A stretch of DNA of 64,000 nt from Kineobactrum salinum (GCF_010669285.1 NZ_CP048711.1:1488001-1552000); one strand, 5' to 3'; numbered from the stretch's first letter, positions 1 to 64,000 are shown. Numbers and translations: made by a program. The notes: generated by a model not told the origin, from the sequence alone.

Positions 1-393
1 CGGCCCATCATCACCGCATTCCATGGCTGGTTAACCGGACAGCGATCCAAGCTGACGAGCGGCACACGTACCGCCAAAGCGATCGATTATGCTTTGAAAC
101 GCTGGGAGGCCCTGGTTCGTTATCTGGATGATGGGCGAATCCCCATCGACAACAACTGGGTGGAAAACCAGATCAGGCCGTGGGCCCTGGGGCGGAAGAA
201 CTGGCTGTTTGCAGGCTCTGTGCGCAGCGGCCAGCGCGCGGCCAACGTGATGACGCTGATCCAGTCGGCTAAGATCAATGGGCTTGATGCCCAGGCCTAT
301 CTGCGGCATGTGCTGGAGCGTATCCCCACCGCCAGGCAATCTGACCTGACAGCTCTGCTGCCGCACAACTGGGAGCCGCCCATCAAGGTGTGA
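1..393 (+). CDS. IS66-family transposase, C-terminal part (5' end outside window)
   Basis: The frame is open from base 1 and the product is 130 residues to the stop. The segment DNNWVENQIRPWALGRKNW is the IS66 DDE-domain block that holds the last catalytic glutamate (the E of VENQ), followed by the GS-rich turn. The tail ending in LLPHNWEPP is the usual IS66 C-terminal domain. The protein catalyses cut-and-paste movement of its element. Only the 3' part is visible, so it cannot be judged whether the gene is complete. The companion tnpA/tnpB genes would lie to the left. Confidence 0.9.
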   Translation, partial: RPIITAFHGWLTGQRSKLTSGTRTAKAIDYALKRWEALVRYLDDGRIPIDNNWVENQIRPWALGRKNWLFAGSVRSGQRAANVMTLIQSAKINGLDAQAYLRHVLERIPTARQSDLTALLPHNWEPPIKV

Positions 394-408
394 TTACCGG
401 ACGGTTAC
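1..408 (+). mobile_element. IS66-family element, right part only
   Basis: The window opens inside an IS66-family insertion sequence. It carries the 3' part of the transposase gene, then about 15 bases ending in ACGGTTAC. Read from outside, that end is GTAACCGTCCGG, which resembles the GTAA-type terminal repeats of the family. The terminus is therefore placed at about 408, inside the stop codon of the neighbouring VOC gene. The left end lies outside the window. Confidence 0.75.
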
Positions 409-785
409 AGCTCGATCACAATATTGTTGATCGGATCCTTGGTAACGACAAGAAATAATCCTTCAGCTTTAGTCTCGTATCGAGTGTGCTCCAAACCCAA
501 TGAATCCATCCGCTCAATCGCCTGATCATAATCCCGACAATCGAAGGCAACATGATTCAATCGTCCCGTACTAACACCATCGGGTTCCACATCACCACCC
601 TCTTCGACAGAATTAACATGGACGATAGCCCGCCCGCTATCGGCAAAGAGCCAGATATTATCTGGGCCAGGTGTTGCCATGGAATCAGCACGTTTCAGCC
701 CCAACAACTTTTCATAAAACGTGAGCGTCTCTTCGAAGTGCTTTTCTGTAGTACGAATATTGATATGACCTATACGATCTATCAT
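405..785 (-). CDS. VOC (glyoxalase/bleomycin-resistance) family protein, 3' end cut by IS66
   Basis: This is a small single-unit vicinal-oxygen-chelate protein of about 126 aa. Candidate metal ligands sit at the usual places: His in GHINI near the N-terminus, His in LNHVAF, and Glu in the final IVIEL. Dioxygenases, lyases and epimerases share this fold, so the substrate is unknown. ATG at 785 is preferred over GTG at 794 because AGGTGG lies about 6 bases upstream of it. The protein ends right after the last beta-strand, and its TAA is supplied by the terminus of the IS66 element. Its native last codons have probably been lost. It lies downstream of mmsA on the same strand, 56 bases away, and may be cotranscribed with it. 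Confidence 0.75.
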   Translation of the reverse strand: MIDRIGHINIRTTEKHFEETLTFYEKLLGLKRADSMATPGPDNIWLFADSGRAIVHVNSVEEGGDVEPDGVSTGRLNHVAFDCRDYDQAIERMDSLGLEHTRYETKAEGLFLVVTKDPINNIVIEL

Positions 786-841
786 CTTAACCACCTATCA
801 CTAGCGAACCAAATAACTTTATTCATCTCGACACAGACTCT

Positions 842-2329
842 TTAGCGTGTCACGAATTCCATCGTAACATCGCTCTTCACAATGGGTTCAAGTGTTCGAT
901 TAGTCACAGTTTTAGTCCGTGTTAGAAAGTCGATCGCATCACGACCGTGCATCTTGGTCTCTGTGAAAGCACTATCTTTCCAACCTGCAAAACCATGAAA
1001 ATATACCGGGGAGGGAATAGGCACATTTATACCAATTTGACCGGCTTGCGCATCATCAGTAAAACGTGTTGCTATCGATCCGTCTCGTGTAAAAATAGCA
1101 GCTCCATTTCCAAAGTCGCTGGCGGAGATGATTTCAATAGCCTCTTCATATGTGTCTACACGCACGATTGAAAGAACCGGACCGAATATCTCATCTCTAT
1201 GGGCAGCCATGTCCGGAGATACATGGTCTATGATCGTCGGTCCGATATACCATCCCTCGCCTTCCTTTGAAAATTCCGCCCTGCCATCAAGAACGATCTC
1301 AGCACCCTCGTTAGCAGCCGTTTCAATGCAATCAGCTATACGCCGTTTGCTCTGTTCACTAATCACTGGACCCAACTGCGCCGAAGCATCGTCAATACCA
1401 CCTACCGGAATTGACGCAGCACGACTCTTTATGGCCTCCACCAGAAAATCTCCGATTTCACCCACCGCCACTACGACCGAAACTGCCATGCAACGCTGTC
1501 CCGCCGCGCCAAAAGCTGAGGAAACTGCCGCATTCGCAGCAAAATCAATATCTGTGTCGGGCATAATGACCAGATGATTCTTGCCGCCGCCAAACGCCTG
1601 GACCCGTTTTTTCCGGGCAACGCCTCTTTCTCTGACTTCTCGCGCAACGGGAGTGGAACCTACGAAAGTGATGGCTGCCACGTCAGGGTGCTCTATAATT
1701 CGGTCTACGACCAACCGATCACCCATAACGACATTAAAAACTCCATCAGGAAGACCAGCTTCAGTGAACAATTCCGCTATCCGCAGTAACGCAGCAGGAT
1801 TTCGTTCGCTCGGCTTGAGAACAACAGTATTACCACAAGCAATCGCCATCATGCTCTGCAGGAGAGGTATCATGACTGGAAAGTTGAAAGGACTAATCGC
1901 CGCCACGACACCCACGGGATAGCGGACCTCATAGGTGTTGATGCCGGTAGCCACACCGCGCGTATATGGAGTCGCCGAAAGAACCGTTGTTGCCGTCGCA
2001 TGCCCGATAATCTCAACAGATCGAGTCACCTCCGCGGTCGCATCTGCCAGCGTCTTACCGGTCTGTTCAACAACCAATTGAATAATCTGCTCACGGTTAT
2101 CCGCCAGTGCCTGCCGAATATCATATATCTTGTCGATGCGCTGCTGCAGCCCCAACTTTGACCAATTACGGAAAGCCGTTTTCGCTGCAAGCACCGCTAA
2201 ATCAACATCTTTCTCAAGGCCAAGTTTTACCTTGCCAGCCTCCTTTCCCGTCGACGGATTGTAGATCGGCATCGATTTTCCGGACGAAGGTTCCGAACGC
2301 CCTGAAATAAAATGTGTAAACTCCGACAT
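842..2329 (-). CDS. mmsA: CoA-acylating methylmalonate-semialdehyde dehydrogenase
   Basis: About 495 aa, the normal MmsA length. It is a cytosolic aldehyde dehydrogenase that converts (methyl)malonate semialdehyde to propionyl- or acetyl-CoA in valine, inositol and beta-alanine catabolism. Visible motifs are the NAD-fold block ITFVGSTPVAREV and the catalytic cysteine in GAAGQRCMAVS. The family uses CoA rather than water and lacks the usual general-base glutamate. An upstream ATG at 2398 would add 23 residues with no family look. The chosen ATG at 2329 begins MSEFTHFISG, has AAGAGG a few bases upstream, and matches the family start. Base composition is AT-richer than the genes right of 4056. 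The downstream VOC gene may share its transcript. Confidence 0.88.
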   Translation of the reverse strand: MSEFTHFISGRSEPSSGKSMPIYNPSTGKEAGKVKLGLEKDVDLAVLAAKTAFRNWSKLGLQQRIDKIYDIRQALADNREQIIQLVVEQTGKTLADATAEVTRSVEIIGHATATTVLSATPYTRGVATGINTYEVRYPVGVVAAISPFNFPVMIPLLQSMMAIACGNTVVLKPSERNPAALLRIAELFTEAGLPDGVFNVVMGDRLVVDRIIEHPDVAAITFVGSTPVAREVRERGVARKKRVQAFGGGKNHLVIMPDTDIDFAANAAVSSAFGAAGQRCMAVSVVVAVGEIGDFLVEAIKSRAASIPVGGIDDASAQLGPVISEQSKRRIADCIETAANEGAEIVLDGRAEFSKEGEGWYIGPTIIDHVSPDMAAHRDEIFGPVLSIVRVDTYEEAIEIISASDFGNGAAIFTRDGSIATRFTDDAQAGQIGINVPIPSPVYFHGFAGWKDSAFTETKMHGRDAIDFLTRTKTVTNRTLEPIVKSDVTMEFVTR

Positions 2330-3145
2330 AAAACCTCTTGAACTCCCTAATATTATATGACCACCGGGTAGAACTGATTCGTAGCGATTAATTGCCATCA
2401 GGCCGAACGTATTTCAATAACCTAATTGAATTAATAGATTTCTCAACTGATGCTCGGAGTCAAAACCAAAGATCATAAACTGGCCAATCAAGACAAGATG
2501 ATAATAGGCCGCGACAACTCTAAACCTGAATCAATATTTCAACTACTTACACTATGAGTTTGGGTCAAATACGGTCCAATACAAAATAGTCATTATTAGT
2601 ATGATTCACGGATATAGCATGGCCCACTGGTTCTACTTAATCACGCTAATAAGCCCATTTCTGGCGGCTCGTTCCCGTAAGCTCCTTCATGAACCCGAAG
2701 CCTCCAGGAACTGCGTCTTCCACCTGGTGATTTGATTCGGGTGAACATCGAAACGCTCAGCGATCTCGCCATGGTCTGTTGCTCTGAGATCCTCATATTA
2801 AAGATGAATAGAGTTTATGAAAACTTGGTCTTCGCACTAAGGGGATTTCTCATCTAATGTGGAAAAAATCTCAGGCCTGGTGATTACAGAATATTACCTA
2901 GTACAGAATATTACCCAATAGAATATTACCCAACTAGAGTCAACTGAAGAATTATCCTGTAAGACGAAAATACAAAAACGACGAGTTCAGTATTCCAACT
3001 CACACTCAATACCGGCAAGCATCCAACTACCGAAGAGTCACTCAATGCCAACAGAGTTATTACCCCATGTAGTAGCACTCTGCGCTACAGGACTGATTTA
3101 GTTTCAATCTGGTGCATAATTCACTGACATTTTGGAGGCTTGACA
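2330..3145. other. Long AT-rich intergenic region with IS debris
   Basis: About 815 bases with no intact gene. It contains the orfA remnant listed separately and short near-repeats (agaatattac and close variants, three times around 2887-2932). The rest is AT-rich and shows no RNA-gene or terminator structure I can defend. The promoter of mmsA (leftward) and that of the hydrolase (rightward) must lie here. Confidence 0.5.
2690..2790 (-). pseudogene. IS3-family OrfA (transposase helix-turn-helix) remnant
   Basis: On the minus strand the stretch reads EIAERFDVHPNQITRWKTQF and then meets a stop after LEASG. This is the hallmark helix-turn-helix of IS3-family OrfA proteins (AERF-VHP-QI--WK). Only about 30 codons survive. 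The start, the rest of orfA and orfB are absent. It marks an old insertion, independent of the IS66 element to the left. Confidence 0.7.
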
Positions 3146-4033
3146 TTGGCCATTAACCCACCGCAGGAAAAAGTTTGGTTGAATTTCGATCAAAAGGCAC
3201 TCAATGCAGCATATGACCAACAGGTTTATGCGCCGAACCATGTTCAGATAATAAAAAGGATGGAGAAAAACAGCGTCCTTATGCGGCAGCGCATAGGCGA
3301 GCCACATACTTTCAGTTATGGGCCTTCTCCAATCGAAAAGTTGTTTTATTATCCTGCCTCTGAACCGGATTCACCGATCCATATCCATGTACATGGCGGT
3401 GCCTGGCGACAAAGGAAGGCAGAAAGCATGTTGTTTCCCGCAGAAGCTTTTGTCAAAGCCGGTATCGGTTTTGCCATTTTCGATTTTATATCAGTCGAGG
3501 AAACAAATGGCGACCTCAATCCTATGCTGACACAAATTTGTAGTGGACTGGCCTGGCTCGCAAAAAACGCAAGAACTCTGGGTGGTGATCCAGATCGCCT
3601 TTATCTATCAGGATTTTCTTCTGGGGCACACCTTGGCAGCGCAGCCATTGTGGCGGACTGGAATCCATTTGGTTTTGAAAAAATCCCTTACAAGGGTGCG
3701 GTACTGATCAGTGGGATGTATGATTTGCATCCGGTGAGACTGTCAAATCGTTCTGAGTATGTCAGGTTTACGGATGAGATCGTGGATATGATGAGTGCCC
3801 AACGGCATGTCGATAAATTCAATATCCCCGTCATTCTCTCGCATGGCAGTGACGAAACCCCTGAATTTAAACGTCAAACACGAGAATTTGCCGAGACCCT
3901 GAGGATCGCTGGCAAGCCCGTACAGTACCTTTCAATCGAAGGTTACAATCATTATGAATTAATGGAATCTTTAGGCAACCCCTACAGTCCGCTCGGCAGC
4001 GCTGCAATTGCACAAACTCGCGAAAACTCTTAG
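3146..4033 (+). CDS. Alpha/beta hydrolase of the esterase / kynurenine-formamidase-like type
   Basis: About 295 aa. The oxyanion-hole motif HVHGGAW lies near residue 80 and the nucleophile elbow is GFSSG (LSGFSSGAHLG, about residue 155). The acidic and His residues follow in the C-terminal third (HGSDETPEF, and NHYEL near the end). This layout is seen in bacterial arylformamidases and HSL/BD-FAE-type esterases. There is no signal peptide, so it is cytosolic. The start is chosen at TTG 3146 because GGAGG at 3134-3138 sits seven bases upstream. The in-frame TTG at 3140 is too close to that site. The substrate is unknown. It ends 22 bases before the convergent sugar-kinase gene and belongs to the AT-richer left segment. 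Confidence 0.75.
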   Translation: MAINPPQEKVWLNFDQKALNAAYDQQVYAPNHVQIIKRMEKNSVLMRQRIGEPHTFSYGPSPIEKLFYYPASEPDSPIHIHVHGGAWRQRKAESMLFPAEAFVKAGIGFAIFDFISVEETNGDLNPMLTQICSGLAWLAKNARTLGGDPDRLYLSGFSSGAHLGSAAIVADWNPFGFEKIPYKGAVLISGMYDLHPVRLSNRSEYVRFTDEIVDMMSAQRHVDKFNIPVILSHGSDETPEFKRQTREFAETLRIAGKPVQYLSIEGYNHYELMESLGNPYSPLGSAAIAQTRENS

Positions 4034-4039
4034 GCTCGG

Positions 4040-4057
4040 GAAGAGAAGGGCCTCTTC
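4040..4057. terminator. Short stem-loop between convergent genes
   Basis: GAAGAG (4040-4045) pairs with CTCTTC (4052-4057) around a 6-base loop. It lies in the narrow gap between the rightward hydrolase and the leftward kinase. There is no U-tract and the stem is short, so termination is only a guess. Confidence 0.3.
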
Positions 4058-5532
4058 AAGGGACGCGTCGGATCATCCGCTGGTAAATGGGTTTCAGCGC
4101 ATGGTAGGTCTCGAGGTACAGGGCCAGCAGTCTGTCGTAGCGCTCGCGACGGCCGGGATCGGGCCGGAACACCTGCTCCACCGTGACCATACGCCGCGCG
4201 GCCTGTGGCACCGATTCGAACAGCCCCACCCCCGCCCCGGCCAGGATCGCGGCACCGAGCACACCGGTGTCGGCAAAACACAGCCTGCGCAGTTCGATAT
4301 TCAGCACATCCGCACGAATCTGGCACCACAGCCCCGACTGACTGCCACCGCCCCCAGATACAGAAATGGATAGGAACGTCCGGCAGCCTCGGCCACACTG
4401 TCATACAACAGGCGAGCGGAACAGGCGACGCCTTCCAGCACCGCCAGCGCCATATCGCCGATGCCGGTGTCGGCCTCGATGCCGAGGAAGCTGCCGCGGC
4501 TGTAGGGGTCCCACAGCGGCGCCCGCTCGCCCTGCAGATGCGGCAGGAACAGTAGCCGTCCCTGGCTGCGGTCAACCGCCGCCGCCTCGGCCAGCACGGT
4601 ATCCACCGCCTGACCGACACATTCCGCAAACCAGCGCAGGGAATCGCCGCCGCTCTGGGTGGGGCCGGCATGAACATACCAGTCTGCCACCGGCAGGAAA
4701 CTGAGTACGCCTGCGGTCGCAACCCTGCGATCCGACACCAGTGTGATGATCTCGCTGGTCCCGCTGAAATAGGCGCCCTCGCCGATCCCGGCGACACCGG
4801 AGCCAAACATGTTGCTCCAGGCATCCATGGTGCCCGTGACCACCGGTACGCCGAGACCACGGCTGCGCTCCGGCAGCGTGAGGCCCAGCACCCGTTCCAT
4901 CGGCTGCAACGGGGGCAGGCGCCGGGCCGCACCGGGCACCAGCGCCAGCAGCGGCTCCAGGTAGACCCCGCACTGATCCACCAGTCCGAAGGAACTGACC
5001 GGATCACTGGCCACCTTGCCGGTCAGCTGCAACAGGCAGTAATCCTTGGGGGAAAGCACCCAGCGGGTCTGCTCCCACTCTGCCGGGGCGTGGGCCGCCA
5101 CCCAGGCCATCCGGGCCAGCGGATGACTGGCATCGATGGGCACCGGCGCGCCCCACCAGGCCTGCTTCTGCTCCGGGCTGAGCTGGCTGTCCAGGGTTTC
5201 CGCCTCCTGCGCGGCCCTGCCATCCTGCCAGACGATGGCCGGCAGCAGCGCCCGTCCCGCGGCATCGACGAAGACATGGGTATTGACCTGGCTGCACAGG
5301 CCCAGCGCGGCTATCGACAACTGGCTGCGGCCTTCGAGCAACTCGGCCAGAATGTCGTCGATCGCCGTCAGCCAGTCGGCCGCCGCCTGCTCAACGAAGC
5401 AGTGGCGCGAGCGGGCGGTGGGATAGCGCCGCGAGGCCTGGGCAAGCAGCTCGCCATCGGCGCCAAACAGCCCCCCTTTACCGCCGTGGTACCGACATCG
5501 ATTCCCAGCAGGTACTGCGCTGTCTCAGCCAT
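4056..5532 (-). CDS. FGGY-family carbohydrate kinase (xylulokinase-like), two single-base frameshifts
   Basis: The reading is split over three frames that join into one protein of about 490 aa. The N-terminal phosphate-binding loop is LLGIDVGTTAVKGG. The middle part holds WQDGRA, a substrate-site MDAWSNMFGSG region and the GERAPLWDP segment typical of FGGY kinases. The C-terminal part carries the ATP-site glycines (LGGGGSQS after repair) and CFADTGVLGAAILAG. Breaks fall in a six-G run (5471-5476) and a five-G run (4351-4355, minus-strand sense). Adding one G at each restores the family sequence, so sequencing error is more likely than decay. The family phosphorylates pentuloses, polyols or related sugars in the cytosol. 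The start ATG at 5532 overlaps the stop of the TrpA-like gene, which suggests translational coupling. Confidence 0.82.
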
Positions 5533-6343
5533 CCAGAGACTCCCGTACCGCGCGCAGGAACCCGCTCAGCACCTCCGGCCCCTGCTGGGCCAACTGCAGG
5601 CAACGGGAGCCGATCACCACACCATTGGCGCCCATCGCGACCGCCTCTGCCGCCTGCTGTGGTGTACTGATACCGAATCCCAGCAGAATCGGCTGGGCCA
5701 GTCCCCGGGCCCGCAACTGCTTTATATGCAGTGCATTGCGCGGATCCAGCATCTGCCGGGCGCCGGTGGGACCGGGGGCGGCCTGCAGCATCAGATAGGC
5801 CTCGGATGCGCGCGCCGCCTCCACGGCGGCCGGGTCCAGCTCCCAGTCGACGAACCGGACCTGGCGGATATCGTGGTGCCGGCTCACGGCCAGAATCTCG
5901 TCGCGCCGGGGGCAGGCGTCCAGGCCCAGCATCAGCAGACCATCGAGCAGTGGCAGCGCTGCGCACTGCAGAAAAGCATCCAGATCGATCGCCGTATAGC
6001 TCATGCAGAGCACGGCCGGCCCGCCGTCTATCGACCGCACGACCCCGGCTGTGGCGGCCAGGGCCGGGTAAATGTCGGGATTCGCAGCGCCCCGTGCCAT
6101 GGCATTGCGGACCGCCGCGCCATCCATGAAAGGATCGGCAGTGGGCAGGCCCAGCTCCACCACATCGACGCCGCAGTCGGCGTAGATCCGCAGCAGCTCC
6201 GGCGGCATCGCCGGATCGCCGACGGGGAAGTAGCAGGTCAGCAGCGGCCGGCCACTGGCGAGGCGCCAATCCAGCCGGTTGCGGCGGCTGTCCTGTTGTT
6301 CAGATGGCGTGTCTGAGATTTGCGAACAGTGCAGATATGACAT
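5525..6343 (-). CDS. TrpA-like TIM-barrel lyase (tryptophan synthase alpha-subunit homologue)
   Basis: About 272 aa. The TrpA pattern is clear: LLTCYFPVGDP at strand 1, then VVELGLPTADPFMDG. The glutamate of ELG and the aspartate of MDG correspond to the two catalytic acids. PTGAR follows, then the phosphate-binding end GFGISTPQQA and GVVIGSRCL. In TrpA these residues carry out retro-aldol release of glyceraldehyde 3-phosphate from indole-glycerol phosphate. No trpB, trpC or trpF is present. The gene sits between a TonB receptor and an FGGY kinase, overlapping the kinase start by 8 bases. I infer a catabolic aldolase/lyase acting on a phosphorylated sugar derivative rather than tryptophan synthesis. 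The start is uncertain: ATG 6343 is taken because the longer frame runs into the receptor gene. Confidence 0.75.
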   Translation of the reverse strand: MSYLHCSQISDTPSEQQDSRRNRLDWRLASGRPLLTCYFPVGDPAMPPELLRIYADCGVDVVELGLPTADPFMDGAAVRNAMARGAANPDIYPALAATAGVVRSIDGGPAVLCMSYTAIDLDAFLQCAALPLLDGLLMLGLDACPRRDEILAVSRHHDIRQVRFVDWELDPAAVEAARASEAYLMLQAAPGPTGARQMLDPRNALHIKQLRARGLAQPILLGFGISTPQQAAEAVAMGANGVVIGSRCLQLAQQGPEVLSGFLRAVRESLDG

Positions 6344-6447
6344 CACGAAAGCGGACTCACAAGTTTGTTGCAGGGAGTCAGGAAACGACACTGGCCCGTC
6401 GATTCCTGCGGCATGCTCCCGCCCATCGCGGGACAGCGGGCCGACCG

Positions 6448-8706
6448 TCAGAACATGCGTTTTACCGACAGCGACCATTCCCGCGGCCGGGCATAGACGC
6501 CTTCCACATAGCCAAAGCCGTTGAACTCGTTGTTGCCGGTAATCAGGTAGCTACGGTCCGATAGATTGCGCACCTGCAAGGCCAGCTGCCAGGTTTCCGC
6601 CGCGGTGGTATAGGTGACGCCGGCATTGAACAGATGCAGTGCCTGCTGGGCAATGGCCTCGGTGTTGGCCGCATCGTTGTACACTTTATCGCGATAGCTC
6701 CAGTCGCCGCGCAGGGTGAGTTCGCCAAGATCCCCGACAGACGCCGTGTAGGCCAGCGAGCCCGACAGTGACCACTCGGGGGAATTGACGAAACTGTCGC
6801 CCTCATCAATGCCCTGGGCGGGGTCAAAGTCATTGTCGAAATCGGTGTACTGGGTGTCGAGATAGCCCAGGCCAAACTGTAACTCCAGCGCCGGCGTCAG
6901 CAGTAGTCCAAGTTCCAGTTCGCCACCGTAAACCTCCCCCGCTGCAGCGTTGCCTGTACCCGGCGCCACCACATCGATGATCTTCACCTGGATATCGTCG
7001 TAGTCGGTGTAGAAAATCGCGCTTTCCAGCCGGATGGTATCCGCGCTGTTGCTCCATTTCGCCCCCAGTTCATACACCTGCACCTGCTCCGGGTCGAAGG
7101 AGCCCGGCACTTCCCGCGGTGGAAATACGCGCTGGTTGAAACCGCCACTCTTGAAACCCTCGGAATAGGAGATATAGGTCATCAACCGGTCGGTCCAGTG
7201 GTAGTCCAGGCCAGCGGTCACCGAGAAGTCATCGAAGTCCTGGCTGTATTCCTGGAACGGCAGGATACGCTGGCCGTCGGTGAACCCCGCGCCGCCAAAC
7301 AGCGGTTGGGTAAACTCATTGAACAGCACCTGCTGGTCCGGTGTAAAACGCTTGGTCTCCTCGGTATAGCGGGCCCCGACATTGAGCCTGAGACGGTCGC
7401 TGAGATCATAGGAGGAATGGGCGAACAGCGCCCAGCTGTCGCTGTCGATGGCGCCACCACTCTGGATATCCAGCACTGCGGTGCGCACCAGGTTCAGGTT
7501 GTCACCGTCTTCCTGGAAATAATAGGCGCCCAGCAACCAGTCCAGCCGCTCATCCAGCGCCACGCCACTGAACTGGAATTCCTGGCTGAACTGGTCGTGC
7601 TCCATGTCGTCGAAGGTTTCCACAATAACGAAGGGCGAGTTGTCCGAATCGCGTCCAAACTGGCTGTCAAAACCCCGTTGCGCGGTGATGGACTTGAGGC
7701 TGAAGGCCTCGAAATCGTAGTTGAGCGTGAGCGACACACCGTAGACATCCAGGTCTGAGCGGGCGAGCTCATTGCGCCCCTGCGAAGTCGCGAATTTGCC
7801 GCCGACCAGGTAGCGCGCATCGTAGGGTTGCACGCCCAAAAAAGGTGCTATCACTCCGTTGAAGGGCGCGAAGGTCGGCGCCCCCGCCTCCGGGTTGAAG
7901 TCCAGGATTTTCTGCGCCATCGCCTGTTCGCGCCGGTAGGTGGCATCGGCCGCGAAGATCATGGAGAAATTCTCGGTGGGATGAAAATCCACTATCAGAC
8001 TGCCCAGTTGAGCATCGGTATCGCCCAGGTCCGGTCCACCGCCCAGATTCTCGACGTAGCCATCCTGATTCAGGTTGGCATAGGCAAGCCTGACCGCCAG
8101 GGTATCCGAGAGTGGCAGATCCACCGAAGCCTTGAAATCCCTGCGCTGATCGGTACCCAGTTTGAGTTCCACACTGCCGCCCAGTTCTGCCCCGGGTTTG
8201 CGGGAAATCACATTGATCGCACCGCCGATGGTGTTCTTGCCAAACAACGTACCCTGGGGGCCTCGCAATACTTCCACCTGCTCCACATCGGCCAGTTCCA
8301 GCACCCCACCCACGGAGCGCGCAATATAGACGCCATCGAGATAGAGGCCGACCCCCGGGTCGGTCACCAGCGCGAAGTCCGTCTGGCCGATGCCGCGAAT
8401 GAAAATCGATGCGGCCGACTTGCTGCCCGATATCGGCGCGGAGGAATCAAACACCAGATTCGGCGTAGCCTCGGCGATCTGGGAGATATTGCTGATCTGG
8501 CGCGCCGCGAGTTCGTTGGCGGTGAATGCCGTTACTGAAACCGGCGTACTTTGCAGGCTCTCGGCCCTGCGCCGCGCGGTTACCACGACCTCCTCCAGCG
8601 TCGCCCCGGGCTGAGCGGCCACTGCGTTGACGCAGAGGCCGCTGACTCCCAGGCCGGTGACGCAGGAGAGGAATGCCGAAATTGCCCTGCCGTTGCCCTT
8701 TGCCAT
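6448..8706 (-). CDS. TonB-dependent outer-membrane receptor
   Basis: 752 aa. A signal peptide ends near VAAQPG. It is followed by the TonB-box-like EEVVVTARRR, a plug domain (TPVSVTAF, LDGVYIARS, VEVLRGPQGTLFGKNT, GGAINVISRKP) and a long beta-barrel that ends in aromatic Phe (SVKRMF). It imports a bulky or scarce ligand across the outer membrane using TonB-ExbBD energy. Receptors with the RGPQGTLFG plug are common in marine proteobacteria and often serve non-siderophore substrates. It heads an operon-like run with the TrpA-like lyase and the sugar kinase, and lies 134 bases downstream of an AraC regulator on the same strand. The ligand may therefore be a glycoside or sugar-like compound. Confidence 0.93.
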   Translation of the reverse strand: MAKGNGRAISAFLSCVTGLGVSGLCVNAVAAQPGATLEEVVVTARRRAESLQSTPVSVTAFTANELAARQISNISQIAEATPNLVFDSSAPISGSKSAASIFIRGIGQTDFALVTDPGVGLYLDGVYIARSVGGVLELADVEQVEVLRGPQGTLFGKNTIGGAINVISRKPGAELGGSVELKLGTDQRRDFKASVDLPLSDTLAVRLAYANLNQDGYVENLGGGPDLGDTDAQLGSLIVDFHPTENFSMIFAADATYRREQAMAQKILDFNPEAGAPTFAPFNGVIAPFLGVQPYDARYLVGGKFATSQGRNELARSDLDVYGVSLTLNYDFEAFSLKSITAQRGFDSQFGRDSDNSPFVIVETFDDMEHDQFSQEFQFSGVALDERLDWLLGAYYFQEDGDNLNLVRTAVLDIQSGGAIDSDSWALFAHSSYDLSDRLRLNVGARYTEETKRFTPDQQVLFNEFTQPLFGGAGFTDGQRILPFQEYSQDFDDFSVTAGLDYHWTDRLMTYISYSEGFKSGGFNQRVFPPREVPGSFDPEQVQVYELGAKWSNSADTIRLESAIFYTDYDDIQVKIIDVVAPGTGNAAAGEVYGGELELGLLLTPALELQFGLGYLDTQYTDFDNDFDPAQGIDEGDSFVNSPEWSLSGSLAYTASVGDLGELTLRGDWSYRDKVYNDAANTEAIAQQALHLFNAGVTYTTAAETWQLALQVRNLSDRSYLITGNNEFNGFGYVEGVYARPREWSLSVKRMF

Positions 8707-8840
8707 TCATCTACCCCCAGACTCGATCTTGTTTGTGTATGTCCAGGGATTGAATCTACGGCGCGACAGCCGCGGAATATAGCCGTATTCCGTGACCACT
8801 AGCCACTTATTGCAGGAAAGGGCAAACAGGAAGCGGCTGC

Positions 8841-9830
8841 TCAGCGACGCCGGGTTGCAGAAGGCTTCTCGCCAAACCTCTGGGCGTAGTCTCTCGCGAA
8901 TCGGCCCATATGGGAGAAACCCCATTTACAGGCAATCTCGGTGATGGTGGTCGAGGAGGACGAGTGTGTCAGTTCCTGCCTGACCTTCTCCAGCCGCAGG
9001 TTGCGGACATAGGCGTACGGCGTTACGCCCACAAAACGCTTGAAGGCGTAGAACAGCGCCCGCTCGGTGACACCCGCGGCCAGCGCCAGCTCCTCCACCC
9101 GGATGTCACCCTGCAGGTGGGCATGGATGTAGTCCCGCGCCTTGACCACATAGTGCGGCAGCACGGGATTGCGCTGGGCCACCAGAGCGTCGGTGTAATT
9201 GTGCGGCTGACAGGTCAGCAACAGATTGAACAGGGTTTTTTCGAGAGAGGAGACACCGGGACCAAAGCCGAGCACCGGGCTGTTCTCCCGCGCCTGGTTG
9301 ACCAGGTAACTGACATATTCACTGATCGCGCGGCCGGAAGGCGAGGCCAGATCGATCAGCGGGCTGAACTCCAGCGGCTGTGTCGGCACACAGCCAATCG
9401 CCTCGGCAAGGCAGCCCTCCAGCTTGCGCCGGTCGATCTTTATCATCACCTCCGCGCAATCCGACGACCAACGCGATCTGACAGGCTTCTCCGGTGACAG
9501 CAGGGCCGCCATACCGGGCCGGTTGATATAGTCCTGATCGCCGTATTGCAGCCGCACCCTGCCGGCCAGCGGCAGCTCCAGCATATAGAACTCTTCGAAC
9601 GGGCCTATGTTGATGGCGACGTCGGCGCCGTACTGCAGGAAGTTCAGCGAGGTGTCGCGCAGCGCAAACCGGTGGTAGCGGGCATTGACCTGGCTGGCGC
9701 GGTCGTTGAGCAGCAGCTTGTGGGGGCAATAGGCACTGGCGACATTGTCGACCACCTCATCCAGGCGGGTAGAGGCAAAAACACTGTATTTTTCAAGAGG
9801 TGATGTCACAGCGTTCTGAAACACAGTCAT
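8841..9830 (-). CDS. AraC-family transcriptional regulator
   Basis: 329 aa. The N-terminal half is an AraC-binding-2 type sensor domain, and the C-terminal 100 residues form the double helix-turn-helix (IRVEELALAAGVTERALFYA, then ITEIACKWGFSHMGRFARDY). The ATG has GGAGG only two bases away. An in-frame GTG two codons later is better spaced, so the exact start is open. It lies just upstream of the TonB receptor, TrpA-like and kinase genes and is the obvious candidate activator of that locus. It belongs to the same subfamily as the regulator at 60391-61494. Confidence 0.9.
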   Translation of the reverse strand: MTVFQNAVTSPLEKYSVFASTRLDEVVDNVASAYCPHKLLLNDRASQVNARYHRFALRDTSLNFLQYGADVAINIGPFEEFYMLELPLAGRVRLQYGDQDYINRPGMAALLSPEKPVRSRWSSDCAEVMIKIDRRKLEGCLAEAIGCVPTQPLEFSPLIDLASPSGRAISEYVSYLVNQARENSPVLGFGPGVSSLEKTLFNLLLTCQPHNYTDALVAQRNPVLPHYVVKARDYIHAHLQGDIRVEELALAAGVTERALFYAFKRFVGVTPYAYVRNLRLEKVRQELTHSSSSTTITEIACKWGFSHMGRFARDYAQRFGEKPSATRRR

Positions 9831-9905
9831 GTCCTCCGCCAGCGGCCCTTGCTCGGCACTATTCTAGGGCACATCGGAGCAGTTCGATAGTGCCTCAGCG
9901 GCGCC

Positions 9906-10973
9906 CTATTCCCCGGTATAGGCCTGCGCCCCCTTTTCCGGTCTCAGCTCCGGGGCCCGGCCAGTTTGGCCCTGGCCAGGTCCTGGCAGCGGCCAACCGT
10001 CAAACAGGTTCATGTGAATCAGGATAACGGGGAAGGTAATCGACAGCATCGCATTGGCCAACCACAATTCAGCGGCGTAGGTGGGGCCTCCGGACGACTG
10101 GCCGGGGGCCATCAGCGCCATCGCCTGCCCGTAAGCCAGATAGAGTACTAGGCCCGCCAGCGAACTGGCAACCAGCAAGGCCAGTCCACGCAATGGCTGC
10201 GGTCGATGGCTGAGGAAACGGCCGCCCGCCACATCTGTCACCATGAATACGCCAAACATGAAGGCGACCGGTCCCGCCACCATGAAGGCGACGACATCCA
10301 CACCCACAAGACCGGTGAACGTCCCCATCAGCAGTCCGGCCAGCAACAGCACGGCCACCGCCGTGATCAATCCTGTCCAGGGCTGCCCGAGCCTGTGCGC
10401 AACCGTCAGCGGCATTTGTTCAAACAGGCTCAACGCAAATATGACTCCCAGCGTGGTAATACAGAAGACAATACAATCCCAGGCCGGAAACCAGCCCTCG
10501 AAACCCGCCCCTGCGGGACCAAAGGCGGTGAAATCGAACAGCAGTGGATACAACAGTGCCGCGATGACATAGGCCAGGGTCCACAGCAATAGTCCGGTAC
10601 GCCAGCCACCCAATTTTGCCGCAGTAGCGGGCCAGCCGGCGAATACCAGGGCAAGCCACATCATCACTACAACGCCGAAGATGACGAACATCACCGCGAC
10701 AATGGAGGGGGTCGCCAGTTCGCCCTGCACAGCCACCAGTACCGTCCCTGCTACAACGGCCCCGGCCAGCGTGGCCACAGCGAGCAAGCGCAAACCGGTG
10801 CGGGGCTGCTGCCGCGGAGCGTCCCCACCACAGAAGATATTCAGCATCACCATCATCGGTATCGCGGCGATCGACAGGAAACCCGCCCAGCGGTTGAAGA
10901 AATCCTGCCCCAGCAGGGCGATGATCGCGAACGAAGCAGCAATGACAAACGCAGCGTGTGCCAGATAGCGCAT
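9906..10973 (-). CDS. Multi-pass inner-membrane protein, unknown function
   Basis: About 355 aa with roughly ten hydrophobic helices spread over the whole length and short charged loops. I do not recognise a family. There is a cysteine in NIFCGGD and a periplasm-like loop FTAFGPAGAGFEGWFPAWD. The start is ATG 10973 (MRYLAHAAFVIA). The open frame extends to 11231 but that part is hydrophilic and falls in the divergent promoter region. The gene lies upstream of the AraC regulator on the same strand, and is divergent from the serine hydrolase at 11318. A transport or membrane-enzyme role is possible but unsupported. Confidence 0.7.
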   Translation of the reverse strand: MRYLAHAAFVIAASFAIIALLGQDFFNRWAGFLSIAAIPMMVMLNIFCGGDAPRQQPRTGLRLLAVATLAGAVVAGTVLVAVQGELATPSIVAVMFVIFGVVVMMWLALVFAGWPATAAKLGGWRTGLLLWTLAYVIAALLYPLLFDFTAFGPAGAGFEGWFPAWDCIVFCITTLGVIFALSLFEQMPLTVAHRLGQPWTGLITAVAVLLLAGLLMGTFTGLVGVDVVAFMVAGPVAFMFGVFMVTDVAGGRFLSHRPQPLRGLALLVASSLAGLVLYLAYGQAMALMAPGQSSGGPTYAAELWLANAMLSITFPVILIHMNLFDGWPLPGPGQGQTGRAPELRPEKGAQAYTGE

Positions 10974-11317
10974 GACGACTCTCAGTTTACAGACGTACCA
11001 GACTCCGATACTGGTAGAACTTCGATGCCACCACAACAGCCGCGCCGTCGTGTCCCTCAACTGCTTGCGGTATCCGGACAGGATGGCGGTATCCGGATAC
11101 CCGTCGTGCCCGTTGGCAGACCGGATACCGGCTCCGGGACAGGCCCCTCGCCACGCCGGCCGCCGGACGCTGACAGGAGGCAATAATCCACATGCAGGGG
11201 GCCGAATGTGCAGATTCCACCGGATCTGCACACTCCGGAGGCGTATCGGCCTACCAGTACCGCGCCGGCCGCAGCTACCATCAGTCCCTGAGAATTAAAC
11301 TCCGGGGGCAGAAAAAC
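10974..11317. other. Divergent intergenic region (promoters expected)
   Basis: About 340 bases between the leftward membrane-protein gene and the rightward serine hydrolase. It must carry both promoters. I see no clear consensus -35/-10 pair and no strong palindrome. Both start codons that extend open frames into it give low-complexity, non-family peptides. Confidence 0.4.
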
Positions 11318-13234
11318 ATGATGACGTTGAAAAGTCGATTCGGCAGCGCGCTGCTGGCACTGATGTTGATACTGGGAACGCAAGCCGCGCGAGCCGGTAT
11401 AGACGATCCGGCAGAGGTGGAGGCGGTCGTTGACGGCATTGTTATTCCACTGATGCGCAATTTTGGCAGTCCCTCGGGTACGGTCGTCATCGCCCACAAG
11501 GGCGAACTGATCCTGGCCAAGGGCTATGGCTTCGAGGACATTGAACAGCAGATTCCGGTGGACCCCTACCGCACCCTGTTCCGGCCCGGCTCCGCTTCCA
11601 AGCTGTTTACCTGGGTCGCAGTGATGCAGCTGGTCGAGCAGGGCCGGCTGGACCTCGACGCCGACGTCAATACCTATCTGGAAACCTTCAGTATTGAGGA
11701 CAGCTTTCCCGAGCCGGTCACGCTGCGGCACATCCTGACCCATACCGCCGGGTTTGAGGAGGCAGCACTAAGCTATCTCATTGGCAATGACCCGGACAAG
11801 GTCCTGCCACTGGCCGAGTCCATGGCGCGCTTCCAGCCCGCGAGAGTCACTCCGCCCGGTGCCCAGACCGCCTATTCCAACTATGCTACCGCGCTTGCTG
11901 GCCTGATCGTGGCCAATGTCTCCGGCATGCCCTTCAACGACTATATCCGGCGCCATATCCTGGAGCCGCTGGCGATGCAGAACTCCAGTTTCGAAGAACC
12001 GCTCCCCGCCGGGCTCGACGCGCGGATGGCCGGCAGTTATGGGCTGGAGGCCGGCGACTTCGTGCGCAAGCCCTTTGAGATTGTGGCCAACTTCGGCCCC
12101 GCCGGCGCCCTGTCAGCGACAGCGACCGACATGGTCCGTTTCGGCGAGGCGGTGCGCAATGGCGGCGAACTCGATGGCGGCCGCATTCTGCAACCGGAGA
12201 CCATGGCCCTGACCCTGGCGCCGCAATTCTCCCACGACGAACGCATGATGGGCATGGCACTGGGCTTCTACGCCAACGACTACAACGGTCACCGTGTGGT
12301 AGGCCACGGCGGTGACACCAACTGGTTCCACTCCTATCTGGGGGTCGATGAAGCCAATGAGCTGACCATGTTTTTCTCCTTTGGCGCGGACGGCGGCAGC
12401 ATCGTCCGCACCCTGTTGGCGCCGGGCTTCTACGACCACTTTTTCCCGCGCGACGAGGCGCGGCCAGTGCCGCCCGCGGACTTTTCCGAGCGTGCAGCCC
12501 GGTTCGCGGGCAACTATGCGCCCTGGCGTGCCAGCTTCACCGGCTTTGAAAAAGCCTTGGGGATGGCGTTCAGTTTCACCGTCGCACCCAGCGAGAACAA
12601 CACTCTGATCGTCACCATGGGCGACAAGGCCAAACAGTACGCCGAGATCGACGAGAACCTGTTCCGCGAGGTCAGCAGCAAGGTCTCCCTCGACGCCGGT
12701 TTCAGCCCCCGGCTGCTTGCGTTCCAGCAGGATGAACACGGCGCCATCAACGGCTTTGTCCTGGATGGCCTGCCCTTCATGTCCATGCGCAAGCTGCCCG
12801 TCTGGGCTACGCCGGCCTTCAATGGGATGCTGGTGCTGCTCTCGATGCTGGTGTTTGCCGCGGTTCTGCTGCGGCGCTTCTATCAGCGCCGCGAGATCCG
12901 CTCCTGGCCGGCGCCGGAACGGACTGCGCTGCGGGCCGCGGTACTGGCATCGGTCTGCCATGTAGTGACGCTGTTGCTGGGCGCGGTGGTAATGACGGCT
13001 GTCGGGGACAGCCTGTTCGACGGCGTGCCGACGCTGTTCAAATTGTGGTTGTGGCTGCCGATCATCGCAACACTCGCCGGCTTCTATCTACTTTACAGCA
13101 CTGTCACCGTCTGGCGCCGCGGCAGCTTCGCCAGTGTTTGGGCGCGGTTGCGTTATACCGCCGTGGTCATCGCCGCGCTGGCGCTGAGCTGGTTCTACTA
13201 CTACTGGAACCTGCTCGGCTTCAACTATTATTGA
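11318..13234 (+). CDS. Class-C beta-lactamase/PBP-type serine hydrolase with C-terminal membrane domain
   Basis: About 638 aa. The signal peptide (LLALMLILGTQAARA) is followed by a beta-lactamase/transpeptidase-like domain. Ser-Lys of the SxxK motif is in PGSASKLFTW, the YxN motif is YSN in TAYSNYATAL, and the third motif is HGG in VGHGGDTNWF. After residue about 500 come four hydrophobic segments (FNGMLVLLSMLVFAAVLL, a VVTLLLGAVV segment, LPIIATLAGFYLLY, YTAVVIAALALSWF). The catalytic domain is thus periplasmic and tethered to the inner membrane. Such enzymes act on D-Ala-containing peptides, esters or beta-lactams. With the dipeptide epimerase next door a muropeptide substrate is likely. 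The start at 11318 fits the signal peptide; the open frame to 11192 does not. Confidence 0.85.
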   Translation: MMTLKSRFGSALLALMLILGTQAARAGIDDPAEVEAVVDGIVIPLMRNFGSPSGTVVIAHKGELILAKGYGFEDIEQQIPVDPYRTLFRPGSASKLFTWVAVMQLVEQGRLDLDADVNTYLETFSIEDSFPEPVTLRHILTHTAGFEEAALSYLIGNDPDKVLPLAESMARFQPARVTPPGAQTAYSNYATALAGLIVANVSGMPFNDYIRRHILEPLAMQNSSFEEPLPAGLDARMAGSYGLEAGDFVRKPFEIVANFGPAGALSATATDMVRFGEAVRNGGELDGGRILQPETMALTLAPQFSHDERMMGMALGFYANDYNGHRVVGHGGDTNWFHSYLGVDEANELTMFFSFGADGGSIVRTLLAPGFYDHFFPRDEARPVPPADFSERAARFAGNYAPWRASFTGFEKALGMAFSFTVAPSENNTLIVTMGDKAKQYAEIDENLFREVSSKVSLDAGFSPRLLAFQQDEHGAINGFVLDGLPFMSMRKLPVWATPAFNGMLVLLSMLVFAAVLLRRFYQRREIRSWPAPERTALRAAVLASVCHVVTLLLGAVVMTAVGDSLFDGVPTLFKLWLWLPIIATLAGFYLLYSTVTVWRRGSFASVWARLRYTAVVIAALALSWFYYYWNLLGFNYY

Positions 13235-13250
13235 AGGAGTTGAGGCAGCC

Positions 13251-13319
13251 ATGCACAGCAATAATGTCCAGCCGCGAGAGATTTCCGGCGACATCCCATA
13301 CCCCAACAGCAGGAGCTGA
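13251..13319 (+). CDS. Possible 22-residue small protein
   Basis: An ATG frame (MHSNNVQPREISGD... ending NSRS) fills the gap between the serine hydrolase and the epimerase. AAGGAG at 13234-13239, overlapping the upstream stop, lies 11 bases before the ATG. The peptide is hydrophilic and has no recognised relative. It could be a leader or chance. It overlaps the ribosome-binding site of the epimerase gene, so its translation could affect that start. Confidence 0.25.
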   Translation: MHSNNVQPREISGDIPYPNSRS

Positions 13320-13324
13320 AAATC

Positions 13325-14314
13325 GTGACCGCAACACAAAAACGTGAACTACAGTGTTCCCTGACCACCTGGCCACTGCGGGTGCCCTTCAGGATTACCG
13401 GCTACACCTTTACCGAGGTGAAGCTGCTGCAGGTGACTATCAGCGATGCTGGTGCCACCGGCCAGGGCGAAGCCACAGGGGTTTATTACCTGAACGAGAC
13501 CGGCGAAGGCATGCTGGCGCAGGTGGAGAGTATCCGCAGCGAACTGGAGGGTGGACTGGACCGCGAGCAGCTCAGGACACTGCTGCCGGCAGGCGGCGCC
13601 CGCAATGCGATCGATTGCGCCCTGTGGGACCTGGAAGCCAAGCAGAGCGGGCGTCGGGTCTGGGAGATGGCCGGCATCACACCGGCGCGCACCCTGACCG
13701 TCAACACGGTCGGCATCGGCACACCCGCGGAGATGGCCGCTGTCGCCGGCGCGCTGGACACCAGCAAGATCAAGGTCAAGCTGGACGGTGAGCAACCGCT
13801 GGAATGCATAGCCGCCGTCCGCGAGGCGCGGCCGGACGCCGAGATTGTGGTGGATATCAACCAGGGCTGGACCTTTGCCCAGTTGGTGGAGCTGGCACCA
13901 CGCTTCGCGGAACTGGATATCGCGATGATCGAGCAGCCTCTGCCACGGGGCGCGGATGAGGCACTGGAAGACTATCAATCCCCTGTCATGCTCTGCGCCG
14001 ATGAATCCTGCCTGGACAGCTCGGAGTTTGAGCAGGCCGCGCGCCGCTACCAGATGATCAATATCAAGCTCGACAAAACCGGCGGCCTGACCGAAGCCCT
14101 GACGCTGGCGGCAATGGCACGCGAGCGCGGGGTGGAACTGATGGTCGGCAATATGGTGGGCACTTCGCTGGCGATGGCGCCCGGTTTCGTGGTGGCCCAG
14201 TTGTGCCGTTTCGTCGACCTGGATGGGGCACTGGTATTGACCCGCGACCGGGAACCAGCGATGGACTTCAGCGGCGGTGTAGTCTCCCCGCCGGATCGGG
14301 CCCTGTGGGGATGA
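13325..14314 (+). CDS. Dipeptide epimerase (enolase superfamily, L-Ala-D/L-Glu epimerase-like)
   Basis: 329 aa, beginning at GTG with AGGAGC eight bases upstream. Enolase-superfamily motifs are in order: the first catalytic lysine region KIKVK, metal-ligand region VVDINQGWTF, glutamate in IEQPLP, aspartate and glutamate in CADESC, and the second catalytic lysine in NIKLDKTGGL. The ending MVGNMVGTSLAMAP is the dipeptide-epimerase signature. The enzyme interconverts the alpha-carbon configuration of a dipeptide residue, classically L-Ala-D-Glu to L-Ala-L-Glu during murein peptide salvage. Serine hydrolase genes flank it on both sides and the next gene's start overlaps its stop region, so this looks like one operon. 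Confidence 0.88.
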   Translation: MTATQKRELQCSLTTWPLRVPFRITGYTFTEVKLLQVTISDAGATGQGEATGVYYLNETGEGMLAQVESIRSELEGGLDREQLRTLLPAGGARNAIDCALWDLEAKQSGRRVWEMAGITPARTLTVNTVGIGTPAEMAAVAGALDTSKIKVKLDGEQPLECIAAVREARPDAEIVVDINQGWTFAQLVELAPRFAELDIAMIEQPLPRGADEALEDYQSPVMLCADESCLDSSEFEQAARRYQMINIKLDKTGGLTEALTLAAMARERGVELMVGNMVGTSLAMAPGFVVAQLCRFVDLDGALVLTRDREPAMDFSGGVVSPPDRALWG

Positions 14315-14331
14315 ACATGAGGAAACCGATA

Positions 14332-15915
14332 ATGAACAAGTTTGGCAAGCAGTGCGCGGCATTGCTGTTGTGCGCGGGCAGCGGGCTGCTGCCTGCCATC
14401 GCGGTGGCGCAACCTGACGGTGACGCGATTGACCAGGTCATCGCGCGGGCAATGGATACCTTCCAGGTACCCGGGATGGCCGTGTCGATCGTCTACCAGG
14501 GGGAGCTGTACTACGCAGACGGCCACGGCATTCTCGAGATCGACCACGAGGGGAAGGTCGATAGCGATACGCTGTTCCAGATCGGCTCTGTCGCCAAGGC
14601 GTTCACCGCCGCGACGCTGGCGCTGCTGGTGGATGACGGCGCACTGGACTGGGATGCCCCCGTCATCGACTACCTGCCCGAGTTTCGCATGTACGATCCC
14701 TGGGTCACCCGCGAGTTCACGATCAGGGATCTGCTCACCCATCGCAGCGGCCTGCCGCTGGGCGCCGGCGACCTGCTGATGTTCCCGGAGGGCAAGACCA
14801 CCCGCGACGAAATCATCTATGCACTGCGGCATCTCAAGCCCAGCAGCTCCTTCCGCTCCCAGTTTGATTACGACAACCTGCTCTATATTGTCGCCAGCGA
14901 AGTGGTCACGCGGGTAGCGGAGATGCCCTTCGAGGAATTCCTGGAGCAGCGCCTGCTGCAACCGCTGGGCATGAATGATTGCCGTGCAACGCGGGACCGG
15001 GTACCGGACAGTGCCAGTACCGCCACACCACACCTGCTGATCGACGGCAAACTGCAGATCACCAGCGGCGGCATCGGCAGTGTAAGCGCCGGGGCTGGAG
15101 GCATCAACTGCAGTGCCGACAGCATGGCACGCTGGATGGCCTTCCTGCTGGACGAAGGCCGCACGGCCGACGGCGAGCAGCTGCTCAGTACCGCCCAATA
15201 CCAGCAACTGGTCAGTCCGGTCACACTGACGGCGCCGCCACCCTACATGCGTGAACATGCCGGTTCCCACCTCAGTGCCTACGCGCTGGGCTGGGGCGTG
15301 TCCACCTTTTATGGCCAGCCGCTGCTGTCCCACGGCGGCGGCCTGTGGGGGATGACCACGTTCATTGCGCTGCTGCCGGAGCAGGAACTGGCAGTGTTCG
15401 CCAGCAACAACCAGATGTCAGTAGCTCCCCGTGCCGTGGTCAATGAATTGTTGGACCGCTTCCTGGCGGAGCAAACGCCGCAAGCCGGCAAAGACTGGAT
15501 CGCGATTTCCGAACAAGTGATGCAGGAACGGCAAGACAGTGGCGAAGATGAGGTTGCCCGGGCCATGGCGGAACGCAACGCCGACAGCGAGCCCAGCCTG
15601 CCGCTGGAAGCATACACCGGCCGCTACCGCGACCCCTGGTATGGCGATATTCGCATTGTGCAGGAAGATGACGGCAAGCTGTGGTTCTATTCGGGACGCA
15701 ACGAGCCCCTGCAGGGTCCGCTGGAACATTTCCAGTACGACACCTTCATCGCCCGCTGGACTGATCGACAGCTGATGGCCGATGCCTATGTCTCATTCTC
15801 ACTGAGTCCCGCAGGCCGTATCGAGCGCATCCGGATGAAGGCGGTCTCACCAAACACGGATTTCTCCTTCGATTTCCACGATCTGGACCTGCGCCGCGTC
15901 GACGACTCCGACTGA
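14332..15915 (+). CDS. Secreted class-C beta-lactamase/PBP-type serine hydrolase
   Basis: About 527 aa. The signal peptide MNKFGKQCAALLLCAGSGLL ends at AVAQ. The catalytic Ser and Lys are in IGSVAKAFT, the tyrosine motif is YDN in SQFDYDNLLY, and HGG is in LLSHGGGLWG. The C-terminal 100 residues (YTGRYRDPWYGDIRI to the end) match the lipocalin-like DUF3471 add-on found in many such hydrolases. The start at 14332 is preferred because GAGGA lies eight bases upstream. ATG at 14311 overlaps the epimerase stop and is the alternative. Together with the first hydrolase and the epimerase it probably trims D-amino-acid-containing peptides in the periplasm. Confidence 0.85.
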   Translation: MNKFGKQCAALLLCAGSGLLPAIAVAQPDGDAIDQVIARAMDTFQVPGMAVSIVYQGELYYADGHGILEIDHEGKVDSDTLFQIGSVAKAFTAATLALLVDDGALDWDAPVIDYLPEFRMYDPWVTREFTIRDLLTHRSGLPLGAGDLLMFPEGKTTRDEIIYALRHLKPSSSFRSQFDYDNLLYIVASEVVTRVAEMPFEEFLEQRLLQPLGMNDCRATRDRVPDSASTATPHLLIDGKLQITSGGIGSVSAGAGGINCSADSMARWMAFLLDEGRTADGEQLLSTAQYQQLVSPVTLTAPPPYMREHAGSHLSAYALGWGVSTFYGQPLLSHGGGLWGMTTFIALLPEQELAVFASNNQMSVAPRAVVNELLDRFLAEQTPQAGKDWIAISEQVMQERQDSGEDEVARAMAERNADSEPSLPLEAYTGRYRDPWYGDIRIVQEDDGKLWFYSGRNEPLQGPLEHFQYDTFIARWTDRQLMADAYVSFSLSPAGRIERIRMKAVSPNTDFSFDFHDLDLRRVDDSD

Positions 15916-15934
15916 CAGCGCATCGCGCGGTAAC

Positions 15935-15970
15935 AGCCTGACCAGCCTAGCCCAGCAGGCTGGTCAGGCT
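15935..15970. terminator. Strong stem-loop at the convergent gene boundary
   Basis: A perfect 14-base inverted repeat (AGCCTGACCAGCCT at 15935-15948, complement at 15957-15970) closes an 8-base loop. It lies between the rightward serine hydrolase and the leftward DUF819 gene and includes the latter's stop codon. There is no U-tract, but the position and strength suit a bidirectional transcription barrier. Confidence 0.6.
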
Positions 15971-17095
15971 GATACCAATGAAGGTCGCGATGGCATAACC
16001 CAGAATACCCACCAGCATTCCCGGCGCCACCAGCGGGCGCCAGCCCTTGCTGGCTGCCAGTGCCGCCGCGGCGGGCGGCCCCAGGATGCAGGCGTTGGAC
16101 GCGATCATGACTTCCGCCAGGTCCAGCCGCAGCAGGCGTCCCACTGTCACGATGATCACCAGATGCACCAGGACCATGACTGCCGCGAACAGCACGATGG
16201 GCAGCGCCGATCCGAGTACAGTACCGAGGTTTGCACCCGCGCCGATCACCGCGAAGAACACGTACATGAACAGGGTTCCCACCTCGAACTCAGCGCTGAT
16301 GTGGCGCGCCAACGGGCGCGCGAGATTGGCCACCAGCAATGACAACGCCGTCACCAGCAGGATAAACAACGACTCCATGCCCAGCACTGCGCTCAAGGCA
16401 GAGCTGAGGCCGCAGATAATCAGACTGAGCGCTATGCCGTTGGCTATCGACGGCAGATGAAAAGTCGGGCTGACGACGGCGGGGGCCTGGACACTGTCCG
16501 CCTCGGCCGTGGGCGCACCGGGATCACCGATGAATGCCGACGGCAACCACCTGCGCACCAGGGCCGAGGCCGGCAGCAACATCAACAACATCAGGAACAG
16601 CACCGCTCCGACCACGTCAGCAGACAGCGCAGCCACATAGATTGAAGAGTCCTGCAGCCCCACCGCCTCCGCCGTGGCGACAAAATTCAGCGAGCCGCCA
16701 ATATAGCTGGCGACGAGGGTGCCGGCTATCTTCGCCTCCATCGCCCCCATGTCCACCACCGCCGCTGCGACCACGGCACCGATCACTGTAGCGCAAACAG
16801 CAACCGCAAACGCCTTCAGCATGGTGCCCGCTTCACTCAGGATGGTGCGGAAATCCGCCCGCAGCAACAGCAGAGGAATCGCCATCGGTACCAGCAGGCC
16901 CGCAATGGAATCATAGACTGGAGCCTGATGGGGAATTACGCCGAGATTGGCCGCGCACATGGCCAGCGCCAGCAATACCAGCGGCCCTCCCAGCTTGCGT
17001 CCCCAGGCCTGGCGCTCTGCCCAGAGCCCGAACGCCACTATTGCCATCATCGCAGCACTGAGCGCGAAGGTCTGGTCCGCGTGAATCAACGGCAT
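15947..17095 (-). CDS. DUF819 family membrane protein (transporter-like)
   Basis: About 382 aa with around ten or eleven transmembrane segments. Family-like blocks are AIPLLLLRADFRTI, the glycine-rich ASYIGGSLNFVATAEAVG, GVVGAVLFL-type helices and a C-terminal ASNACILGPPAAAALAASKGW re-entrant-like segment. The two inverted halves resemble sodium-coupled exchangers, so a solute transport role is commonly assumed but not proven. The start is ATG 17095 with AAGGA nine bases upstream. The longer open frame has no hydrophobic start. Being convergent with the epimerase operon, it may supply or remove the peptide substrate, which is an inference from position. Confidence 0.82.
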   Translation of the reverse strand: MPLIHADQTFALSAAMMAIVAFGLWAERQAWGRKLGGPLVLLALAMCAANLGVIPHQAPVYDSIAGLLVPMAIPLLLLRADFRTILSEAGTMLKAFAVAVCATVIGAVVAAAVVDMGAMEAKIAGTLVASYIGGSLNFVATAEAVGLQDSSIYVAALSADVVGAVLFLMLLMLLPASALVRRWLPSAFIGDPGAPTAEADSVQAPAVVSPTFHLPSIANGIALSLIICGLSSALSAVLGMESLFILLVTALSLLVANLARPLARHISAEFEVGTLFMYVFFAVIGAGANLGTVLGSALPIVLFAAVMVLVHLVIIVTVGRLLRLDLAEVMIASNACILGPPAAAALAASKGWRPLVAPGMLVGILGYAIATFIGISLTSLLG

Positions 17096-17319
17096 ACTAC
17101 GAAATCCTTTTAACCTAGAAACTGGCAAATTCCACTTTATCGTCGCCCCGCCGATACGAGGCCGGAATCCCCCTGATGCTGATGCCACAGAGGGTGTCCC
17201 CACGGCCCCTTCATTGCGTCCAGCATACCCGCCGCGGATGGTAATGGCTGTTCCCGGATAGCAATTAGTCCGATACGACTATTAATTATGCAGATTCGGT
17301 GAAACCAGCGGGCGCACTG

Positions 17320-18480
17320 TTACTGGCCCCAGGTTCTGCGCCAATCCTGTGGACTGCAGCCAGTGAGACGACGGAAGGCCCGCGAGAATGCCGAATGGTC
17401 CTCGTAGCCGACAATATCGCCGACCTCCGAAACAGAGTGACGATTGTCCTTGAGCAACAGCTTGGCCGCATCGATACGCTTGCTGATGCAATATTGCATG
17501 ACGGTGATGCCGTTCATGGATTTGAAACCGCTCTTCAGCTGGGTTTCCGAAATGCCCAGTTGCCGCGCCAGCACACGCAGTGACGGTGGCCTGGGGTATT
17601 CGCTGCTGAGAATAGTACGGGCGCGCAGAATCTTTTCTGCATAGGGCAGGTCCAGATCCAGCGGCCGCCGGTCGATGAAGGTCTGGCTGTTCTTCAGGAT
17701 CTGCAGGCCAATGCAGAGCAGCTCGCCAGACTTCGCTGCCATCCAGGGACCCAGCAGCGACCCCGAGACCGGCAGATTAAAACAGGACCAGATGGGCTCG
17801 CGATGCACATCATCGAGGAAGAATACCCGCTGTTGCACCTTTTTCTTCCTGCCCGCCAATGTTTCCACGAGCCAGGCCGGATAATCGTCCGGCGTCTCCC
17901 GCATCCGTTCCAGCAGGCCCGACAGCGTGGCGAAGACCACAACATGCCGGATTGGCACACCGGTCTTGGGCACCCGGTAAGTAATCTCCCGCTGTGGCAC
18001 GACAGTGACGATCAGCGCAGGGCCGAGGTCGTGATTGTGCCGGTGACTGCCAACGAATTCCGAACGTTTAATGCTCGACACAAACTGGAAGCTGATCAGG
18101 TCCGAGACCTGATTGCGGATGATGAGTGGCGACTCCAGGGTGCACTCATTGATCTCTATCATCTGGTGCTCGCTGATCCGGTAACTCAGCGGTGTACCCT
18201 GGAAACCGGCCATCGCCGGATCGTGAATCGGATTCTGATCCGGTGTCGACGAAAAGCGGGTGAGCCGCTGCGCGTTCCTGAACATTGGTCCCAGGCTCGC
18301 TGCGGAGATCTTGTCCGGATCCGTATCCAGGGCCAGAGGCACAACAAACTCGTCGCCGTAGTACATCTTCCGCCCCGCTCTCATCACGTCATCCCTGCTT
18401 AGCACATCAGAGCCCATCAGCCTGTCCAGTACAAGACCGGCCAGCGAAGGCATACCCACAGGCAGACCCCAACGGGCCAT
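17320..18480 (-). CDS. AraC-family transcriptional regulator (arabinose-binding-domain type)
   Basis: 386 aa. A long N-terminal sensor region ends near residue 270, and the C-terminal helix-turn-helix pair is PSLRVLARQLGISETQLKSG and VSEVGDIVGYEDHSAFSRAF, closing with GCSPQDWRRTW. It is upstream of the DUF819 gene on the same strand and is a plausible regulator of the peptide locus. The start region is unclear: ATG 18480 is used, but the frame stays open for some distance and no strong ribosome-binding site precedes it. A 13-base minisatellite begins only 64 bases upstream of this start, so promoter spacing of this gene may depend on repeat length. Confidence 0.85.
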   Translation of the reverse strand: MARWGLPVGMPSLAGLVLDRLMGSDVLSRDDVMRAGRKMYYGDEFVVPLALDTDPDKISAASLGPMFRNAQRLTRFSSTPDQNPIHDPAMAGFQGTPLSYRISEHQMIEINECTLESPLIIRNQVSDLISFQFVSSIKRSEFVGSHRHNHDLGPALIVTVVPQREITYRVPKTGVPIRHVVVFATLSGLLERMRETPDDYPAWLVETLAGRKKKVQQRVFFLDDVHREPIWSCFNLPVSGSLLGPWMAAKSGELLCIGLQILKNSQTFIDRRPLDLDLPYAEKILRARTILSSEYPRPPSLRVLARQLGISETQLKSGFKSMNGITVMQYCISKRIDAAKLLLKDNRHSVSEVGDIVGYEDHSAFSRAFRRLTGCSPQDWRRTWGQ

Positions 18481-18543
18481 GTCGATCCAGGCGGCTGGGC
18501 CTGTTCGATCCAGACTAATGCGGCCATGAGCTGGCTTGCTTAC

Positions 18544-19102
18544 CTTGCTTACCTACCTTGCTCGCCTGACTTGCTCACCTACCTTGCTCACCTACCTTGC
18601 TCGCCTGACTTGCTCGCCTGACTTGCTCGCCTGCCTTGCTCGCCTGACTTGCTCGCCTGACTTGCTCGCCTGACTTGCTCGCCTGACTTGCTCGCCTGAC
18701 TTGCTCGCCTGACTTGCTCGCCTGACTTGCTCGCCTGACTTGCTCGCCTGACTTGCTCGCCTGACTTGCTCGCCTGCCTTGCTCGCCTGCCTTGCTCGCC
18801 TGCCTTGCTCGCCTGCCTTGCTCGCCTGACTTGCTCGCCTGCCTTGCTCGCCTGACTTGCTCGCCTGCCTCGCTCGCCTGCCTTGCTCGCCTGCCTTGCT
18901 CGCCTGCCTTGCTCGCCTGCCTTGCTCGCCTGCCTTGCTCGCCTGCCTTGCTCGCCTGCCTTGCTCGCCTGCCTTGCTCGCCTGCCTCGCTCGCCTGCCT
19001 CGTCCGCCTGCCTCGTCCGCCTGCCTCGTCCGCCTGCCTCGTCCGCCTGCCTCGTCCGCCTGCCTCGTCCGCCTGCCTCGTCCGCCTGCCTCGCTCGTCT
19101 GG
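18544..19102. repeat. 13-base minisatellite, 43 tandem units
   Basis: Units start every 13 bases from 18544 to 19102. Left-edge units are CTTGCTCACCTAC-like, the next block is CTTGCTCGCCTGA, the middle is CTTGCTCGCCTGC, and the right block is CTCGTCCGCCTGC. Variants are thus sorted along the array. Because 13 is not a multiple of three, every frame through the array gives a 39-base (13-residue) periodic peptide. The several long open frames over it (for example 18592-19188 minus and 18792-19259 plus) are therefore products of the repeat. No unit spacing or spacer variation suggests CRISPR. Confidence 0.95.
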
Positions 19103-19200
19103 CTGCTTGGTGGATCAGTATAGGGATTATAAAAGCCCATTTTCAAGATTGCAGATTGCGTGCAGCAGGCACTCGCAACCGGAACCATCTACCCATATAG

Positions 19201-19225
19201 GGTGCGCTGACGAAGGAAGCGCACC
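19201..19225. repeat. REP-like hairpin, copy 1 (GGTGCGCT type)
   Basis: GGTGCGCT and AGCGCACC flank a 9-base loop GACGAAGGA. It is preceded by ACCCATATAG, as in copy 3, so the repeated unit is longer than the hairpin. Confidence 0.85.
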
Positions 19226-19317
19226 ATCGCTCCTCCGAAGGTATAACGCGAACCCGTAGCTGTTGATAGCCAGGACTCGCAGGCGTCGATGGCCGGGGCC
19301 CGCAGGCATCTCCCGCC

Positions 19318-19342
19318 GGTGCGTTTCGTACCTCAACGCACC
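19318..19342. repeat. REP-like hairpin, copy 2 (GGTGCGTT type)
   Basis: GGTGCGTT and AACGCACC flank TCGTACCTC, followed by CTATG. The near-identical copy 4 lies beyond the IS256 element, with CTCGCAGG-GTCGATGGC-like sequence before both. Confidence 0.85.
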
Positions 19343-19432
19343 CTATGCCTTCAACCGGCACCAGGCAATCCACCGCGTGCGAGCTGCGATCTGCTGGCCT
19401 CTCAACACCATCGGAACCGTCCACCCATATAG

Positions 19433-19457
19433 GGTGCGCTGACGAAGGAAGCGCACC
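19433..19457. repeat. REP-like hairpin, copy 3 (GGTGCGCT type)
   Basis: Identical to copy 1 in stem and loop, including the upstream CACCCATATAG. It lies 42 bases from the left end of the IS256 element. Confidence 0.85.
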
Positions 19458-19498
19458 ATCATCCATCCATGTGTAATGCGAGCCCGCAGGTGTGAGGG

Positions 19499-20795
19499 TG
19501 TAAATAATTCTGTGTAACCGCCAGGGTTATACATAGTCGCTAATGCGATCCTCGAACTCGATCATAAACCGGTTCAAGGCCGTCCGCCAATTCCGGATTG
19601 GCATCGTCCATTTTTTCGACGCATCCATGATCGCGAGATAGACCACCTTTCGCGCGGAGTCGTCAGTCGGGAACAGCTTCCGCTTCTTGATCGCCTTGCG
19701 GATAACACTGTTCAAGGACTCGATGGCATTGGTCGTGTAGATAGCCTTCCGAATGTCCTCCGGGTAGCGGAACAGCGTGTTCAGATTGGGCCAGTGGTTG
19801 CGCCAGGAGCGGCTGATATGGGGGTATTTATCGTCCCAGCGCTCCGCGAACTCGTCCAACGCCTGCAGCGCCTCTTCTTCCGTGGCTGACTGGTAAATGC
19901 GCTTCAGGTCGGCGGTCACGGCCTTGTAGTCTTTCCACGGCACGTACTTCATCGAATTGCGAACCATGTGGACAGTACAGAGCTGGACCTGAGCCTGTGG
20001 GTATGCCGCACTGATGGCATCAGGGAAGCCCTTGAGCCCATCCACGCAGGCGATGAGAATGTCCTTCACCCCGCGATTCTGGAGCTCTGTGAGGACACCG
20101 AGCCAGAACTTGGCGCCCTCGTTCTCGGAGAGCCACATGCCCAGCAGCTCCTTGTGGCCCTCGAGGTTGACGCCCAGGGCCAGATAGATCGCCTTGTTGA
20201 TCACCTGCTTGTCCTGCCGGATTTTGACGACGATGCAGTCCAGGTAGACGACCGGATAAACGGGGTCCAGTGGCCGTGACTGCCATTCAATCACGCGCTC
20301 AATGACGGTCTCGGTTACCTTGGAAATCAGGGTGGGCGAGATGTCGGCGTCGTACATCTCCTTGAACGTGGCGACGATCTCCCGGGTGGTCATGCCCTTC
20401 GCGTAAAGGCTGAGGATCTTGTCGTCCATCGAGGTGAAGCGGGTCTGACCCTTCTTCACTAGCTGCGGCTCGAAGCTGCCATCGCGATCACGAGGCGTGT
20501 TCAGCTCAAACTGGCCGTCTTCGGTCTTCAGGGTCTTACTGGTGTGGCCGTTGCGGCTGTTGGTATTGTCAGAGGGCTGGTGGCGCTCGTAGCCCAGATG
20601 CTCATTGAGTTCGGCATTCAGCGCCGCCTCAACGGTGATCTTGGTCAGCATCTGGCTAAACTCGTTCAGGTCCTTCTCGGTTTTGAGGCCCTTCGCCGCC
20701 TCGCGTGCGAAGGCTTCCAGTTCTTTCTTGTTCATCTTGCCTATCCTTACCCTGTCAGGGTTCTATGATAGGCGGTTTACACAGTTTTATTTACA
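19499..20795 (-). mobile_element. Complete IS256-family insertion sequence
   Basis: The transposase gene is bracketed by near-perfect inverted repeats of about 25 bases. The left is TGTAAATAATTCTGTGTAA then CCGCC (19499-19522). The right, read inward, is TGTAAATAAAACTGTGTAAA then CCGCC (20771-20795). The left copy lacks one A. I could not find a clean 8-base target duplication. Both flanks carry CGCAGGTGT, which comes from the REP-type unit the element entered. Confidence 0.82.
19527..20735 (-). CDS. IS256-family transposase
   Basis: 402 aa, full family length. The transposase_mut core is intact: the first catalytic Asp region VVYLDCIVVKIR, ALGVNLEGHKELLGMW with the following ENEGAKFW, the second Asp in ILIACVDGLKGFPDAI, and the C-terminal Glu in TTNAIESLNSVIRKA. 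It moves the element by a copy-out circle mechanism known for the family. No frameshift or stop is present, so the copy may still be active. Confidence 0.95.
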   Translation of the reverse strand: MNKKELEAFAREAAKGLKTEKDLNEFSQMLTKITVEAALNAELNEHLGYERHQPSDNTNSRNGHTSKTLKTEDGQFELNTPRDRDGSFEPQLVKKGQTRFTSMDDKILSLYAKGMTTREIVATFKEMYDADISPTLISKVTETVIERVIEWQSRPLDPVYPVVYLDCIVVKIRQDKQVINKAIYLALGVNLEGHKELLGMWLSENEGAKFWLGVLTELQNRGVKDILIACVDGLKGFPDAISAAYPQAQVQLCTVHMVRNSMKYVPWKDYKAVTADLKRIYQSATEEEALQALDEFAERWDDKYPHISRSWRNHWPNLNTLFRYPEDIRKAIYTTNAIESLNSVIRKAIKKRKLFPTDDSARKVVYLAIMDASKKWTMPIRNWRTALNRFMIEFEDRISDYV

Positions 20796-20839
20796 GGCTC
20801 GCAGGTGTCGATAGCGAGCAATCACAGGGGTTGGCGGTC

Positions 20840-20864
20840 GGTGCGTTTCGTGCCTCAACGCACC
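20840..20864. repeat. REP-like hairpin, copy 4 (GGTGCGTT type)
   Basis: GGTGCGTT and AACGCACC around TCGTGCCTC. It differs from copy 2 by one loop base and is followed by the same CTATG. It lies on the other side of the IS256 element. Confidence 0.85.
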
Positions 20865-20960
20865 CTATGTGATATGGGTAGTGAGCTCTTCCCCTCGTCG
20901 GCCATTCCTTCGGCCATTAATCCCATCATTGAGCCCGTCACTGATTCCCTCGCTATTCCC

Positions 20961-21329
20961 TCATTGCTCAAGTGTGACCAGCGGAGTAAAACCACCGTAG
21001 ATCAGGCGCATGCCGTCGAAGGGCATGGGATTGTGTTCCGGGCTCATGCGCGGGTCTGACATCAGCTCTTCCATCTTCGCCATCGCGGCGTCGCGGGTGC
21101 TCTTGTCCGGCCACTCCACCCAGGCAAATACCACCGCCTCGTCCTCCTTTGCCTGCACCGCGCGACGAAAATCGGTGACCTTGCCGTCAGAGACGTCATC
21201 CTCCCAGCATTCCAGAATCCGGGTCGCTCCCTGCTCCATGAACACCTGGTCCGCGGTGCTGGCATGGTCGGCAAATGCCTGCTTGTTGGCTCGGGGTACC
21301 GCCAGCACAAAACCGTCAATATAGCTCAT
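20961..21329 (-). CDS. DUF1428 (YbaA-like) protein
   Basis: 122 aa. It begins MSYIDGFVLAVPRANKQAF and contains CWEDDVSDGKVTDFR and the FDGMRLIYGGF ending, all typical of the DUF1428 dimeric alpha/beta ferredoxin-like family. It is cytosolic and its function is unknown; relatives are often in stress or antibiotic-related operons. It is the last gene of a leftward run that starts with the beta-propeller gene. It lies 53 bases downstream of the YciI-type gene, with AGGAGA before its ATG. Confidence 0.85.
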   Translation of the reverse strand: MSYIDGFVLAVPRANKQAFADHASTADQVFMEQGATRILECWEDDVSDGKVTDFRRAVQAKEDEAVVFAWVEWPDKSTRDAAMAKMEELMSDPRMSPEHNPMPFDGMRLIYGGFTPLVTLEQ

Positions 21330-21382
21330 TGTTTATCTCCTTTACCCGCCAGGGTATTGATAGGGATTTATCGGAACATCAG

Positions 21383-21718
21383 TCAGTCCAGCGCCAGCTG
21401 GCGTACCGGCCGCACTTCAACGCTGCCGATACGTACCGGCGGAATCTTTGCCGCCTTTTCCAGCGCCTCATTGAGGTCCCGGGCTTCCAGCAGGTAGAAC
21501 CCCGCCAGTTGCTCCTTGGTTTCTGCAAAGGGACCATCTGTCACTGCCACTTCGCCATTGCGGACTCGCACTGTAGTGGCAGTTGCTACCGGCTGTAGCG
21601 CCGCGCCCGCTAACAGGTGACCGCTGTGCTGCAGGCTTTCCGCACAGGCCATGCATTCACGGTCGTCCTTCCCGGCCAGCAGGGCCTCGTCCCCGTACAC
21701 CAGACAAAGGTATTTCAC
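21383..21718 (-). CDS. YciI / DGPF-domain protein
   Basis: 111 aa. It starts MKYLCLVYGDE and contains the defining DGPF segment (VTDGPFAETKEQLAGFYLLE) with the conserved acid. The family has a ferredoxin-like fold with a His/Asp pair and is used as a helper next to ECF sigma factors or as a small hydrolase. No sigma factor is here. It lies downstream of the MoaD-like gene and upstream of DUF1428 on the same strand, with GGAGA just upstream of the ATG. Confidence 0.85.
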   Translation of the reverse strand: MKYLCLVYGDEALLAGKDDRECMACAESLQHSGHLLAGAALQPVATATTVRVRNGEVAVTDGPFAETKEQLAGFYLLEARDLNEALEKAAKIPPVRIGSVEVRPVRQLALD

Positions 21719-21872
21719 AACGTTCTCCTTCCGGGTCGCAGAGGTCGCGATACTTGCCTTGCGTTATCTGGTCGAAGGCCGGGGGCACATTTCGACAACA
21801 GCAGAAAATAACGAAGGAAAAAATCTGAGGACGAAGCCGGAGCCGGCCGCTCCGCCGGCAATGCCTGCGCTA

Positions 21873-22164
21873 TCAACCGCCGGAGAGAGCCCCACCACCA
21901 GCAAAGGCTCCCTGCCCTCGGCCACTGGCCGGGGCAGCGGATCGTCCGGGGGAATATCGGAGATATCTTCATTGCAGGCGTAGAGACGGATGTAGGCCCG
22001 GCGCTTGCCGCTGCGCTGATCACGGATAGTGCCTCGCAGCGCGGGGAAGCGTGCCTCCAGCGCATCCAGAAGTTGCCGCTGGGTCGCGGTTTCAGCGAAT
22101 TCAAGGCGCACCGGGCCGTCGATACGCGCCAACCGCAGCAGTGGCGCAGGCAGGATGATCTCAA

Positions 22165-22168
<4 letters not shown>
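21873..22168 (-). CDS. MoaD/ThiS-family ubiquitin-like sulfur carrier, one-base frameshift near the C-terminus
   Basis: A beta-grasp protein of about 98 aa starting [14 protein letters not shown], with [12 protein letters not shown] and RLYACNEDI segments typical of the long MoaD/ThiS group. As written, the frame runs on past the fold for about 30 odd residues to 21764. If one G is added in the four-G run (21890-21893), the end becomes VVGALSGG and stops. That is the exact diglycine tail needed for adenylation and thiocarboxylation. I therefore set the end at the TGA at 21873. It overlaps the beta-propeller gene by four bases (ATGA) and is opposite a MoeB-like activating enzyme, its likely partner. 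Confidence 0.8.
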
Positions 22169-23280
<1,112 letters not shown>

Positions 23281-23390
23281 ATCGACCTCCTTCCCCTCGG
23301 GTTCTTCGCCACCTAGTGGTGTATGATTCCGCCCTATAGCATAGCCGACCCCACCAACTTTGCGCGGCTTGCCGCCGCCGGGAGTGAGCC
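23281..23390. promoter_or_regulatory. Divergent promoter region between propeller and activating-enzyme genes
   Basis: 110 bases separate the two start codons, so both promoters lie here and the two halves of the sulfur-carrier system can be co-controlled. I see no certain -10/-35 or operator. Confidence 0.35.
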
Positions 23391-24532
23391 ATGGCCAATC
23401 TGTCCAGCGACGAATTGCTGCGCTACAGCCGCCATCTGGTCATGCCCGAAGTAACCCTGGCAGGGCAGGAGCGGCTGAAGGATGCCCGTGTACTGTGTGT
23501 AGGCGCCGGTGGGCTGGGTTCCCCCCTCACCCTGTATCTCGCAGCCGCGGGTATCGGCACCCTGGGCCTGGTGGAGTTTGATGTGGTGGATGCCAGCAAT
23601 ATCCAGCGCCAGGTACTGTATTCCAGCGCCGACGTTGGCCGCCCCAAGCTGGAAGCGGCAGTGGAACGCCTGGCGCAGCTCAACCCTCACATCCAGCTCA
23701 TCCCCCACCCCGAGCAGTTGACCGCGGACAACGTCACGGCCATTGCCGCGGGCTACGATATTCTGGTGGACGGCAGCGACAATTTTCCCTCCCGCTACCT
23801 GCTAAACGATGCCGCGGTGCTGGCAGGCAAACCGCTGGTCCACGCCAGTGTGTTTCGTTTCGAGGGCCAGCTGAGTGTATTCGATGCCGTTCGCGGACCC
23901 TGCTACCGCTGCCTGTTTCCGGAGCCGCCGCCGGCCGAACTGGTGCCTTCCTGTGCCGAGGGCGGGGTAATGGGCATGCTGCCGGGCATTCTGGGGAGCA
24001 TGCAGGCGCTGGAGGTGGTGAAACTGATTCTCGACCGGGGACAGACACTGGTCGGGCGTTTGCTGCTATTTGACGGCCTCGCCGCGAGTTGGCGGGAGCT
24101 GCCGGTGAAGAAGGACCCGCAGTGCGCTATCTGTGGAACCCAACCTTCCATATCAGTACCTGCCGCACCACCGGCAGCGTGTGCCGATAGGCCGGATAAT
24201 ACGGGGACGACGGAAGTGCCACTGGTATCCGTGGAGGAAGTGGCGGCCCGTATCACTGCCCAGAGGCCCTGCGCCTGATCGATGTGCGCGAACCCCAGGA
24301 ATATGACATTGCCCATATTCCTGGATCGCAGCTCATTCCGTTGGCCGAGTTGCGACAGCGACTGGAGGCACTGGACCCTGCTCAACTCTATGTCATCACC
24401 TGTCACCGCGGGACACGCAGTGTACAGGCGTGGCGCGTGCTGCAAGCGGCAGGGTTTGCTGAACTGGAGGTCCTGGAAGGCGGGGTCAATGCCTGGGCGG
24501 AGCGAATTGACCCTGATATGGCGCGCTACTGA
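23391..24532 (+). CDS. MoeB/ThiF-type E1-like adenylyltransferase with C-terminal rhodanese domain, one-base frameshift
   Basis: The N-terminal E1 domain has the ATP loop [40 protein letters not shown] and zinc cysteine pairs CYRC and CAIC. After a linker the frame breaks around the CCC at 24259-24261. With one C added it continues [20 protein letters not shown] into a rhodanese domain whose active loop is CHRGTRS. The repaired protein is about 381 aa, the standard length of MoeB-rhodanese fusions. It adenylates the GG tail of a MoaD/ThiS carrier and passes on sulfur. The divergent carrier gene is the probable substrate. Confidence 0.85.
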
Positions 24533-24658
24533 GCGAGGCTGAGTGCTAGCCAGAAGCGACCGAGTGGCAACTACGCCGATTGGGGGCCGTCATCTGGCTA
24601 CCCGGTCGGGTCCGATCGGCGACGCCCCCCAGCTGGTCGGCACCGCCCAGGCTCTCTA

Positions 24659-26719
24659 CTAAAGACTAAAGCGCACACCGGCCTCAAAGGAACGTTCCGG
24701 ACCCACGTAGATACCCTGGCGCAGACCAGTGATGTACTGCTTGTCACCGATATTCTTCACTGCGCCGAAAAAGGTCAGGCTGTCGCTCACGCGGTACTGC
24801 GCCATCAGGTCAAACACCGTATAGCCCGGCATTCTGCCTCCCCAGATACCTCCGGCAGCGTCGTCCGGAATATCGACGCGGTTGCCCGGGTCGCCAAACT
24901 GCTCACCGCGATGGTGCGCAGTCAACGCGGCACTGATTTTGTCGCCGCTGTAATTGAGCGCGATGTTGGCCAGATACTTGGGCGCGTAGGGCAGGCGGTT
25001 GCCACGGTTCTCGCCGGATCTGAACTCCGAATCCGGCACCCAGGTCGCGTTGCTGTCAATGCTGAAGCCACCACCCAGCTCATATCCCAGCATCAGCTCC
25101 ATACCGCGGTGCATCGTTTTGCCGGCGTTGGATTGGGACAGGTTCGGATCGCTGTTGCCGGTCACTACCTGATTGTCAAAGTCCAGGTAGAAGGCCGCAA
25201 CCTCATAGGCCAGTGCGCCTTGGGATCCACGAATGCCAATCTCATAATTGTCTGAGCGCTCCCCGTCCAGATCCTGATCGGTCAAGCCGTCCAGCGCGAC
25301 CCCGTTGGAGGCCGGCGAGAATGCCCGGTATACACCACCGTAGAGCTGGGCCGACGGTGTCAGCTCAAAGGTGGCACCGACACCGGGCAGGAACTCGGTG
25401 TTGGAGGTCGATTCCGACGCGTTGTTCTCGGTCAGGATCACGCGCTCCTGTTCATAGGATTCGATCCGCAGGCCCGGCGTGACAGCAAATCGCTCGCTGA
25501 TGACGAAGCGGTTTTGTGCATAGCCGGCGACACTGTCGGCCGAGTCGACTCTGTGGCGGTCGTTGATACCGGTGCGGTCCGCCTCGCGGGTGGCGCGGAT
25601 GCGGGTGTCGTCAGACTCTTCCGTCATGAAGCGCAGCCCGAATTCCGCCTCGTTGGCAAAGCCGAACAAGTCGTGGTCCAGCGTCAACCGGGTCTCGATA
25701 CCATAGCGCTCGAATGAGCGGTTGTTGCCGGTCAGATCGTCTGTATAAACCCAGCGGCCCGCGGCATTGGAAGCCGGCGTGTCAACGCTGTAGCGCCAGT
25801 AATCCCGGCTCACCTCACTCCAGTACGCCAGCGTTTTGAGCGTAGCACGATCACTTATCCGCCATTCGTAGTTGAGATCAAAGCCAAGCCGGTCAGTGAG
25901 GAAGTAGTCGTCAGGGGCCGGATTGTAATCGCGCCCGGCGCGGTAATCCTCCAGCAGCAACCCACGGTAGGAGATGTTCGCGTCATTCTCGTACCATGAG
26001 AACTTCAAGCCCACCATGTGGGCCTCGTTGAATGCGATACCCGCCTTGGCCATGATATCGCTCATTTCGTAGTCTTTATCCATGAAACCATCGCTGCGGG
26101 CATGGGTGGCGACAATGCCTGCGAAGGCGTCCCCGGACTCGGTGCGGCCACCCGCTTCCACAGTCCCCTCGCGGGTATTGAATGAGCCCACCCGGGCAGA
26201 TACTTTTACGCCATCGTCCGGTGTTTTGGTCTGGTAGTTGATCACTCCGCCAATGGTGGAAGGACCGTAGCGCAGCGATGCAGATCCCTTGAGCACCTCG
26301 ATGGAATCGACCCGCTGAATACGCGGATTGAAGTAGCGCTCATTGCCGATGAACAGGCCGGGCGCCACCGGCACCCCGTCTTCGAGAATCAGCGATTTGG
26401 ACTCGCTGGCAGACAACCCGCGAATGCCCACGTTGGACACAATCGCCGTCTCCTCCTCGCTTTTGGCGTTGATCCCCGGTATCCGGCGCAATGCATCCTC
26501 GGTGGACATGGGTTGAATCAGTTCCAGTTGCTCTCGATCGACAATCACTACCGAACCCGTCAACCGGGTCAGATCCTCGAGACGTTTGCCGACGACCTCG
26601 ATAACGGGCATCGGGGTTTCGCGCTCGGGTGCGGACTGGCCCAGAGCGGCAACTGGCAACAGCGCTGCGGCAACGGCGGCCGCCAGGCGTTCACGGGGGA
26701 AACGGGGGCGTAGGGTCAT
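24659..26719 (-). CDS. TonB-dependent receptor, iron/siderophore (FecA-like) type
   Basis: About 686 aa from ATG 26719, which has AAGGAG six bases upstream. The open frame to 26779 is rejected. The signal peptide ends at LPVAALGQ. The plug has VIEVVGKRLEDL (TonB box region), IPGINAKSEEE, VGIRGLSASESKSL, LEDGVPVAPGLF and VEVLKGSASLRYGP with GGVINYQTKTP. The barrel ends FEAGVRFSL. The LKGSASLRYGPSTIGG plug is the iron-complex receptor type rather than the RGPQGTLFG type of the other receptors here. A Fur-box-like sequence lies in its upstream region. It faces the DUF2975/HTH genes. Confidence 0.9.
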   Translation of the reverse strand: MTLRPRFPRERLAAAVAAALLPVAALGQSAPERETPMPVIEVVGKRLEDLTRLTGSVVIVDREQLELIQPMSTEDALRRIPGINAKSEEETAIVSNVGIRGLSASESKSLILEDGVPVAPGLFIGNERYFNPRIQRVDSIEVLKGSASLRYGPSTIGGVINYQTKTPDDGVKVSARVGSFNTREGTVEAGGRTESGDAFAGIVATHARSDGFMDKDYEMSDIMAKAGIAFNEAHMVGLKFSWYENDANISYRGLLLEDYRAGRDYNPAPDDYFLTDRLGFDLNYEWRISDRATLKTLAYWSEVSRDYWRYSVDTPASNAAGRWVYTDDLTGNNRSFERYGIETRLTLDHDLFGFANEAEFGLRFMTEESDDTRIRATREADRTGINDRHRVDSADSVAGYAQNRFVISERFAVTPGLRIESYEQERVILTENNASESTSNTEFLPGVGATFELTPSAQLYGGVYRAFSPASNGVALDGLTDQDLDGERSDNYEIGIRGSQGALAYEVAAFYLDFDNQVVTGNSDPNLSQSNAGKTMHRGMELMLGYELGGGFSIDSNATWVPDSEFRSGENRGNRLPYAPKYLANIALNYSGDKISAALTAHHRGEQFGDPGNRVDIPDDAAGGIWGGRMPGYTVFDLMAQYRVSDSLTFFGAVKNIGDKQYITGLRQGIYVGPERSFEAGVRFSL

Positions 26720-26841
26720 ACAAGGCTCCTTGGCAAACAGCAGTATCTTGTTGTGGCTGAGGGAATCAGGCGCGCGCACCTGCTTGCACCCCGCAATAGC
26801 GAGGAGTCTAGTTACTAATGCTAATAAGTGTCAATTAGTTT

Positions 26842-26860
26842 TGAGAATCGTTATCGTTAC
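26842..26860 (-). promoter_or_regulatory. Candidate Fur box upstream of the iron-type receptor
   Basis: On the minus strand the bases read GTAACGATAACGATTCTCA, close to tandem GATAAT-type hexamers of Fur sites. It lies about 125 bases before the receptor ATG. This fits an iron-repressed receptor but is judged by eye only. Confidence 0.45.
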
Positions 26861-26900
26861 TGTTGGCTTTATGGCCGGTGCGCATGGCGATCTGGACGAG

Positions 26901-26928
26901 TTGACAAAATTCTTATTTAGTTTATTTT
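26901..26928 (+). promoter_or_regulatory. Candidate promoter of the DUF2975-HTH operon
   Basis: TTGACA at 26901-26906 is followed after 16 bases by TATTTT at 26923-26928 in an AT-rich stretch. The palindromic operator begins on the next base, so a bound repressor would cover the transcription start. Confidence 0.45.
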
Positions 26929-26949
26929 AATTATCGTTAAACGATAATT
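26929..26949. promoter_or_regulatory. Perfect 21-base palindrome, probable operator of the downstream HTH protein
   Basis: AATTATCGTT and its exact complement AACGATAATT flank one central A. The site abuts the candidate -10 box and lies 33 bases before the DUF2975 start. An autorepressor role for the HTH protein encoded by the second gene is the simplest reading. Confidence 0.6.
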
Positions 26950-26981
26950 GTTTGTTCTTTTAAGACATCAAGAGGCTTCCC

Positions 26982-27517
26982 ATGGACCCGCTTCAAAAAA
27001 TTACCCGCACCAGCAGGATGCTGGAACAGTTGTGTCTTCTGTTCCTGTTGGCTCTCCCTTTTTATCTGGCACACCACTGGCTACTCCCCAGGAAGCCTGG
27101 ATCGACGGCATGCCTTTTGGTTCGGACAGGATTGCAACGGGGTCCTGGCCTCCCCCTGCGCACAAGCAAATGGTGGGGATTGTTATCAGCTTCGTTCCGG
27201 GCGCATTCATCGCCGCCGCGCTTTGGCGTCTCCGGCAACTGTTCCAGTTGTACGCGAGGGGAGAATTTTTCTCCGGTAACACCGTGGCGCTGTACAGCCG
27301 GATCGCCGCTTCAGCCCTGTGGTTCATCGCCACCCTGATTGCGGCACAATCGGCGCTGAGTGTCGCCATGTCCTACGACACCGGGTCGCCCCACATCTCT
27401 CTCAGCTTCACTCACGCCCACGCCTTCATGCTGTTTGGTGCGATTCTGCTGCGGCTGGTGACCTGGATCATGGCAGTGGGCCACGAGCTTGAAAACGAAA
27501 ACAGATCTTTCGTCTAG
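26982..27517 (+). CDS. DUF2975 membrane protein, one-base frameshift
   Basis: The N-terminal frame starts MDPLQKITRTSRMLEQLCLL and holds the first membrane helix. It loses frame at a CCCC run (27086-27089). Adding one C gives LLPQEAWIDGMPF and joins the second frame, which has three more hydrophobic segments (QMVGIVISFVPGAFIAAALW, SALWFIATLIAAQ, FMLFGAILLRLVTWIMAVGH) and LFQLYARGEFFS. The repaired protein has four helices and about 178 aa, the usual DUF2975 form. The family is nearly always paired with a small XRE-type HTH protein, as here (spacing 10 bases), but its function is unknown. Confidence 0.8.
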
Positions 27518-27527
27518 GAGCGGTCTC

Positions 27528-27755
27528 ATGCCCATCATCGTTCGCCTGGATGTTCAGCTATCGCTCAACAAAATGAAATCCAAGGACCTGGCCAACCGTA
27601 TCGGGATAACCGAGCAGAATCTTTCACTCCTCAAGTCAGGAAAAGTGAAGGGCGTGAGATTTGAAACACTGGAGAAGATCTGTGCCGCCCTGAATTGTCA
27701 GCCGGGAGACATCCTGGAGTACTTCGCCGGCGAGGACAACAATGGCAAAATATAA
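27528..27755 (+). CDS. Small XRE-family helix-turn-helix regulator (YozG-like)
   Basis: 75 aa from ATG 27528, which has TAGGAG seven bases upstream. That motif includes the stop of the membrane-protein gene. The HTH is KSKDLANRIGITEQNLSLLK, followed by GVRFETLEKICAALNCQPGD, the standard end of single-domain Cro/C1-type regulators paired with DUF2975 proteins. It probably binds the palindrome at 26929-26949. A longer start at 27489 lies inside the upstream gene and is rejected. Confidence 0.88.
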   Translation: MPIIVRLDVQLSLNKMKSKDLANRIGITEQNLSLLKSGKVKGVRFETLEKICAALNCQPGDILEYFAGEDNNGKI

Positions 27756-27900
27756 TCTGAACACCAGCAGCGGCAAGATGCCTGCCCTAACCGGAAGCTC
27801 CAAGAAGCATCATTACAATAATGGCGGCAGGGAGCAATTGGCCCAGGGTAATGCGCGTGCCTGGGCCTCAAACATCTTCACATCGAAGAACATGGAATGA
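27742..27900 (+). CDS. Possible 52-residue small protein downstream of the HTH gene
   Basis: The ATG overlaps the end of the HTH gene by 14 bases, and GAGG lies about six bases before it. The peptide starts MAKYNLNTSSGKMPALTGSS and is basic and hydrophilic, with no membrane segment and no recognised relative. The overlap and ribosome-binding site suggest it could be a third operon member, but a chance frame is equally possible. Confidence 0.35.
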   Translation: MAKYNLNTSSGKMPALTGSSKKHHYNNGGREQLAQGNARAWASNIFTSKNME

Positions 27901-27986
27901 CTGAAAACGAGGGTCGGCGCCTCCTCCGGACCTTGCTCGATGTAATGAATTTCTGTCCCGTTCACTTCTATATAGGACATCGCGAT

Positions 27987-28814
27987 CTACTCTCCCTCAC
28001 TTTCCGCCAGAGGATCTATCAAAAATCTCATGATTTCAGGAATAGCTCGTTCAGGTGCTTCAAGAATGACGCTGTGTCCGACGCGAGGCAGACGAATGTG
28101 TTTTACATTCGGTAATCCATGCGCCATCTCATCCGCCCATTCCCCGGGACGCACCTTGTCCTCCGCGCCCGAAATCACAAGGGAAGGCGTCGGGATCAAC
28201 GGCAAACTATCCACAACACCCGATCGGTAAACTACCCCTCTCATCGCTGGCCACAGCGCGAGTGGAAGCGCCTGCATTCTGCTGCGCCAGTATTCAACAA
28301 CGTCAGATTTGGCTGGATCGCTCCGAGTCGTTTCACCGAACATGATCGCCAGTAATATCTCGAGATGTTCGCCGACGAAGCCGGCTGCCGAGGCCGCGTC
28401 CAAAAAACCTTCCACGAACGCCAATTGTTCAGGGGGTTCGCCACGCGCCGAGGTGCCCAATAACACCAAAGAATGAAATAGCTCGGGCCGGCGGGCCGCC
28501 AACCTGAGAATGACATCGCCCCCCATGGATTGCACAACCGCATTGACCTGTTTCAGCCCCAACGACTCGATGAAGGCTTCGATATCCCTCGCCAGGATAT
28601 CCATATCGATGACCTCTGCCGTAACCGCGGCGCTTCGTCCCTGTCCTCGAAAGTCAGGTCGGAGAACGCGGTATCTTCCCTCCGCAACCTGTGCCAGTTC
28701 ATCAAACATGGTTCCATCCAGGAACAGAGAATGGAGACACAACAATGGCGGCAGGTTTACAGCACCATTGTCTCTATAATATAACGTGGTTCCATTGACA
28801 CCGATGGTTGGCAT
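27987..28814 (-). CDS. Alpha/beta hydrolase (3-oxoadipate enol-lactonase-like fold)
   Basis: 275 aa. The N-terminal strand motif is LLCLHSLFLDGTMF. The nucleophile is Ser in VVQSMGGD, where the usual first glycine of GxSxG is replaced by valine. The catalytic His is in RVGHSVILEAPE near the end. Such enzymes hydrolyse lactones, thioesters or C-C bonds in ring-cleavage pathways. It lies 80 bases after the isomerase-like gene, in the same direction as a CoA ligase, and is probably the last gene of that operon. The substrate is not predictable. Confidence 0.8.
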   Translation of the reverse strand: MPTIGVNGTTLYYRDNGAVNLPPLLCLHSLFLDGTMFDELAQVAEGRYRVLRPDFRGQGRSAAVTAEVIDMDILARDIEAFIESLGLKQVNAVVQSMGGDVILRLAARRPELFHSLVLLGTSARGEPPEQLAFVEGFLDAASAAGFVGEHLEILLAIMFGETTRSDPAKSDVVEYWRSRMQALPLALWPAMRGVVYRSGVVDSLPLIPTPSLVISGAEDKVRPGEWADEMAHGLPNVKHIRLPRVGHSVILEAPERAIPEIMRFLIDPLAESEGE

Positions 28815-28894
28815 GTTTCCCTCCTGGAAAACGCTGGTTGCAAGTCATTATTCGAAGCGTCACGGGTTACAGGGGAGCACAGTCCGAGTCCGCG

Positions 28895-29494
28895 CTACCA
28901 TCCGCCCCTTTCCAACCATGCCTCCACCATGGGTAGCCGGTCTGCTCCCCAGAACATCTCATCATCTGTAACAACCGTAGGCGAGCCGAAAACACCGGCC
29001 CGGACAGCAGAAGCGGTTTCCTCGCGCAGCGCTGTCTTGATGGCCCCACTCTTGAGGGCCGTTGCGACCTGTGATTCGGGAAGACCGAGATCGGCCACAA
29101 CCTGAAGCACTGTACTCACCTCGGAAATGTCCCTCCCCTGTGCCCAGTGCGCTCGATACAGAGCAAGCACCAGATCTTCGACGTTTCCCGGCGAGCTCTC
29201 ACGCACCCAGAGAACAGCGCGCGCCGGGGCCAGTGAACTGAATCCGAAACGTGCCTGATCCGACATCCCAAGGCCATGATATCGGAGGAATCTTTTAATG
29301 TCGTGAAGCAGGTAGGCACCTTTCAGTGGTGTCTCCAGTGGCGGCTTCAGTCCCATGGTCTCCATTACCGTCACCTGCAACAGGAACGGATGCCAGTTCA
29401 CACGACGCCCGAAGCGGCGTGCAATCGCCCCGATGCGCTCAGCACCAATCCAGCCATAGGGCGATATGAAGTCGAAGTAGAAATCGATCGTCAC
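28895..29494 (-). CDS. 2-hydroxychromene-2-carboxylate isomerase-like protein (DsbA fold, GST kappa group)
   Basis: 199 aa. It starts MTIDFYFDFISPYGWIGAER, with the active-site serine in the SPY motif where DsbA has its cysteine. The C-terminal half has GVFGSPTVVTDDEMFWGADR, the glutathione-binding region of the HCCA isomerase group. Known members use glutathione to isomerise chromene carboxylates in naphthalene catabolism; many relatives act on unknown substrates. The ATG overlaps the stop of the CoA ligase gene (ATGA), a strong operon sign. Confidence 0.85.
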   Translation of the reverse strand: MTIDFYFDFISPYGWIGAERIGAIARRFGRRVNWHPFLLQVTVMETMGLKPPLETPLKGAYLLHDIKRFLRYHGLGMSDQARFGFSSLAPARAVLWVRESSPGNVEDLVLALYRAHWAQGRDISEVSTVLQVVADLGLPESQVATALKSGAIKTALREETASAVRAGVFGSPTVVTDDEMFWGADRLPMVEAWLERGGW

Positions 29495-31124
29495 GCTTCC
29501 TCCACGTCTCGCGCCCCACCGAGCAGTTGATCACGGAGTGCGAACTTCTGGATCTTGCCCGATGCTGTCTGCGGAAAGCTGTCGAGAAAATGCCAGCTCC
29601 TTGGCACCTTGAAGCCCGCGAGCCTGGCGCGACAGAACGCCTCCAGCGCCGCGGGCTCGATTTGCTGACCCTCGCGTAAAATGACGCACGCTGCTACTGT
29701 TTCCCCCCAGTCGGGATCCGGCAGACCGACTACCGCCACGCTGGCGACCGCCGGGTGAGTGAAGAGCACATCTTCTATTTCCCTGGGGTAGATGTTCTCT
29801 CCTCCGCGAATGATCATGTCGCGCAGCCTGCCGAGCACGCGGCAATAACCATGCTCATCCATGCTGCCGATATCGCCGGTGTGAAGCCAGCCCTCTTTAT
29901 CGATTGCGGCATCCGTGGCCTGAGGATTGTTGAAGTAGCCGATCATTACCCCGTAACCGCGGGCACAGATCTCACCGGAAACGCCAATCGGTACGATACC
30001 GCCCGTGGTCGTGTCAATGATCTTGATGTCAGTCTGTGGAAGGGGCTTACCGACCGTTTCGACCCAAGCGGGGTGCTGATCCCTCACCACCGTATGCGTC
30101 AGATAGGGTGATGCCTCCGTCTGCCCAAAGCCGATGGCAACTTCTGCGCCGGTAATGTCTCGCGCCCTGCGTACCAGTTCTGCGGGCACGGGAGCGCCTC
30201 CAAGCGTTACCAGCCGCCAGGAACTGAGAACGCGGGGTCGGTGTTCCTGCTCTTCCAGCATTCGGAACAGCATGGTGGGCACGCACAGCATCATTGTTCC
30301 GTGTTCCTGCTCAAACAGATCCAGCATGTGTTCCGCGTCAAAGGCTGGCGCTATGACATGCGTCCCCCCGGTATGCAGGGCTCCCAGTGTCACCAGGCCA
30401 CACCCGGCCGTATGGAACATCGGCATGGCGTTGATCCATACGTCTGAGGGACCCCGCTCAATGGCTTGGGCGTAAAAACGCGCATTGTTGCTCAACCCCC
30501 GGTGGAGAAGACAGGCCCCTTGGGGAAGCCGGTGGTCCCGGAAGTGTACTGAATCTGCGCCAGATCGCCTGCTTCAACTTCAGGAAGCGTACCCAACTGT
30601 GCCGAAGCGAGAAATGCATCCCAGGTAGAGAGAGGAATGACAACATCGAGATCCGGCAGCTCAGCGCGGACCTCCTGCAGAACCTCGCCCAAATCACGGC
30701 CGCGATGACAATCCTGCAGGATGATGCCGTGCGCACGCGATTGGCGAAGTACGTATTTCAGCTCATGGGCCAGATAGGCCGGGTTTACCGTCACCAGTAC
30801 CAGACCCGCCAGCGACGCGCCGAATTCGATCAGAACCCACTCCGGGCTGCTGGCGCTCCATATCGCGACCCGCTGTCCCGGCTGAAAATGTTGCAATAGC
30901 GCGCTTGCGACTTTTCGCGCCTCTTCCGCGAGTTCGGCATAGGTCCAGGTGCGCCGCGCCGCGCGCTCAATCTGGCCATCGACAAGCGCGATTTTTTCGC
31001 CAAATTGTTCCGCCGCCTTCAGCAACGTGGCGCCAATCGGCTCTTCGACAAGCGGAATATGTTCGTCGCGGATAAAATGGGAGGTCGCCAATACTTTATT
31101 CTTGTCCAAACCTGCACCGGGCAT
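29491..31124 (-). CDS. Acyl-CoA synthetase (AMP-binding family), one-base frameshift
   Basis: Two frames form one ligase of about 543 aa. The first covers the N-terminal domain to the P-loop YTSGTTGFPKG and then goes out of frame at a GGGG run (30516-30519 on the plus strand). One added G restores KGACLLHRGLSNNARFYA and the second frame. That frame carries PMFHTAG, GFGQTEASP, the hinge aspartate in WLHTGDIGSMDEHG, RGGENIYPREIED and the C-terminal lysine in TASGKIQKF. The enzyme makes an acyl-adenylate and then an acyl-CoA. Its ATG at 31124 has GGAGGGAG upstream. It begins an operon with the HCCA isomerase-like and hydrolase genes. Confidence 0.87.
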
Positions 31125-31245
31125 ACTGAAACTCCCTCCGCCAATGCGTCCAGTTGGCCACTACGGACCTGTCGCACAATACACAAATGTCGCTTCACAG
31201 CGATTAATCTTCGAACCTGGAGCCAGCTTAGCACTGCGCGACGAT

Positions 31246-31260
31246 ATGTCAATATTTGAA
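31246..31260 (-). promoter_or_regulatory. Shared AT-rich operator/-35 motif upstream of the acyl-CoA synthetase
   Basis: ATGTCAATATTTGAA on the plus strand; in gene direction this contains TTGACA, a perfect -35 box, with TAAGCT 16 bases on as a possible -10. The 14 bases ATGTCAATATTTGA recur exactly at 49989-50002. A further ATATGAATTATATTC half-site-like sequence follows at about 31272-31286. Confidence 0.55.
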
Positions 31261-31440
31261 TTTATTTTATTATATGAATTATATTCTGGTCGTCACGAGA
31301 CGTTCAGCCCGCCTATCTCACCCGCCACGCCCGCGCCTCCACCGGACGGAAGGCGTACCAGTGCCGAGTCAGCCCAATGCCGCCTCAACTACGCAGTAAC
31401 CATCATCCTGTCGATCCAACCTGCAGCGATAGCTTTTGTA

Positions 31441-32814
31441 TCAGACCACTGGCTTTGAAGTCGAAAGCGTCCGCACCAGTTTCGCCTTGCCAGTCGACCC
31501 GTACTCCAGCGTAAAGCCCTCCGGGTCAATCAACTTTACCCGGGCACGGAACCTGAGCGTGTTCTGCAGAATTTCTTCCAACCGCAGCTTCAGGCTCTCA
31601 CGGGGTTCGTCGGCAACATCCGGCTTCAGGCAGACTTGCACTTCGACGGGCGCCTCAACCACGGCCGAAGGGGAATGGCGGATGATTTGAATGTCTCCGC
31701 TGACGAGATCCGAACTGCGCGCAACGACGTCCCGGACAGCATTCGGGAAGACGTTGACGCCTTTCACCAGCAGCATATCATCGATACGCCCAAGAAATTC
31801 GATCCTGGGCCCCGGTCGGCCACAGGGGCACGGGTCCGTGTAGACGCGGATAAGATCCTTGTCGCGCCAGCGGACAAGCGGCTGACACTCCTTGACGAGA
31901 CCAGTGAATACGACCTCGCCCTCTACGCCATTTTCCAGGGGTTGGGGCATCAGGTCACTGTCCAGAACTTCCATCAAGGCATTGTCGCTGGAGAAGATGT
32001 GAATTCCATTGTGTGCTTCACACGAAACCCCCAGCGGGTTGTTACATCCCGTACCGCCAGACATGTCATAGACTTCGGCACCGCCAAACCCCTCGGACAG
32101 TCGCTGCCGTATTTCCGGTATGCTACCGCCTGGCTCGCCGAAGACGAGCATTTTACGGATCCCGAAATCCTGTGTTCGCCAGCGTGTTTTCTCCGGCACC
32201 GCCTTGATCAGATGCAAACCGTAAGACGGTGTACACATGATAAAATCGGGCCGGGTATCAATCGCCGTCTGCGCAAACCGTTCAGTCTTCGCCAGGCCAC
32301 CGATCGGGATCACACAGAATCCGAGGTTGAGCATGGCATCGACGGACGGGATACCCACAACCCACATGCTCATCACGCCCGCAAACAATGCACGATCACC
32401 CTGCGCCAGCCCCATCCTGGCCGCCATACGTGCAAAGTGCTCTTCGGACACTGCGCGGTCGCGCGCCGTGTAACCAATGTAGGTGGGGGTACCGGTGGTG
32501 CCTGATGATGCGCTGATACGGTTGATTGCCGACACCTCACAGGTGACGTGCATTCCGAAAGGGTGTCTCAGCTCATCGCGAGACCGCTCCTGGCTGATCC
32601 GCTCTTCCTCCTTGTCGAAAAACGGATAGTTCGCATAATCATCCCATCCGCGAAGGCGGTGAGGATTGACGCCGGCGGCCTTGAACTTCTGCCTGTAGTA
32701 AGGCGATTGTTCGTAGACACGGACAAGTTGCTGCCTCAACTTCGAGAACTGAAGACGACGCAGATCCTCGTCGCCAAGATGATCGACATCAGAATGATGT
32801 AGAACTTTAGTCAT
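31441..32814 (-). CDS. Phenylacetate-CoA ligase family protein
   Basis: About 457 aa from ATG 32814 (MTKVLHHSD), 16 bases after the crotonase stop. The longer frame to 32913 overlaps the crotonase gene. PaaK-type motifs: SPYYRQKF near the start, the adenylation P-loop ISASSGTTGTPTYIGY, YDMSGGTG, the RWRDKDL hinge region, CPCGRPGPRIEFLGRIDDML and VNVFPNAVRDVV. Family members activate aromatic or related acids to CoA thioesters in the cytosol. It is the second, structurally distinct CoA ligase in the island, paired with a crotonase. Confidence 0.87.
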   Translation of the reverse strand: MTKVLHHSDVDHLGDEDLRRLQFSKLRQQLVRVYEQSPYYRQKFKAAGVNPHRLRGWDDYANYPFFDKEEERISQERSRDELRHPFGMHVTCEVSAINRISASSGTTGTPTYIGYTARDRAVSEEHFARMAARMGLAQGDRALFAGVMSMWVVGIPSVDAMLNLGFCVIPIGGLAKTERFAQTAIDTRPDFIMCTPSYGLHLIKAVPEKTRWRTQDFGIRKMLVFGEPGGSIPEIRQRLSEGFGGAEVYDMSGGTGCNNPLGVSCEAHNGIHIFSSDNALMEVLDSDLMPQPLENGVEGEVVFTGLVKECQPLVRWRDKDLIRVYTDPCPCGRPGPRIEFLGRIDDMLLVKGVNVFPNAVRDVVARSSDLVSGDIQIIRHSPSAVVEAPVEVQVCLKPDVADEPRESLKLRLEEILQNTLRFRARVKLIDPEGFTLEYGSTGKAKLVRTLSTSKPVV

Positions 32815-32830
32815 AGGATTGCCACTGTAT

Positions 32831-33595
32831 TTACAAAGCCTGTCGAATTTCTCTTCGTACTGAAGCACCGTATTGTCGAAGCGCGTCCAGGTCTCCCGAC
32901 ACCCGGGCCTCATAAACCAGGGATTTCACCAGTGCCACCGCGGAGGGCGGCGCCAGCGCGATCCTGCGAGCCAGCTCAAAAGCGAGCTCCCAAACCATGC
33001 CATCGGGCACTACACTATTGACCAGACCCACTTTATCCGCCCACCCAGCATCCTTCCAGTCGCCGGTCAGAAGGAGCTCGATTATATAGTTCGCGTTAAG
33101 CCTTCGAGCGGCGAGAAGCGGGATATCGACAGGCGGAATACCGAGGCCAACCTCCGGCAATGCGAAGCGCGCTGACTCCCCACAAATAACCATGTCGCAT
33201 GCCAGCACCATCGCGACACCTTCACCAACGCAGGGACCGACAACACCGCAGACAATAGGCTTCGTGATCAATGCTGGCTGCAGGAATTCCAGATCGAGGC
33301 TGTCCGCATTAATAACCCCTTTTTGCGCCGCGTCAATCATATCCAGATCACCGCCAGCGCAAAATGCCTTACCATGGCCCGCAATGAGTATCGCTTTGAC
33401 ATCCGCGTTGGCCTGGTGTGAATTCATGGCGACGTTGAACAAACCGTACATTTCCGCAGACATCGCGTTCCGCTTGCCTGGCCGGTTCAGCGTCACCACC
33501 CCGACACCATCGCGTACGCCACACTGTACAGGCGTCTCATCAGCAGCAGTCGCCCCCTCATCGGATTTCGCATCCACGATTGTCATCCAGCACAT
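32831..33595 (-). CDS. Enoyl-CoA hydratase/isomerase (crotonase) family protein, atypical active site
   Basis: 254 aa. The crotonase fold is plain: GVVTLNRPGKRNAMS, oxyanion-hole blocks KAFCAGGDLDM and CGVVGPCVGEG, then SARFALPEVGLG. The second catalytic glutamate (in LPEVGLG) is kept. At the position of the first (GGGCE in hydratases) the sequence is GEGVA, so alanine stands there. That suggests an isomerase, thioesterase or other crotonase activity rather than plain hydration. It is the first gene of a leftward pair with the PaaK-like ligase. ATG 33595 is used; ATG 33586 is also possible. Confidence 0.85.
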   Translation of the reverse strand: MCWMTIVDAKSDEGATAADETPVQCGVRDGVGVVTLNRPGKRNAMSAEMYGLFNVAMNSHQANADVKAILIAGHGKAFCAGGDLDMIDAAQKGVINADSLDLEFLQPALITKPIVCGVVGPCVGEGVAMVLACDMVICGESARFALPEVGLGIPPVDIPLLAARRLNANYIIELLLTGDWKDAGWADKVGLVNSVVPDGMVWELAFELARRIALAPPSAVALVKSLVYEARVSGDLDALRQYGASVRREIRQAL

Positions 33596-33640
33596 TTTCC
33601 ATAAAATGATAATTACCTTGAAATCCTAAAATACATTTGT

Positions 33641-33671
33641 TGAAATGTCTACAGGTCATTTTAACATTTCA
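33641..33671. promoter_or_regulatory. Inverted repeat in the divergent crotonase/aspartoacylase promoter region
   Basis: TGAAATGT (33641-33648) and ACATTTCA (33664-33671) are exact complements with a 15-base spacer. The gap 33596-33806 is AT-rich and drives genes on both sides, so this is a candidate operator. It is unlike the TCAATATWTGA half-sites seen elsewhere. Confidence 0.4.
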
Positions 33672-33806
33672 TAAATTGCCGGGAAACGCATAATGGAATG
33701 CCGATGAGGCTCAACTCAAGCTACGTGCAATTGGTCGTAGATGTCTTGTCAGGTATCCTCAAATTCATGGACTACAAGCAGGCATACGATCTTGACGAGG
33801 GTGAGC

Positions 33807-34856
33807 ATGGAAAAAGTACACGACACTGAAAATAGCGTGATAGCGAGCATTCTGCGCGAGGGCAAACGCGGTAGCGTTCACCGGGGAAAGCTGCAGCTTG
33901 GGACCCGCGCTACAGGGGCGGACATCGCCATCAGTTACATCGTGGTCCTCGGAGCGGAGGCCGGACCGACCCTGTGGATCAACGGACAGGTACACGGCAC
34001 AGAGGTTTGCGGGATCGTCGCCGGGATGGAATTCTGTCGTAATCTCGATCCGGCATCGCTTAAAGGTTCGGTGGTTTTCACCGCCAGTGCCAACCCGCTG
34101 GCTCTGGAAAGCCGGACATGGGCCACGCAACAGGACTTCGGCCAGAATCTCGATACACTCTTCCCCGGACGCTCAAACGGCTTCATAACCGAGCGGATGG
34201 CCGCCTGCCTCATGGCCGAGATTCTGGCTGTAAGACCGGCGCTTCTGCTCAGCATGCATGCTCAAGGAACTGATTTTGAGAGCCAAATCTATGGCGTCTA
34301 CAAGCTGCCTCCGAACTGCGTCGTCGAACCAAGCTACCTGTACCGGTTGCTGCGGGTGTTCAACCCTTTTGCCATCTGCCATCAAAGCGTGCTACCAGGG
34401 TCTGGAGAGCATCCCGGCAATCATGCGGGAGCTCTGGACTATCTCGCACTGGTGAATGGAATTCCGGCATTCATGGTTGAGTTCGGCGTAGCCCAGCGCG
34501 CCACACCTGAAGAAGTGCAACTCGGCATTGCCTGCTACCGTAATATCTGTGTGGAGCTGGGCATGCTCGAGCGGTCAGACACCGCCGCTTTCATCACAAA
34601 ATCCCGGCTGGTAAATGCACGCGGCCATCTGAATGTCGACGTTGGAGGCATCTGGCAGTCACCGCTCAAGAGCGGCGCTGTCGTGAAAGCCGGGGACCCG
34701 ATCGGTACCATCACGGATTTTACAGGCGTAGTGCTGGCTACCGTTACGCTGCCGATGGACATACTGTTGATAGCATTGCGCCTGGATCCTGTTGTCCACA
34801 CCGGCGACAGCGTGGCCTATATCGCAAGCGAGTGGTCAGAGCTGACCTTCGGCTAG
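33807..34856 (+). CDS. Succinylglutamate desuccinylase/aspartoacylase family deacylase
   Basis: About 349 aa from ATG 33807, preceded by GAGG. Zinc-carboxypeptidase-fold motifs are visible: the His and Glu of NGQVHGTEVCG and the third ligand in LSMHAQGTD. A GSGEHPGNHAGALDY region with EFG follows, and a C-terminal biotinyl-like beta domain (SPLKSGAVVKAGDPIGTITD). It hydrolyses an amide or similar bond to release a carboxylate; the exact substrate in this broad family is unknown. Its last 21 bases overlap the end of the convergent reductase gene. Confidence 0.83.
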   Translation: MEKVHDTENSVIASILREGKRGSVHRGKLQLGTRATGADIAISYIVVLGAEAGPTLWINGQVHGTEVCGIVAGMEFCRNLDPASLKGSVVFTASANPLALESRTWATQQDFGQNLDTLFPGRSNGFITERMAACLMAEILAVRPALLLSMHAQGTDFESQIYGVYKLPPNCVVEPSYLYRLLRVFNPFAICHQSVLPGSGEHPGNHAGALDYLALVNGIPAFMVEFGVAQRATPEEVQLGIACYRNICVELGMLERSDTAAFITKSRLVNARGHLNVDVGGIWQSPLKSGAVVKAGDPIGTITDFTGVVLATVTLPMDILLIALRLDPVVHTGDSVAYIASEWSELTFG

Positions 34857-35873
34857 GTCACAAGGTGCTTGCCCATCGACGCAAACGACCACCTTTCCTA
34901 TGACAGTGCGACTGGCGAGCCGCGCCAGTGCCTGTCCACCCTTGTCCAGCGGATACACCTTGTCTATACGGGGACAGATGTAACCTTGGGTCCACCAGTC
35001 GAGCAATTTTTCCAGATTGCGCCGATTGTGATCCGGCTCCCGTGCAATAAAGCCGCCCCAGAACACGCCGCAGACGTCACAGGATTTGAGCAGGGGCAAG
35101 TTGAGGGGGAGGCTGGCTATACCAGCCGGGAAACCCACCACGAGAAATCGCCCCTTCCAGGCGATGCTGCGCAATGCCGGCTCTGAGTAGCAACCGCCAA
35201 CCGGATCATAGATCACATTCGCCCCTGTCGGACCCACAGCTTCTTTAAAGGAGCGGGCGAGCTCTCTCATTGATTCTGCGTCCAAGGGGCCACGGCGGTA
35301 AATCATGGTACGATCTGCGCCGGCCTCCACGGCAGCGGCGGCTTTTTCTTCACTGGATACGGCGGCTACTACCTCGGCCCCCATCGCCTTGCCGATCTCC
35401 ACAGCTGCCAGGCCCACACCGCCGGCGGCCCCGAGAACAAGCAATGTCTCCCCCGGCTTCAGCCTGCCCCGATCCGCCAGTGCATGGATCGTCGTTCCAT
35501 ATGTGAAGAGCAGTGCAGCACCCTGCAGCAGGTCCAGCTGGTCCGGCAATCCAATCGCGTTGCCCGCATCCACGATAGCATACTCAGCCAAACCGCCATC
35601 ACTGCCCAGCATGGCCAGGAGACGGTCGCCGACCTGCCATCCTGTAGCGCCTTCTCCAATCGCGTCTACAAAGCCGCTGATCTCGCAGCCGGGCGCGAAA
35701 GGGCGCGGGGGCTTGAACTGGTACTTGTCCTCTATCACCAGCAGGTCGGGATAGTTGATCCCGCAAGCCTTCACACGAACACGCAGTTGCCCTTTGCCAG
35801 GTTGGGGTACTGGAATGTCGGAAATTGCCAGTGTCGTGGGATCACCTGGTTTCACCGATAGCAGTGCTTTCAT
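34836..35873 (-). CDS. NADPH:quinone oxidoreductase-type medium-chain reductase
   Basis: 345 aa. It has the GroES-like N-terminal domain (GINYPDLLVIEDKY, PGCEISGFVDAIGEGATGW) without the zinc cysteines, and a Rossmann domain with GAAGGVGLAAVEIGKAMGAE. This matches quinone oxidoreductase or enoyl reductases of the MDR group. Likely substrates are alpha,beta-unsaturated carbonyls or acyl-CoAs from the same island. Tail-to-tail overlap with the aspartoacylase-like gene leaves no room for a separate terminator. Confidence 0.85.
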   Translation of the reverse strand: MKALLSVKPGDPTTLAISDIPVPQPGKGQLRVRVKACGINYPDLLVIEDKYQFKPPRPFAPGCEISGFVDAIGEGATGWQVGDRLLAMLGSDGGLAEYAIVDAGNAIGLPDQLDLLQGAALLFTYGTTIHALADRGRLKPGETLLVLGAAGGVGLAAVEIGKAMGAEVVAAVSSEEKAAAAVEAGADRTMIYRRGPLDAESMRELARSFKEAVGPTGANVIYDPVGGCYSEPALRSIAWKGRFLVVGFPAGIASLPLNLPLLKSCDVCGVFWGGFIAREPDHNRRNLEKLLDWWTQGYICPRIDKVYPLDKGGQALARLASRTVIGKVVVCVDGQAPCDLAEGQL

Positions 35874-36005
35874 CTTTGTTCCTCAAGGCACCCGCCACCC
35901 GTCCCGTGTTTTCCCGCCCTGCTCTGAACGTGGTGGCGATGAGCTTAGCTACCGAACTTCACACCCGGCTCCACTAGCTCGTCGATATCGTCGGCTGGGC
36001 AGGTT

Positions 36006-37235
36006 TCAGATGGACCGATTGCCAGGCTCCGATCGCCACGCATGCCGCCCCAACATCAGTGCCGGGGGTGCCAGATAGAGCAGCGCCAGTTGCAGTGCCG
36101 CCGTCTGGCCAACCCATGGCACCAGATAGTCGCTGAGCGCGCCGACCATTAGAGGCCCCACGCCAAAGCCGACAATATTCAGCACCAGAAAGATCAGGGC
36201 AGTAATCATTGCATGGACCGTGGATGGCAGCGTCTGCTGCGAATAGCTGATGATAGGCGCAGCACATGCCGTGACCAGGGACGCTGAGACTGCGAAGCAA
36301 CCGAGTATTACCGCAGGTGAGTGACTAAGGAATGTGATCACGGCAAAGGGCGCGCTCACTGCGAATAGCGTGGCGGGTATCCACAGGTTCCACAGCAGAT
36401 CGCGACGGCTCAACCTGTCGGCGACGATGCCTACCACGATGGTAAGGACGAAGCCGCCGATGCCGTTGATCGCCCCGATGTAGCCGCCAGCTTCGGTCTT
36501 GGTCATGCCGTAGGACCTTATCATCAATGCCGGCAGCCAGGTCATCATGGCTGCAGAGGCAAAGACTGCCAGTCCGCTGCCGAACACATACCAACGCACT
36601 GCCGGAACACCAATGATTGTGCCCAGTGACTCCCGGAAGCTCAGATCCACCTTCTGCGTCCTCACTGCCCGCACAGGATCCCGCAGGATAGCCAGAACCA
36701 GCAGGCTCAACAGAATCGGAACAATTCCCACTACAATGAACGCCGTACGCCAGCCGTAGTATGTCGCGATCCATCCACACACCCACAGCCCGACAAACGA
36801 TCCTACAAAGAATCCGGATTCAGTGATCGACAATGCGGTAGTTCTCTGCGCGGGAGGATAGACGTCAGCGAGAATGGAATGGGAAGCCGGCACGCACGGA
36901 GATGCGCCGATACCAATACCGCAACGCGCCGCGGCGAGCTGCCAGAAATTCTGTACAAACCCGCATAGAACTGTCATCCCTCCCATGACCATCAGGGCCA
37001 TCCCGATCAACCTGCTGCGGTTTGACCGGTCGGAGACAAAGGCCATGGGGATGCCGGCAAGCACATAGACTGCCACGAAGGCAAATCCGGAAAGAAAGCC
37101 CAGCTGCGCATCGCTCAACGCCAGATCGTACTTGATATCCTCCAGCAGAATAACGATCGATAATCGATCGACAGCATGTATTATGATTATCAGCGTAAGG
37201 ATCAGCAGGGTGGCATGGCGGCGAATCGGCTTCAT
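36006..37235 (-). CDS. MFS transporter
   Basis: 409 aa with 12 predicted membrane helices. Helix 1 carries DRLSIVILLEDIK, the loop 2-3 signature is GIPMAFVSDRSNRSRLIG, and GIVADRLSRRDLL follows after helix 8. It resembles the anion:cation or sugar-phosphate-like subfamily that moves organic acids. The start overlaps the stop of the RidA-like gene by four bases, and both follow a TonB receptor. Substrate passage through the outer membrane (receptor) and inner membrane (MFS) in one operon is implied. Confidence 0.88.
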   Translation of the reverse strand: MKPIRRHATLLILTLIIIIHAVDRLSIVILLEDIKYDLALSDAQLGFLSGFAFVAVYVLAGIPMAFVSDRSNRSRLIGMALMVMGGMTVLCGFVQNFWQLAAARCGIGIGASPCVPASHSILADVYPPAQRTTALSITESGFFVGSFVGLWVCGWIATYYGWRTAFIVVGIVPILLSLLVLAILRDPVRAVRTQKVDLSFRESLGTIIGVPAVRWYVFGSGLAVFASAAMMTWLPALMIRSYGMTKTEAGGYIGAINGIGGFVLTIVVGIVADRLSRRDLLWNLWIPATLFAVSAPFAVITFLSHSPAVILGCFAVSASLVTACAAPIISYSQQTLPSTVHAMITALIFLVLNIVGFGVGPLMVGALSDYLVPWVGQTAALQLALLYLAPPALMLGRHAWRSEPGNRSI

Positions 37236-38392
37236 TTCCTGCTGGCAATCCCATCAACGGAGAGGAGCGCACCGGCCACAACAGGGGACAGCCCTTCGAT
37301 TCCCGTGGATGCAGGACCGGGATCACTCAGGCTCTCCATTCTTGCATTCAGATTATCGAGCCAGTTATCCAGATTCCATGCTCCCTCGAAGTAGGTTTTG
37401 ATTTTAACGAGATCGCCTGTATCAACGCCCGCGCGATTGAGTGTAGCCGCCAACCGGCGCATGACCACCCGTGATTGATTGGCGATATCTGTTGGATGCT
37501 GGACAGCGCCGGTTGCATCCAATGGAAATTGGCCGCTGGTAAAAACAAGATCAGCGCAGCAGAGCGCATCCACAAACGGCCATTCCACCTCCCCGGCAGG
37601 AGCGACAGCACAACCGTATGCAGCTTTTTCCGCCGTCGAACTGGAATTTGCGATCACTTCAAGCTCCACGGCAAAGTCGGGGGTGGCATTGCCGGGTACA
37701 ATCGCGGCATGGTATGTAGCGGGCACACCATGAAAGTATTGGGCAATATTACGCTCGATTCTTGCGCGTTCTTGCGGGCTCAGCTCAGCGGAGTAGTAGA
37801 CGTAAAGCCGGCATACATCGCGGGAGTGCGCATCCAGCTTGCCGAGTGTCGCGCACAAATCGTCGCAGACATCCGTCGCATCGTATCGAACCCGGCTATT
37901 TGCGAACACCCAGTCACCGCGCCGCACGCCACGTACCATACCTGTATCATTCCTGACACAAGCGCGCTGCCCACTGACCGCAATAGCGTCGATTTCGACC
38001 TCATGGCCAACAGTGGCAAAACTGGGAACGCGGGTCATCACAAGTAACGTGTCGCGGCATTCCGGGAATTCCTCGAGGATCATCTTGCGATAGCTCGTTT
38101 CATTGACTACCGAATCGCCCAGGTAGAATACTTGCAGTTGCGCCAGATCGGCCAGGCGATAATCGGTCCTGGCGACGAGCTCATAGACACTGCGCATGCA
38201 CGTGACCGTCTGCGCAACGATATCGCCCGGGTTGAGCACCTTCGCCTCTGCACCGATATCCATTTGCCCATTGGTGAAAAGCCAGTCACCGATGGAGACC
38301 GCGCGACTGATCTTGAATCCCGCTACTGCCCGTTTTACCATCGGTGAGGTACCGATATATTGGCGTATCGAGGTTGTTTTCCTGTTACTCAT
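37232..38392 (-). CDS. Protein with three tandem RidA/YjgF-like domains
   Basis: 386 aa, about three times a RidA chain. Domain 1 (to about residue 140) has SIGDWLFTNGQMDIG and VMTRVPSFATVGHEVEID. Domain 2 (about 140-260) has RRGDWVFANSRVRY and YHAAIVPGNATPDFAVELEV. Domain 3 (to the end) has CADLVFTSGQFPLDATGAV and STGIEGLSPVVAGALLSVD. The arginine that binds the imine substrate in true RidA (R in the last strands) is not evident in any repeat. Enamine deaminase activity is therefore doubtful; a ring-opening hydrolase or binding role is possible. The single chain may fold as an intramolecular RidA trimer. It lies 27 bases after the receptor gene. Confidence 0.8.
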   Translation of the reverse strand: MSNRKTTSIRQYIGTSPMVKRAVAGFKISRAVSIGDWLFTNGQMDIGAEAKVLNPGDIVAQTVTCMRSVYELVARTDYRLADLAQLQVFYLGDSVVNETSYRKMILEEFPECRDTLLVMTRVPSFATVGHEVEIDAIAVSGQRACVRNDTGMVRGVRRGDWVFANSRVRYDATDVCDDLCATLGKLDAHSRDVCRLYVYYSAELSPQERARIERNIAQYFHGVPATYHAAIVPGNATPDFAVELEVIANSSSTAEKAAYGCAVAPAGEVEWPFVDALCCADLVFTSGQFPLDATGAVQHPTDIANQSRVVMRRLAATLNRAGVDTGDLVKIKTYFEGAWNLDNWLDNLNARMESLSDPGPASTGIEGLSPVVAGALLSVDGIASRK

Positions 38393-38419
38393 CTCATTCT
38401 CACGCCTACAAGGAAGGCT

Positions 38420-40642
38420 TCAAAAATTGAAGCCGACCTTCACACCCCACGTCCGCGTTCTTCCCCACCATATATAGCGCGTATCGAAGCCGTTCCACGT
38501 CCCGATATAGGATGCATAGGAAGTATCCGCGACATTTTCTACAAATACCTGAAGATTAATACGATCATCATTATCGTTCCAGAACGCCCGCAAGTTAAGC
38601 ACACCGTAGTCATCCTCGGTATCCCGCTCGTTGTTATCCAGCTGGAAATACTGGCTGCCCTGGTAATTGAAATCGCCTTGCAGCGCAAATTGACCCGTTG
38701 AGGACGGAGAGAAGTCAAACCGGACCAGGCCGTTGATTGTGTAATTTGGTGTACCGGGCAGCTCATTGCCGTCGATCGGAGTCACATCGCCTGCCGGTCC
38801 GGTACTGTAGGTCGTCGTGGCAGGCGCATCGATCTCTGTCTCCAGTACAGCTATTCCCAGCTGCGTGGTAAGCCCGCCCATGAATTTACCGGTAAACTCC
38901 AGCTCGGCGCCATAGATTTCCACGTCCCCAAAGTTGAAAAGTCGCGCCACGGGCAATCCATTGACGACCTGGGTAACAGTTGCCTGCTTGTCTTCCACAC
39001 GATTGCGGAAAGCCGCTGCCGAAAGGCTCAGTCGCCTGTCAAGCGTCCATTTTGCACCCGTCTCCAGGGACATGCTCGTTTCCGGCCGGGTAGGTGCGGC
39101 CGCGTCGGCATCCCCAAACAATAAATTCGTATTGAAATCCGGCGACTTGTAGCCTGTCGCAGCATTGGCGTACAGGTAGACTGCATCGGCGGGATGCCAA
39201 TTGACCCCAGACTTCCAGGTGAACTCATTTACCGACACCCTGTAACTGGCGCTCGGCGCGGTGGCGAACAGGAGATCGAGCTCTTTTGTTTCGCGTGTAT
39301 ACCGGCCACCAAGCGTCACGCCAATCGTGGGAGACAGGGGCATATCAGCACTTGCAAATACAGCCGTCGACTCAGTCTCCACCGTGCCGGTCGTGTCGAT
39401 GGCGTCGCCAAAAAGCTCGGGCAGCGTACTGGTTGATACCTTGTCATCGTTGTAATAAAAGCTGCCCAGCACCCACGTCATGCCGGTATCCGCGCCGCCT
39501 CGCAATTGCAGCTCCTGGGAAAACTGCTCGGCCTCCAATGTATAAACTGCTGAGGCATTGCCCAGAAAGCCACCAACAGCGCTTCCATCGCCATCCTCCT
39601 GAAAGATACGCTCGTAATCGAGATACCCGGTAATGGCCACAAGCTCGAGTGAGGGAGTCAGGCTCCAGTTCAACTGCGCACCGTATTCGTCAAAGTCGAG
39701 GTGGTTGGGCATTCCATCATATTCGCTAAAACCGATCTCAGGGTCAGGCACACCGGCATCGAACCCGGTTCCGTTGACGCACTGGTAAGCGAGGATTCGC
39801 TCATCAGTGCATGGCTCGAGCGTTACGGGATCAAGCGCACCATGAGTGCCCGCCATCGGCGCCCCGCTTCGGTCCCGTGTGTGCGCCGCTTTCAGCTGCA
39901 GGGTCGCCTCGGACCCCAGGTCGAAGGCGATCTGACCTCGACCGGAAAGTATGTCCCGAGCCGCCCAGCGCCGCCCATCCGGTAGCGCCAGGTTTTTCTG
40001 CCAGCCATCATCCTCATCGTAATAGAGCGCGAGACGGCCACGAACTCCATCGGCCAGTGGGCCACTGACCGCAGCCTCTATCTTTCTGCGATCATAGGAA
40101 CCGGTCTCCCCCCGGAGGTAAGCCTCGAATGAATCAGTGGGCTTTTTCGTGAAGACCTGCACCAGACCCGCCGTGGTGTTGCGGCCAAACAGTGTCCCCT
40201 GAGGCCCACGCAGCACTTCCACGCGCTCAATGTCATACAGCGGCGCTCTCTGCAGAGCTCCCGCCCCATAGAAGATATCGTCTACAGCAAAACCGACAGG
40301 CGAGTCCGAGGTATCATTGAATACCTGAAGGCCGTCCCCGCGAATCCGGTAACGTGGCTGCAGACCGGTGTCAACGTAATTGAAATTTGGCGTCTGAATG
40401 GCGATGGCATCAAGGGTTCCAATTCCGACATCCTCGAGTTGCGCGCCGCTAAAAACGGTGGCGGAAACCGGCGTGGTCCCCAGATCCGTCTCACGCCGCT
40501 GGGCCGTCACCCTCACTTCCTCGATTAGATAAGCCCCGGATGCTGATCTCCCTTCCCGCCCCGACTCGGATTGGGCAACGGCGCTCATGCCGGAAATCAT
40601 CACCGAAGCAGCCACCAATAAACGTATCTCTGTCGCCTTCAT
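38420..40642 (-). CDS. TonB-dependent outer-membrane receptor
   Basis: 740 aa. The signal peptide ends SAVAQ. The plug has EEVRVTAQRRETDLG, PVSATVFSG, VGFAVDDIFYGAG, VEVLRGPQGTLFGRNT and AGLVQVFTKKP. The barrel ends in TWGVKVGFNF with terminal Phe. It is the first gene of an operon with the triple-RidA protein and an MFS transporter, and the shared AT-rich motif lies 53 bases upstream. The ligand is probably the organic compound degraded by the surrounding enzymes rather than iron. Confidence 0.92.
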   Translation of the reverse strand: MKATEIRLLVAASVMISGMSAVAQSESGREGRSASGAYLIEEVRVTAQRRETDLGTTPVSATVFSGAQLEDVGIGTLDAIAIQTPNFNYVDTGLQPRYRIRGDGLQVFNDTSDSPVGFAVDDIFYGAGALQRAPLYDIERVEVLRGPQGTLFGRNTTAGLVQVFTKKPTDSFEAYLRGETGSYDRRKIEAAVSGPLADGVRGRLALYYDEDDGWQKNLALPDGRRWAARDILSGRGQIAFDLGSEATLQLKAAHTRDRSGAPMAGTHGALDPVTLEPCTDERILAYQCVNGTGFDAGVPDPEIGFSEYDGMPNHLDFDEYGAQLNWSLTPSLELVAITGYLDYERIFQEDGDGSAVGGFLGNASAVYTLEAEQFSQELQLRGGADTGMTWVLGSFYYNDDKVSTSTLPELFGDAIDTTGTVETESTAVFASADMPLSPTIGVTLGGRYTRETKELDLLFATAPSASYRVSVNEFTWKSGVNWHPADAVYLYANAATGYKSPDFNTNLLFGDADAAAPTRPETSMSLETGAKWTLDRRLSLSAAAFRNRVEDKQATVTQVVNGLPVARLFNFGDVEIYGAELEFTGKFMGGLTTQLGIAVLETEIDAPATTTYSTGPAGDVTPIDGNELPGTPNYTINGLVRFDFSPSSTGQFALQGDFNYQGSQYFQLDNNERDTEDDYGVLNLRAFWNDNDDRINLQVFVENVADTSYASYIGTWNGFDTRYIWWGRTRTWGVKVGFNF

Positions 40643-41018
40643 GATAGTACACCCCCTGTTTCATTATCTGACATTCTTTCAGATGATTTTTCGTATGTCA
40701 ATATTAATGTATTGATATTTCAGATGTGCTGTTTATGGTTTTCTTGAAAGATGTGTTGGCTTGATTATCGATGCCCGGACGGCAGCGCGCATTCGATGCG
40801 GTGGCGGCCAACAAGACATTCAGCTGGTATATCACAGGAAGCGATGCTTATTCGCCGTACCCGAAGAAACCACGGGTGCCGAATGGACTCGGATAATTGT
40901 TGCCGGCAATCCACTCGCCAACCGGCGGCCTTTGTGATCTTCGGGAACGTTGTGATCTTCAGGAAAAGAGGGGAATAAAATGCGCCAATACAGCCACCGG
41001 ACGCATTAACGGTGGCGA
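40643..41018. other. Intergenic region between receptor and GntR genes
   Basis: About 375 bases. The right half shows nothing convincing. The left 100 bases hold the receptor promoter with the shared motif at 40695-40722. The only open frame of note (40751-40978 plus) has no ribosome-binding site or family features. Confidence 0.45.
40695..40722 (-). promoter_or_regulatory. Shared AT-rich operator/-35 motif upstream of a TonB receptor operon
   Basis: The site starts ATGTCAATATT and, after AATG, continues TATTGATATTTCA. TCAATA and TATTGA are inverted arms. In gene direction it contains TTGACA as -35, with AAGAAT 17 bases on as a possible -10. It carries the same TAATGT that is the spacer of the perfect palindrome at 41953-41980. 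Confidence 0.55.
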
Positions 41019-41729
41019 CTACATCCTCAACGGCAGGTCATTAAAATAACGGGTCTGTAGCAGCGCCTCGATCACACGCTGCTCGCTTTCTTTCACATGC
41101 TTCTGGAACCAGGCAGCGGCTTCATCCGGATTCTTGGTCAATGCGACGAAAAGCCCCTCATGCTCTTCAGCGGTCACATCGCCGCCCTTATACCCCCGTC
41201 CGCCTACCTTGGGGACGAAGTAGGCGACACGATTGCACTGATCAAGCAGCTGGTTGAGCACTTTCTCCAGTATAGGGTTGTTGCTTGCCGTATAGATAAT
41301 GCGATGAATCCTGTTGTGGATCTCGAGCATACCATGGGAGCCTGCATTTGCCCCGGTGACGTATTTTTTATTCAGCGCCCGCAACCCTTCCACATCAACA
41401 CGCCCGAAACTCGCACGGGCCGCCAGACCTTCGAGATAGGCGCGCATCTCGAAGGTCTGCCGGATGGTTGTCAGGCTGATGTCGGAAACATGGAAACCTG
41501 CGCGAGGCACCGGCGTTATCAACCCGTCGTGAGCCAGCAGTGCAAGGGCCCTGCGTACCGGGCTTCTACTGAGCTCATACCGTTCACACATCTCGGCTTC
41601 AGTGATGTCCTCACCCGGCACGATTCTGCAGCGAACTATCTCATTGTAGATGAGGCGGTATGCCTTTTCTCCAAGATCAGGCTTCGGTCCATTTTTATCA
41701 GCGATATCACTGGCTTTGCCTCGCATCAA
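41019..41729 (-). CDS. GntR-family regulator with FCD ligand domain
   Basis: 236 aa. The winged helix-turn-helix is ITEAEMCERYELSRSPVRRA with the wing LAHDGLITPVPRAGFHV. The FCD domain follows, with the usual metal/ligand residues in EIHNRIHRIIY, TAEEHEGL and KHVKESEQRV. FCD regulators are typically repressors released by a carboxylate intermediate. It is divergent from the ALDH-SDR operon, with a perfect palindrome between them, and is the best candidate for the regulator of the shared motif. Confidence 0.9.
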   Translation of the reverse strand: MMRGKASDIADKNGPKPDLGEKAYRLIYNEIVRCRIVPGEDITEAEMCERYELSRSPVRRALALLAHDGLITPVPRAGFHVSDISLTTIRQTFEMRAYLEGLAARASFGRVDVEGLRALNKKYVTGANAGSHGMLEIHNRIHRIIYTASNNPILEKVLNQLLDQCNRVAYFVPKVGGRGYKGGDVTAEEHEGLFVALTKNPDEAAAWFQKHVKESEQRVIEALLQTRYFNDLPLRM

Positions 41730-41952
41730 TCTCTCCTGCCGGCATGGGCCAGCTTGGAATACTTCGTAAAAACCATGGGGCCGTTCGCGCTTCCTGGAAG
41801 GCAGTCGCCAACCACACTGCTGATGTCATTGACCATTTGCCGCCGCGGATATTACCAAAGGCCTGTCACTATTTCACCTTCCAGATAAGCCTTCCGCGGA
41901 AATCTGGCAGCCAGGCAATTACCTCTGGCTTCATGCGTTGCTTGCGATGATT

Positions 41953-41980
41953 TCAATATATGATAATGTTCATATATTGA
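41953..41980. promoter_or_regulatory. Perfect 11+11 palindrome in the GntR/ALDH divergent region
   Basis: TCAATATATGA (41953-41963) and its exact complement TCATATATTGA (41970-41980) flank the spacer TAATGT. It overlaps the candidate -35 of the ALDH promoter and lies between two divergent starts. This is the classic place for an autoregulating repressor. Related half-sites occur at 31249, 40699 and 49992. Confidence 0.7.
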
Positions 41981-42004
41981 CTTCAGCCGATCGACTGCTA
42001 TGCT
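41977..42004 (+). promoter_or_regulatory. Candidate promoter of the ALDH-SDR operon
   Basis: TTGACT (41977-41982) is followed after 16 bases by TATGCT (41999-42004). The start of the -35 lies inside the palindrome, so a bound protein would block polymerase. Confidence 0.45.
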
Positions 42005-42084
42005 TGCCAAAGAGAGCCTGTTAAAGATCTTAATTCGCAGTCCGTTATAAATAATCGAGCAGATAGCACAAGGAGCGGCACGAC

Positions 42085-43515
42085 ATGGTTTCCAGCCACA
42101 AATACACAATGTTGATCAATGGCCAGCAAATTCAGGGCGCCGCTACACTTGAGGTGCTCAATCCAGCGACGGAAGAAATCATCGCTCATGCGCCAGACGC
42201 CAGCCGCGAACAACTCGATGCCGCAGTCGCCGCCGCCAACACGGCCTTTCTCCAGTGGTCCAGACGCCCGATCGCCGAACGACAGGCTTTGGTGAAGGAG
42301 ATTGCCAGATGTATCGAGGACAACAAGGACGAGCTCTCCAGGATCTTCATAGCGGAAATGGGGCGGTCGCGCGACGGCGCCGAATGGGAAATGGTCACCG
42401 CCGCGAACTGGTGCCGGGGCACCGCCCAGTACGACCTGCCGGTAACCGTGATCGAGGACAACGACGAACACCGGGTCGAAGTACGGCACACCCCCATAGG
42501 TGTCGTAGGCGCGATAACACCATGGAATGCGCCGATCCTGATTGCGATATGGAAACTGGCCCCGGCGCTGTTGGCTGGCAACACGGTGGTATTGAAGCCT
42601 TCCCCCTACACTCCGCTGACAACGCTCAGGCTGGGTGAACTGCTGCGGGACATTTTGCCGGCCGGTGTGTTGAATATCGTCTCCGGCGGCAACGAGCTGG
42701 GACAATGGATTACTGAACACCCCGATATCACCAAGGTATCGTTCACGGGATCGACCGCTACGGGGCGACGAGTCATGGAAAGCGCTTCCAGGACTCTCAA
42801 GCGTATCACCCTTGAACTCGGTGGCAATGATGCTGCCATCGTGCTGCCGGATGTCGACCCCAAAGTGGTGGCCCCCGCGCTATTCTGGGGAGCGTTCTTC
42901 AACAGTGCGCAGGTTTGCGTCGCCACCAAGCGACTGTATATCCACGAGGACATCTACGATGCTGTGGCACAGGAACTGGTGAAGTATGCCAGGACAATTA
43001 CCATCGGTGATGGTTCCCAAGAGGGTGTCGATCTCGGGCCAGTCCAGAACAAAATGCAGTTTGAAAAGGTGAAGAATCTTCTCGACAGTACGCGCGAGCA
43101 AGGCCACCGGTTTCTGCTGGGCGGCGAGGCTCCTGAAGGAAAAGGCTACTTCATCCCGGTTTCCATCGTCGACAATCCGCCGCAGGACTCGCGGGTGGTC
43201 ATCGAGGAGGCCTTTGGCCCGGTCCTGCCGCTATTGAAGTACAAAGACATAGATGAAGTAATAGCATGGGCCAACGATTCAGACACAGGACTGGCCGGGT
43301 CCGTATGGTCCAACGATCTCGAACAAGCACACGAAGTGGCAGGACGACTTCAGACCGGTACCGTGTGGATCAATGAAATGTTCGCGTTCTCGCCCCATGC
43401 TCCCTTCTCGGGGCACAAGCAATCCGGCCTCGGCGCAGAGCACGGCATGGAAGGCCTGCTGGAATTCACCAACACTCAGACCATTACAACCAGGAAGGTG
43501 CCGATGACGGCCTGA
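42085..43515 (+). CDS. Aldehyde dehydrogenase (NAD(P)-dependent, ALDH superfamily)
   Basis: 476 aa. It has the NAD-site blocks TPWNAPILIAIWKLAPAL and VSFTGSTATGR, the general-base Glu in TLELGGNDA, and the catalytic Cys in FFNSAQVCVATKRL. All are intact, so it should oxidise an aldehyde to the carboxylate. It clusters with the semialdehyde/benzaldehyde group in general pattern, but the substrate cannot be read. AGGAG lies nine bases before the ATG. It is followed by an SDR gene 50 bases downstream, suggesting an alcohol or ketone and aldehyde oxidation pair. Confidence 0.9.
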   Translation: MVSSHKYTMLINGQQIQGAATLEVLNPATEEIIAHAPDASREQLDAAVAAANTAFLQWSRRPIAERQALVKEIARCIEDNKDELSRIFIAEMGRSRDGAEWEMVTAANWCRGTAQYDLPVTVIEDNDEHRVEVRHTPIGVVGAITPWNAPILIAIWKLAPALLAGNTVVLKPSPYTPLTTLRLGELLRDILPAGVLNIVSGGNELGQWITEHPDITKVSFTGSTATGRRVMESASRTLKRITLELGGNDAAIVLPDVDPKVVAPALFWGAFFNSAQVCVATKRLYIHEDIYDAVAQELVKYARTITIGDGSQEGVDLGPVQNKMQFEKVKNLLDSTREQGHRFLLGGEAPEGKGYFIPVSIVDNPPQDSRVVIEEAFGPVLPLLKYKDIDEVIAWANDSDTGLAGSVWSNDLEQAHEVAGRLQTGTVWINEMFAFSPHAPFSGHKQSGLGAEHGMEGLLEFTNTQTITTRKVPMTA

Positions 43516-43565
43516 CCGATGGGGTGGAGCTGACAGGACAGAGTACGAAAACAGGGAAGCAGCAT

Positions 43566-44372
43566 ATGAGCGACCGCAAAAAGGAAGCCCGTCCGGATCG
43601 CCCCGTGGCCATTGTTACCGGTGGGTTGCAGGGGCTGGGCCTGGGCATTGTTCTTGAGATGCTTGGCGATGGCTTCGACGTGGCCATTATCGATCTGCCG
43701 GAGGACCCTGTCCTGCCGGACGAAGTGTCAAAGCTCTCTCACGGCGGAAAACACTGCCGATACTACCGGATGGATATTGCCGACCTTGAACGGCACGAAC
43801 CAATCCTTGCAGCCATCCAGGCAGATTTCGGCAGAATGGATTGCCTGGTGAACAATGCGGGAATTGCTGCCCGTCCGTTGACAGACATTCTCGACCTTGA
43901 GGTCGCGGCCTTCGACAAATCAATAGACATCAATCTGAGAGGCACTTTCTTTCTGACCCAACAGTTTGCCAAGAGGCTCATGGCCGCTGGCGATCCAGAG
44001 GGTGACGTGTATCGTTCAATCATTATTATAACTTCTATCCTCGCCGAACTGGTTTCGACGGATCGCTCCCAATACTGCGTGAGCAAATGTGCTCTCTCCA
44101 TGGTCACCAGGCTCTTTGCTGCGCGGTTGGCATCCGCAGGTGTGCATGTGCATGAAATCCGCCCCGGCTTTATGCAGACACCCATGACGGCCTCCGCAGG
44201 CAGCGACACAATAGAAACCTTGCTCGGCAATGGCTTTGTTCCGATTCCGCGCTGGGGCCAACCCGAGGACGTAGGTCGGGCTGTCTCGGAACTGGCTGCC
44301 GGACGGCTTCCCTACATGACAGGGCAACCCCTGTGGATCGCGGGCGGCCTGAATATTGCCCCGGCACTCTGA
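43566..44372 (+). CDS. Short-chain dehydrogenase/reductase (3-ketoacyl-ACP reductase-like)
   Basis: About 268 aa from ATG 43566. The in-frame start at 43524 adds an unlikely N-terminus. The cofactor loop is IVTGGLQGLGLG, followed by NNAGIAARP, active-site serine region IIITSILAE and Tyr/Lys in YCVSKCALS. RPGFMQTPMT after strand 6 is typical. It is a cytosolic NAD(P)H-dependent oxidoreductase acting on an alcohol or ketone in the same route as the ALDH. Confidence 0.88.
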   Translation: MSDRKKEARPDRPVAIVTGGLQGLGLGIVLEMLGDGFDVAIIDLPEDPVLPDEVSKLSHGGKHCRYYRMDIADLERHEPILAAIQADFGRMDCLVNNAGIAARPLTDILDLEVAAFDKSIDINLRGTFFLTQQFAKRLMAAGDPEGDVYRSIIIITSILAELVSTDRSQYCVSKCALSMVTRLFAARLASAGVHVHEIRPGFMQTPMTASAGSDTIETLLGNGFVPIPRWGQPEDVGRAVSELAAGRLPYMTGQPLWIAGGLNIAPAL

Positions 44373-44477
44373 CGATCCGACCTTCGTCTGATTGTGCACT
44401 CAAGGGCGCCGGAAAAGGCCCGCTTGAACACGATCATACATCTCTATAACATGTGCATTTTTCTATAGACAGGTAGC

Positions 44478-45245
44478 ATGGACAAGCAGACTACGCTCCA
44501 AACCGTTGAACGAGCGATTTCATTTCTGGAATTTGTCGGCACGGCAACTGAGCCCCCGAGTATCAGTGATGTCTCCACCGCCCTCGACCTGAACATAACC
44601 ACTTGCTATCACCTGCTTCGTACTCTGGTCAAACGAAACTACATCAAGCGTGATGCTGCGGGCCGGCTGGAATTGGGCGACGGCATAGGTGTCCTGTTCA
44701 GCGGCTACCAGCGCACCCTGGACACTGAAGAAACCCTGGAAAACGTGGTTAAACGCATCGCGCGCCTGACGCAGGAAACGTCCTTCCTGTCCCTCAGAGA
44801 GGGCAACAAGGTGGTGCTGAGAACTCTTCTTGAGGGCTCACACCGGCTGCGGGTAGCGGGGCTCCACGTCGGGCTGCAGGGACACGAGCACAGGCGGGCA
44901 GCAGGCAAGGCCGTGCTTGCCCACCTCGACAACGCCGGAAAAACTGCAATGCTTGAATCCAGTCTTGCAAGCATTCCTGAGCGTGAAAGTAAAAAGATCC
45001 GTAAATCCCTCGACAAGGAACTGGCGCAAACAGCCGCACGCGGCTGGTCTGTCGACGAGGAAACCAAGGAAGGCATCATCGCCATCGCCGCTCCCATATT
45101 CGATGCGTCTGGATCCGTACTGGGCGCAGTGGGCATCGTCACACCAAGATTCAGGATGGACGACTTGTGGGACAACTATCTCAATATTGTGATGACCGGC
45201 GCAGCGGAGGCCACCCAATTGCTCCAGCACGCTGCCGACGCTTGA
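44478..45245 (+). CDS. IclR-family transcriptional regulator
   Basis: 255 aa. The N-terminal winged helix has ISDVSTALDLNITTCYHLLR and the wing KRNYIKRDAAGRLELG. The C-terminal effector domain has GLQGHEHRRAAGKAVLAHL and GWSVDEETKEGIIAIAAPIF. IclR regulators commonly control aromatic and acid catabolism and respond to a pathway compound. It follows the ALDH and SDR genes by about 100 bases and is convergent with the cyclase-family gene. Confidence 0.9.
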   Translation: MDKQTTLQTVERAISFLEFVGTATEPPSISDVSTALDLNITTCYHLLRTLVKRNYIKRDAAGRLELGDGIGVLFSGYQRTLDTEETLENVVKRIARLTQETSFLSLREGNKVVLRTLLEGSHRLRVAGLHVGLQGHEHRRAAGKAVLAHLDNAGKTAMLESSLASIPERESKKIRKSLDKELAQTAARGWSVDEETKEGIIAIAAPIFDASGSVLGAVGIVTPRFRMDDLWDNYLNIVMTGAAEATQLLQHAADA

Positions 45246-45288
45246 CCCCCGCTCTAATCCGGTACCTGACAACCCGTTCCATCTCCGG

Positions 45289-46236
45289 CTATCTGATTGC
45301 GACAGGATTGATTACCGCCTGGATAGCCCCGATGTAGCGGGGCTGTCCCAGCACGAACATGAACTCGTATGTCTTGTCAGCGGCAAGCTCCCGGGTATCC
45401 AGCAACTCCAGGATATAGGTTCCATTGTCCGCCAGTAACGTCACGTGTACGTCAAAATAGGCGTCGGTTTTGAAGGGAACGACTTCGACGCCCCAGTTGT
45501 CAGCACCCACAGCGACAACACCTTTTTCGACCAGAAACTGTGCAGCGGACACATCGAGTCCCGGTTCCCCCGCCACGAAACGCTCAGGATCTTCATACAG
45601 CATGGAAAGCCACCCTGTGTGGACGACGACAACATCCCCCTCACGAATCTCCACGCCCTGGCTTTTTGCGGCGGCATCCAACTCCTTTCCAGTGATAGCC
45701 TGTCCCTCATCCAGCCGGTCAACGCCGCGGTATGCAGCGATGTCGATCAGCACCCCGCGAGTAACAATTGGCGGAATATCCTCGATACCGAGCTTTTTCA
45801 CGCCAGCGGGTGTTACGAAATCAATGGCCTTGTTGCCGTTGTAGAACACACCACGCTTTCCGGCATGAGCAAGACTGTCAATCTGGGTGCCTATACCCAG
45901 CCACCCGGTAATCATGTCGTCCAGGTAGCTCGCTTCATTGGAACCGAAGGTAGCGCCCCCGTACTGACCGGGCATGAAGACGTTGATGGACAGGGTACGC
46001 GGTGCAACTGCCGGCGTTGAACTACCGACCGGAACGCCAAGCGCGTACACTTTCCCTTCGACTATCAATTCAGCTGCCTGCAGCGCAAGTTCCGGAGAAA
46101 GATAGTTCGCCGAACCGAGCGTGTCATGCTCGCCCCACTTTGACTGCGCCGGGTTTTCAGCAGCCACAGGCAATATAATGGCCGCCGCAAGCCCGACGGT
46201 AAAAATGATGTATGCCAGCGATTTTGCAATATCCAT
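45289..46236 (-). CDS. Secreted cyclase-family protein (bacterial kynurenine-formamidase-like fold)
   Basis: 315 aa with an N-terminal signal peptide (IIFTVGLAAAIILPVAA) ahead of KWGEHDTLGSANYLSPE. The metal-site motif HxGTHxDxPxH of the family appears as GIGTQIDSLAHAGKRG: the first His is replaced by Gln but Asp and the last His remain. GDVVVVHTGWLSM and GADNWGVEVVPF follow, as in the group with this variant. The enzyme is probably a periplasmic hydrolase or lactonase. It starts 2 bases after the MFS stop, so it is in an operon with the transporter and TonB receptor. Confidence 0.83.
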   Translation of the reverse strand: MDIAKSLAYIIFTVGLAAAIILPVAAENPAQSKWGEHDTLGSANYLSPELALQAAELIVEGKVYALGVPVGSSTPAVAPRTLSINVFMPGQYGGATFGSNEASYLDDMITGWLGIGTQIDSLAHAGKRGVFYNGNKAIDFVTPAGVKKLGIEDIPPIVTRGVLIDIAAYRGVDRLDEGQAITGKELDAAAKSQGVEIREGDVVVVHTGWLSMLYEDPERFVAGEPGLDVSAAQFLVEKGVVAVGADNWGVEVVPFKTDAYFDVHVTLLADNGTYILELLDTRELAADKTYEFMFVLGQPRYIGAIQAVINPVAIR

Positions 46237-46238
46237 AC

Positions 46239-47618
46239 TTATGCTCCCTGTACAAGAACCGATGTGGTGTCGCCCTGGTCACGGGACTGGGCATCAGTGC
46301 GCTCCAGCATCTCCCGTAGTGGCCTGAGAGTAAGACAGCACAGCACACATGACGCCATGCCTGCCAATGCCCCGACCACGCCTATGGAAAGCCCGACCGC
46401 GTTGTCGTCCTTGAATACATAGTCGGTAAACAATGCCACAGCCGTCGGACCCAGAGCCAGGCCGATGAGATTGTTTACAAACAGGTAGACAGCAGACACC
46501 TGCGCCCTGAAGTGAGGCGGCGTCGCCATCTGCAGCGCCGCCACACCGGCGCCGAAGGGAAATGCCACCAGGAAGAACACTATCCCCACAAAGATGAACG
46601 ACACAGTGGCAGAGCCGGTAACCGTCGCACCCAACACTGCCGGCGCGAGAAAGAATGCGCCCATGCAGACACTCCGCATGGTGCCGTCGACATGGGCACG
46701 CCGAACCTGCAGATAGTCCGCCAAACGTCCTCCCGCGAATATCCCCAGCGTTCCAAACACCAGTATCAGCAAACCGATGTTGCGGGCAACCTCGGCAATC
46801 GGTATGTGGTACACGCGCACAAAATAGGTCGGCAGCCAGGAAAAGGTGCTATAGGCAACCAGGGCGACCAGTCCCATACCGACGGCGTGAAAAAAATAGA
46901 ATCGGGCGTGATGCCACATATACGGAATAACGTCGCGCAGGAAGGTGGTCTGGGTAGTCACAACGGACGCAGAGGACTTTCTGTCCGGCTCGCGAACGAC
47001 CTTGTAAATAATCAATGCGACTGCCAGTCCGGGAAGCCCCACCAGCATGAACGCCAGCTGCCAACTAGCAACGGCGCCCAGAACCGGAACCGACAGCTCC
47101 GGCAGGCTGTCCAGGTAGGCAATGGTCGCTCCCCCCAGAATATAGGCAAGTCCCGAACCGAAATAGGGACCGGCGCCGTAGACGGACAACGCCGTACTCA
47201 GGCGGTCTGATGGAAAGTAATCGGCAATCATGGAATAGGATGCCGGCGACAAGGCAGCCTCGCCAACACCCACGCCCAAACGACCGAGAAAAACGATCCA
47301 GTAGTTTTTGGCGATACCACAGAAAGCCGTCATCAAGGACCACACCGCGATACCGATCACGATGATATTCCGTCTGGAGCGCTTGTCGGCCCATTGAGCA
47401 ATGGGAATGCCCATCAGGGTGTAAAACAATGCGAACGCCAGCCCCTGCAACAGGCTGATCTGCGTATCGGAAATCTCGAGGTCGCGCCGAATGGGATCGA
47501 CCAGCAGGGAGATAATCTGCCTGTCAATGAATGACAGCGTGTACGCAACTAGCAACAGAGCCACCACCAGCCACGGGTACAGAGCTTTTACAGTGGGAAT
47601 GGCAGCTGGCTTTTGCAT
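46239..47618 (-). CDS. MFS transporter
   Basis: About 459 aa with 12 membrane helices. Signature sequences are DRQIISLLVDPIRRDL after helix 1 and GIPIAQWADKRSRRNIIVIG in loop 2-3. There is also a long central loop with VVREPDRKSSA. This is the pattern of the large proteobacterial group near hexuronate or aromatic acid transporters. ATG 47618 is chosen; a GTG at 47636 is also in frame. It lies between a TonB receptor and the secreted cyclase-family protein and would import the product of that enzyme. Confidence 0.88.
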   Translation of the reverse strand: MQKPAAIPTVKALYPWLVVALLLVAYTLSFIDRQIISLLVDPIRRDLEISDTQISLLQGLAFALFYTLMGIPIAQWADKRSRRNIIVIGIAVWSLMTAFCGIAKNYWIVFLGRLGVGVGEAALSPASYSMIADYFPSDRLSTALSVYGAGPYFGSGLAYILGGATIAYLDSLPELSVPVLGAVASWQLAFMLVGLPGLAVALIIYKVVREPDRKSSASVVTTQTTFLRDVIPYMWHHARFYFFHAVGMGLVALVAYSTFSWLPTYFVRVYHIPIAEVARNIGLLILVFGTLGIFAGGRLADYLQVRRAHVDGTMRSVCMGAFFLAPAVLGATVTGSATVSFIFVGIVFFLVAFPFGAGVAALQMATPPHFRAQVSAVYLFVNNLIGLALGPTAVALFTDYVFKDDNAVGLSIGVVGALAGMASCVLCCLTLRPLREMLERTDAQSRDQGDTTSVLVQGA

Positions 47619-47655
47619 GGGCTGTGGCTCTCGCACTCCGGGGGCGCCAGGCGCC

Positions 47656-49929
47656 CTACCAGTCGTACCGGAAAGTTACCCCATAGGTGCGGGGCGAATT
47701 GTAGAACGCCGGAAATGCGCCAAAGAGCGAGTAGCTACCCACTGAAAAGGTCTCGTCAGACAGGTTCTTGCCCCATGCCGTCAATTCCCATTGACCATCG
47801 TTCCTTAGAATGCTGATACGGGCGTTTGCCAAAAAGTAGGAGTCCTGCGCCAACCAGCCCAAATTCTCCGCATTGAGCTCGTAGTCACCATTGTATTTTC
47901 CATCGAGCTGAATAACGGCGGAGTGACGTTCAGTGACAGGGTACTCGTACCTCCCGAGAATCGTGAAGGATTCCGTGGCCGCGAGCGGCAGATCGTTACC
48001 ATCAAACAGGGCAAGCGCGGGATCCGTCCGGCCTTCAGACAAATCGGTATCCAACAGCGTGGCCGACACCGCAAAATGAAGCCGGTCGGTGGGCACCCAT
48101 GCAAGGTCCGCCTCCAGGCCATACACACTGGCCGAATCCAGATTGATCAACTGGTTGAACGGCAGCCCGGCACTACTGACACGCTGCACGCGGGTTTGTG
48201 GGCCTGAGTAATCATAATGAAATGCGGCGCCATTGAAACGCACACGAGAGTCCGCCAGCGTCGTTTTCCAACCCAATTCATAGGCTGTTATCGTCTCCTC
48301 ATCGTAGGGCTCAAGTTGTTGCCGGGTAAAGGAGAAGTCTCCATCATAGCCCCCACTCTTGAAACCCCGGGAAACACTCGCGTAAAACAGCACATCCTCC
48401 GTGAAGAAATAATCGAGACCAAGCCGGCCGGAGAGATCCGAGGTGGAGACAGAGTCATCAATGATCGCATCGTCTTCCGGTCCCGAGCCAAAGTTTGCGG
48501 GTGCTTCGTTGCCAAACTCATCGGTGAAGGTGTTGACACTGTTGAAGTCACGCTTTTCGTAGGTATAGCGAAGCCCCAGTGTAAGGCGCAACTTCTCGGA
48601 AATAGGGTATTCTGCCTGCCCATAGAGGGCGCCATTGTCTGTTACTTGCGAGAAATCGTTGCGGCATTCAGCGCCCAGGCCGAGCGCCAGGTTCAGGTCA
48701 CCACAAAAGCCCTGATCAATCTCGTCATGGGCGTAGTACAGTCCCAGAATCCAGAAAAGATCATCTCCTGTGTTCGAGGTCAAGCGCAACTCCTGACTCA
48801 GCTGCTCGAACTCGACATCGGTCACATTGTTGAATACGAAAAAGGGAGAGCCATCGGCATCCGCCGTTTGCTCTTTGTCAGCACTCTCCCAGGCGGTGAT
48901 CGATGTCAACGCAATCTCACCGAAGTCCCATTCCACGCGGGCCGATATACCCAGGTTGCTTTCTTCATTCTCGCCCACATAATCATTGCTGACGGTATAT
49001 TCGTCGCCGTCAGTATCGGAGTACCCGAAGGCATCGCCACAAAACCGCGGATCCGAAACCTCCCCACCCGTGGCCGTCGCCTCGCATGTGCCTCCCGAAC
49101 CAGGAATCGTGGTAAATCCAATGGGAGTCACCGGCAGCGTGTCTGCGTCCCTTCTGCCCCCGTGCAGATTCAACAGCAATGAGCCGTTGTCGCCGATATC
49201 CACTTCCGTGAGCAGCCGGGCGGCCCAGTGGGAATCCTCGCCGATGCTGGACTTCATGTTGGAAAAGTTGGGAGAGGGACCGAACGGGTTCTGATCCGGC
49301 GTGAAGGTGTTCTTGTAATACCCCTCGTCCTGCTCGGAAGCCTTTGCCGACAGACGCATTCTGACCCGCTCGGTTACTGCGCCACCCACGGCCACACTGG
49401 TCTCGGTTGTCTGGTAGTTCCCGAACCCGACTTCCGCATAACCTTCGAGGGCGTCGCTGGGGCGTTTGCTGGTATAGCTGATGGCGCCCCCCGTCGTGTT
49501 TCTGCCAAACAGCGTACCCTGTGGCCCCTTCAAGACTTCAACCCGCTCCACATCGAATATCTGGAAGCCGGTGACAATATTTGAACCCAGGTACACTTCA
49601 TCGATATAGACAGCGGCCGTGGGGGCGCTGTTGGGTGCAAAGTCCTGCGTTCCAATACCTCGAATGACAAATGAGGGCTGGCTTTTGCCACGATAATTGT
49701 AGATTTGAACGCCGGACACGGAGTCGGCTATATCGTCGGCGGACGTCAGGCGCATGGCCCGAACCTCCGACTCGCCAAAGGCAGTCACCGCGATACCAAC
49801 ATCCTGAGCGTTTTGTTCACGCTTTTGTGCTGTAACGACGACCTCTTCGATCTGCGCCTGGGCAAGGCCAGCGGAAACCATCATCGAGGCACTACCCAGC
49901 AACCAATTTCTGAATTTACATGATTTCAT
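47656..49929 (-). CDS. TonB-dependent outer-membrane receptor
   Basis: 757 aa. The signal peptide ends GLAQAQ. The plug has IEEVVVTAQKREQNAQDVG, RGIGTQDFAPN, VYIDEVYLGS, VEVLKGPQGTLFGRNT and GGAISYTSKRP. The barrel ends YGVTFRYDW. It is the head gene of the receptor-MFS-cyclase operon. An exact copy of the shared AT-rich motif lies 60 bases upstream, so it may respond to the same signal as the acyl-CoA synthetase operon. Confidence 0.93.
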   Translation of the reverse strand: MKSCKFRNWLLGSASMMVSAGLAQAQIEEVVVTAQKREQNAQDVGIAVTAFGESEVRAMRLTSADDIADSVSGVQIYNYRGKSQPSFVIRGIGTQDFAPNSAPTAAVYIDEVYLGSNIVTGFQIFDVERVEVLKGPQGTLFGRNTTGGAISYTSKRPSDALEGYAEVGFGNYQTTETSVAVGGAVTERVRMRLSAKASEQDEGYYKNTFTPDQNPFGPSPNFSNMKSSIGEDSHWAARLLTEVDIGDNGSLLLNLHGGRRDADTLPVTPIGFTTIPGSGGTCEATATGGEVSDPRFCGDAFGYSDTDGDEYTVSNDYVGENEESNLGISARVEWDFGEIALTSITAWESADKEQTADADGSPFFVFNNVTDVEFEQLSQELRLTSNTGDDLFWILGLYYAHDEIDQGFCGDLNLALGLGAECRNDFSQVTDNGALYGQAEYPISEKLRLTLGLRYTYEKRDFNSVNTFTDEFGNEAPANFGSGPEDDAIIDDSVSTSDLSGRLGLDYFFTEDVLFYASVSRGFKSGGYDGDFSFTRQQLEPYDEETITAYELGWKTTLADSRVRFNGAAFHYDYSGPQTRVQRVSSAGLPFNQLINLDSASVYGLEADLAWVPTDRLHFAVSATLLDTDLSEGRTDPALALFDGNDLPLAATESFTILGRYEYPVTERHSAVIQLDGKYNGDYELNAENLGWLAQDSYFLANARISILRNDGQWELTAWGKNLSDETFSVGSYSLFGAFPAFYNSPRTYGVTFRYDW

Positions 49930-49988
49930 CGCGTTCTCTCAACCTCTCACTATTATTGTAAGCACTCACTCTACAGAGACCTGCCGGA

Positions 49989-50008
49989 ATGTCAATATTT
50001 GATATTAA
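49989..50008 (-). promoter_or_regulatory. Shared AT-rich operator/-35 motif upstream of a TonB receptor operon
   Basis: ATGTCAATATTTGA, identical over 14 bases to the copy at 31246, followed by TATTAA. In gene direction it gives TTGACA as -35 with TAGAGT after 16 bases. Another CACTATTTGAATTTA lies just beyond, possibly a second half-site. Confidence 0.55.
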
Positions 50009-50070
50009 TTCACTATTTGAATTTACGTTCACGAATCATTGTGGAGCCGTAGCTGCGCTGAAGCCCCCAC

Positions 50071-51780
50071 CTAGGCTACGACCAGCTTATCGGCCTGCGC
50101 GTCAAATATGCGAAGCGGCGCAAATGCCTCCGCGCTACTGATCACATCGAGCACGCACACCTTGCCGGATGCCAGCGCCTGTTCCAGCGCGGGCGCGAGC
50201 TGAGCAGGATTCTCAATGCGTACCCCCTCCGCACCCGCCGAACGTGCCACCGCCGCGTGATCGACCGGACCGAAGTCAATACCGGTGGTAGTTCTCCCGA
50301 AACCGAGAGCTTCACCATGCTTCTGCATGGCGAGCTGTGAATTGTTCAGCACGATCACAAGCACAGGAATGTTTTCCCGCACAGCCATTTCCAGCTCGGC
50401 CCACACATGGGCGAAGCCGCCGTCACCGACCAGGGAGACGACTCTGGCATCGGGCCGGGCAAGCTTCGCGCCAATTGCGAACGGAAGCCCCCAGCCCAAC
50501 CCCGCAAGCCCACGGGGAGTAAGAAAACGCTGGCCGGTCCGGCGCGCGGTCAAGTAACTCAATACCCAGGCAGACGAATAACTCGCATCCGCCACCACTA
50601 TATCCTCTGGCCGGAGCAAACGATCGAGGTCCGCCATCATGCGCTGAGGCATGATGGGGGTTGCATCAGAACGACACATGGAGGCAATCGCCTGCGACCT
50701 TACTTCGCGACCTGAGCTGATCCGCGCTTTCAACTGGGGTGCGCACTGCCGCCGTTTGCCGAGATCGTTGCGTTCGAGCGCGGCTGTCAAATCGGCAATA
50801 GCCGACCGGGCGTCACCGACGACCCGCAGCGCTTCATAGTTGCGACCGACCTCCAGCGGGTCGACATCAATGTGGATATAGGTGGCATCGGGCGATGTCA
50901 GGGTCCATGCATCGGTGCCGTTTTCATTGGTGCGCGTCCCAATGAAAAGGACAACATCCGCCTTCGCTATAAGGTCCCGATAGGGCCCCGCCGGCCCGTT
51001 CTCTCCGGTAAGATTGGCAGCAACTCCCAGCGATAGCGGCCCGGTCTCATCCACAGCACCCTTGCCCATGTTAGTGGTTGCCATCGGCAATTGGCCCACT
51101 TCCATTAGGCGCGCAAGTTCACCCACGGCGCGGGACACATGCACTCCTCCGCCCGCGATCACCACCGGCGATTCCGCACCCGCAATCAGGCTAGCCGCCT
51201 CTTCGACGGACTCCGACTGGGGACGCGACCTGTCGAGCGGAAACCCGCCCAGCGCCTGCCGCCGCTCTGCGCCGAGCGGGCTGGAGGGCTGCAACAACAT
51301 GTCTTTGGCGAGCAGCAGGACTACCGGACCCGGTCGGCCGCTGTTCGCCGCCATCAGCGCATGATCAACGTATTCCGCAGCCCGGTCCGGATCATCGAGG
51401 CGGCGGGTCCATTTGGAAACACCGGCAAAGAGTGCGAAGTGATCGAATTCCTGGAAAGCATTGCGATCACGCTGCGACGCCGGCACCTCCTGCACCAGGA
51501 CAAGCATGGGAATCGAGGCCTTCAGAGCTTCCGCCATCGGTGCGACCATCAGCGCAGCGGCCGGCCCATTCTGCGCGGCAACGACGCCAATCCGGTTCGA
51601 TACGCGGGAATACGCATCGGCCATCGCTCCCGCGGCGTTCTCGGTGCGATACAGGAGCTGGCGAATGCCCGCAGCTTCCGCCGCCAGCATCAACGCTGTT
51701 GGATTGCTCTGCGCGAAAATGAAGCCTACGCCGTGGCGCAGCAAAGCAGATGCTATGGCCTCTGCGACTGTCTGACTCAT
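50071..51780 (-). CDS. Thiamine-diphosphate-dependent enzyme (acetolactate-synthase-like)
   Basis: About 569 aa from ATG 51780, which has GGGAGAG about six bases upstream. The frame to 51879 is rejected. The N-terminal pyrimidine domain has the catalytic Glu in YRTENAAGAMADAYSR. The middle domain has LFIGTRTNENGTDAWTL. The C-terminal domain has the ThDP motif GDGGFAHVWAELEMA ending in LNNSQLA. Such enzymes decarboxylate 2-keto acids or ligate or cleave carbon-carbon bonds next to a carbonyl. No small regulatory subunit gene is present, so biosynthetic acetolactate synthase is unlikely. A role in the catabolic island is inferred. Confidence 0.88.
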   Translation of the reverse strand: MSQTVAEAIASALLRHGVGFIFAQSNPTALMLAAEAAGIRQLLYRTENAAGAMADAYSRVSNRIGVVAAQNGPAAALMVAPMAEALKASIPMLVLVQEVPASQRDRNAFQEFDHFALFAGVSKWTRRLDDPDRAAEYVDHALMAANSGRPGPVVLLLAKDMLLQPSSPLGAERRQALGGFPLDRSRPQSESVEEAASLIAGAESPVVIAGGGVHVSRAVGELARLMEVGQLPMATTNMGKGAVDETGPLSLGVAANLTGENGPAGPYRDLIAKADVVLFIGTRTNENGTDAWTLTSPDATYIHIDVDPLEVGRNYEALRVVGDARSAIADLTAALERNDLGKRRQCAPQLKARISSGREVRSQAIASMCRSDATPIMPQRMMADLDRLLRPEDIVVADASYSSAWVLSYLTARRTGQRFLTPRGLAGLGWGLPFAIGAKLARPDARVVSLVGDGGFAHVWAELEMAVRENIPVLVIVLNNSQLAMQKHGEALGFGRTTTGIDFGPVDHAAVARSAGAEGVRIENPAQLAPALEQALASGKVCVLDVISSAEAFAPLRIFDAQADKLVVA

Positions 51781-51857
51781 TGATTTCTCTCCCTGTGCTG
51801 CATGTTCCTGATGCCGCCGAACTGTCCGGGACGCAGGAAAGCGCTCTTTGGCGTTGT

Positions 51858-51879
51858 TCATATATTGTATATATTTCAT
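51858..51879 (-). promoter_or_regulatory. Diverged copy of the AT-rich half-site upstream of the ThDP enzyme
   Basis: TCATATATTG then TATATATTTCA. The first ten bases match the right arm of the palindrome at 41970-41980, and the second part is an imperfect inverted copy. Weaker than the other sites; the promoter elements are not clear. Confidence 0.35.
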
Positions 51880-52032
51880 TATTTGCCATCATTGCGGATT
51901 AGTAAAGGGGTTTCGTGAAAAATAATGCGCACAGCCGGCCATACTGCCCGCCGGGCAGCTTGCCAGGATGATGAAGGTGAAGGGATTTATCGCTGAATAG
52001 CCATGATCAGCAATGACAATCGCCGCGCAGCG

Positions 52033-52818
52033 TCAGCGCTCGCGATTAACCAGCGGCTGCAACTCCAGGATCCGGTCGGTAAAAATCCAGTCGGCCCCGC
52101 GGTAGACCTCCCGCCGCAACGCGCCGGCATTCTCGACAAAACCGGTGCCTATGCTGCGCCCGCCCTGCCGCAGCTGTCGCATACGGTGGCTGCCCAGCAG
52201 GGCGAAAGAGCCGGCCACGGCGCCGTGTCCCAACTGCAGATTCTGGCGGATGATGGTAGCGGCATTCATCCACGCCACATCGACAAAAGCCGCGCGGGGC
52301 ATCTCGGTGAAGCCCTCCAGCAGGTCCGGCTCCAGTGCCAGCAGATGATAGTCCTGCTGCGGTTTCAGGTCCGCGAGGGCGCGTGTGACAATTGCCGGAT
52401 ACTCTGGCCGCTGGCGCCACGACTCCTTGAGTTCAAGCATCAGGTGCAGCTTGCCCGCAAACCGTGCAGTGAGCTCTGCCAGCCGGGGAATCTCCGGTAT
52501 CGCCGCGCGCAGTTCCCGGAAAGAGAGTTCGGCGATTACCAGCTCCGGACGGCCGAACAGACGCCCGCAGGCCGGGTCATGGTGAAGCACAGCCTCACCA
52601 TCGCGGGTCAGACGGATATCCGTTTCCACCGCCCAGGCGCCCAGGTCCGCGCACAATTGAAAAGCGTCCAGAGTGTTCTCGGTAGCTCCGCCGGCCCCAT
52701 GGGCGCCACGGTGAGCCACCAGCCGAACCTGCCTGCCGTTCAGCGGGGTGCGGGAACCCGGTGCCAGCGCCCAGATACCATTGACGACATGGTTCAGCGC
52801 AGCTGCAAGCCCGGCCAC
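52033..52818 (-). CDS. Glycerophosphodiester phosphodiesterase family protein
   Basis: 261 aa. GDPD motifs are in order: VAHRGAHG with ENTLDAF, AVETDIRLTRDGEAVLHHD (metal-binding Glu/Asp and the catalytic His), LMLELKE and a C-terminal DWIFTDRI. It would split glycerophosphodiesters to glycerol 3-phosphate and an alcohol. There is no clear signal peptide. It is last in a four-gene leftward run (EEP, MscS, MipA, GDPD) and begins 6 bases after the MipA stop. Confidence 0.88.
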   Translation of the reverse strand: MAGLAAALNHVVNGIWALAPGSRTPLNGRQVRLVAHRGAHGAGGATENTLDAFQLCADLGAWAVETDIRLTRDGEAVLHHDPACGRLFGRPELVIAELSFRELRAAIPEIPRLAELTARFAGKLHLMLELKESWRQRPEYPAIVTRALADLKPQQDYHLLALEPDLLEGFTEMPRAAFVDVAWMNAATIIRQNLQLGHGAVAGSFALLGSHRMRQLRQGGRSIGTGFVENAGALRREVYRGADWIFTDRILELQPLVNRER

Positions 52819-52824
52819 CCCGCG

Positions 52825-53718
52825 TCACCTGCCCCGTGGCCGCACGACGGTTTTCTCGCTGTGGATCAGGGACCAGATAAAGCCGATCCCAATATTGAAC
52901 GTATAGTCTTCCTCAAACAACGGACTTGCGCGATTCGCCGCCCCGTGATGGCTGATGATCTGGGTGCCGCCAAACACCTGGAACCGGTCGGTAAAATGCC
53001 AGGTAGCGTACAGACTCATCTGAGTGCCGAAATAACCCGCGTCGGCCTCATAGAACGGCCTCTCTGGCGTTACATACTGGGGATCGACGCCGTAGAAAAA
53101 ACTGTGCAGCCGGCGATCAGCCCAGATGGGCCGCAGGGAAACGTTAGTTTCCAGTTGCGGTCGCAACAGGCCCCAGTGCCGGTAACGCAGCATCGGCTCA
53201 GCCACATAGCCCTGGTGCTCGATGCCGCCAAAATCCGTGGAAAATACGGCCCGGGCCTGCAGGGCCAGATCCAGTTCCCCATAGCCGTTGTTGTCAAACT
53301 CATACTGCCCCAGCTTGAACCGCAGCTGCGGGCCGGCTTCGAACAGGAAATCCAGATCTGGCATGCCGCGGCGCAGATCATTGCGGTCACTGCGGGCATC
53401 GAATGCGGCATCGAAGGACATGGACAACTCAAAGCGCGAGGACTCTGCCGCCACCGCCCGCGCCGCCTGCCCGTCGCCCAGCCGCAGCACATCGCCACGA
53501 TAGACCACATAGGGCAGCGCGATGGCACGGGCGCGGCTCTCGGAGGAGGCGGGGTAATCGGGGGTGTACAGCGTACCAGCACCGAAACCCAGCTCCCAGA
53601 GGGGCACCTCTTCTTCGCGAACCACCTCTTCGCGAACCTCCTCCGCCGCCAGACTCCCGCTTGCCGCCACGGCAAACAGTGCCAGCGCGCTGCAGGAGAA
53701 GAACGACATTGAGCTCAT
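52825..53718 (-). CDS. MipA/OmpV family outer-membrane protein
   Basis: 297 aa. The signal peptide (SALALFAVAASGSLAAEE) is followed by WELGFGAGTLYTPDYPASSE and PYVVYRGDVLRLGDG, the start of the MipA/OmpV barrel. Alternating strands run to GIGFIWSLIHSE, with a Glu/Val-rich EEVREEVVREEEV insert after the signal peptide. Homologues act as scaffolds for murein enzymes or as porin-like channels. GGAGG lies four bases before the ATG at 53718. Confidence 0.88.
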   Translation of the reverse strand: MSSMSFFSCSALALFAVAASGSLAAEEVREEVVREEEVPLWELGFGAGTLYTPDYPASSESRARAIALPYVVYRGDVLRLGDGQAARAVAAESSRFELSMSFDAAFDARSDRNDLRRGMPDLDFLFEAGPQLRFKLGQYEFDNNGYGELDLALQARAVFSTDFGGIEHQGYVAEPMLRYRHWGLLRPQLETNVSLRPIWADRRLHSFFYGVDPQYVTPERPFYEADAGYFGTQMSLYATWHFTDRFQVFGGTQIISHHGAANRASPLFEEDYTFNIGIGFIWSLIHSEKTVVRPRGR

Positions 53719-53786
53719 GGTACCTCCGGGATGTGCCCGCCAACAGCTTGGTGGACCATCATATCGCCGTAGCCGTCGGATTGCAT

Positions 53787-54971
53787 TTACTCTCCTTGCC
53801 CCCGCCCCGGACCATCGCTCAGCAAATCGATTTCGGTGTCATTGCGCTTTTCCCGGTCGATCTCTTCCTCGATATGGTTTTCTTTCGCAACATCCGCCGC
53901 TTGATCGATAGGCGGTGACTCTCCCCGCCTGCCCGTTCGCGCCGGCTCAGCGTGCCCGGTCAGCACCGCCTGGCCCTCGCCCTTGATTCGTATCCGGTAG
54001 ATCGGCTCTGGCATCTCCAGGCCCGCCGCGTCAAAGGCTTCCTTGATATTCCTGATAGCCTCGCTTTTCACTTTACCGAAATCATAGAAGTTCTGGTCGG
54101 TCCAGGCGCTCATACCCAGAATGATGGTCGACTCACCCAGCGTTTTCACCAGACAGTTCTCAGCTGGTTCCGGGATGACACCCGGCGTGGCCCGCAGCGT
54201 CGTTCGGGCCAAATCGATCGCGGCGCGAATGTCCACCGCGGTATCGATGCCAACCTCAAAAGTGAAGGCGCGCCGGGAATTGCGGCTGTAGTTCAGAATA
54301 TTGCCTTTGTAGACTGTCGCATTGGGGATCCGGATATGATTGCCATCGAGCGTCATCAAAATGGTTTCGCGGGAGGTCAGCTTCACTACCTTGCCTTCAT
54401 TGCCCTCTATGACGATGTGATCCCTGGGCTGAAAGGGCTGGCGGATGCTCAGCAATATGCTGGCAATGAAATTTTCCACCGTATCGCGGATCGCGAAGCC
54501 GATGGCGAGCCCAAAAATGCCCGCCGCACCCAGAATGGTGCCCAACAATGCGCTGGCGTCCAGCACTTCCAGTGCGAGAATGAAGGCCGCCAATAACAGG
54601 ACAGTCGTCGTCAGTCGCTTCAGAAGGGCCTGCAGAAAGACATTTTTCGTCAATCTGCGGTAGGGCGCATTCCAGCGGGTAATGGTCCAGGACAGCAGCC
54701 AGAATACGAGCACAATGGCCACCGCCACCAGCACAAGTGGCAGGCTGCTGACCAGGCCCAGCAAGCGGGCATGCAGATTGGCCCACACCCCTTCCAGCCG
54801 CTCATTCACATCATCGCTGATGAGCAACTCACTATTCTCCCGGTCCACACCCTCCATCAACGCTGCCGACTCCTGCTCCTGGGTAGCTTCAGAGTCTGCC
54901 GTTTCCGGCTGGGCGAAGGCTTGGCCCATCAGCAAGATCAGCAGCAGGAAAATTCTATAGATGAGAGTCAT
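53787..54971 (-). CDS. MscS-family mechanosensitive channel
   Basis: About 394 aa from ATG 54971 (GAAGG upstream). A signal-like first segment ends AFAQPE. Helices LVSSLPLVLVAVAIVLVFWL, a VLLLAAFILALEVL segment and the pore helix ALLGTILGAAGIFGLAIGFA follow, then the MscS beta domain (FQPRDHIVIEGNEGKVVKLT). The acidic C-terminal tail is an extension. It protects against hypo-osmotic shock at the inner membrane. It is in the same direction as the MipA and GDPD genes. Confidence 0.92.
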   Translation of the reverse strand: MTLIYRIFLLLILLMGQAFAQPETADSEATQEQESAALMEGVDRENSELLISDDVNERLEGVWANLHARLLGLVSSLPLVLVAVAIVLVFWLLSWTITRWNAPYRRLTKNVFLQALLKRLTTTVLLLAAFILALEVLDASALLGTILGAAGIFGLAIGFAIRDTVENFIASILLSIRQPFQPRDHIVIEGNEGKVVKLTSRETILMTLDGNHIRIPNATVYKGNILNYSRNSRRAFTFEVGIDTAVDIRAAIDLARTTLRATPGVIPEPAENCLVKTLGESTIILGMSAWTDQNFYDFGKVKSEAIRNIKEAFDAAGLEMPEPIYRIRIKGEGQAVLTGHAEPARTGRRGESPPIDQAADVAKENHIEEEIDREKRNDTEIDLLSDGPGRGQGE

Positions 54972-55011
54972 GGCGGTACCTTCTGCGTTGTTTAACACGT
55001 CGCCGCGGCGA

Positions 55012-55761
55012 TCAGCCCAAATCGATGCTGTACACACCGCTGAGTGCCGCGTGGTCCGACAAACTGCGCCAGGGCCCGTGCGCAAGGCAGGCACAAGCGC
55101 GCGGCTTGAGCCCGCGGGAATAGATCCGGTCCATCGGCAGCACCGGCAGCCACACCGGAAATGTCCTGGCATGTCGCCCCGTGAGAACGCTGAATAGCTC
55201 GCGCACTTCCAGATCTGCCTCGAAATGACGCTCGGCACGGGTTTTCCAGTCATTGAAGTCACCGGCAATCAACAAGGGCTCATCGTGCGGCACGTGACTT
55301 TCGATCCGCTCGATCAGGGTGTCCAGCTGCCGGCTGCGCTCGGCCTGAAACAGGCCCATGTGGACGCACAATGCATGCAACGGACGTCCGCCCGGCAATT
55401 CGACGATGCCGTGCAGAATGCTGCGACTGGCCAGGCGATGATTGGAAATATCGATATTTTCCCAGAACTGGAAGGGATACTTGCTCAGAATGGCATTGCC
55501 GTGATCCCCTTTGCGGTAGATGGCGTTCTTGCCGTAGGCGTAGTGGGGCCACAGGCGGTCAGCGAGATACTCGAAGTGGGGGATGTCGGGAAAGTCCCCT
55601 AGCTTCCTGCGATAGCGCCGGGTGGAGCCGTGGATCTCCTGCAGAAAAACGAGATCTGCATGCTCATCTTCCAGCAGCTCCCGGATCCGGGCCAGCACAA
55701 AGCGCTGATTGCCGGCGGTAAAGCCCTTGTGGATGTTGTAGGTGAGAACTTTGATATCCAT
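55012..55761 (-). CDS. Endonuclease/exonuclease/phosphatase family protein
   Basis: About 249 aa from ATG 55761 (MDIKVLTYNIHKGF). EEP-fold residues are all visible: Asn in NIHKG, Glu in LVFLQEIHG, the metal site in LLIAGDFNDW and the final His in LSDHAALSG. This group includes phosphodiesterases for DNA repair, sphingomyelin or phosphoinositides; with GDPD and MscS neighbours a phospholipid role is plausible. There is no signal peptide at this start, and the longer frame upstream lacks one too. Confidence 0.85.
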   Translation of the reverse strand: MDIKVLTYNIHKGFTAGNQRFVLARIRELLEDEHADLVFLQEIHGSTRRYRRKLGDFPDIPHFEYLADRLWPHYAYGKNAIYRKGDHGNAILSKYPFQFWENIDISNHRLASRSILHGIVELPGGRPLHALCVHMGLFQAERSRQLDTLIERIESHVPHDEPLLIAGDFNDWKTRAERHFEADLEVRELFSVLTGRHARTFPVWLPVLPMDRIYSRGLKPRACACLAHGPWRSLSDHAALSGVYSIDLG

Positions 55762-56329
55762 ACCAACTCTCGGCGCCAGGCGCCACGGTAACAGCCATCT
55801 GGCCAGTAAAATCCCGATGCGGACTGACTCTCCGCGATGCATCGGCCAGGCGCAGGCTCCCCCCACACACCACAGCTTGACTTCGATCACCGGCGCCGGT
55901 CAAGCAATCGCACCACCCCCGATATGTCCAGCCATTCGGCACCTTCACAATAAGACCCTAACTATTTGTTTAGATTAACTTTTCATCCTTATCACTGTGC
56001 AGATAGACAGTCCAGACTCTGCACCGCGGAGGATGATCGCCATGGACCGATTCCCTGTTCCCACGGCACACTGGGAGGCAGTGAGGACAACACAGTCCAG
56101 CAAATTTTCGCCACCCTCAGGAATCCGCAGCAACTGCACATTACACGCAGTATCTGAATAGCAACGCCGCCAGAATGCTGCCGATAATAGACAACAAGCC
56201 AGAACGCGAACACGGGCTGCGGGATGCGCCATGCAGCCGCGGGAGAGCGTCGTCACCCGACCGGCAAAGTACCCTGAATGATTCACTCGGGTCGAAATTT
56301 AAAACAACCGACCTTCGGAGACAAATAAC
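55762..56329. other. Divergent intergenic region before the monooxygenase gene
   Basis: About 570 bases. It must carry the leftward EEP promoter and the rightward monooxygenase promoter. The strip 55950-55985 is AT-rich. GGAG lies about ten bases before ATG 56330. I see no gene, RNA or strong hairpin in it; the open frames here are shadows. Confidence 0.4.
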
Positions 56330-57862
56330 ATGTCGATTAAAACCATATGTATCGTAGGCGCAGGATTCGGCGGGTTGAGCGCCGCAAGAGTCTTCAGCGC
56401 CATGGGATACGATACAACGGTCTATGAGAAGGAGGCAGACGTTGGGGGTGTCTGGTCGGCCTCCCGGCGCTATCCAGGGCTTACCACCCAGAACCCGCGT
56501 TCGACATATGCGCTTTCCGACTATCCCATGCCTTCTGATTACCCGGAGTGGCCCAATGGAGAGCAGGTGCAAGCCTATATGCATGCTTATGCCGTTCATT
56601 TCGGCTTCCTTGACCGTATTCACCTGAACGCGGAAGTCATCGATGCACGGTTCGACGAAAAAGACATGCGCTGGTCCATCACAGTGCGAACAACGAGTCC
56701 CGCGGGGGACGAACAGCTCACAACGGCGTACTTCGATTACCTGATCATAGCCAATGGCATTTTCTCCGTTCCCATGGTGCCGGACTACCCCGGGACAGAA
56801 GCATTCGAATCGCAGGGCGGACAGGTATTGCACACCAGCCAGTTCAATGACAAACAGACAGTCCATGGCAAACATGTTCTGGTTGTGGGCTACGGCAAGT
56901 CCTCCTGCGATGTCGCCAACGCAATCGCCGACTCGGCGGCATCGACAACGGTCGTCGCGCGCCATCTGATCTGGAAACTGCCGAAGTACTTGGCCCATGT
57001 GCTCAACTACAAGCACCTCTTTCTCACACGACTGAGCGAGGCGCTCTTTCGCTATATTCATCTGCGTGGCTTCGAGCGCTTCCTGCACGGTATCGGGAAT
57101 CCGCTGCGGCGCGCCATGCTCGGTTCCGTGGAATGGGTTATTGAGCGGCAATTACACCTCCGGCGGCTGGGTCTACATCCCGACAAACCCCTGGAAACCA
57201 TCGCCCGCTCAACCGTCAGCCTGGTTACCGATGGCTTCTACGAGAAGATAGAAGCAGGAGAGATCGGTATAAGGAAAAACTCGGAAATCACCCGGCTGGA
57301 GCCCGGCAAGGCCATTCTCGACAGCGGGGAAACACTTGCTGCTGACGTGGTGATCTGCGGCACTGGTTGGCGCCAGCTATGCCCATTCCTGGATGAGGCC
57401 ATCATGCAGAAGGTCACTGACAGCGAGGGCAACTTCCGGCTCTACCGCTCTGTACTTCCCATCGGTGTGCCACGATTGGCGTTCAATGGCTACAACTCGT
57501 CTTTCTTCAGTCAGCTGAACTGCGAAATTGCTGTCCTGTGGCTGGCCGATTACCTGAAAGGCGGCATCGAGCTGCCCTCAGTGGAAGCACAGAATGAATA
57601 TGCCGATCGCAAGCTCGCCTGGATGGAAGCCAGGACCGACGGCAAGCACTCCAAAGGCACCAATATCATTCCGTTCTCGATCCACCATATCGACGAACTT
57701 TTGGACGATATGAACGTAAATCTGGGCGTGCTGACACGGCTAAAGCAGTGGTTCCGCGCCCTGGATCCCGGTGACTATGCACACATACTGCCCCGCTTGC
57801 AGCAGAAGTATGCCAGGCAAAACGCCGCCCCCGTCGAGCTCGGTTATGAAAAAGGCATTTGA
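56330..57862 (+). CDS. Flavin-containing monooxygenase (class B, FMO/Baeyer-Villiger-like)
   Basis: 510 aa. The FAD loop is VGAGFGGLSAARVFSAMG and the GGVW-YPGL block follows. An FMO-type segment F(x)5GQVLHTSQF is near residue 170, and the NADPH loop is VVGYGKSSCDVANAI. VICGTGW replaces the usual FATGY. Together these mark a cytosolic NADPH- and O2-dependent oxygenase acting on N, S or ketone groups. The next gene starts before this one ends (17-base overlap), so the two are translationally linked. Confidence 0.87.
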   Translation: MSIKTICIVGAGFGGLSAARVFSAMGYDTTVYEKEADVGGVWSASRRYPGLTTQNPRSTYALSDYPMPSDYPEWPNGEQVQAYMHAYAVHFGFLDRIHLNAEVIDARFDEKDMRWSITVRTTSPAGDEQLTTAYFDYLIIANGIFSVPMVPDYPGTEAFESQGGQVLHTSQFNDKQTVHGKHVLVVGYGKSSCDVANAIADSAASTTVVARHLIWKLPKYLAHVLNYKHLFLTRLSEALFRYIHLRGFERFLHGIGNPLRRAMLGSVEWVIERQLHLRRLGLHPDKPLETIARSTVSLVTDGFYEKIEAGEIGIRKNSEITRLEPGKAILDSGETLAADVVICGTGWRQLCPFLDEAIMQKVTDSEGNFRLYRSVLPIGVPRLAFNGYNSSFFSQLNCEIAVLWLADYLKGGIELPSVEAQNEYADRKLAWMEARTDGKHSKGTNIIPFSIHHIDELLDDMNVNLGVLTRLKQWFRALDPGDYAHILPRLQQKYARQNAAPVELGYEKGI

Positions 57863-59456
57863 TTATATTGTCGTCGGCAGCGGGATAAACTCCCTCTGCT
57901 GCGCTGCGCTGCTGGCGAAGGCCGGCCATCGTGTTTGTGTACTCGAGCGCAACGACTACCTGGGTGGGTGCATCAAGACAGCGGAGATCACCGAGGAAGG
58001 ATTTCGGCATGATGTCCTGTCGGGCTGGCATCCCCTGTTCGTGACCTCGCCCAGCTATCAGGCGCTGGCAGCAGATCTGGCACGTCACGGGCTTGTATAC
58101 CTCAATTCTGAAAAGCCCACCGCGGTGGTCAACCCTGGCGGGGAAGCGCTGGTCCTCAGCACGTCCCGCGAGCGCAACACCGCCGTACTCAATGAACTGT
58201 GCGATGGTGACGGGGACAGATACGCACAGACCATGACCGCAATGGAGCGCGACGCCGAACTGACCTTCAGCTTGCTGACCAATGAACTGGTGAGTTTTGC
58301 GACGCTGCGGCTGCTGTGGCGCGAGTGGCGCTCGCGCGGATCAGCCGGGCTCAGCCAGTTTGCGGGCGAGGCGATGGCGTCGAGCAGAGACTGGCTGTGT
58401 CAGCATTTCAGATCCGATCTGGCCCGGTCATTGCTGGCACCCTGGATATTGCACACGGGACTGGGACCGGAAGCCAATTTCTCCGGCGCCATGAGCCGGG
58501 TCCTTGGCTTCAGCCTTGAATCTGCAGGTATGTCCGTGGTCAAGGGCGGCAGTGATAATCTGGTACACGCATTCCGTGGTCTAATTGAAGAGTATGGCGG
58601 TGAGCTGCATGTCAACACCGATGTTCAGCGCATAACGGTCGAGGACCGCCGGGCGCGGGGCGTCGAGTGCCTGCAGGGGCACCGGGATACCCAGGGCCGC
58701 CAGAGCATCCAAATAGAGGCCAAAAGGGCTGTGATCTGCAACGTCACTCCGCAGCAGTTGTATCTTTCATTGCTGGAGCCCGACTGGGTACCAGAAACAG
58801 TGCGGGAACAGGCGGCTAACTTTCGCTTCGGCAATGCCTGCATGCAGATTCATCTGGCGCTGGATCAGCTGCCCCAGTGGCGCGACCCCCAACTGGACGA
58901 TGTGGCGATGGTGCACCTGAGTGGCGGGCTCGATGCAGTTTCCCTGGCCGTAGCCCAGGCCCAGTGCGGTCTGCTACCGGCGGAGCCGACGATTGTCGTG
59001 GCCCAGCCCACGGCACTGGACCCCTCGCGGGCGCCCGAGGGCAAGGCCATTCTCTGGATCCAGTTGCAGGAACTCCCTTCGACGATACGCGGAGATGCCG
59101 CCGGACAGATTGAGGCGCCGGGGGACGGACAATGGACGCAGGAGATCGCGGAGCGCTACGCAGACAGAATCATCGCGCGTATCGGCCAGCATATCCCTGG
59201 ACTTGAAGGGAGCATACGCTGCCGGGTTGTGCTGTCACCGAAGGATCTGGAAAGCATCAATGTCAACCTGGTCGGTGGGGATCCCTATTCAGGGCACTGC
59301 GGGATGCAACAGTTTCTCCTCTGGCGGCCACTGAAGGCACTGAAAAATCACGAGACGCCGGTGCGGAACCTGTATCACATCGGTGCTTCTACTCACCCCG
59401 GTCCAGGCCTGGCGGGAAATTCAGGCTATATGGTTGCCCGTGGGCTGTTGTCTTGA
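57846..59456 (+). CDS. Phytoene-desaturase-like FAD-dependent oxidoreductase
   Basis: About 536 aa from ATG 57846. The frame to 57771 lies inside the monooxygenase gene. FAD loop DYIVVGSGINSLCCAALLAK with ERNDYLGG is followed by FRHDVLSGWHPLF, a substrate domain, and the C-terminal FAD contact YHIGASTHPGPGLAGNSGY. The group removes hydrogens from carotenoid-like or other long hydrophobic substrates. No crtB or crtE is nearby, so carotenoid synthesis is not indicated. The operon with a monooxygenase and an SDR suggests degradation or modification of a terpenoid- or steroid-like compound (inference). Confidence 0.86.
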   Translation: MKKAFDYIVVGSGINSLCCAALLAKAGHRVCVLERNDYLGGCIKTAEITEEGFRHDVLSGWHPLFVTSPSYQALAADLARHGLVYLNSEKPTAVVNPGGEALVLSTSRERNTAVLNELCDGDGDRYAQTMTAMERDAELTFSLLTNELVSFATLRLLWREWRSRGSAGLSQFAGEAMASSRDWLCQHFRSDLARSLLAPWILHTGLGPEANFSGAMSRVLGFSLESAGMSVVKGGSDNLVHAFRGLIEEYGGELHVNTDVQRITVEDRRARGVECLQGHRDTQGRQSIQIEAKRAVICNVTPQQLYLSLLEPDWVPETVREQAANFRFGNACMQIHLALDQLPQWRDPQLDDVAMVHLSGGLDAVSLAVAQAQCGLLPAEPTIVVAQPTALDPSRAPEGKAILWIQLQELPSTIRGDAAGQIEAPGDGQWTQEIAERYADRIIARIGQHIPGLEGSIRCRVVLSPKDLESINVNLVGGDPYSGHCGMQQFLLWRPLKALKNHETPVRNLYHIGASTHPGPGLAGNSGYMVARGLLS

Positions 59457-59577
59457 GGAGATAAATCGTTTCAACTTGACACGGAGGACGAATCAGGACT
59501 TTGCGGATTTTGGACCGACGGCCGAGCAAGAGCCTGGCTGAGCAGCGTTTGACTGAATACTTATCGGGAGAGGCAAT

Positions 59578-60381
59578 ATGGCAAAGCTAAACAACAAAGT
59601 GGCGATTATCACCGGCGGCGCTGCATCCATCGGCAAGGCGATAGCAAGCAGGCTGCACGCCGATGGTGCCAGCGTTGTGATCGCGGCACGCAGTGTGGAC
59701 AAGGGCGAAGCCCTGGCCGCACAGCTGGGAGAGAGAGCCCTCTACGTGGAAACGGACATTACCCAGGACGACGATTTGCGCCGCCTGGTGACAAGGACCA
59801 TAGACCACTTCGGGGCCCTGCATATCCTGGTTAACAACGCCTGTGTCTACGGTGACGATGGTGCGGCAACAACCCGGGAAACCTGGCTTTCCACACTCAA
59901 TACCAACGCGGTGTCCGCCGCGATACTGGGAGAGATCGCGGTTGAGCACCTCGCCGCCGCAGGCGGCAATATCGTGAACATCGGTTCCATCTCCGGGCAG
60001 TTTCCCCATATCGGGCGCTGGGCCTATCCCATCTCAAAGGCGACCCTGCGCCATCTGTCCCGGACGCAGGCCGTGGAATACGCGGCGCGCGGCGTACGGG
60101 TAAACTCGGTGACAATCGGACACTGCTGGTCGGACCCATTCGAAGGCCTGACCGGGAACAACCGTGCCCACGCCGACAAGGTTTCCACGCCCTACAACCT
60201 GATGGGCCGGGTCTCGGATGCAGCGGAAGTCGCCGCCGTGGTCGCTTTCGTTGCCTCGGACGAAGCGTCCTACATGACAGGAGGAGAGGTTCCCGTGGAC
60301 GGCGGCTACGGCGCCATGGGGCCGGAGCAGCACTACCCGGTCATGCCACTGCTGATGGAGGGGAACAGCAGTCAGCGGTAG
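59578..60381 (+). CDS. Short-chain dehydrogenase/reductase
   Basis: 267 aa. The cofactor loop is AIITGGAASIGKAIAS. The NNAG motif appears as NNAC, and IVNIGSISGQF is followed by Tyr/Lys in WAYPISKATLR. The C-terminus YMTGGEVPVDGGYGAMG is standard. GGGAGAGG lies just upstream of the ATG. It is 121 bases after the desaturase-like gene in the same direction and probably oxidises or reduces an intermediate of that pathway. Confidence 0.9.
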   Translation: MAKLNNKVAIITGGAASIGKAIASRLHADGASVVIAARSVDKGEALAAQLGERALYVETDITQDDDLRRLVTRTIDHFGALHILVNNACVYGDDGAATTRETWLSTLNTNAVSAAILGEIAVEHLAAAGGNIVNIGSISGQFPHIGRWAYPISKATLRHLSRTQAVEYAARGVRVNSVTIGHCWSDPFEGLTGNNRAHADKVSTPYNLMGRVSDAAEVAAVVAFVASDEASYMTGGEVPVDGGYGAMGPEQHYPVMPLLMEGNSSQR

Positions 60382-60390
60382 CGAAGCGGA

Positions 60391-61494
60391 ATGGGGGCCA
60401 TTGCGGCACAAGCATTTTGTTTGAAACAATTGGTATTTTGTGATACCACTGCGAACCCAGCGACGGATGAAAAAGGTACAGCAGTGGGAGAGATTGCAGA
60501 CCAGTCCCGGTTGATCCGAAGACCTCAATACAAGCTGTTTCAAACGTCTGATCTGGATGAAGCCCGGTCCCGGGTCAGCGAGGTGTATTGCAAACATCGG
60601 CTCAGCTCGCGGACCGGGCAGCTGGACGCCTGCCACTACCACATGCCCTTCAATGGCATCAGCTTCAACTACATGCAGTACGGTACGGAGAGCCGTATAG
60701 AGCCAGAGTCGGGTTACCTGAGGGATTTCTATCTCATCCAGCTGCCGCTGAAGGGATGGGCCCATATTGAGAGCGGCGGCCAGGTGGTGGAATCCGACCC
60801 CGCCCGGGCATCGGTCATCAACCCCTCAGTTTTTACCAAAATGCTTTGGAGTCAGGACTGCCGCCAGTTCCTGGTGCAGATTACGAAGGAGAGACTGGAG
60901 AGAATCACCGCCTCCTGCCTCGGCATGCCCATACAGGGGGCCCTGGTATTCGATTCAGTCATGGACAATGGCAACGCCCAACATGCATCCTGGTGGCGGC
61001 ACCTGTTCTCGTTCATCTGCGAGTACAGCCAGGAGTGCAGTTTCTACCGCAATAGCGAAATCCTGGAAACCGAGCTGGACAATATCATCAAGGCACTGCT
61101 CTATTCCCTGAACCACAATTATACCGCCCCGCTGCTGAACGACACACAGAAAGTGCGGCCACGCCACGTCAGGCTGGCGATGGATTACATCCACGACCAT
61201 ATCTCGGAAAAGCTGTCCATGGACACGCTGGTAGAGCTCACAGGCGTCAGCGAGCGCCGCCTGTACGAGGGGTTCAGGCGCTTCCAGAACATCTCCCCCA
61301 TGCGCTATGTACAACAAACGCGGCTGAAAGCCGTGCGCAGAGCACTGCAAACCTGCAGCGACAGCAGCGTCACGCAAATAGCCACCGAATACGGCTTTAC
61401 CCAACTTGGGCGCTTCGCCGCTCTATACCGTCAGGTGTACGGCGAATTGCCGTCTGAAACCGGTGCGCGCAGGGGGTGCGCAAAACCGGATTAG
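60391..61494 (+). CDS. AraC-family transcriptional regulator
   Basis: 367 aa. The N-terminal AraC-binding-2 type domain includes HMPFNGISFNYMQYG and VINPSVFTKMLWSQDC. The C-terminal HTH pair is LSMDTLVELTGVSERRLYEG and VTQIATEYGFTQLGRFAALY. A GTG about 30 codons in (60484), with AAAGG upstream, is an alternative start. It follows the SDR gene by nine bases and is presumably the local regulator. Its overall layout matches the regulator at 8841-9830. Confidence 0.88.
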   Translation: MGAIAAQAFCLKQLVFCDTTANPATDEKGTAVGEIADQSRLIRRPQYKLFQTSDLDEARSRVSEVYCKHRLSSRTGQLDACHYHMPFNGISFNYMQYGTESRIEPESGYLRDFYLIQLPLKGWAHIESGGQVVESDPARASVINPSVFTKMLWSQDCRQFLVQITKERLERITASCLGMPIQGALVFDSVMDNGNAQHASWWRHLFSFICEYSQECSFYRNSEILETELDNIIKALLYSLNHNYTAPLLNDTQKVRPRHVRLAMDYIHDHISEKLSMDTLVELTGVSERRLYEGFRRFQNISPMRYVQQTRLKAVRRALQTCSDSSVTQIATEYGFTQLGRFAALYRQVYGELPSETGARRGCAKPD

Positions 61495-61527
61495 TCGACC
61501 TGAAAGACAAACAGTTCTAGGGCCTGT

Positions 61528-62880
61528 TCACACTATCAACATGGCCCCTTGCATTGCAGGTTTGCTCCAGAAGCCGGCGGCCCGGGCGATTACAAGAAGC
61601 GCGGCACAGGCCATCAGAAAAGCCGACCCGGTAGTGACTGCCCCGTAGGAACTTACCAACAAAGGCAGAACAGACGTCAGCAAACCACCACCTACAAACG
61701 GACTGATAAAAGGCGCGCGCATTGCATATGCCTTGGCCGCGTCAGATTTCATATCAGGATCGACAGTGCGTAGCAGCATCAATCCAACCGCTGTTACACC
61801 GGCAAGTACCCCGAAGTTGACAATCGAATGCTCAAACCATTGTGTCCTGAATATACGGGGCCCCAGATAATAAAAATGAAACAGCAATGTTGCAAGAGAG
61901 ACGGCTGATATCAGCAAAAGGGGCAATGCGTAGGCAATAACGACAGGGACTTCGATTGTGGCGATGGCTGAAACGATCAATAGTTCCAGCGCAAGGCCCT
62001 GGATGAGATTCAGCGTTCCGCGATCAATAGCTTCGGCATATCGGGTTCCGGCAAGCAGTTTCTGTACGAGCAAACCGCCGATCATAGCCATTGGGAACAA
62101 CGGTAAATTGAGTCCGGTTGCTCTTTCCAGCAAGTACAGTAGAACCATACCCACCATTATCGCCAGCGCAATCAACCCGAAATGAAACGCCAGCGGTTCG
62201 ACCACCTCCTTGTTGATTGTAACAAATGCTCCTGCGGGCTGCTCTTGCTTCGGTATTATGTCTGCACTGGTCTTTGACGCTATTTTATCTGTTGATTGTA
62301 GAGCGGACACATGGCCGTTTCTCACGCCAATGTTGATAATGACCATGCCGCAAACAATTCCCGCAAACAGTCCGATCGTTGCCGTTGTCAGGGCCAGGGC
62401 GCCTCCCTCACTCCAGCCAAGATCTGCGAACACTTCGCCCATTCCGGCAGCTGTGCCGTGGCCGCCAACAAAACCAATTTCAATAAGCGAGCCGAATATT
62501 CCATCAACGTTCCAGACTGGCATGATCACCAATCCAGTGATCAATAAGGGTATGGAAACCAGGAGGAAATCCCCGATGTAACCGAAAAGCAACTGTGGAG
62601 CCACCAAACCGGCTACGTCTTTCCCCTTGGGAAGCTGGATCCCCATCAACATCGGCGCAAAAACGATCGAAATAAGCGCTGGCGGTAATGACGCAAATGT
62701 CTCCTGCATCTCGTTGCTGAGAATTCCAAACCCGTATTGCCCCAAGGCCAGCCCGATACATCCGGTAATAAGAGACGCTGGTATAAAGTAGGTCTTGAAC
62801 AGGCGCACCCTGGTTCGAAGAACAACTCCCAGGAACAGCAGTACCCCCAGTACGCAAATGTGGATAAGTGGCGAACTCAT
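61528..62880 (-). CDS. GltS-type sodium:glutamate symporter family protein
   Basis: 450 aa with about ten membrane helices. Family marks are GVVLRTRVRLFKTYFIPASL near the N-terminus and GFVGGHGTAAGMGEVF, the re-entrant motif of GltS, plus the inverted second half with PFISPFVGGGLLTSVLPL. It probably takes up glutamate or a related acid with sodium. The base composition is visibly AT-richer than the genes to the left. It lies downstream of a TonB receptor on the same strand and may be cotranscribed with it. Confidence 0.85.
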   Translation of the reverse strand: MSSPLIHICVLGVLLFLGVVLRTRVRLFKTYFIPASLITGCIGLALGQYGFGILSNEMQETFASLPPALISIVFAPMLMGIQLPKGKDVAGLVAPQLLFGYIGDFLLVSIPLLITGLVIMPVWNVDGIFGSLIEIGFVGGHGTAAGMGEVFADLGWSEGGALALTTATIGLFAGIVCGMVIINIGVRNGHVSALQSTDKIASKTSADIIPKQEQPAGAFVTINKEVVEPLAFHFGLIALAIMVGMVLLYLLERATGLNLPLFPMAMIGGLLVQKLLAGTRYAEAIDRGTLNLIQGLALELLIVSAIATIEVPVVIAYALPLLLISAVSLATLLFHFYYLGPRIFRTQWFEHSIVNFGVLAGVTAVGLMLLRTVDPDMKSDAAKAYAMRAPFISPFVGGGLLTSVLPLLVSSYGAVTTGSAFLMACAALLVIARAAGFWSKPAMQGAMLIV

Positions 62881-62971
62881 GTCTTCAGTATCGTTCCTGG
62901 ATCATTCAGCTTCTAGGAATACAAGCAGTCCTTTGCTATTTAGCCCACGTCTCCAGGGCTATACAGGAATA

Positions 62972-64000
62972 TTAGAACTGCTGAGTAAGGGAAACATAGA
63001 CAATACGCCCACGAACATCATGAACTGAGTCGTCAAACCCAGGACGATCTCTATACCCCAATGTTGGTGGATCCTCATCAAGGATATTATTTGCACCTAT
63101 CGAAAAATAAGTTTTCTTGTCGCCGATAAGCTCGTTCACAGAGAACGCATACTGCAGATCAAGTGTGGAAAAACTATCTACTGCTTCATCATTCGCGTCA
63201 TTGGTATAGCCGTCTATGTAACGAACTGTACTTGTCACGCTATGATTTCCCCAGGAATAATTCGCAGAGACATTGGCCTTTATTTCCGGCAAAGACCTGA
63301 ACTGGTTGCGAGAGTTACGACTTCCCACAATATCCACGTACCCTTCACCCTCCACTTGCTCATATTCAAAGCTATTTATATAGCTAGCGCTACTGGACAG
63401 CTTCAAAGTGCCACTTCTGATGTCGATATGATAATTTGCCGTAAAGTCAAAACCATCGGTTTTCACACTTGAGGTATTAATAAAGAACGAGCTAACCCGA
63501 CGGATATTTCCGCCGCCATCCCGCTCAATTCGTGGATCGTTAGGAATACCATCAGAGGCGCAATCGTTGTCAATAATTGCCTGGGCACCTTCATCCTGAG
63601 AAATCAGATCGTCATATTCGAAGTTCCAATAATCCAGGATAAGTTCAAATTCGTCGGAAGGAGTCAAGATTACACCCAGGTTGTAGTTTTTGGCCGATTG
63701 GGGGCCAAGCTCCGGACTTCCGGTAATAAGAAGTTCACCGCTAATCGATGTCCCACCTTCACCACAGCTTAATGCTCCTGTTATGGGGTTTACTACCGCT
63801 GAGTCGTCATATAGCTGGCGTGATGAAGTCTCACTGAACTGACGAACTGTGGGCGCCTGAAATGATGTACCATAAGAACCTCGAAGCGCAATTGTCCCGG
63901 TTGCATTATACCTGACAGCAATCTTGGGATCCGTTGTCGTACCGCCTTTGTCACCATAATCCTCGTGGCGCAATGCCAACTGTAACTCTATCTGGTCCGT
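62972..64000 (-). CDS. TonB-dependent receptor, C-terminal barrel part (5' end outside window)
   Basis: The minus frame is open to the right edge (ELQLALRHEDYGDKGGTTDP at the edge side), so about 342 residues of the barrel are visible. Typical pieces are GSYGTSFQAPTVRQFSETS, ARYNATGTIAL-like strands, NYNLGVILTPSDEFELILDY and the terminal strand GRIVYVSLTQQF. The repeated DYWNFEYDDLI with ANYHIDIRSGTLKLS matches the large receptors with cysteine-pair loops (SCGEGG, DNDCAS). The plug and signal peptide lie outside. It is followed 91 bases later by the GltS-type gene. Confidence 0.9.
   Translation of the reverse strand, partial: TDQIELQLALRHEDYGDKGGTTTDPKIAVRYNATGTIALRGSYGTSFQAPTVRQFSETSSRQLYDDSAVVNPITGALSCGEGGTSISGELLITGSPELGPQSAKNYNLGVILTPSDEFELILDYWNFEYDDLISQDEGAQAIIDNDCASDGIPNDPRIERDGGGNIRRVSSFFINTSSVKTDGFDFTANYHIDIRSGTLKLSSSASYINSFEYEQVEGEGYVDIVGSRNSRNQFRSLPEIKANVSANYSWGNHSVTSTVRYIDGYTNDANDEAVDSFSTLDLQYAFSVNELIGDKKTYFSIGANNILDEDPPTLGYRDRPGFDDSVHDVRGRIVYVSLTQQF

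Follow-up and report, generated by a model that had tools for sequence, protein, structure and literature searches.

To our knowledge, TrpA is known almost only from the biosynthesis of tryptophan and, in plants, of indole. The maize enzyme BX1 is a natural TrpB-free lyase, and within TrpA itself Y175 lines the active-site pocket. Retro-aldol cleavage of the TrpA type needs two acids, E49 and D60, and the active-site cluster of BX1 includes Y170 and V172 (PMC12930369). N104 and F107 lie at the interface between TrpA and TrpB, where N104 is hydrogen bonded to D130 (PMC8187860). In the TonB-linked catabolism of lignin aromatics, a TonB receptor is dedicated to a small catabolic locus (PMC6874591), as is the case in the cassette described here. 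In this cassette a TrpA relative that lacks its customary partner has been drawn into uptake and breakdown beside a sugar kinase, and the whole looks like an undescribed catabolic route.

The window, that is, the whole stretch of DNA that was analyzed, comprises 64 kb (bases 1,488,001-1,552,000) of the single-contig 4.65-Mb genome of Kineobactrum salinum. Five genes on its minus strand are transcribed in the order membrane protein, AraC, TonB receptor, TrpA-like lyase, and FGGY kinase, the last of these spread over three reading frames:

9906 to 10973, minus strand: multi-pass inner-membrane protein of 355 aa, the first gene of the cassette (start set by homology)
8841 to 9830, minus strand: AraC-family regulator (AraC_binding_2 and HTH_18 domains)
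6448 to 8706, minus strand: TonB-dependent outer-membrane receptor (plug and barrel domains)
5525 to 6343, minus strand: TrpA-like lyase of 272 aa (PF00290), with E63 and D74 kept and without a TrpB partner
5471 to 5532, minus strand: FGGY kinase, 5' segment in the first frame (from stop-to-stop frames and alignment to the intact kinase of locus L095, described below)
4351 to 5470, minus strand: FGGY kinase, main segment in the second frame (FGGY_N, 92 bits; FGGY_C, 55 bits)
4056 to 4350, minus strand: FGGY kinase, 3' segment in the third frame, to the stop (FGGY_C profile positions 152-196, 37 bits)

The initial annotation had described a TrpA homologue lying between a receptor and an FGGY kinase and overlapping the latter by 8 bases, and both features are seen in the sequence, where the lyase stop and the kinase ATG (5532) share the 8 bases ATGGCTGA. 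It had also reported that trpB is absent from the locus, in agreement with our tblastn search with E. coli TrpB, which found no TrpB-like gene across the 64-kb window, and that an AraC regulator and an unrecognized membrane protein complete the locus, as indeed they do (9830-8841 and 10973-9906). Its span of 4056-8706 was nonetheless too short, as the cassette with these two genes extends from 4056 to about 10973. The next gene, at 3140-4033, adjoins the 3' end of the kinase and is convergent with it, so the five-gene set stops there.

A second correction concerns the kinase, in which the initial annotation had missed that the frame is broken twice, at a G6 run (5471-5476) and at a G5 run (4351-4355). 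Matches by tblastn to the intact L095 homologue run through three frames, the 3' segment (frame -3) matching residues 402-487 of that protein, and the second break was found independently by a codon-usage scan, with the junction at 4352. The arrangement fits one base apparently missing at each G run. A decaying locus in K. salinum, with the kinase a true pseudogene and the lyase a leftover, would account for two frameshifts in one gene, and no close homologue was found in the genomes sampled from the family to which K. salinum belongs. However, both breaks fall at G runs, all three kinase segments are conserved, and the remaining four genes are intact. A survey of the window and of 220 kb sampled from the genome gave a noisy codon-usage list of 39 candidates. 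In it a potassium-channel/TrkA gene was also apparently frameshifted, with both frames matching TrkA domains in Pfam, and an M23 peptidase gene and an MFS gene were probably frameshifted, Pfam matching just one of the two sides in each. Because other genes of the same assembly carry such apparent frameshifts, sequencing error is more likely than decay as the source of the breaks in the kinase, and we consider decay of the locus quite unlikely. The frameshifts could mean that the pathway is dead in K. salinum.

The lyase passes the Pfam model PF00290 (84 bits, E 8e-24, cut-off 27), and structure prediction (pLDDT 81) gives it the barrel of TrpA. Scores against the TrpA equivalog model TIGR00262 fall below the cut-off of 102.35 for the window lyase and for its two counterparts in other genomes alike (84.0, 100.0, and 91.8 bits). 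These three lyases form a clade of their own (support, 100/99) apart from 32 TrpAs, including maize 1rd5, in a tree with long branches in which the depth of the split from TrpA is unsure. An ordinary trpA with an adjacent trpB is present at 4,412,222 of the K. salinum genome, so the window lyase is not the genome's tryptophan gene, and the Pseudomonadales genome that carries one of the counterparts likewise has trpBA elsewhere. The initial annotation had allowed for the gene grouping inside ordinary TrpA in a genome with no other trpA; what we find is a gene outside ordinary TrpA, by clade and by the TIGR00262 scores of all three members, and trpBA elsewhere. It is extremely improbable that the lyase is merely another ordinary TrpA, a second copy lying beside a catabolic cluster by accident. 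It does have the TrpA fold and exceeds the PF00290 cut-off, but in three genomes the gene remains under the TIGR00262 cut-off, in its own clade and with no trpB beside it, neither D130 nor the greater part of the 105-108 loop is left, and the coupling to the kinase is conserved.

Residues of the three lyases were compared with those of 84 canonical TrpAs (E. coli numbering). All three keep E49, D60, G181, T183, G184, G213, G234, and S235. The equivalents of E49 and D60 in the window lyase are E63 and D74, and those of the phosphate-site residues G184, G213, G234, and S235 are G194, G224, G245, and S246. The earlier claim that both catalytic acids and the phosphate-binding end are retained therefore holds, and does so in all three lyases. 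In other respects they depart from TrpA. D130, found in 84 of 84 canonical TrpAs, is replaced in every lyase; Y175, equally invariant in TrpA, is M, M, and F; position 177, V or L in TrpA, is Gln throughout; and F54 is lost in the clade. Most of the TrpB-contacting loop after Y102 is gone in all three (residues 107-108 are missing from each and 105-108 from two), and N104 is retained only in the L095 lyase. Some residues of the TrpB interface are still there, as loop 2 keeps D56 and P57, and C21, P24, Q177, R186, and C237 are invariants new to the lyases. The catalytic machinery and the phosphate grip are thus kept, and the changes fall on the indole pocket and on some of the interface with the partner. 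Compared with TrpA as defined by TIGR00262, then, the lyase shares the fold, the E49/D60 acid-base pair, the loop-6 G-x-T-G, and the phosphate site G213/G234/S235, whereas it is genetically tied to a kinase, has no trpB, and has lost D130, Y175, and F54.

The best PDB sequence matches of the lyase are 1rd5 and 1tjr (BX1 and its maize homologue), and 1tjr is also the top structural match of the model (Z 29.2), with many TrpA rows tied and Z-scores of 26.5-29 to TrpA and BX1 entries. The lyase might accordingly be a stand-alone indole-3-glycerol phosphate (IGP) lyase like BX1, with the kinase making IGP from imported indole-glycerol, or with the lyase making indole as a signal. Like maize BX1/IGL, it is a TrpB-free TrpA homologue that retains the catalytic acids. 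Unlike BX1, it is bacterial and lies within an uptake and catabolic cassette, and it lacks Y170 and V172 of BX1, which correspond to Y175 and L177 of E. coli TrpA and are M/M/F and Q/Q/Q in the three lyases. Moreover, the Z-scores of BX1 and of bacterial TrpAs are so nearly tied that the match is unspecific, and the kinase belongs to an XylB-like clade that is elsewhere paired with ribose-type transporters. A BX1-like role is very unlikely on this evidence.

The loss of Y175 means that the reaction could differ from that of TrpA. A further alternative is that the TrpA-derived barrel is no longer a lyase and isomerizes, epimerizes, or rearranges the sugar phosphate made by the kinase, as other barrels that bind phosphate do. 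FGGY kinases often neighbor isomerases and epimerases in function, which favors such a role, as do the substitutions at positions 175 (M/M/F in place of a Tyr found in 84/84 TrpAs) and 177 (Gln in 3/3) and the distant profile matches to other phosphate barrels, among them thiamin-phosphate synthase and triose-phosphate isomerase. Yet E49 and D60, which cleavage needs (PMC12930369), never vary, nor do the loop-6 residues T183 and G184, and a glyceraldehyde 3-phosphate dehydrogenase (GAPDH) gene beside one copy fits glyceraldehyde 3-phosphate as the product. We regard a switch away from lyase chemistry as unlikely.

The five-gene set recurs in two distant relatives, a Pseudomonadales MAG (G536) and an Exilibacterium MAG (G800), which indicates that the grouping is more than chance. 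The G536 locus (L095, the same as L099; contig JAIPFG010000037) holds TonB receptor, AraC, membrane protein, lyase, kinase, and GAPDH genes. Here the kinase frame is unbroken and shares 14 bases with the lyase gene, and the GAPDH gene, 67 bases downstream of the kinase, is of type I (TIGR01534, 410.4 bits against a cut-off of 367.2; under the E4PDH cut-offs). GAPDH occurs in one of the three loci, and further GAPDH paralogues are found elsewhere in G536. In G800, the kinase, TonB receptor, AraC, and membrane protein genes are together (L103), and the lyase is alone on a separate contig (L098). Identities to the window proteins are 38-42% for the lyase and 42-43% for the kinase fragment, and a search of L095, L098, and L103 found no TrpB. 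Pairs of TrpA-like and FGGY genes without trpB, which the initial annotation had suggested looking for, remain coupled in G536 as a second genome, and G800, the third, has both genes.

Within G536, the divergent second trpA copy scores 150 bits with the window lyase, and no ordinary TrpA exceeds 78; the third lyase, in the Exilibacterium MAG, was found with a two-sequence profile. Relatives in the same family and order carry ordinary trpA. Among 391 genomes sampled from the order, the membrane protein is present in 4 and the lyase clade was found in 2, both of them within those 4, an overlap with a chance of about 6/76,245 by simple counting. The lyase was not matched in a single-sequence scan of 84,980 genomes, the two-sequence profile scan, with its narrow patterns, returned L098 and L099 only, a sample of 398 genomes from the phylum yielded no further lyase, and viral contigs, phages, and plasmids held no relatives beyond ordinary phage trpA. 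A single-protein search of 369 genomes from the class (E<=1e-19) gave three more weak matches (73-77 bits). None was accepted as a clade member, as two fall among ordinary TrpAs in the tree, and L033, the third, has an unsure place there and an adjacent trpB. Second TrpA copies in the order were also rejected, being linked to trpB where checked or weak partial matches. Searches of open-licence papers turned up no description of TrpA-like and FGGY kinase genes as a pair.

The kinase has FGGY_N and FGGY_C domains, and its main segment is 43% identical to the L095 kinase. XylB is the closest NCBIfam model and E. coli XylB (2itm) the closest PDB entry, but the two intact cassette kinases fail the XylB model TIGR01312 (291.8 and 241.3 bits against 380.25), carry the signature QVN[TS]HVF, and belong to a clade of their own (99/98), distinct from ordinary XylB and from GlpK. 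Outside this clade fall a GlpK-like FGGY kinase and an XylB-like one with the substrate-site motif QMHGATLLD, both from the same MAG. Identity as an AI-2 kinase (LsrK) or a glycerol kinase was rejected, with scores far under the cut-offs. The window kinase is not clearly nearer to the cassette kinases than to other proteobacterial members of the clade (65/74). In Rhizobium and two further proteobacterial genomes, ribose-type ABC transporters adjoin genes of the kinase clade, which favors a sugar- or polyol-like compound as the putative substrate of the cassette kinase. No TrpA-like gene, alternative lyase, or pointer to a particular substrate was found in the stretches read around those kinases, so the kinase is independent of the lyase in some genomes.

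The window TonB receptor is 48% identical to the cassette receptors, against 26-33% to two control receptors, and the AraC protein, which has weak similarity to AndR (156 against a cut-off of 350), is 44-46% identical to those of the other two cassettes. The membrane protein, whose reading frame is open upstream to 11231, is 38-39% identical to its two cassette counterparts. It has no match in Pfam, NCBIfam, or PADLOC and no PDB sequence relative at E<=10, and its model (pLDDT 45) is too low in confidence for a fold search. It is a probable transporter of an undescribed family.

Taken together, the sequence data give a roughly even chance that the five genes make up a small operon for catabolism, combining import, a kinase, and TrpA-type cleavage to a triose phosphate. 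Judging from its family, the TonB receptor would let a compound that is scarce or bulky pass the outer membrane. The membrane protein would probably move this compound, or something formed from it by breakdown, over the inner membrane, and the AraC protein would sense the compound. The FGGY kinase would then phosphorylate a terminal hydroxyl of a glycerol-, polyol-, or sugar-like part, a role in which the family is known and the substrate is conjectural. The TrpA-like enzyme would cleave the phosphorylated product by general acid-base retro-aldol chemistry, in which E63 (TrpA E49) would donate a proton to the leaving carbon and accept the one on the carbinol, and D74 (TrpA D60) would accept that of the leaving group. 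One product would be glyceraldehyde 3-phosphate, or a triose phosphate close to it, which enters glycolysis; the other would be a released fragment. We infer this chemistry because the catalytic residues are conserved and GAPDH is adjacent in L095; a GAPDH gene directly after the kinase is what would be expected if glyceraldehyde 3-phosphate is the product. Of the kinase-plus-lyase route as first proposed, the separate trpBA, the distinct clade, the coupled genes, the retained catalytic acids and phosphate site, and the L095 GAPDH all speak in its favor, and the broken kinase frame does not. Further points against this reading are the lost Y175, the retained D56 and P57, the G800 lyase outside the operon, the presence of GAPDH in a single locus, and the kinase relatives with no lyase close by.

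As to the substrate, an aryl-glycerol is possible, and indole-glycerol is less likely because the indole-pocket residues have changed. An aryl-glycerol is attractive as a lead since its phosphate resembles IGP and since a relative of the membrane protein lies in an aromatic catabolic cluster (L109; protocatechuate/gallate-type, with 4-oxalomesaconate/LigK-type functions). We tentatively propose a new pathway in which the FGGY kinase would activate an imported C-linked glycerol or polyol compound, such as a lignin aryl-glycerol, and the TrpB-free TrpA relative would release glyceraldehyde 3-phosphate and an aromatic or other fragment. Unlike TonB-linked systems for lignin aromatics, the cassette has no ring-cleaving or demethylating enzyme, and its link to aromatics comes through the one distant membrane-protein homologue in L109.

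If this is true, the TrpA retro-aldol reaction would have moved from biosynthesis into catabolism, and the lyase clade would provide a natural TrpB-free TrpA in which to study the independence of TrpA from TrpB. The membrane-protein family, which has no Pfam or NCBIfam model, recurs in further catabolic clusters, and in L108 a relative adjoins a TauD/monooxygenase cluster.

The membrane-protein family of the cassette has members at the following positions:

window 9906-10973, (-) strand, cassette membrane protein
L108:9082-10233, family member beside a TauD/monooxygenase cluster
L109:9472-10566, family member in a protocatechuate/gallate-type catabolic cluster
L112 and L113, about 10037-10810, family members

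This family, for which there is no Pfam or NCBIfam model, was found repeatedly in catabolic clusters that are unrelated to one another. Klebsiella plasmids carry partial relatives, flanked by insertion sequences and near ars genes. Upstream of the membrane-protein gene at 9906-10973, the window contains an inverted repeat (11204-11235; 12-base arms, 8-base gap), possibly a regulator site.

Kinases of the cassette-kinase clade, which is uncharacterised, also occur outside the cassette:

L110:8902-10455, FGGY kinase, motif QVN[TS]HVF
L131:4245-5750, FGGY kinase, same motif
L132:9204-10667, FGGY kinase, same motif

Such kinases adjoin ribose-type ABC transporters in Rhizobium as well as in a further two genomes of Proteobacteria.

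In the Kineobactrum salinum assembly, a TrkA/ion-channel gene has an apparent frameshift (L123:3361), with Pfam matches to both frames. Possible further ones in ordinary genes, likely an M23 peptidase and an MFS gene, are at L127:14401 and L119:18642. These suggest homopolymer errors, which would break other genes too. Rhizobium strain BG6 has its kinase of this clade at full length (L110); in strain BG7 the frame of the same kinase stops early (L111:8902-10083), possibly through another assembly frameshift.

Of 84 canonical TrpAs, 24 have Glu in place of the catalytic Asp60 (E. coli numbering), among them the K. salinum trpA (L001) and others of the order. The Glu form is a natural variant; published changes of Asp60 to Asn, Ala, or Tyr abolish activity (PMC12930369).
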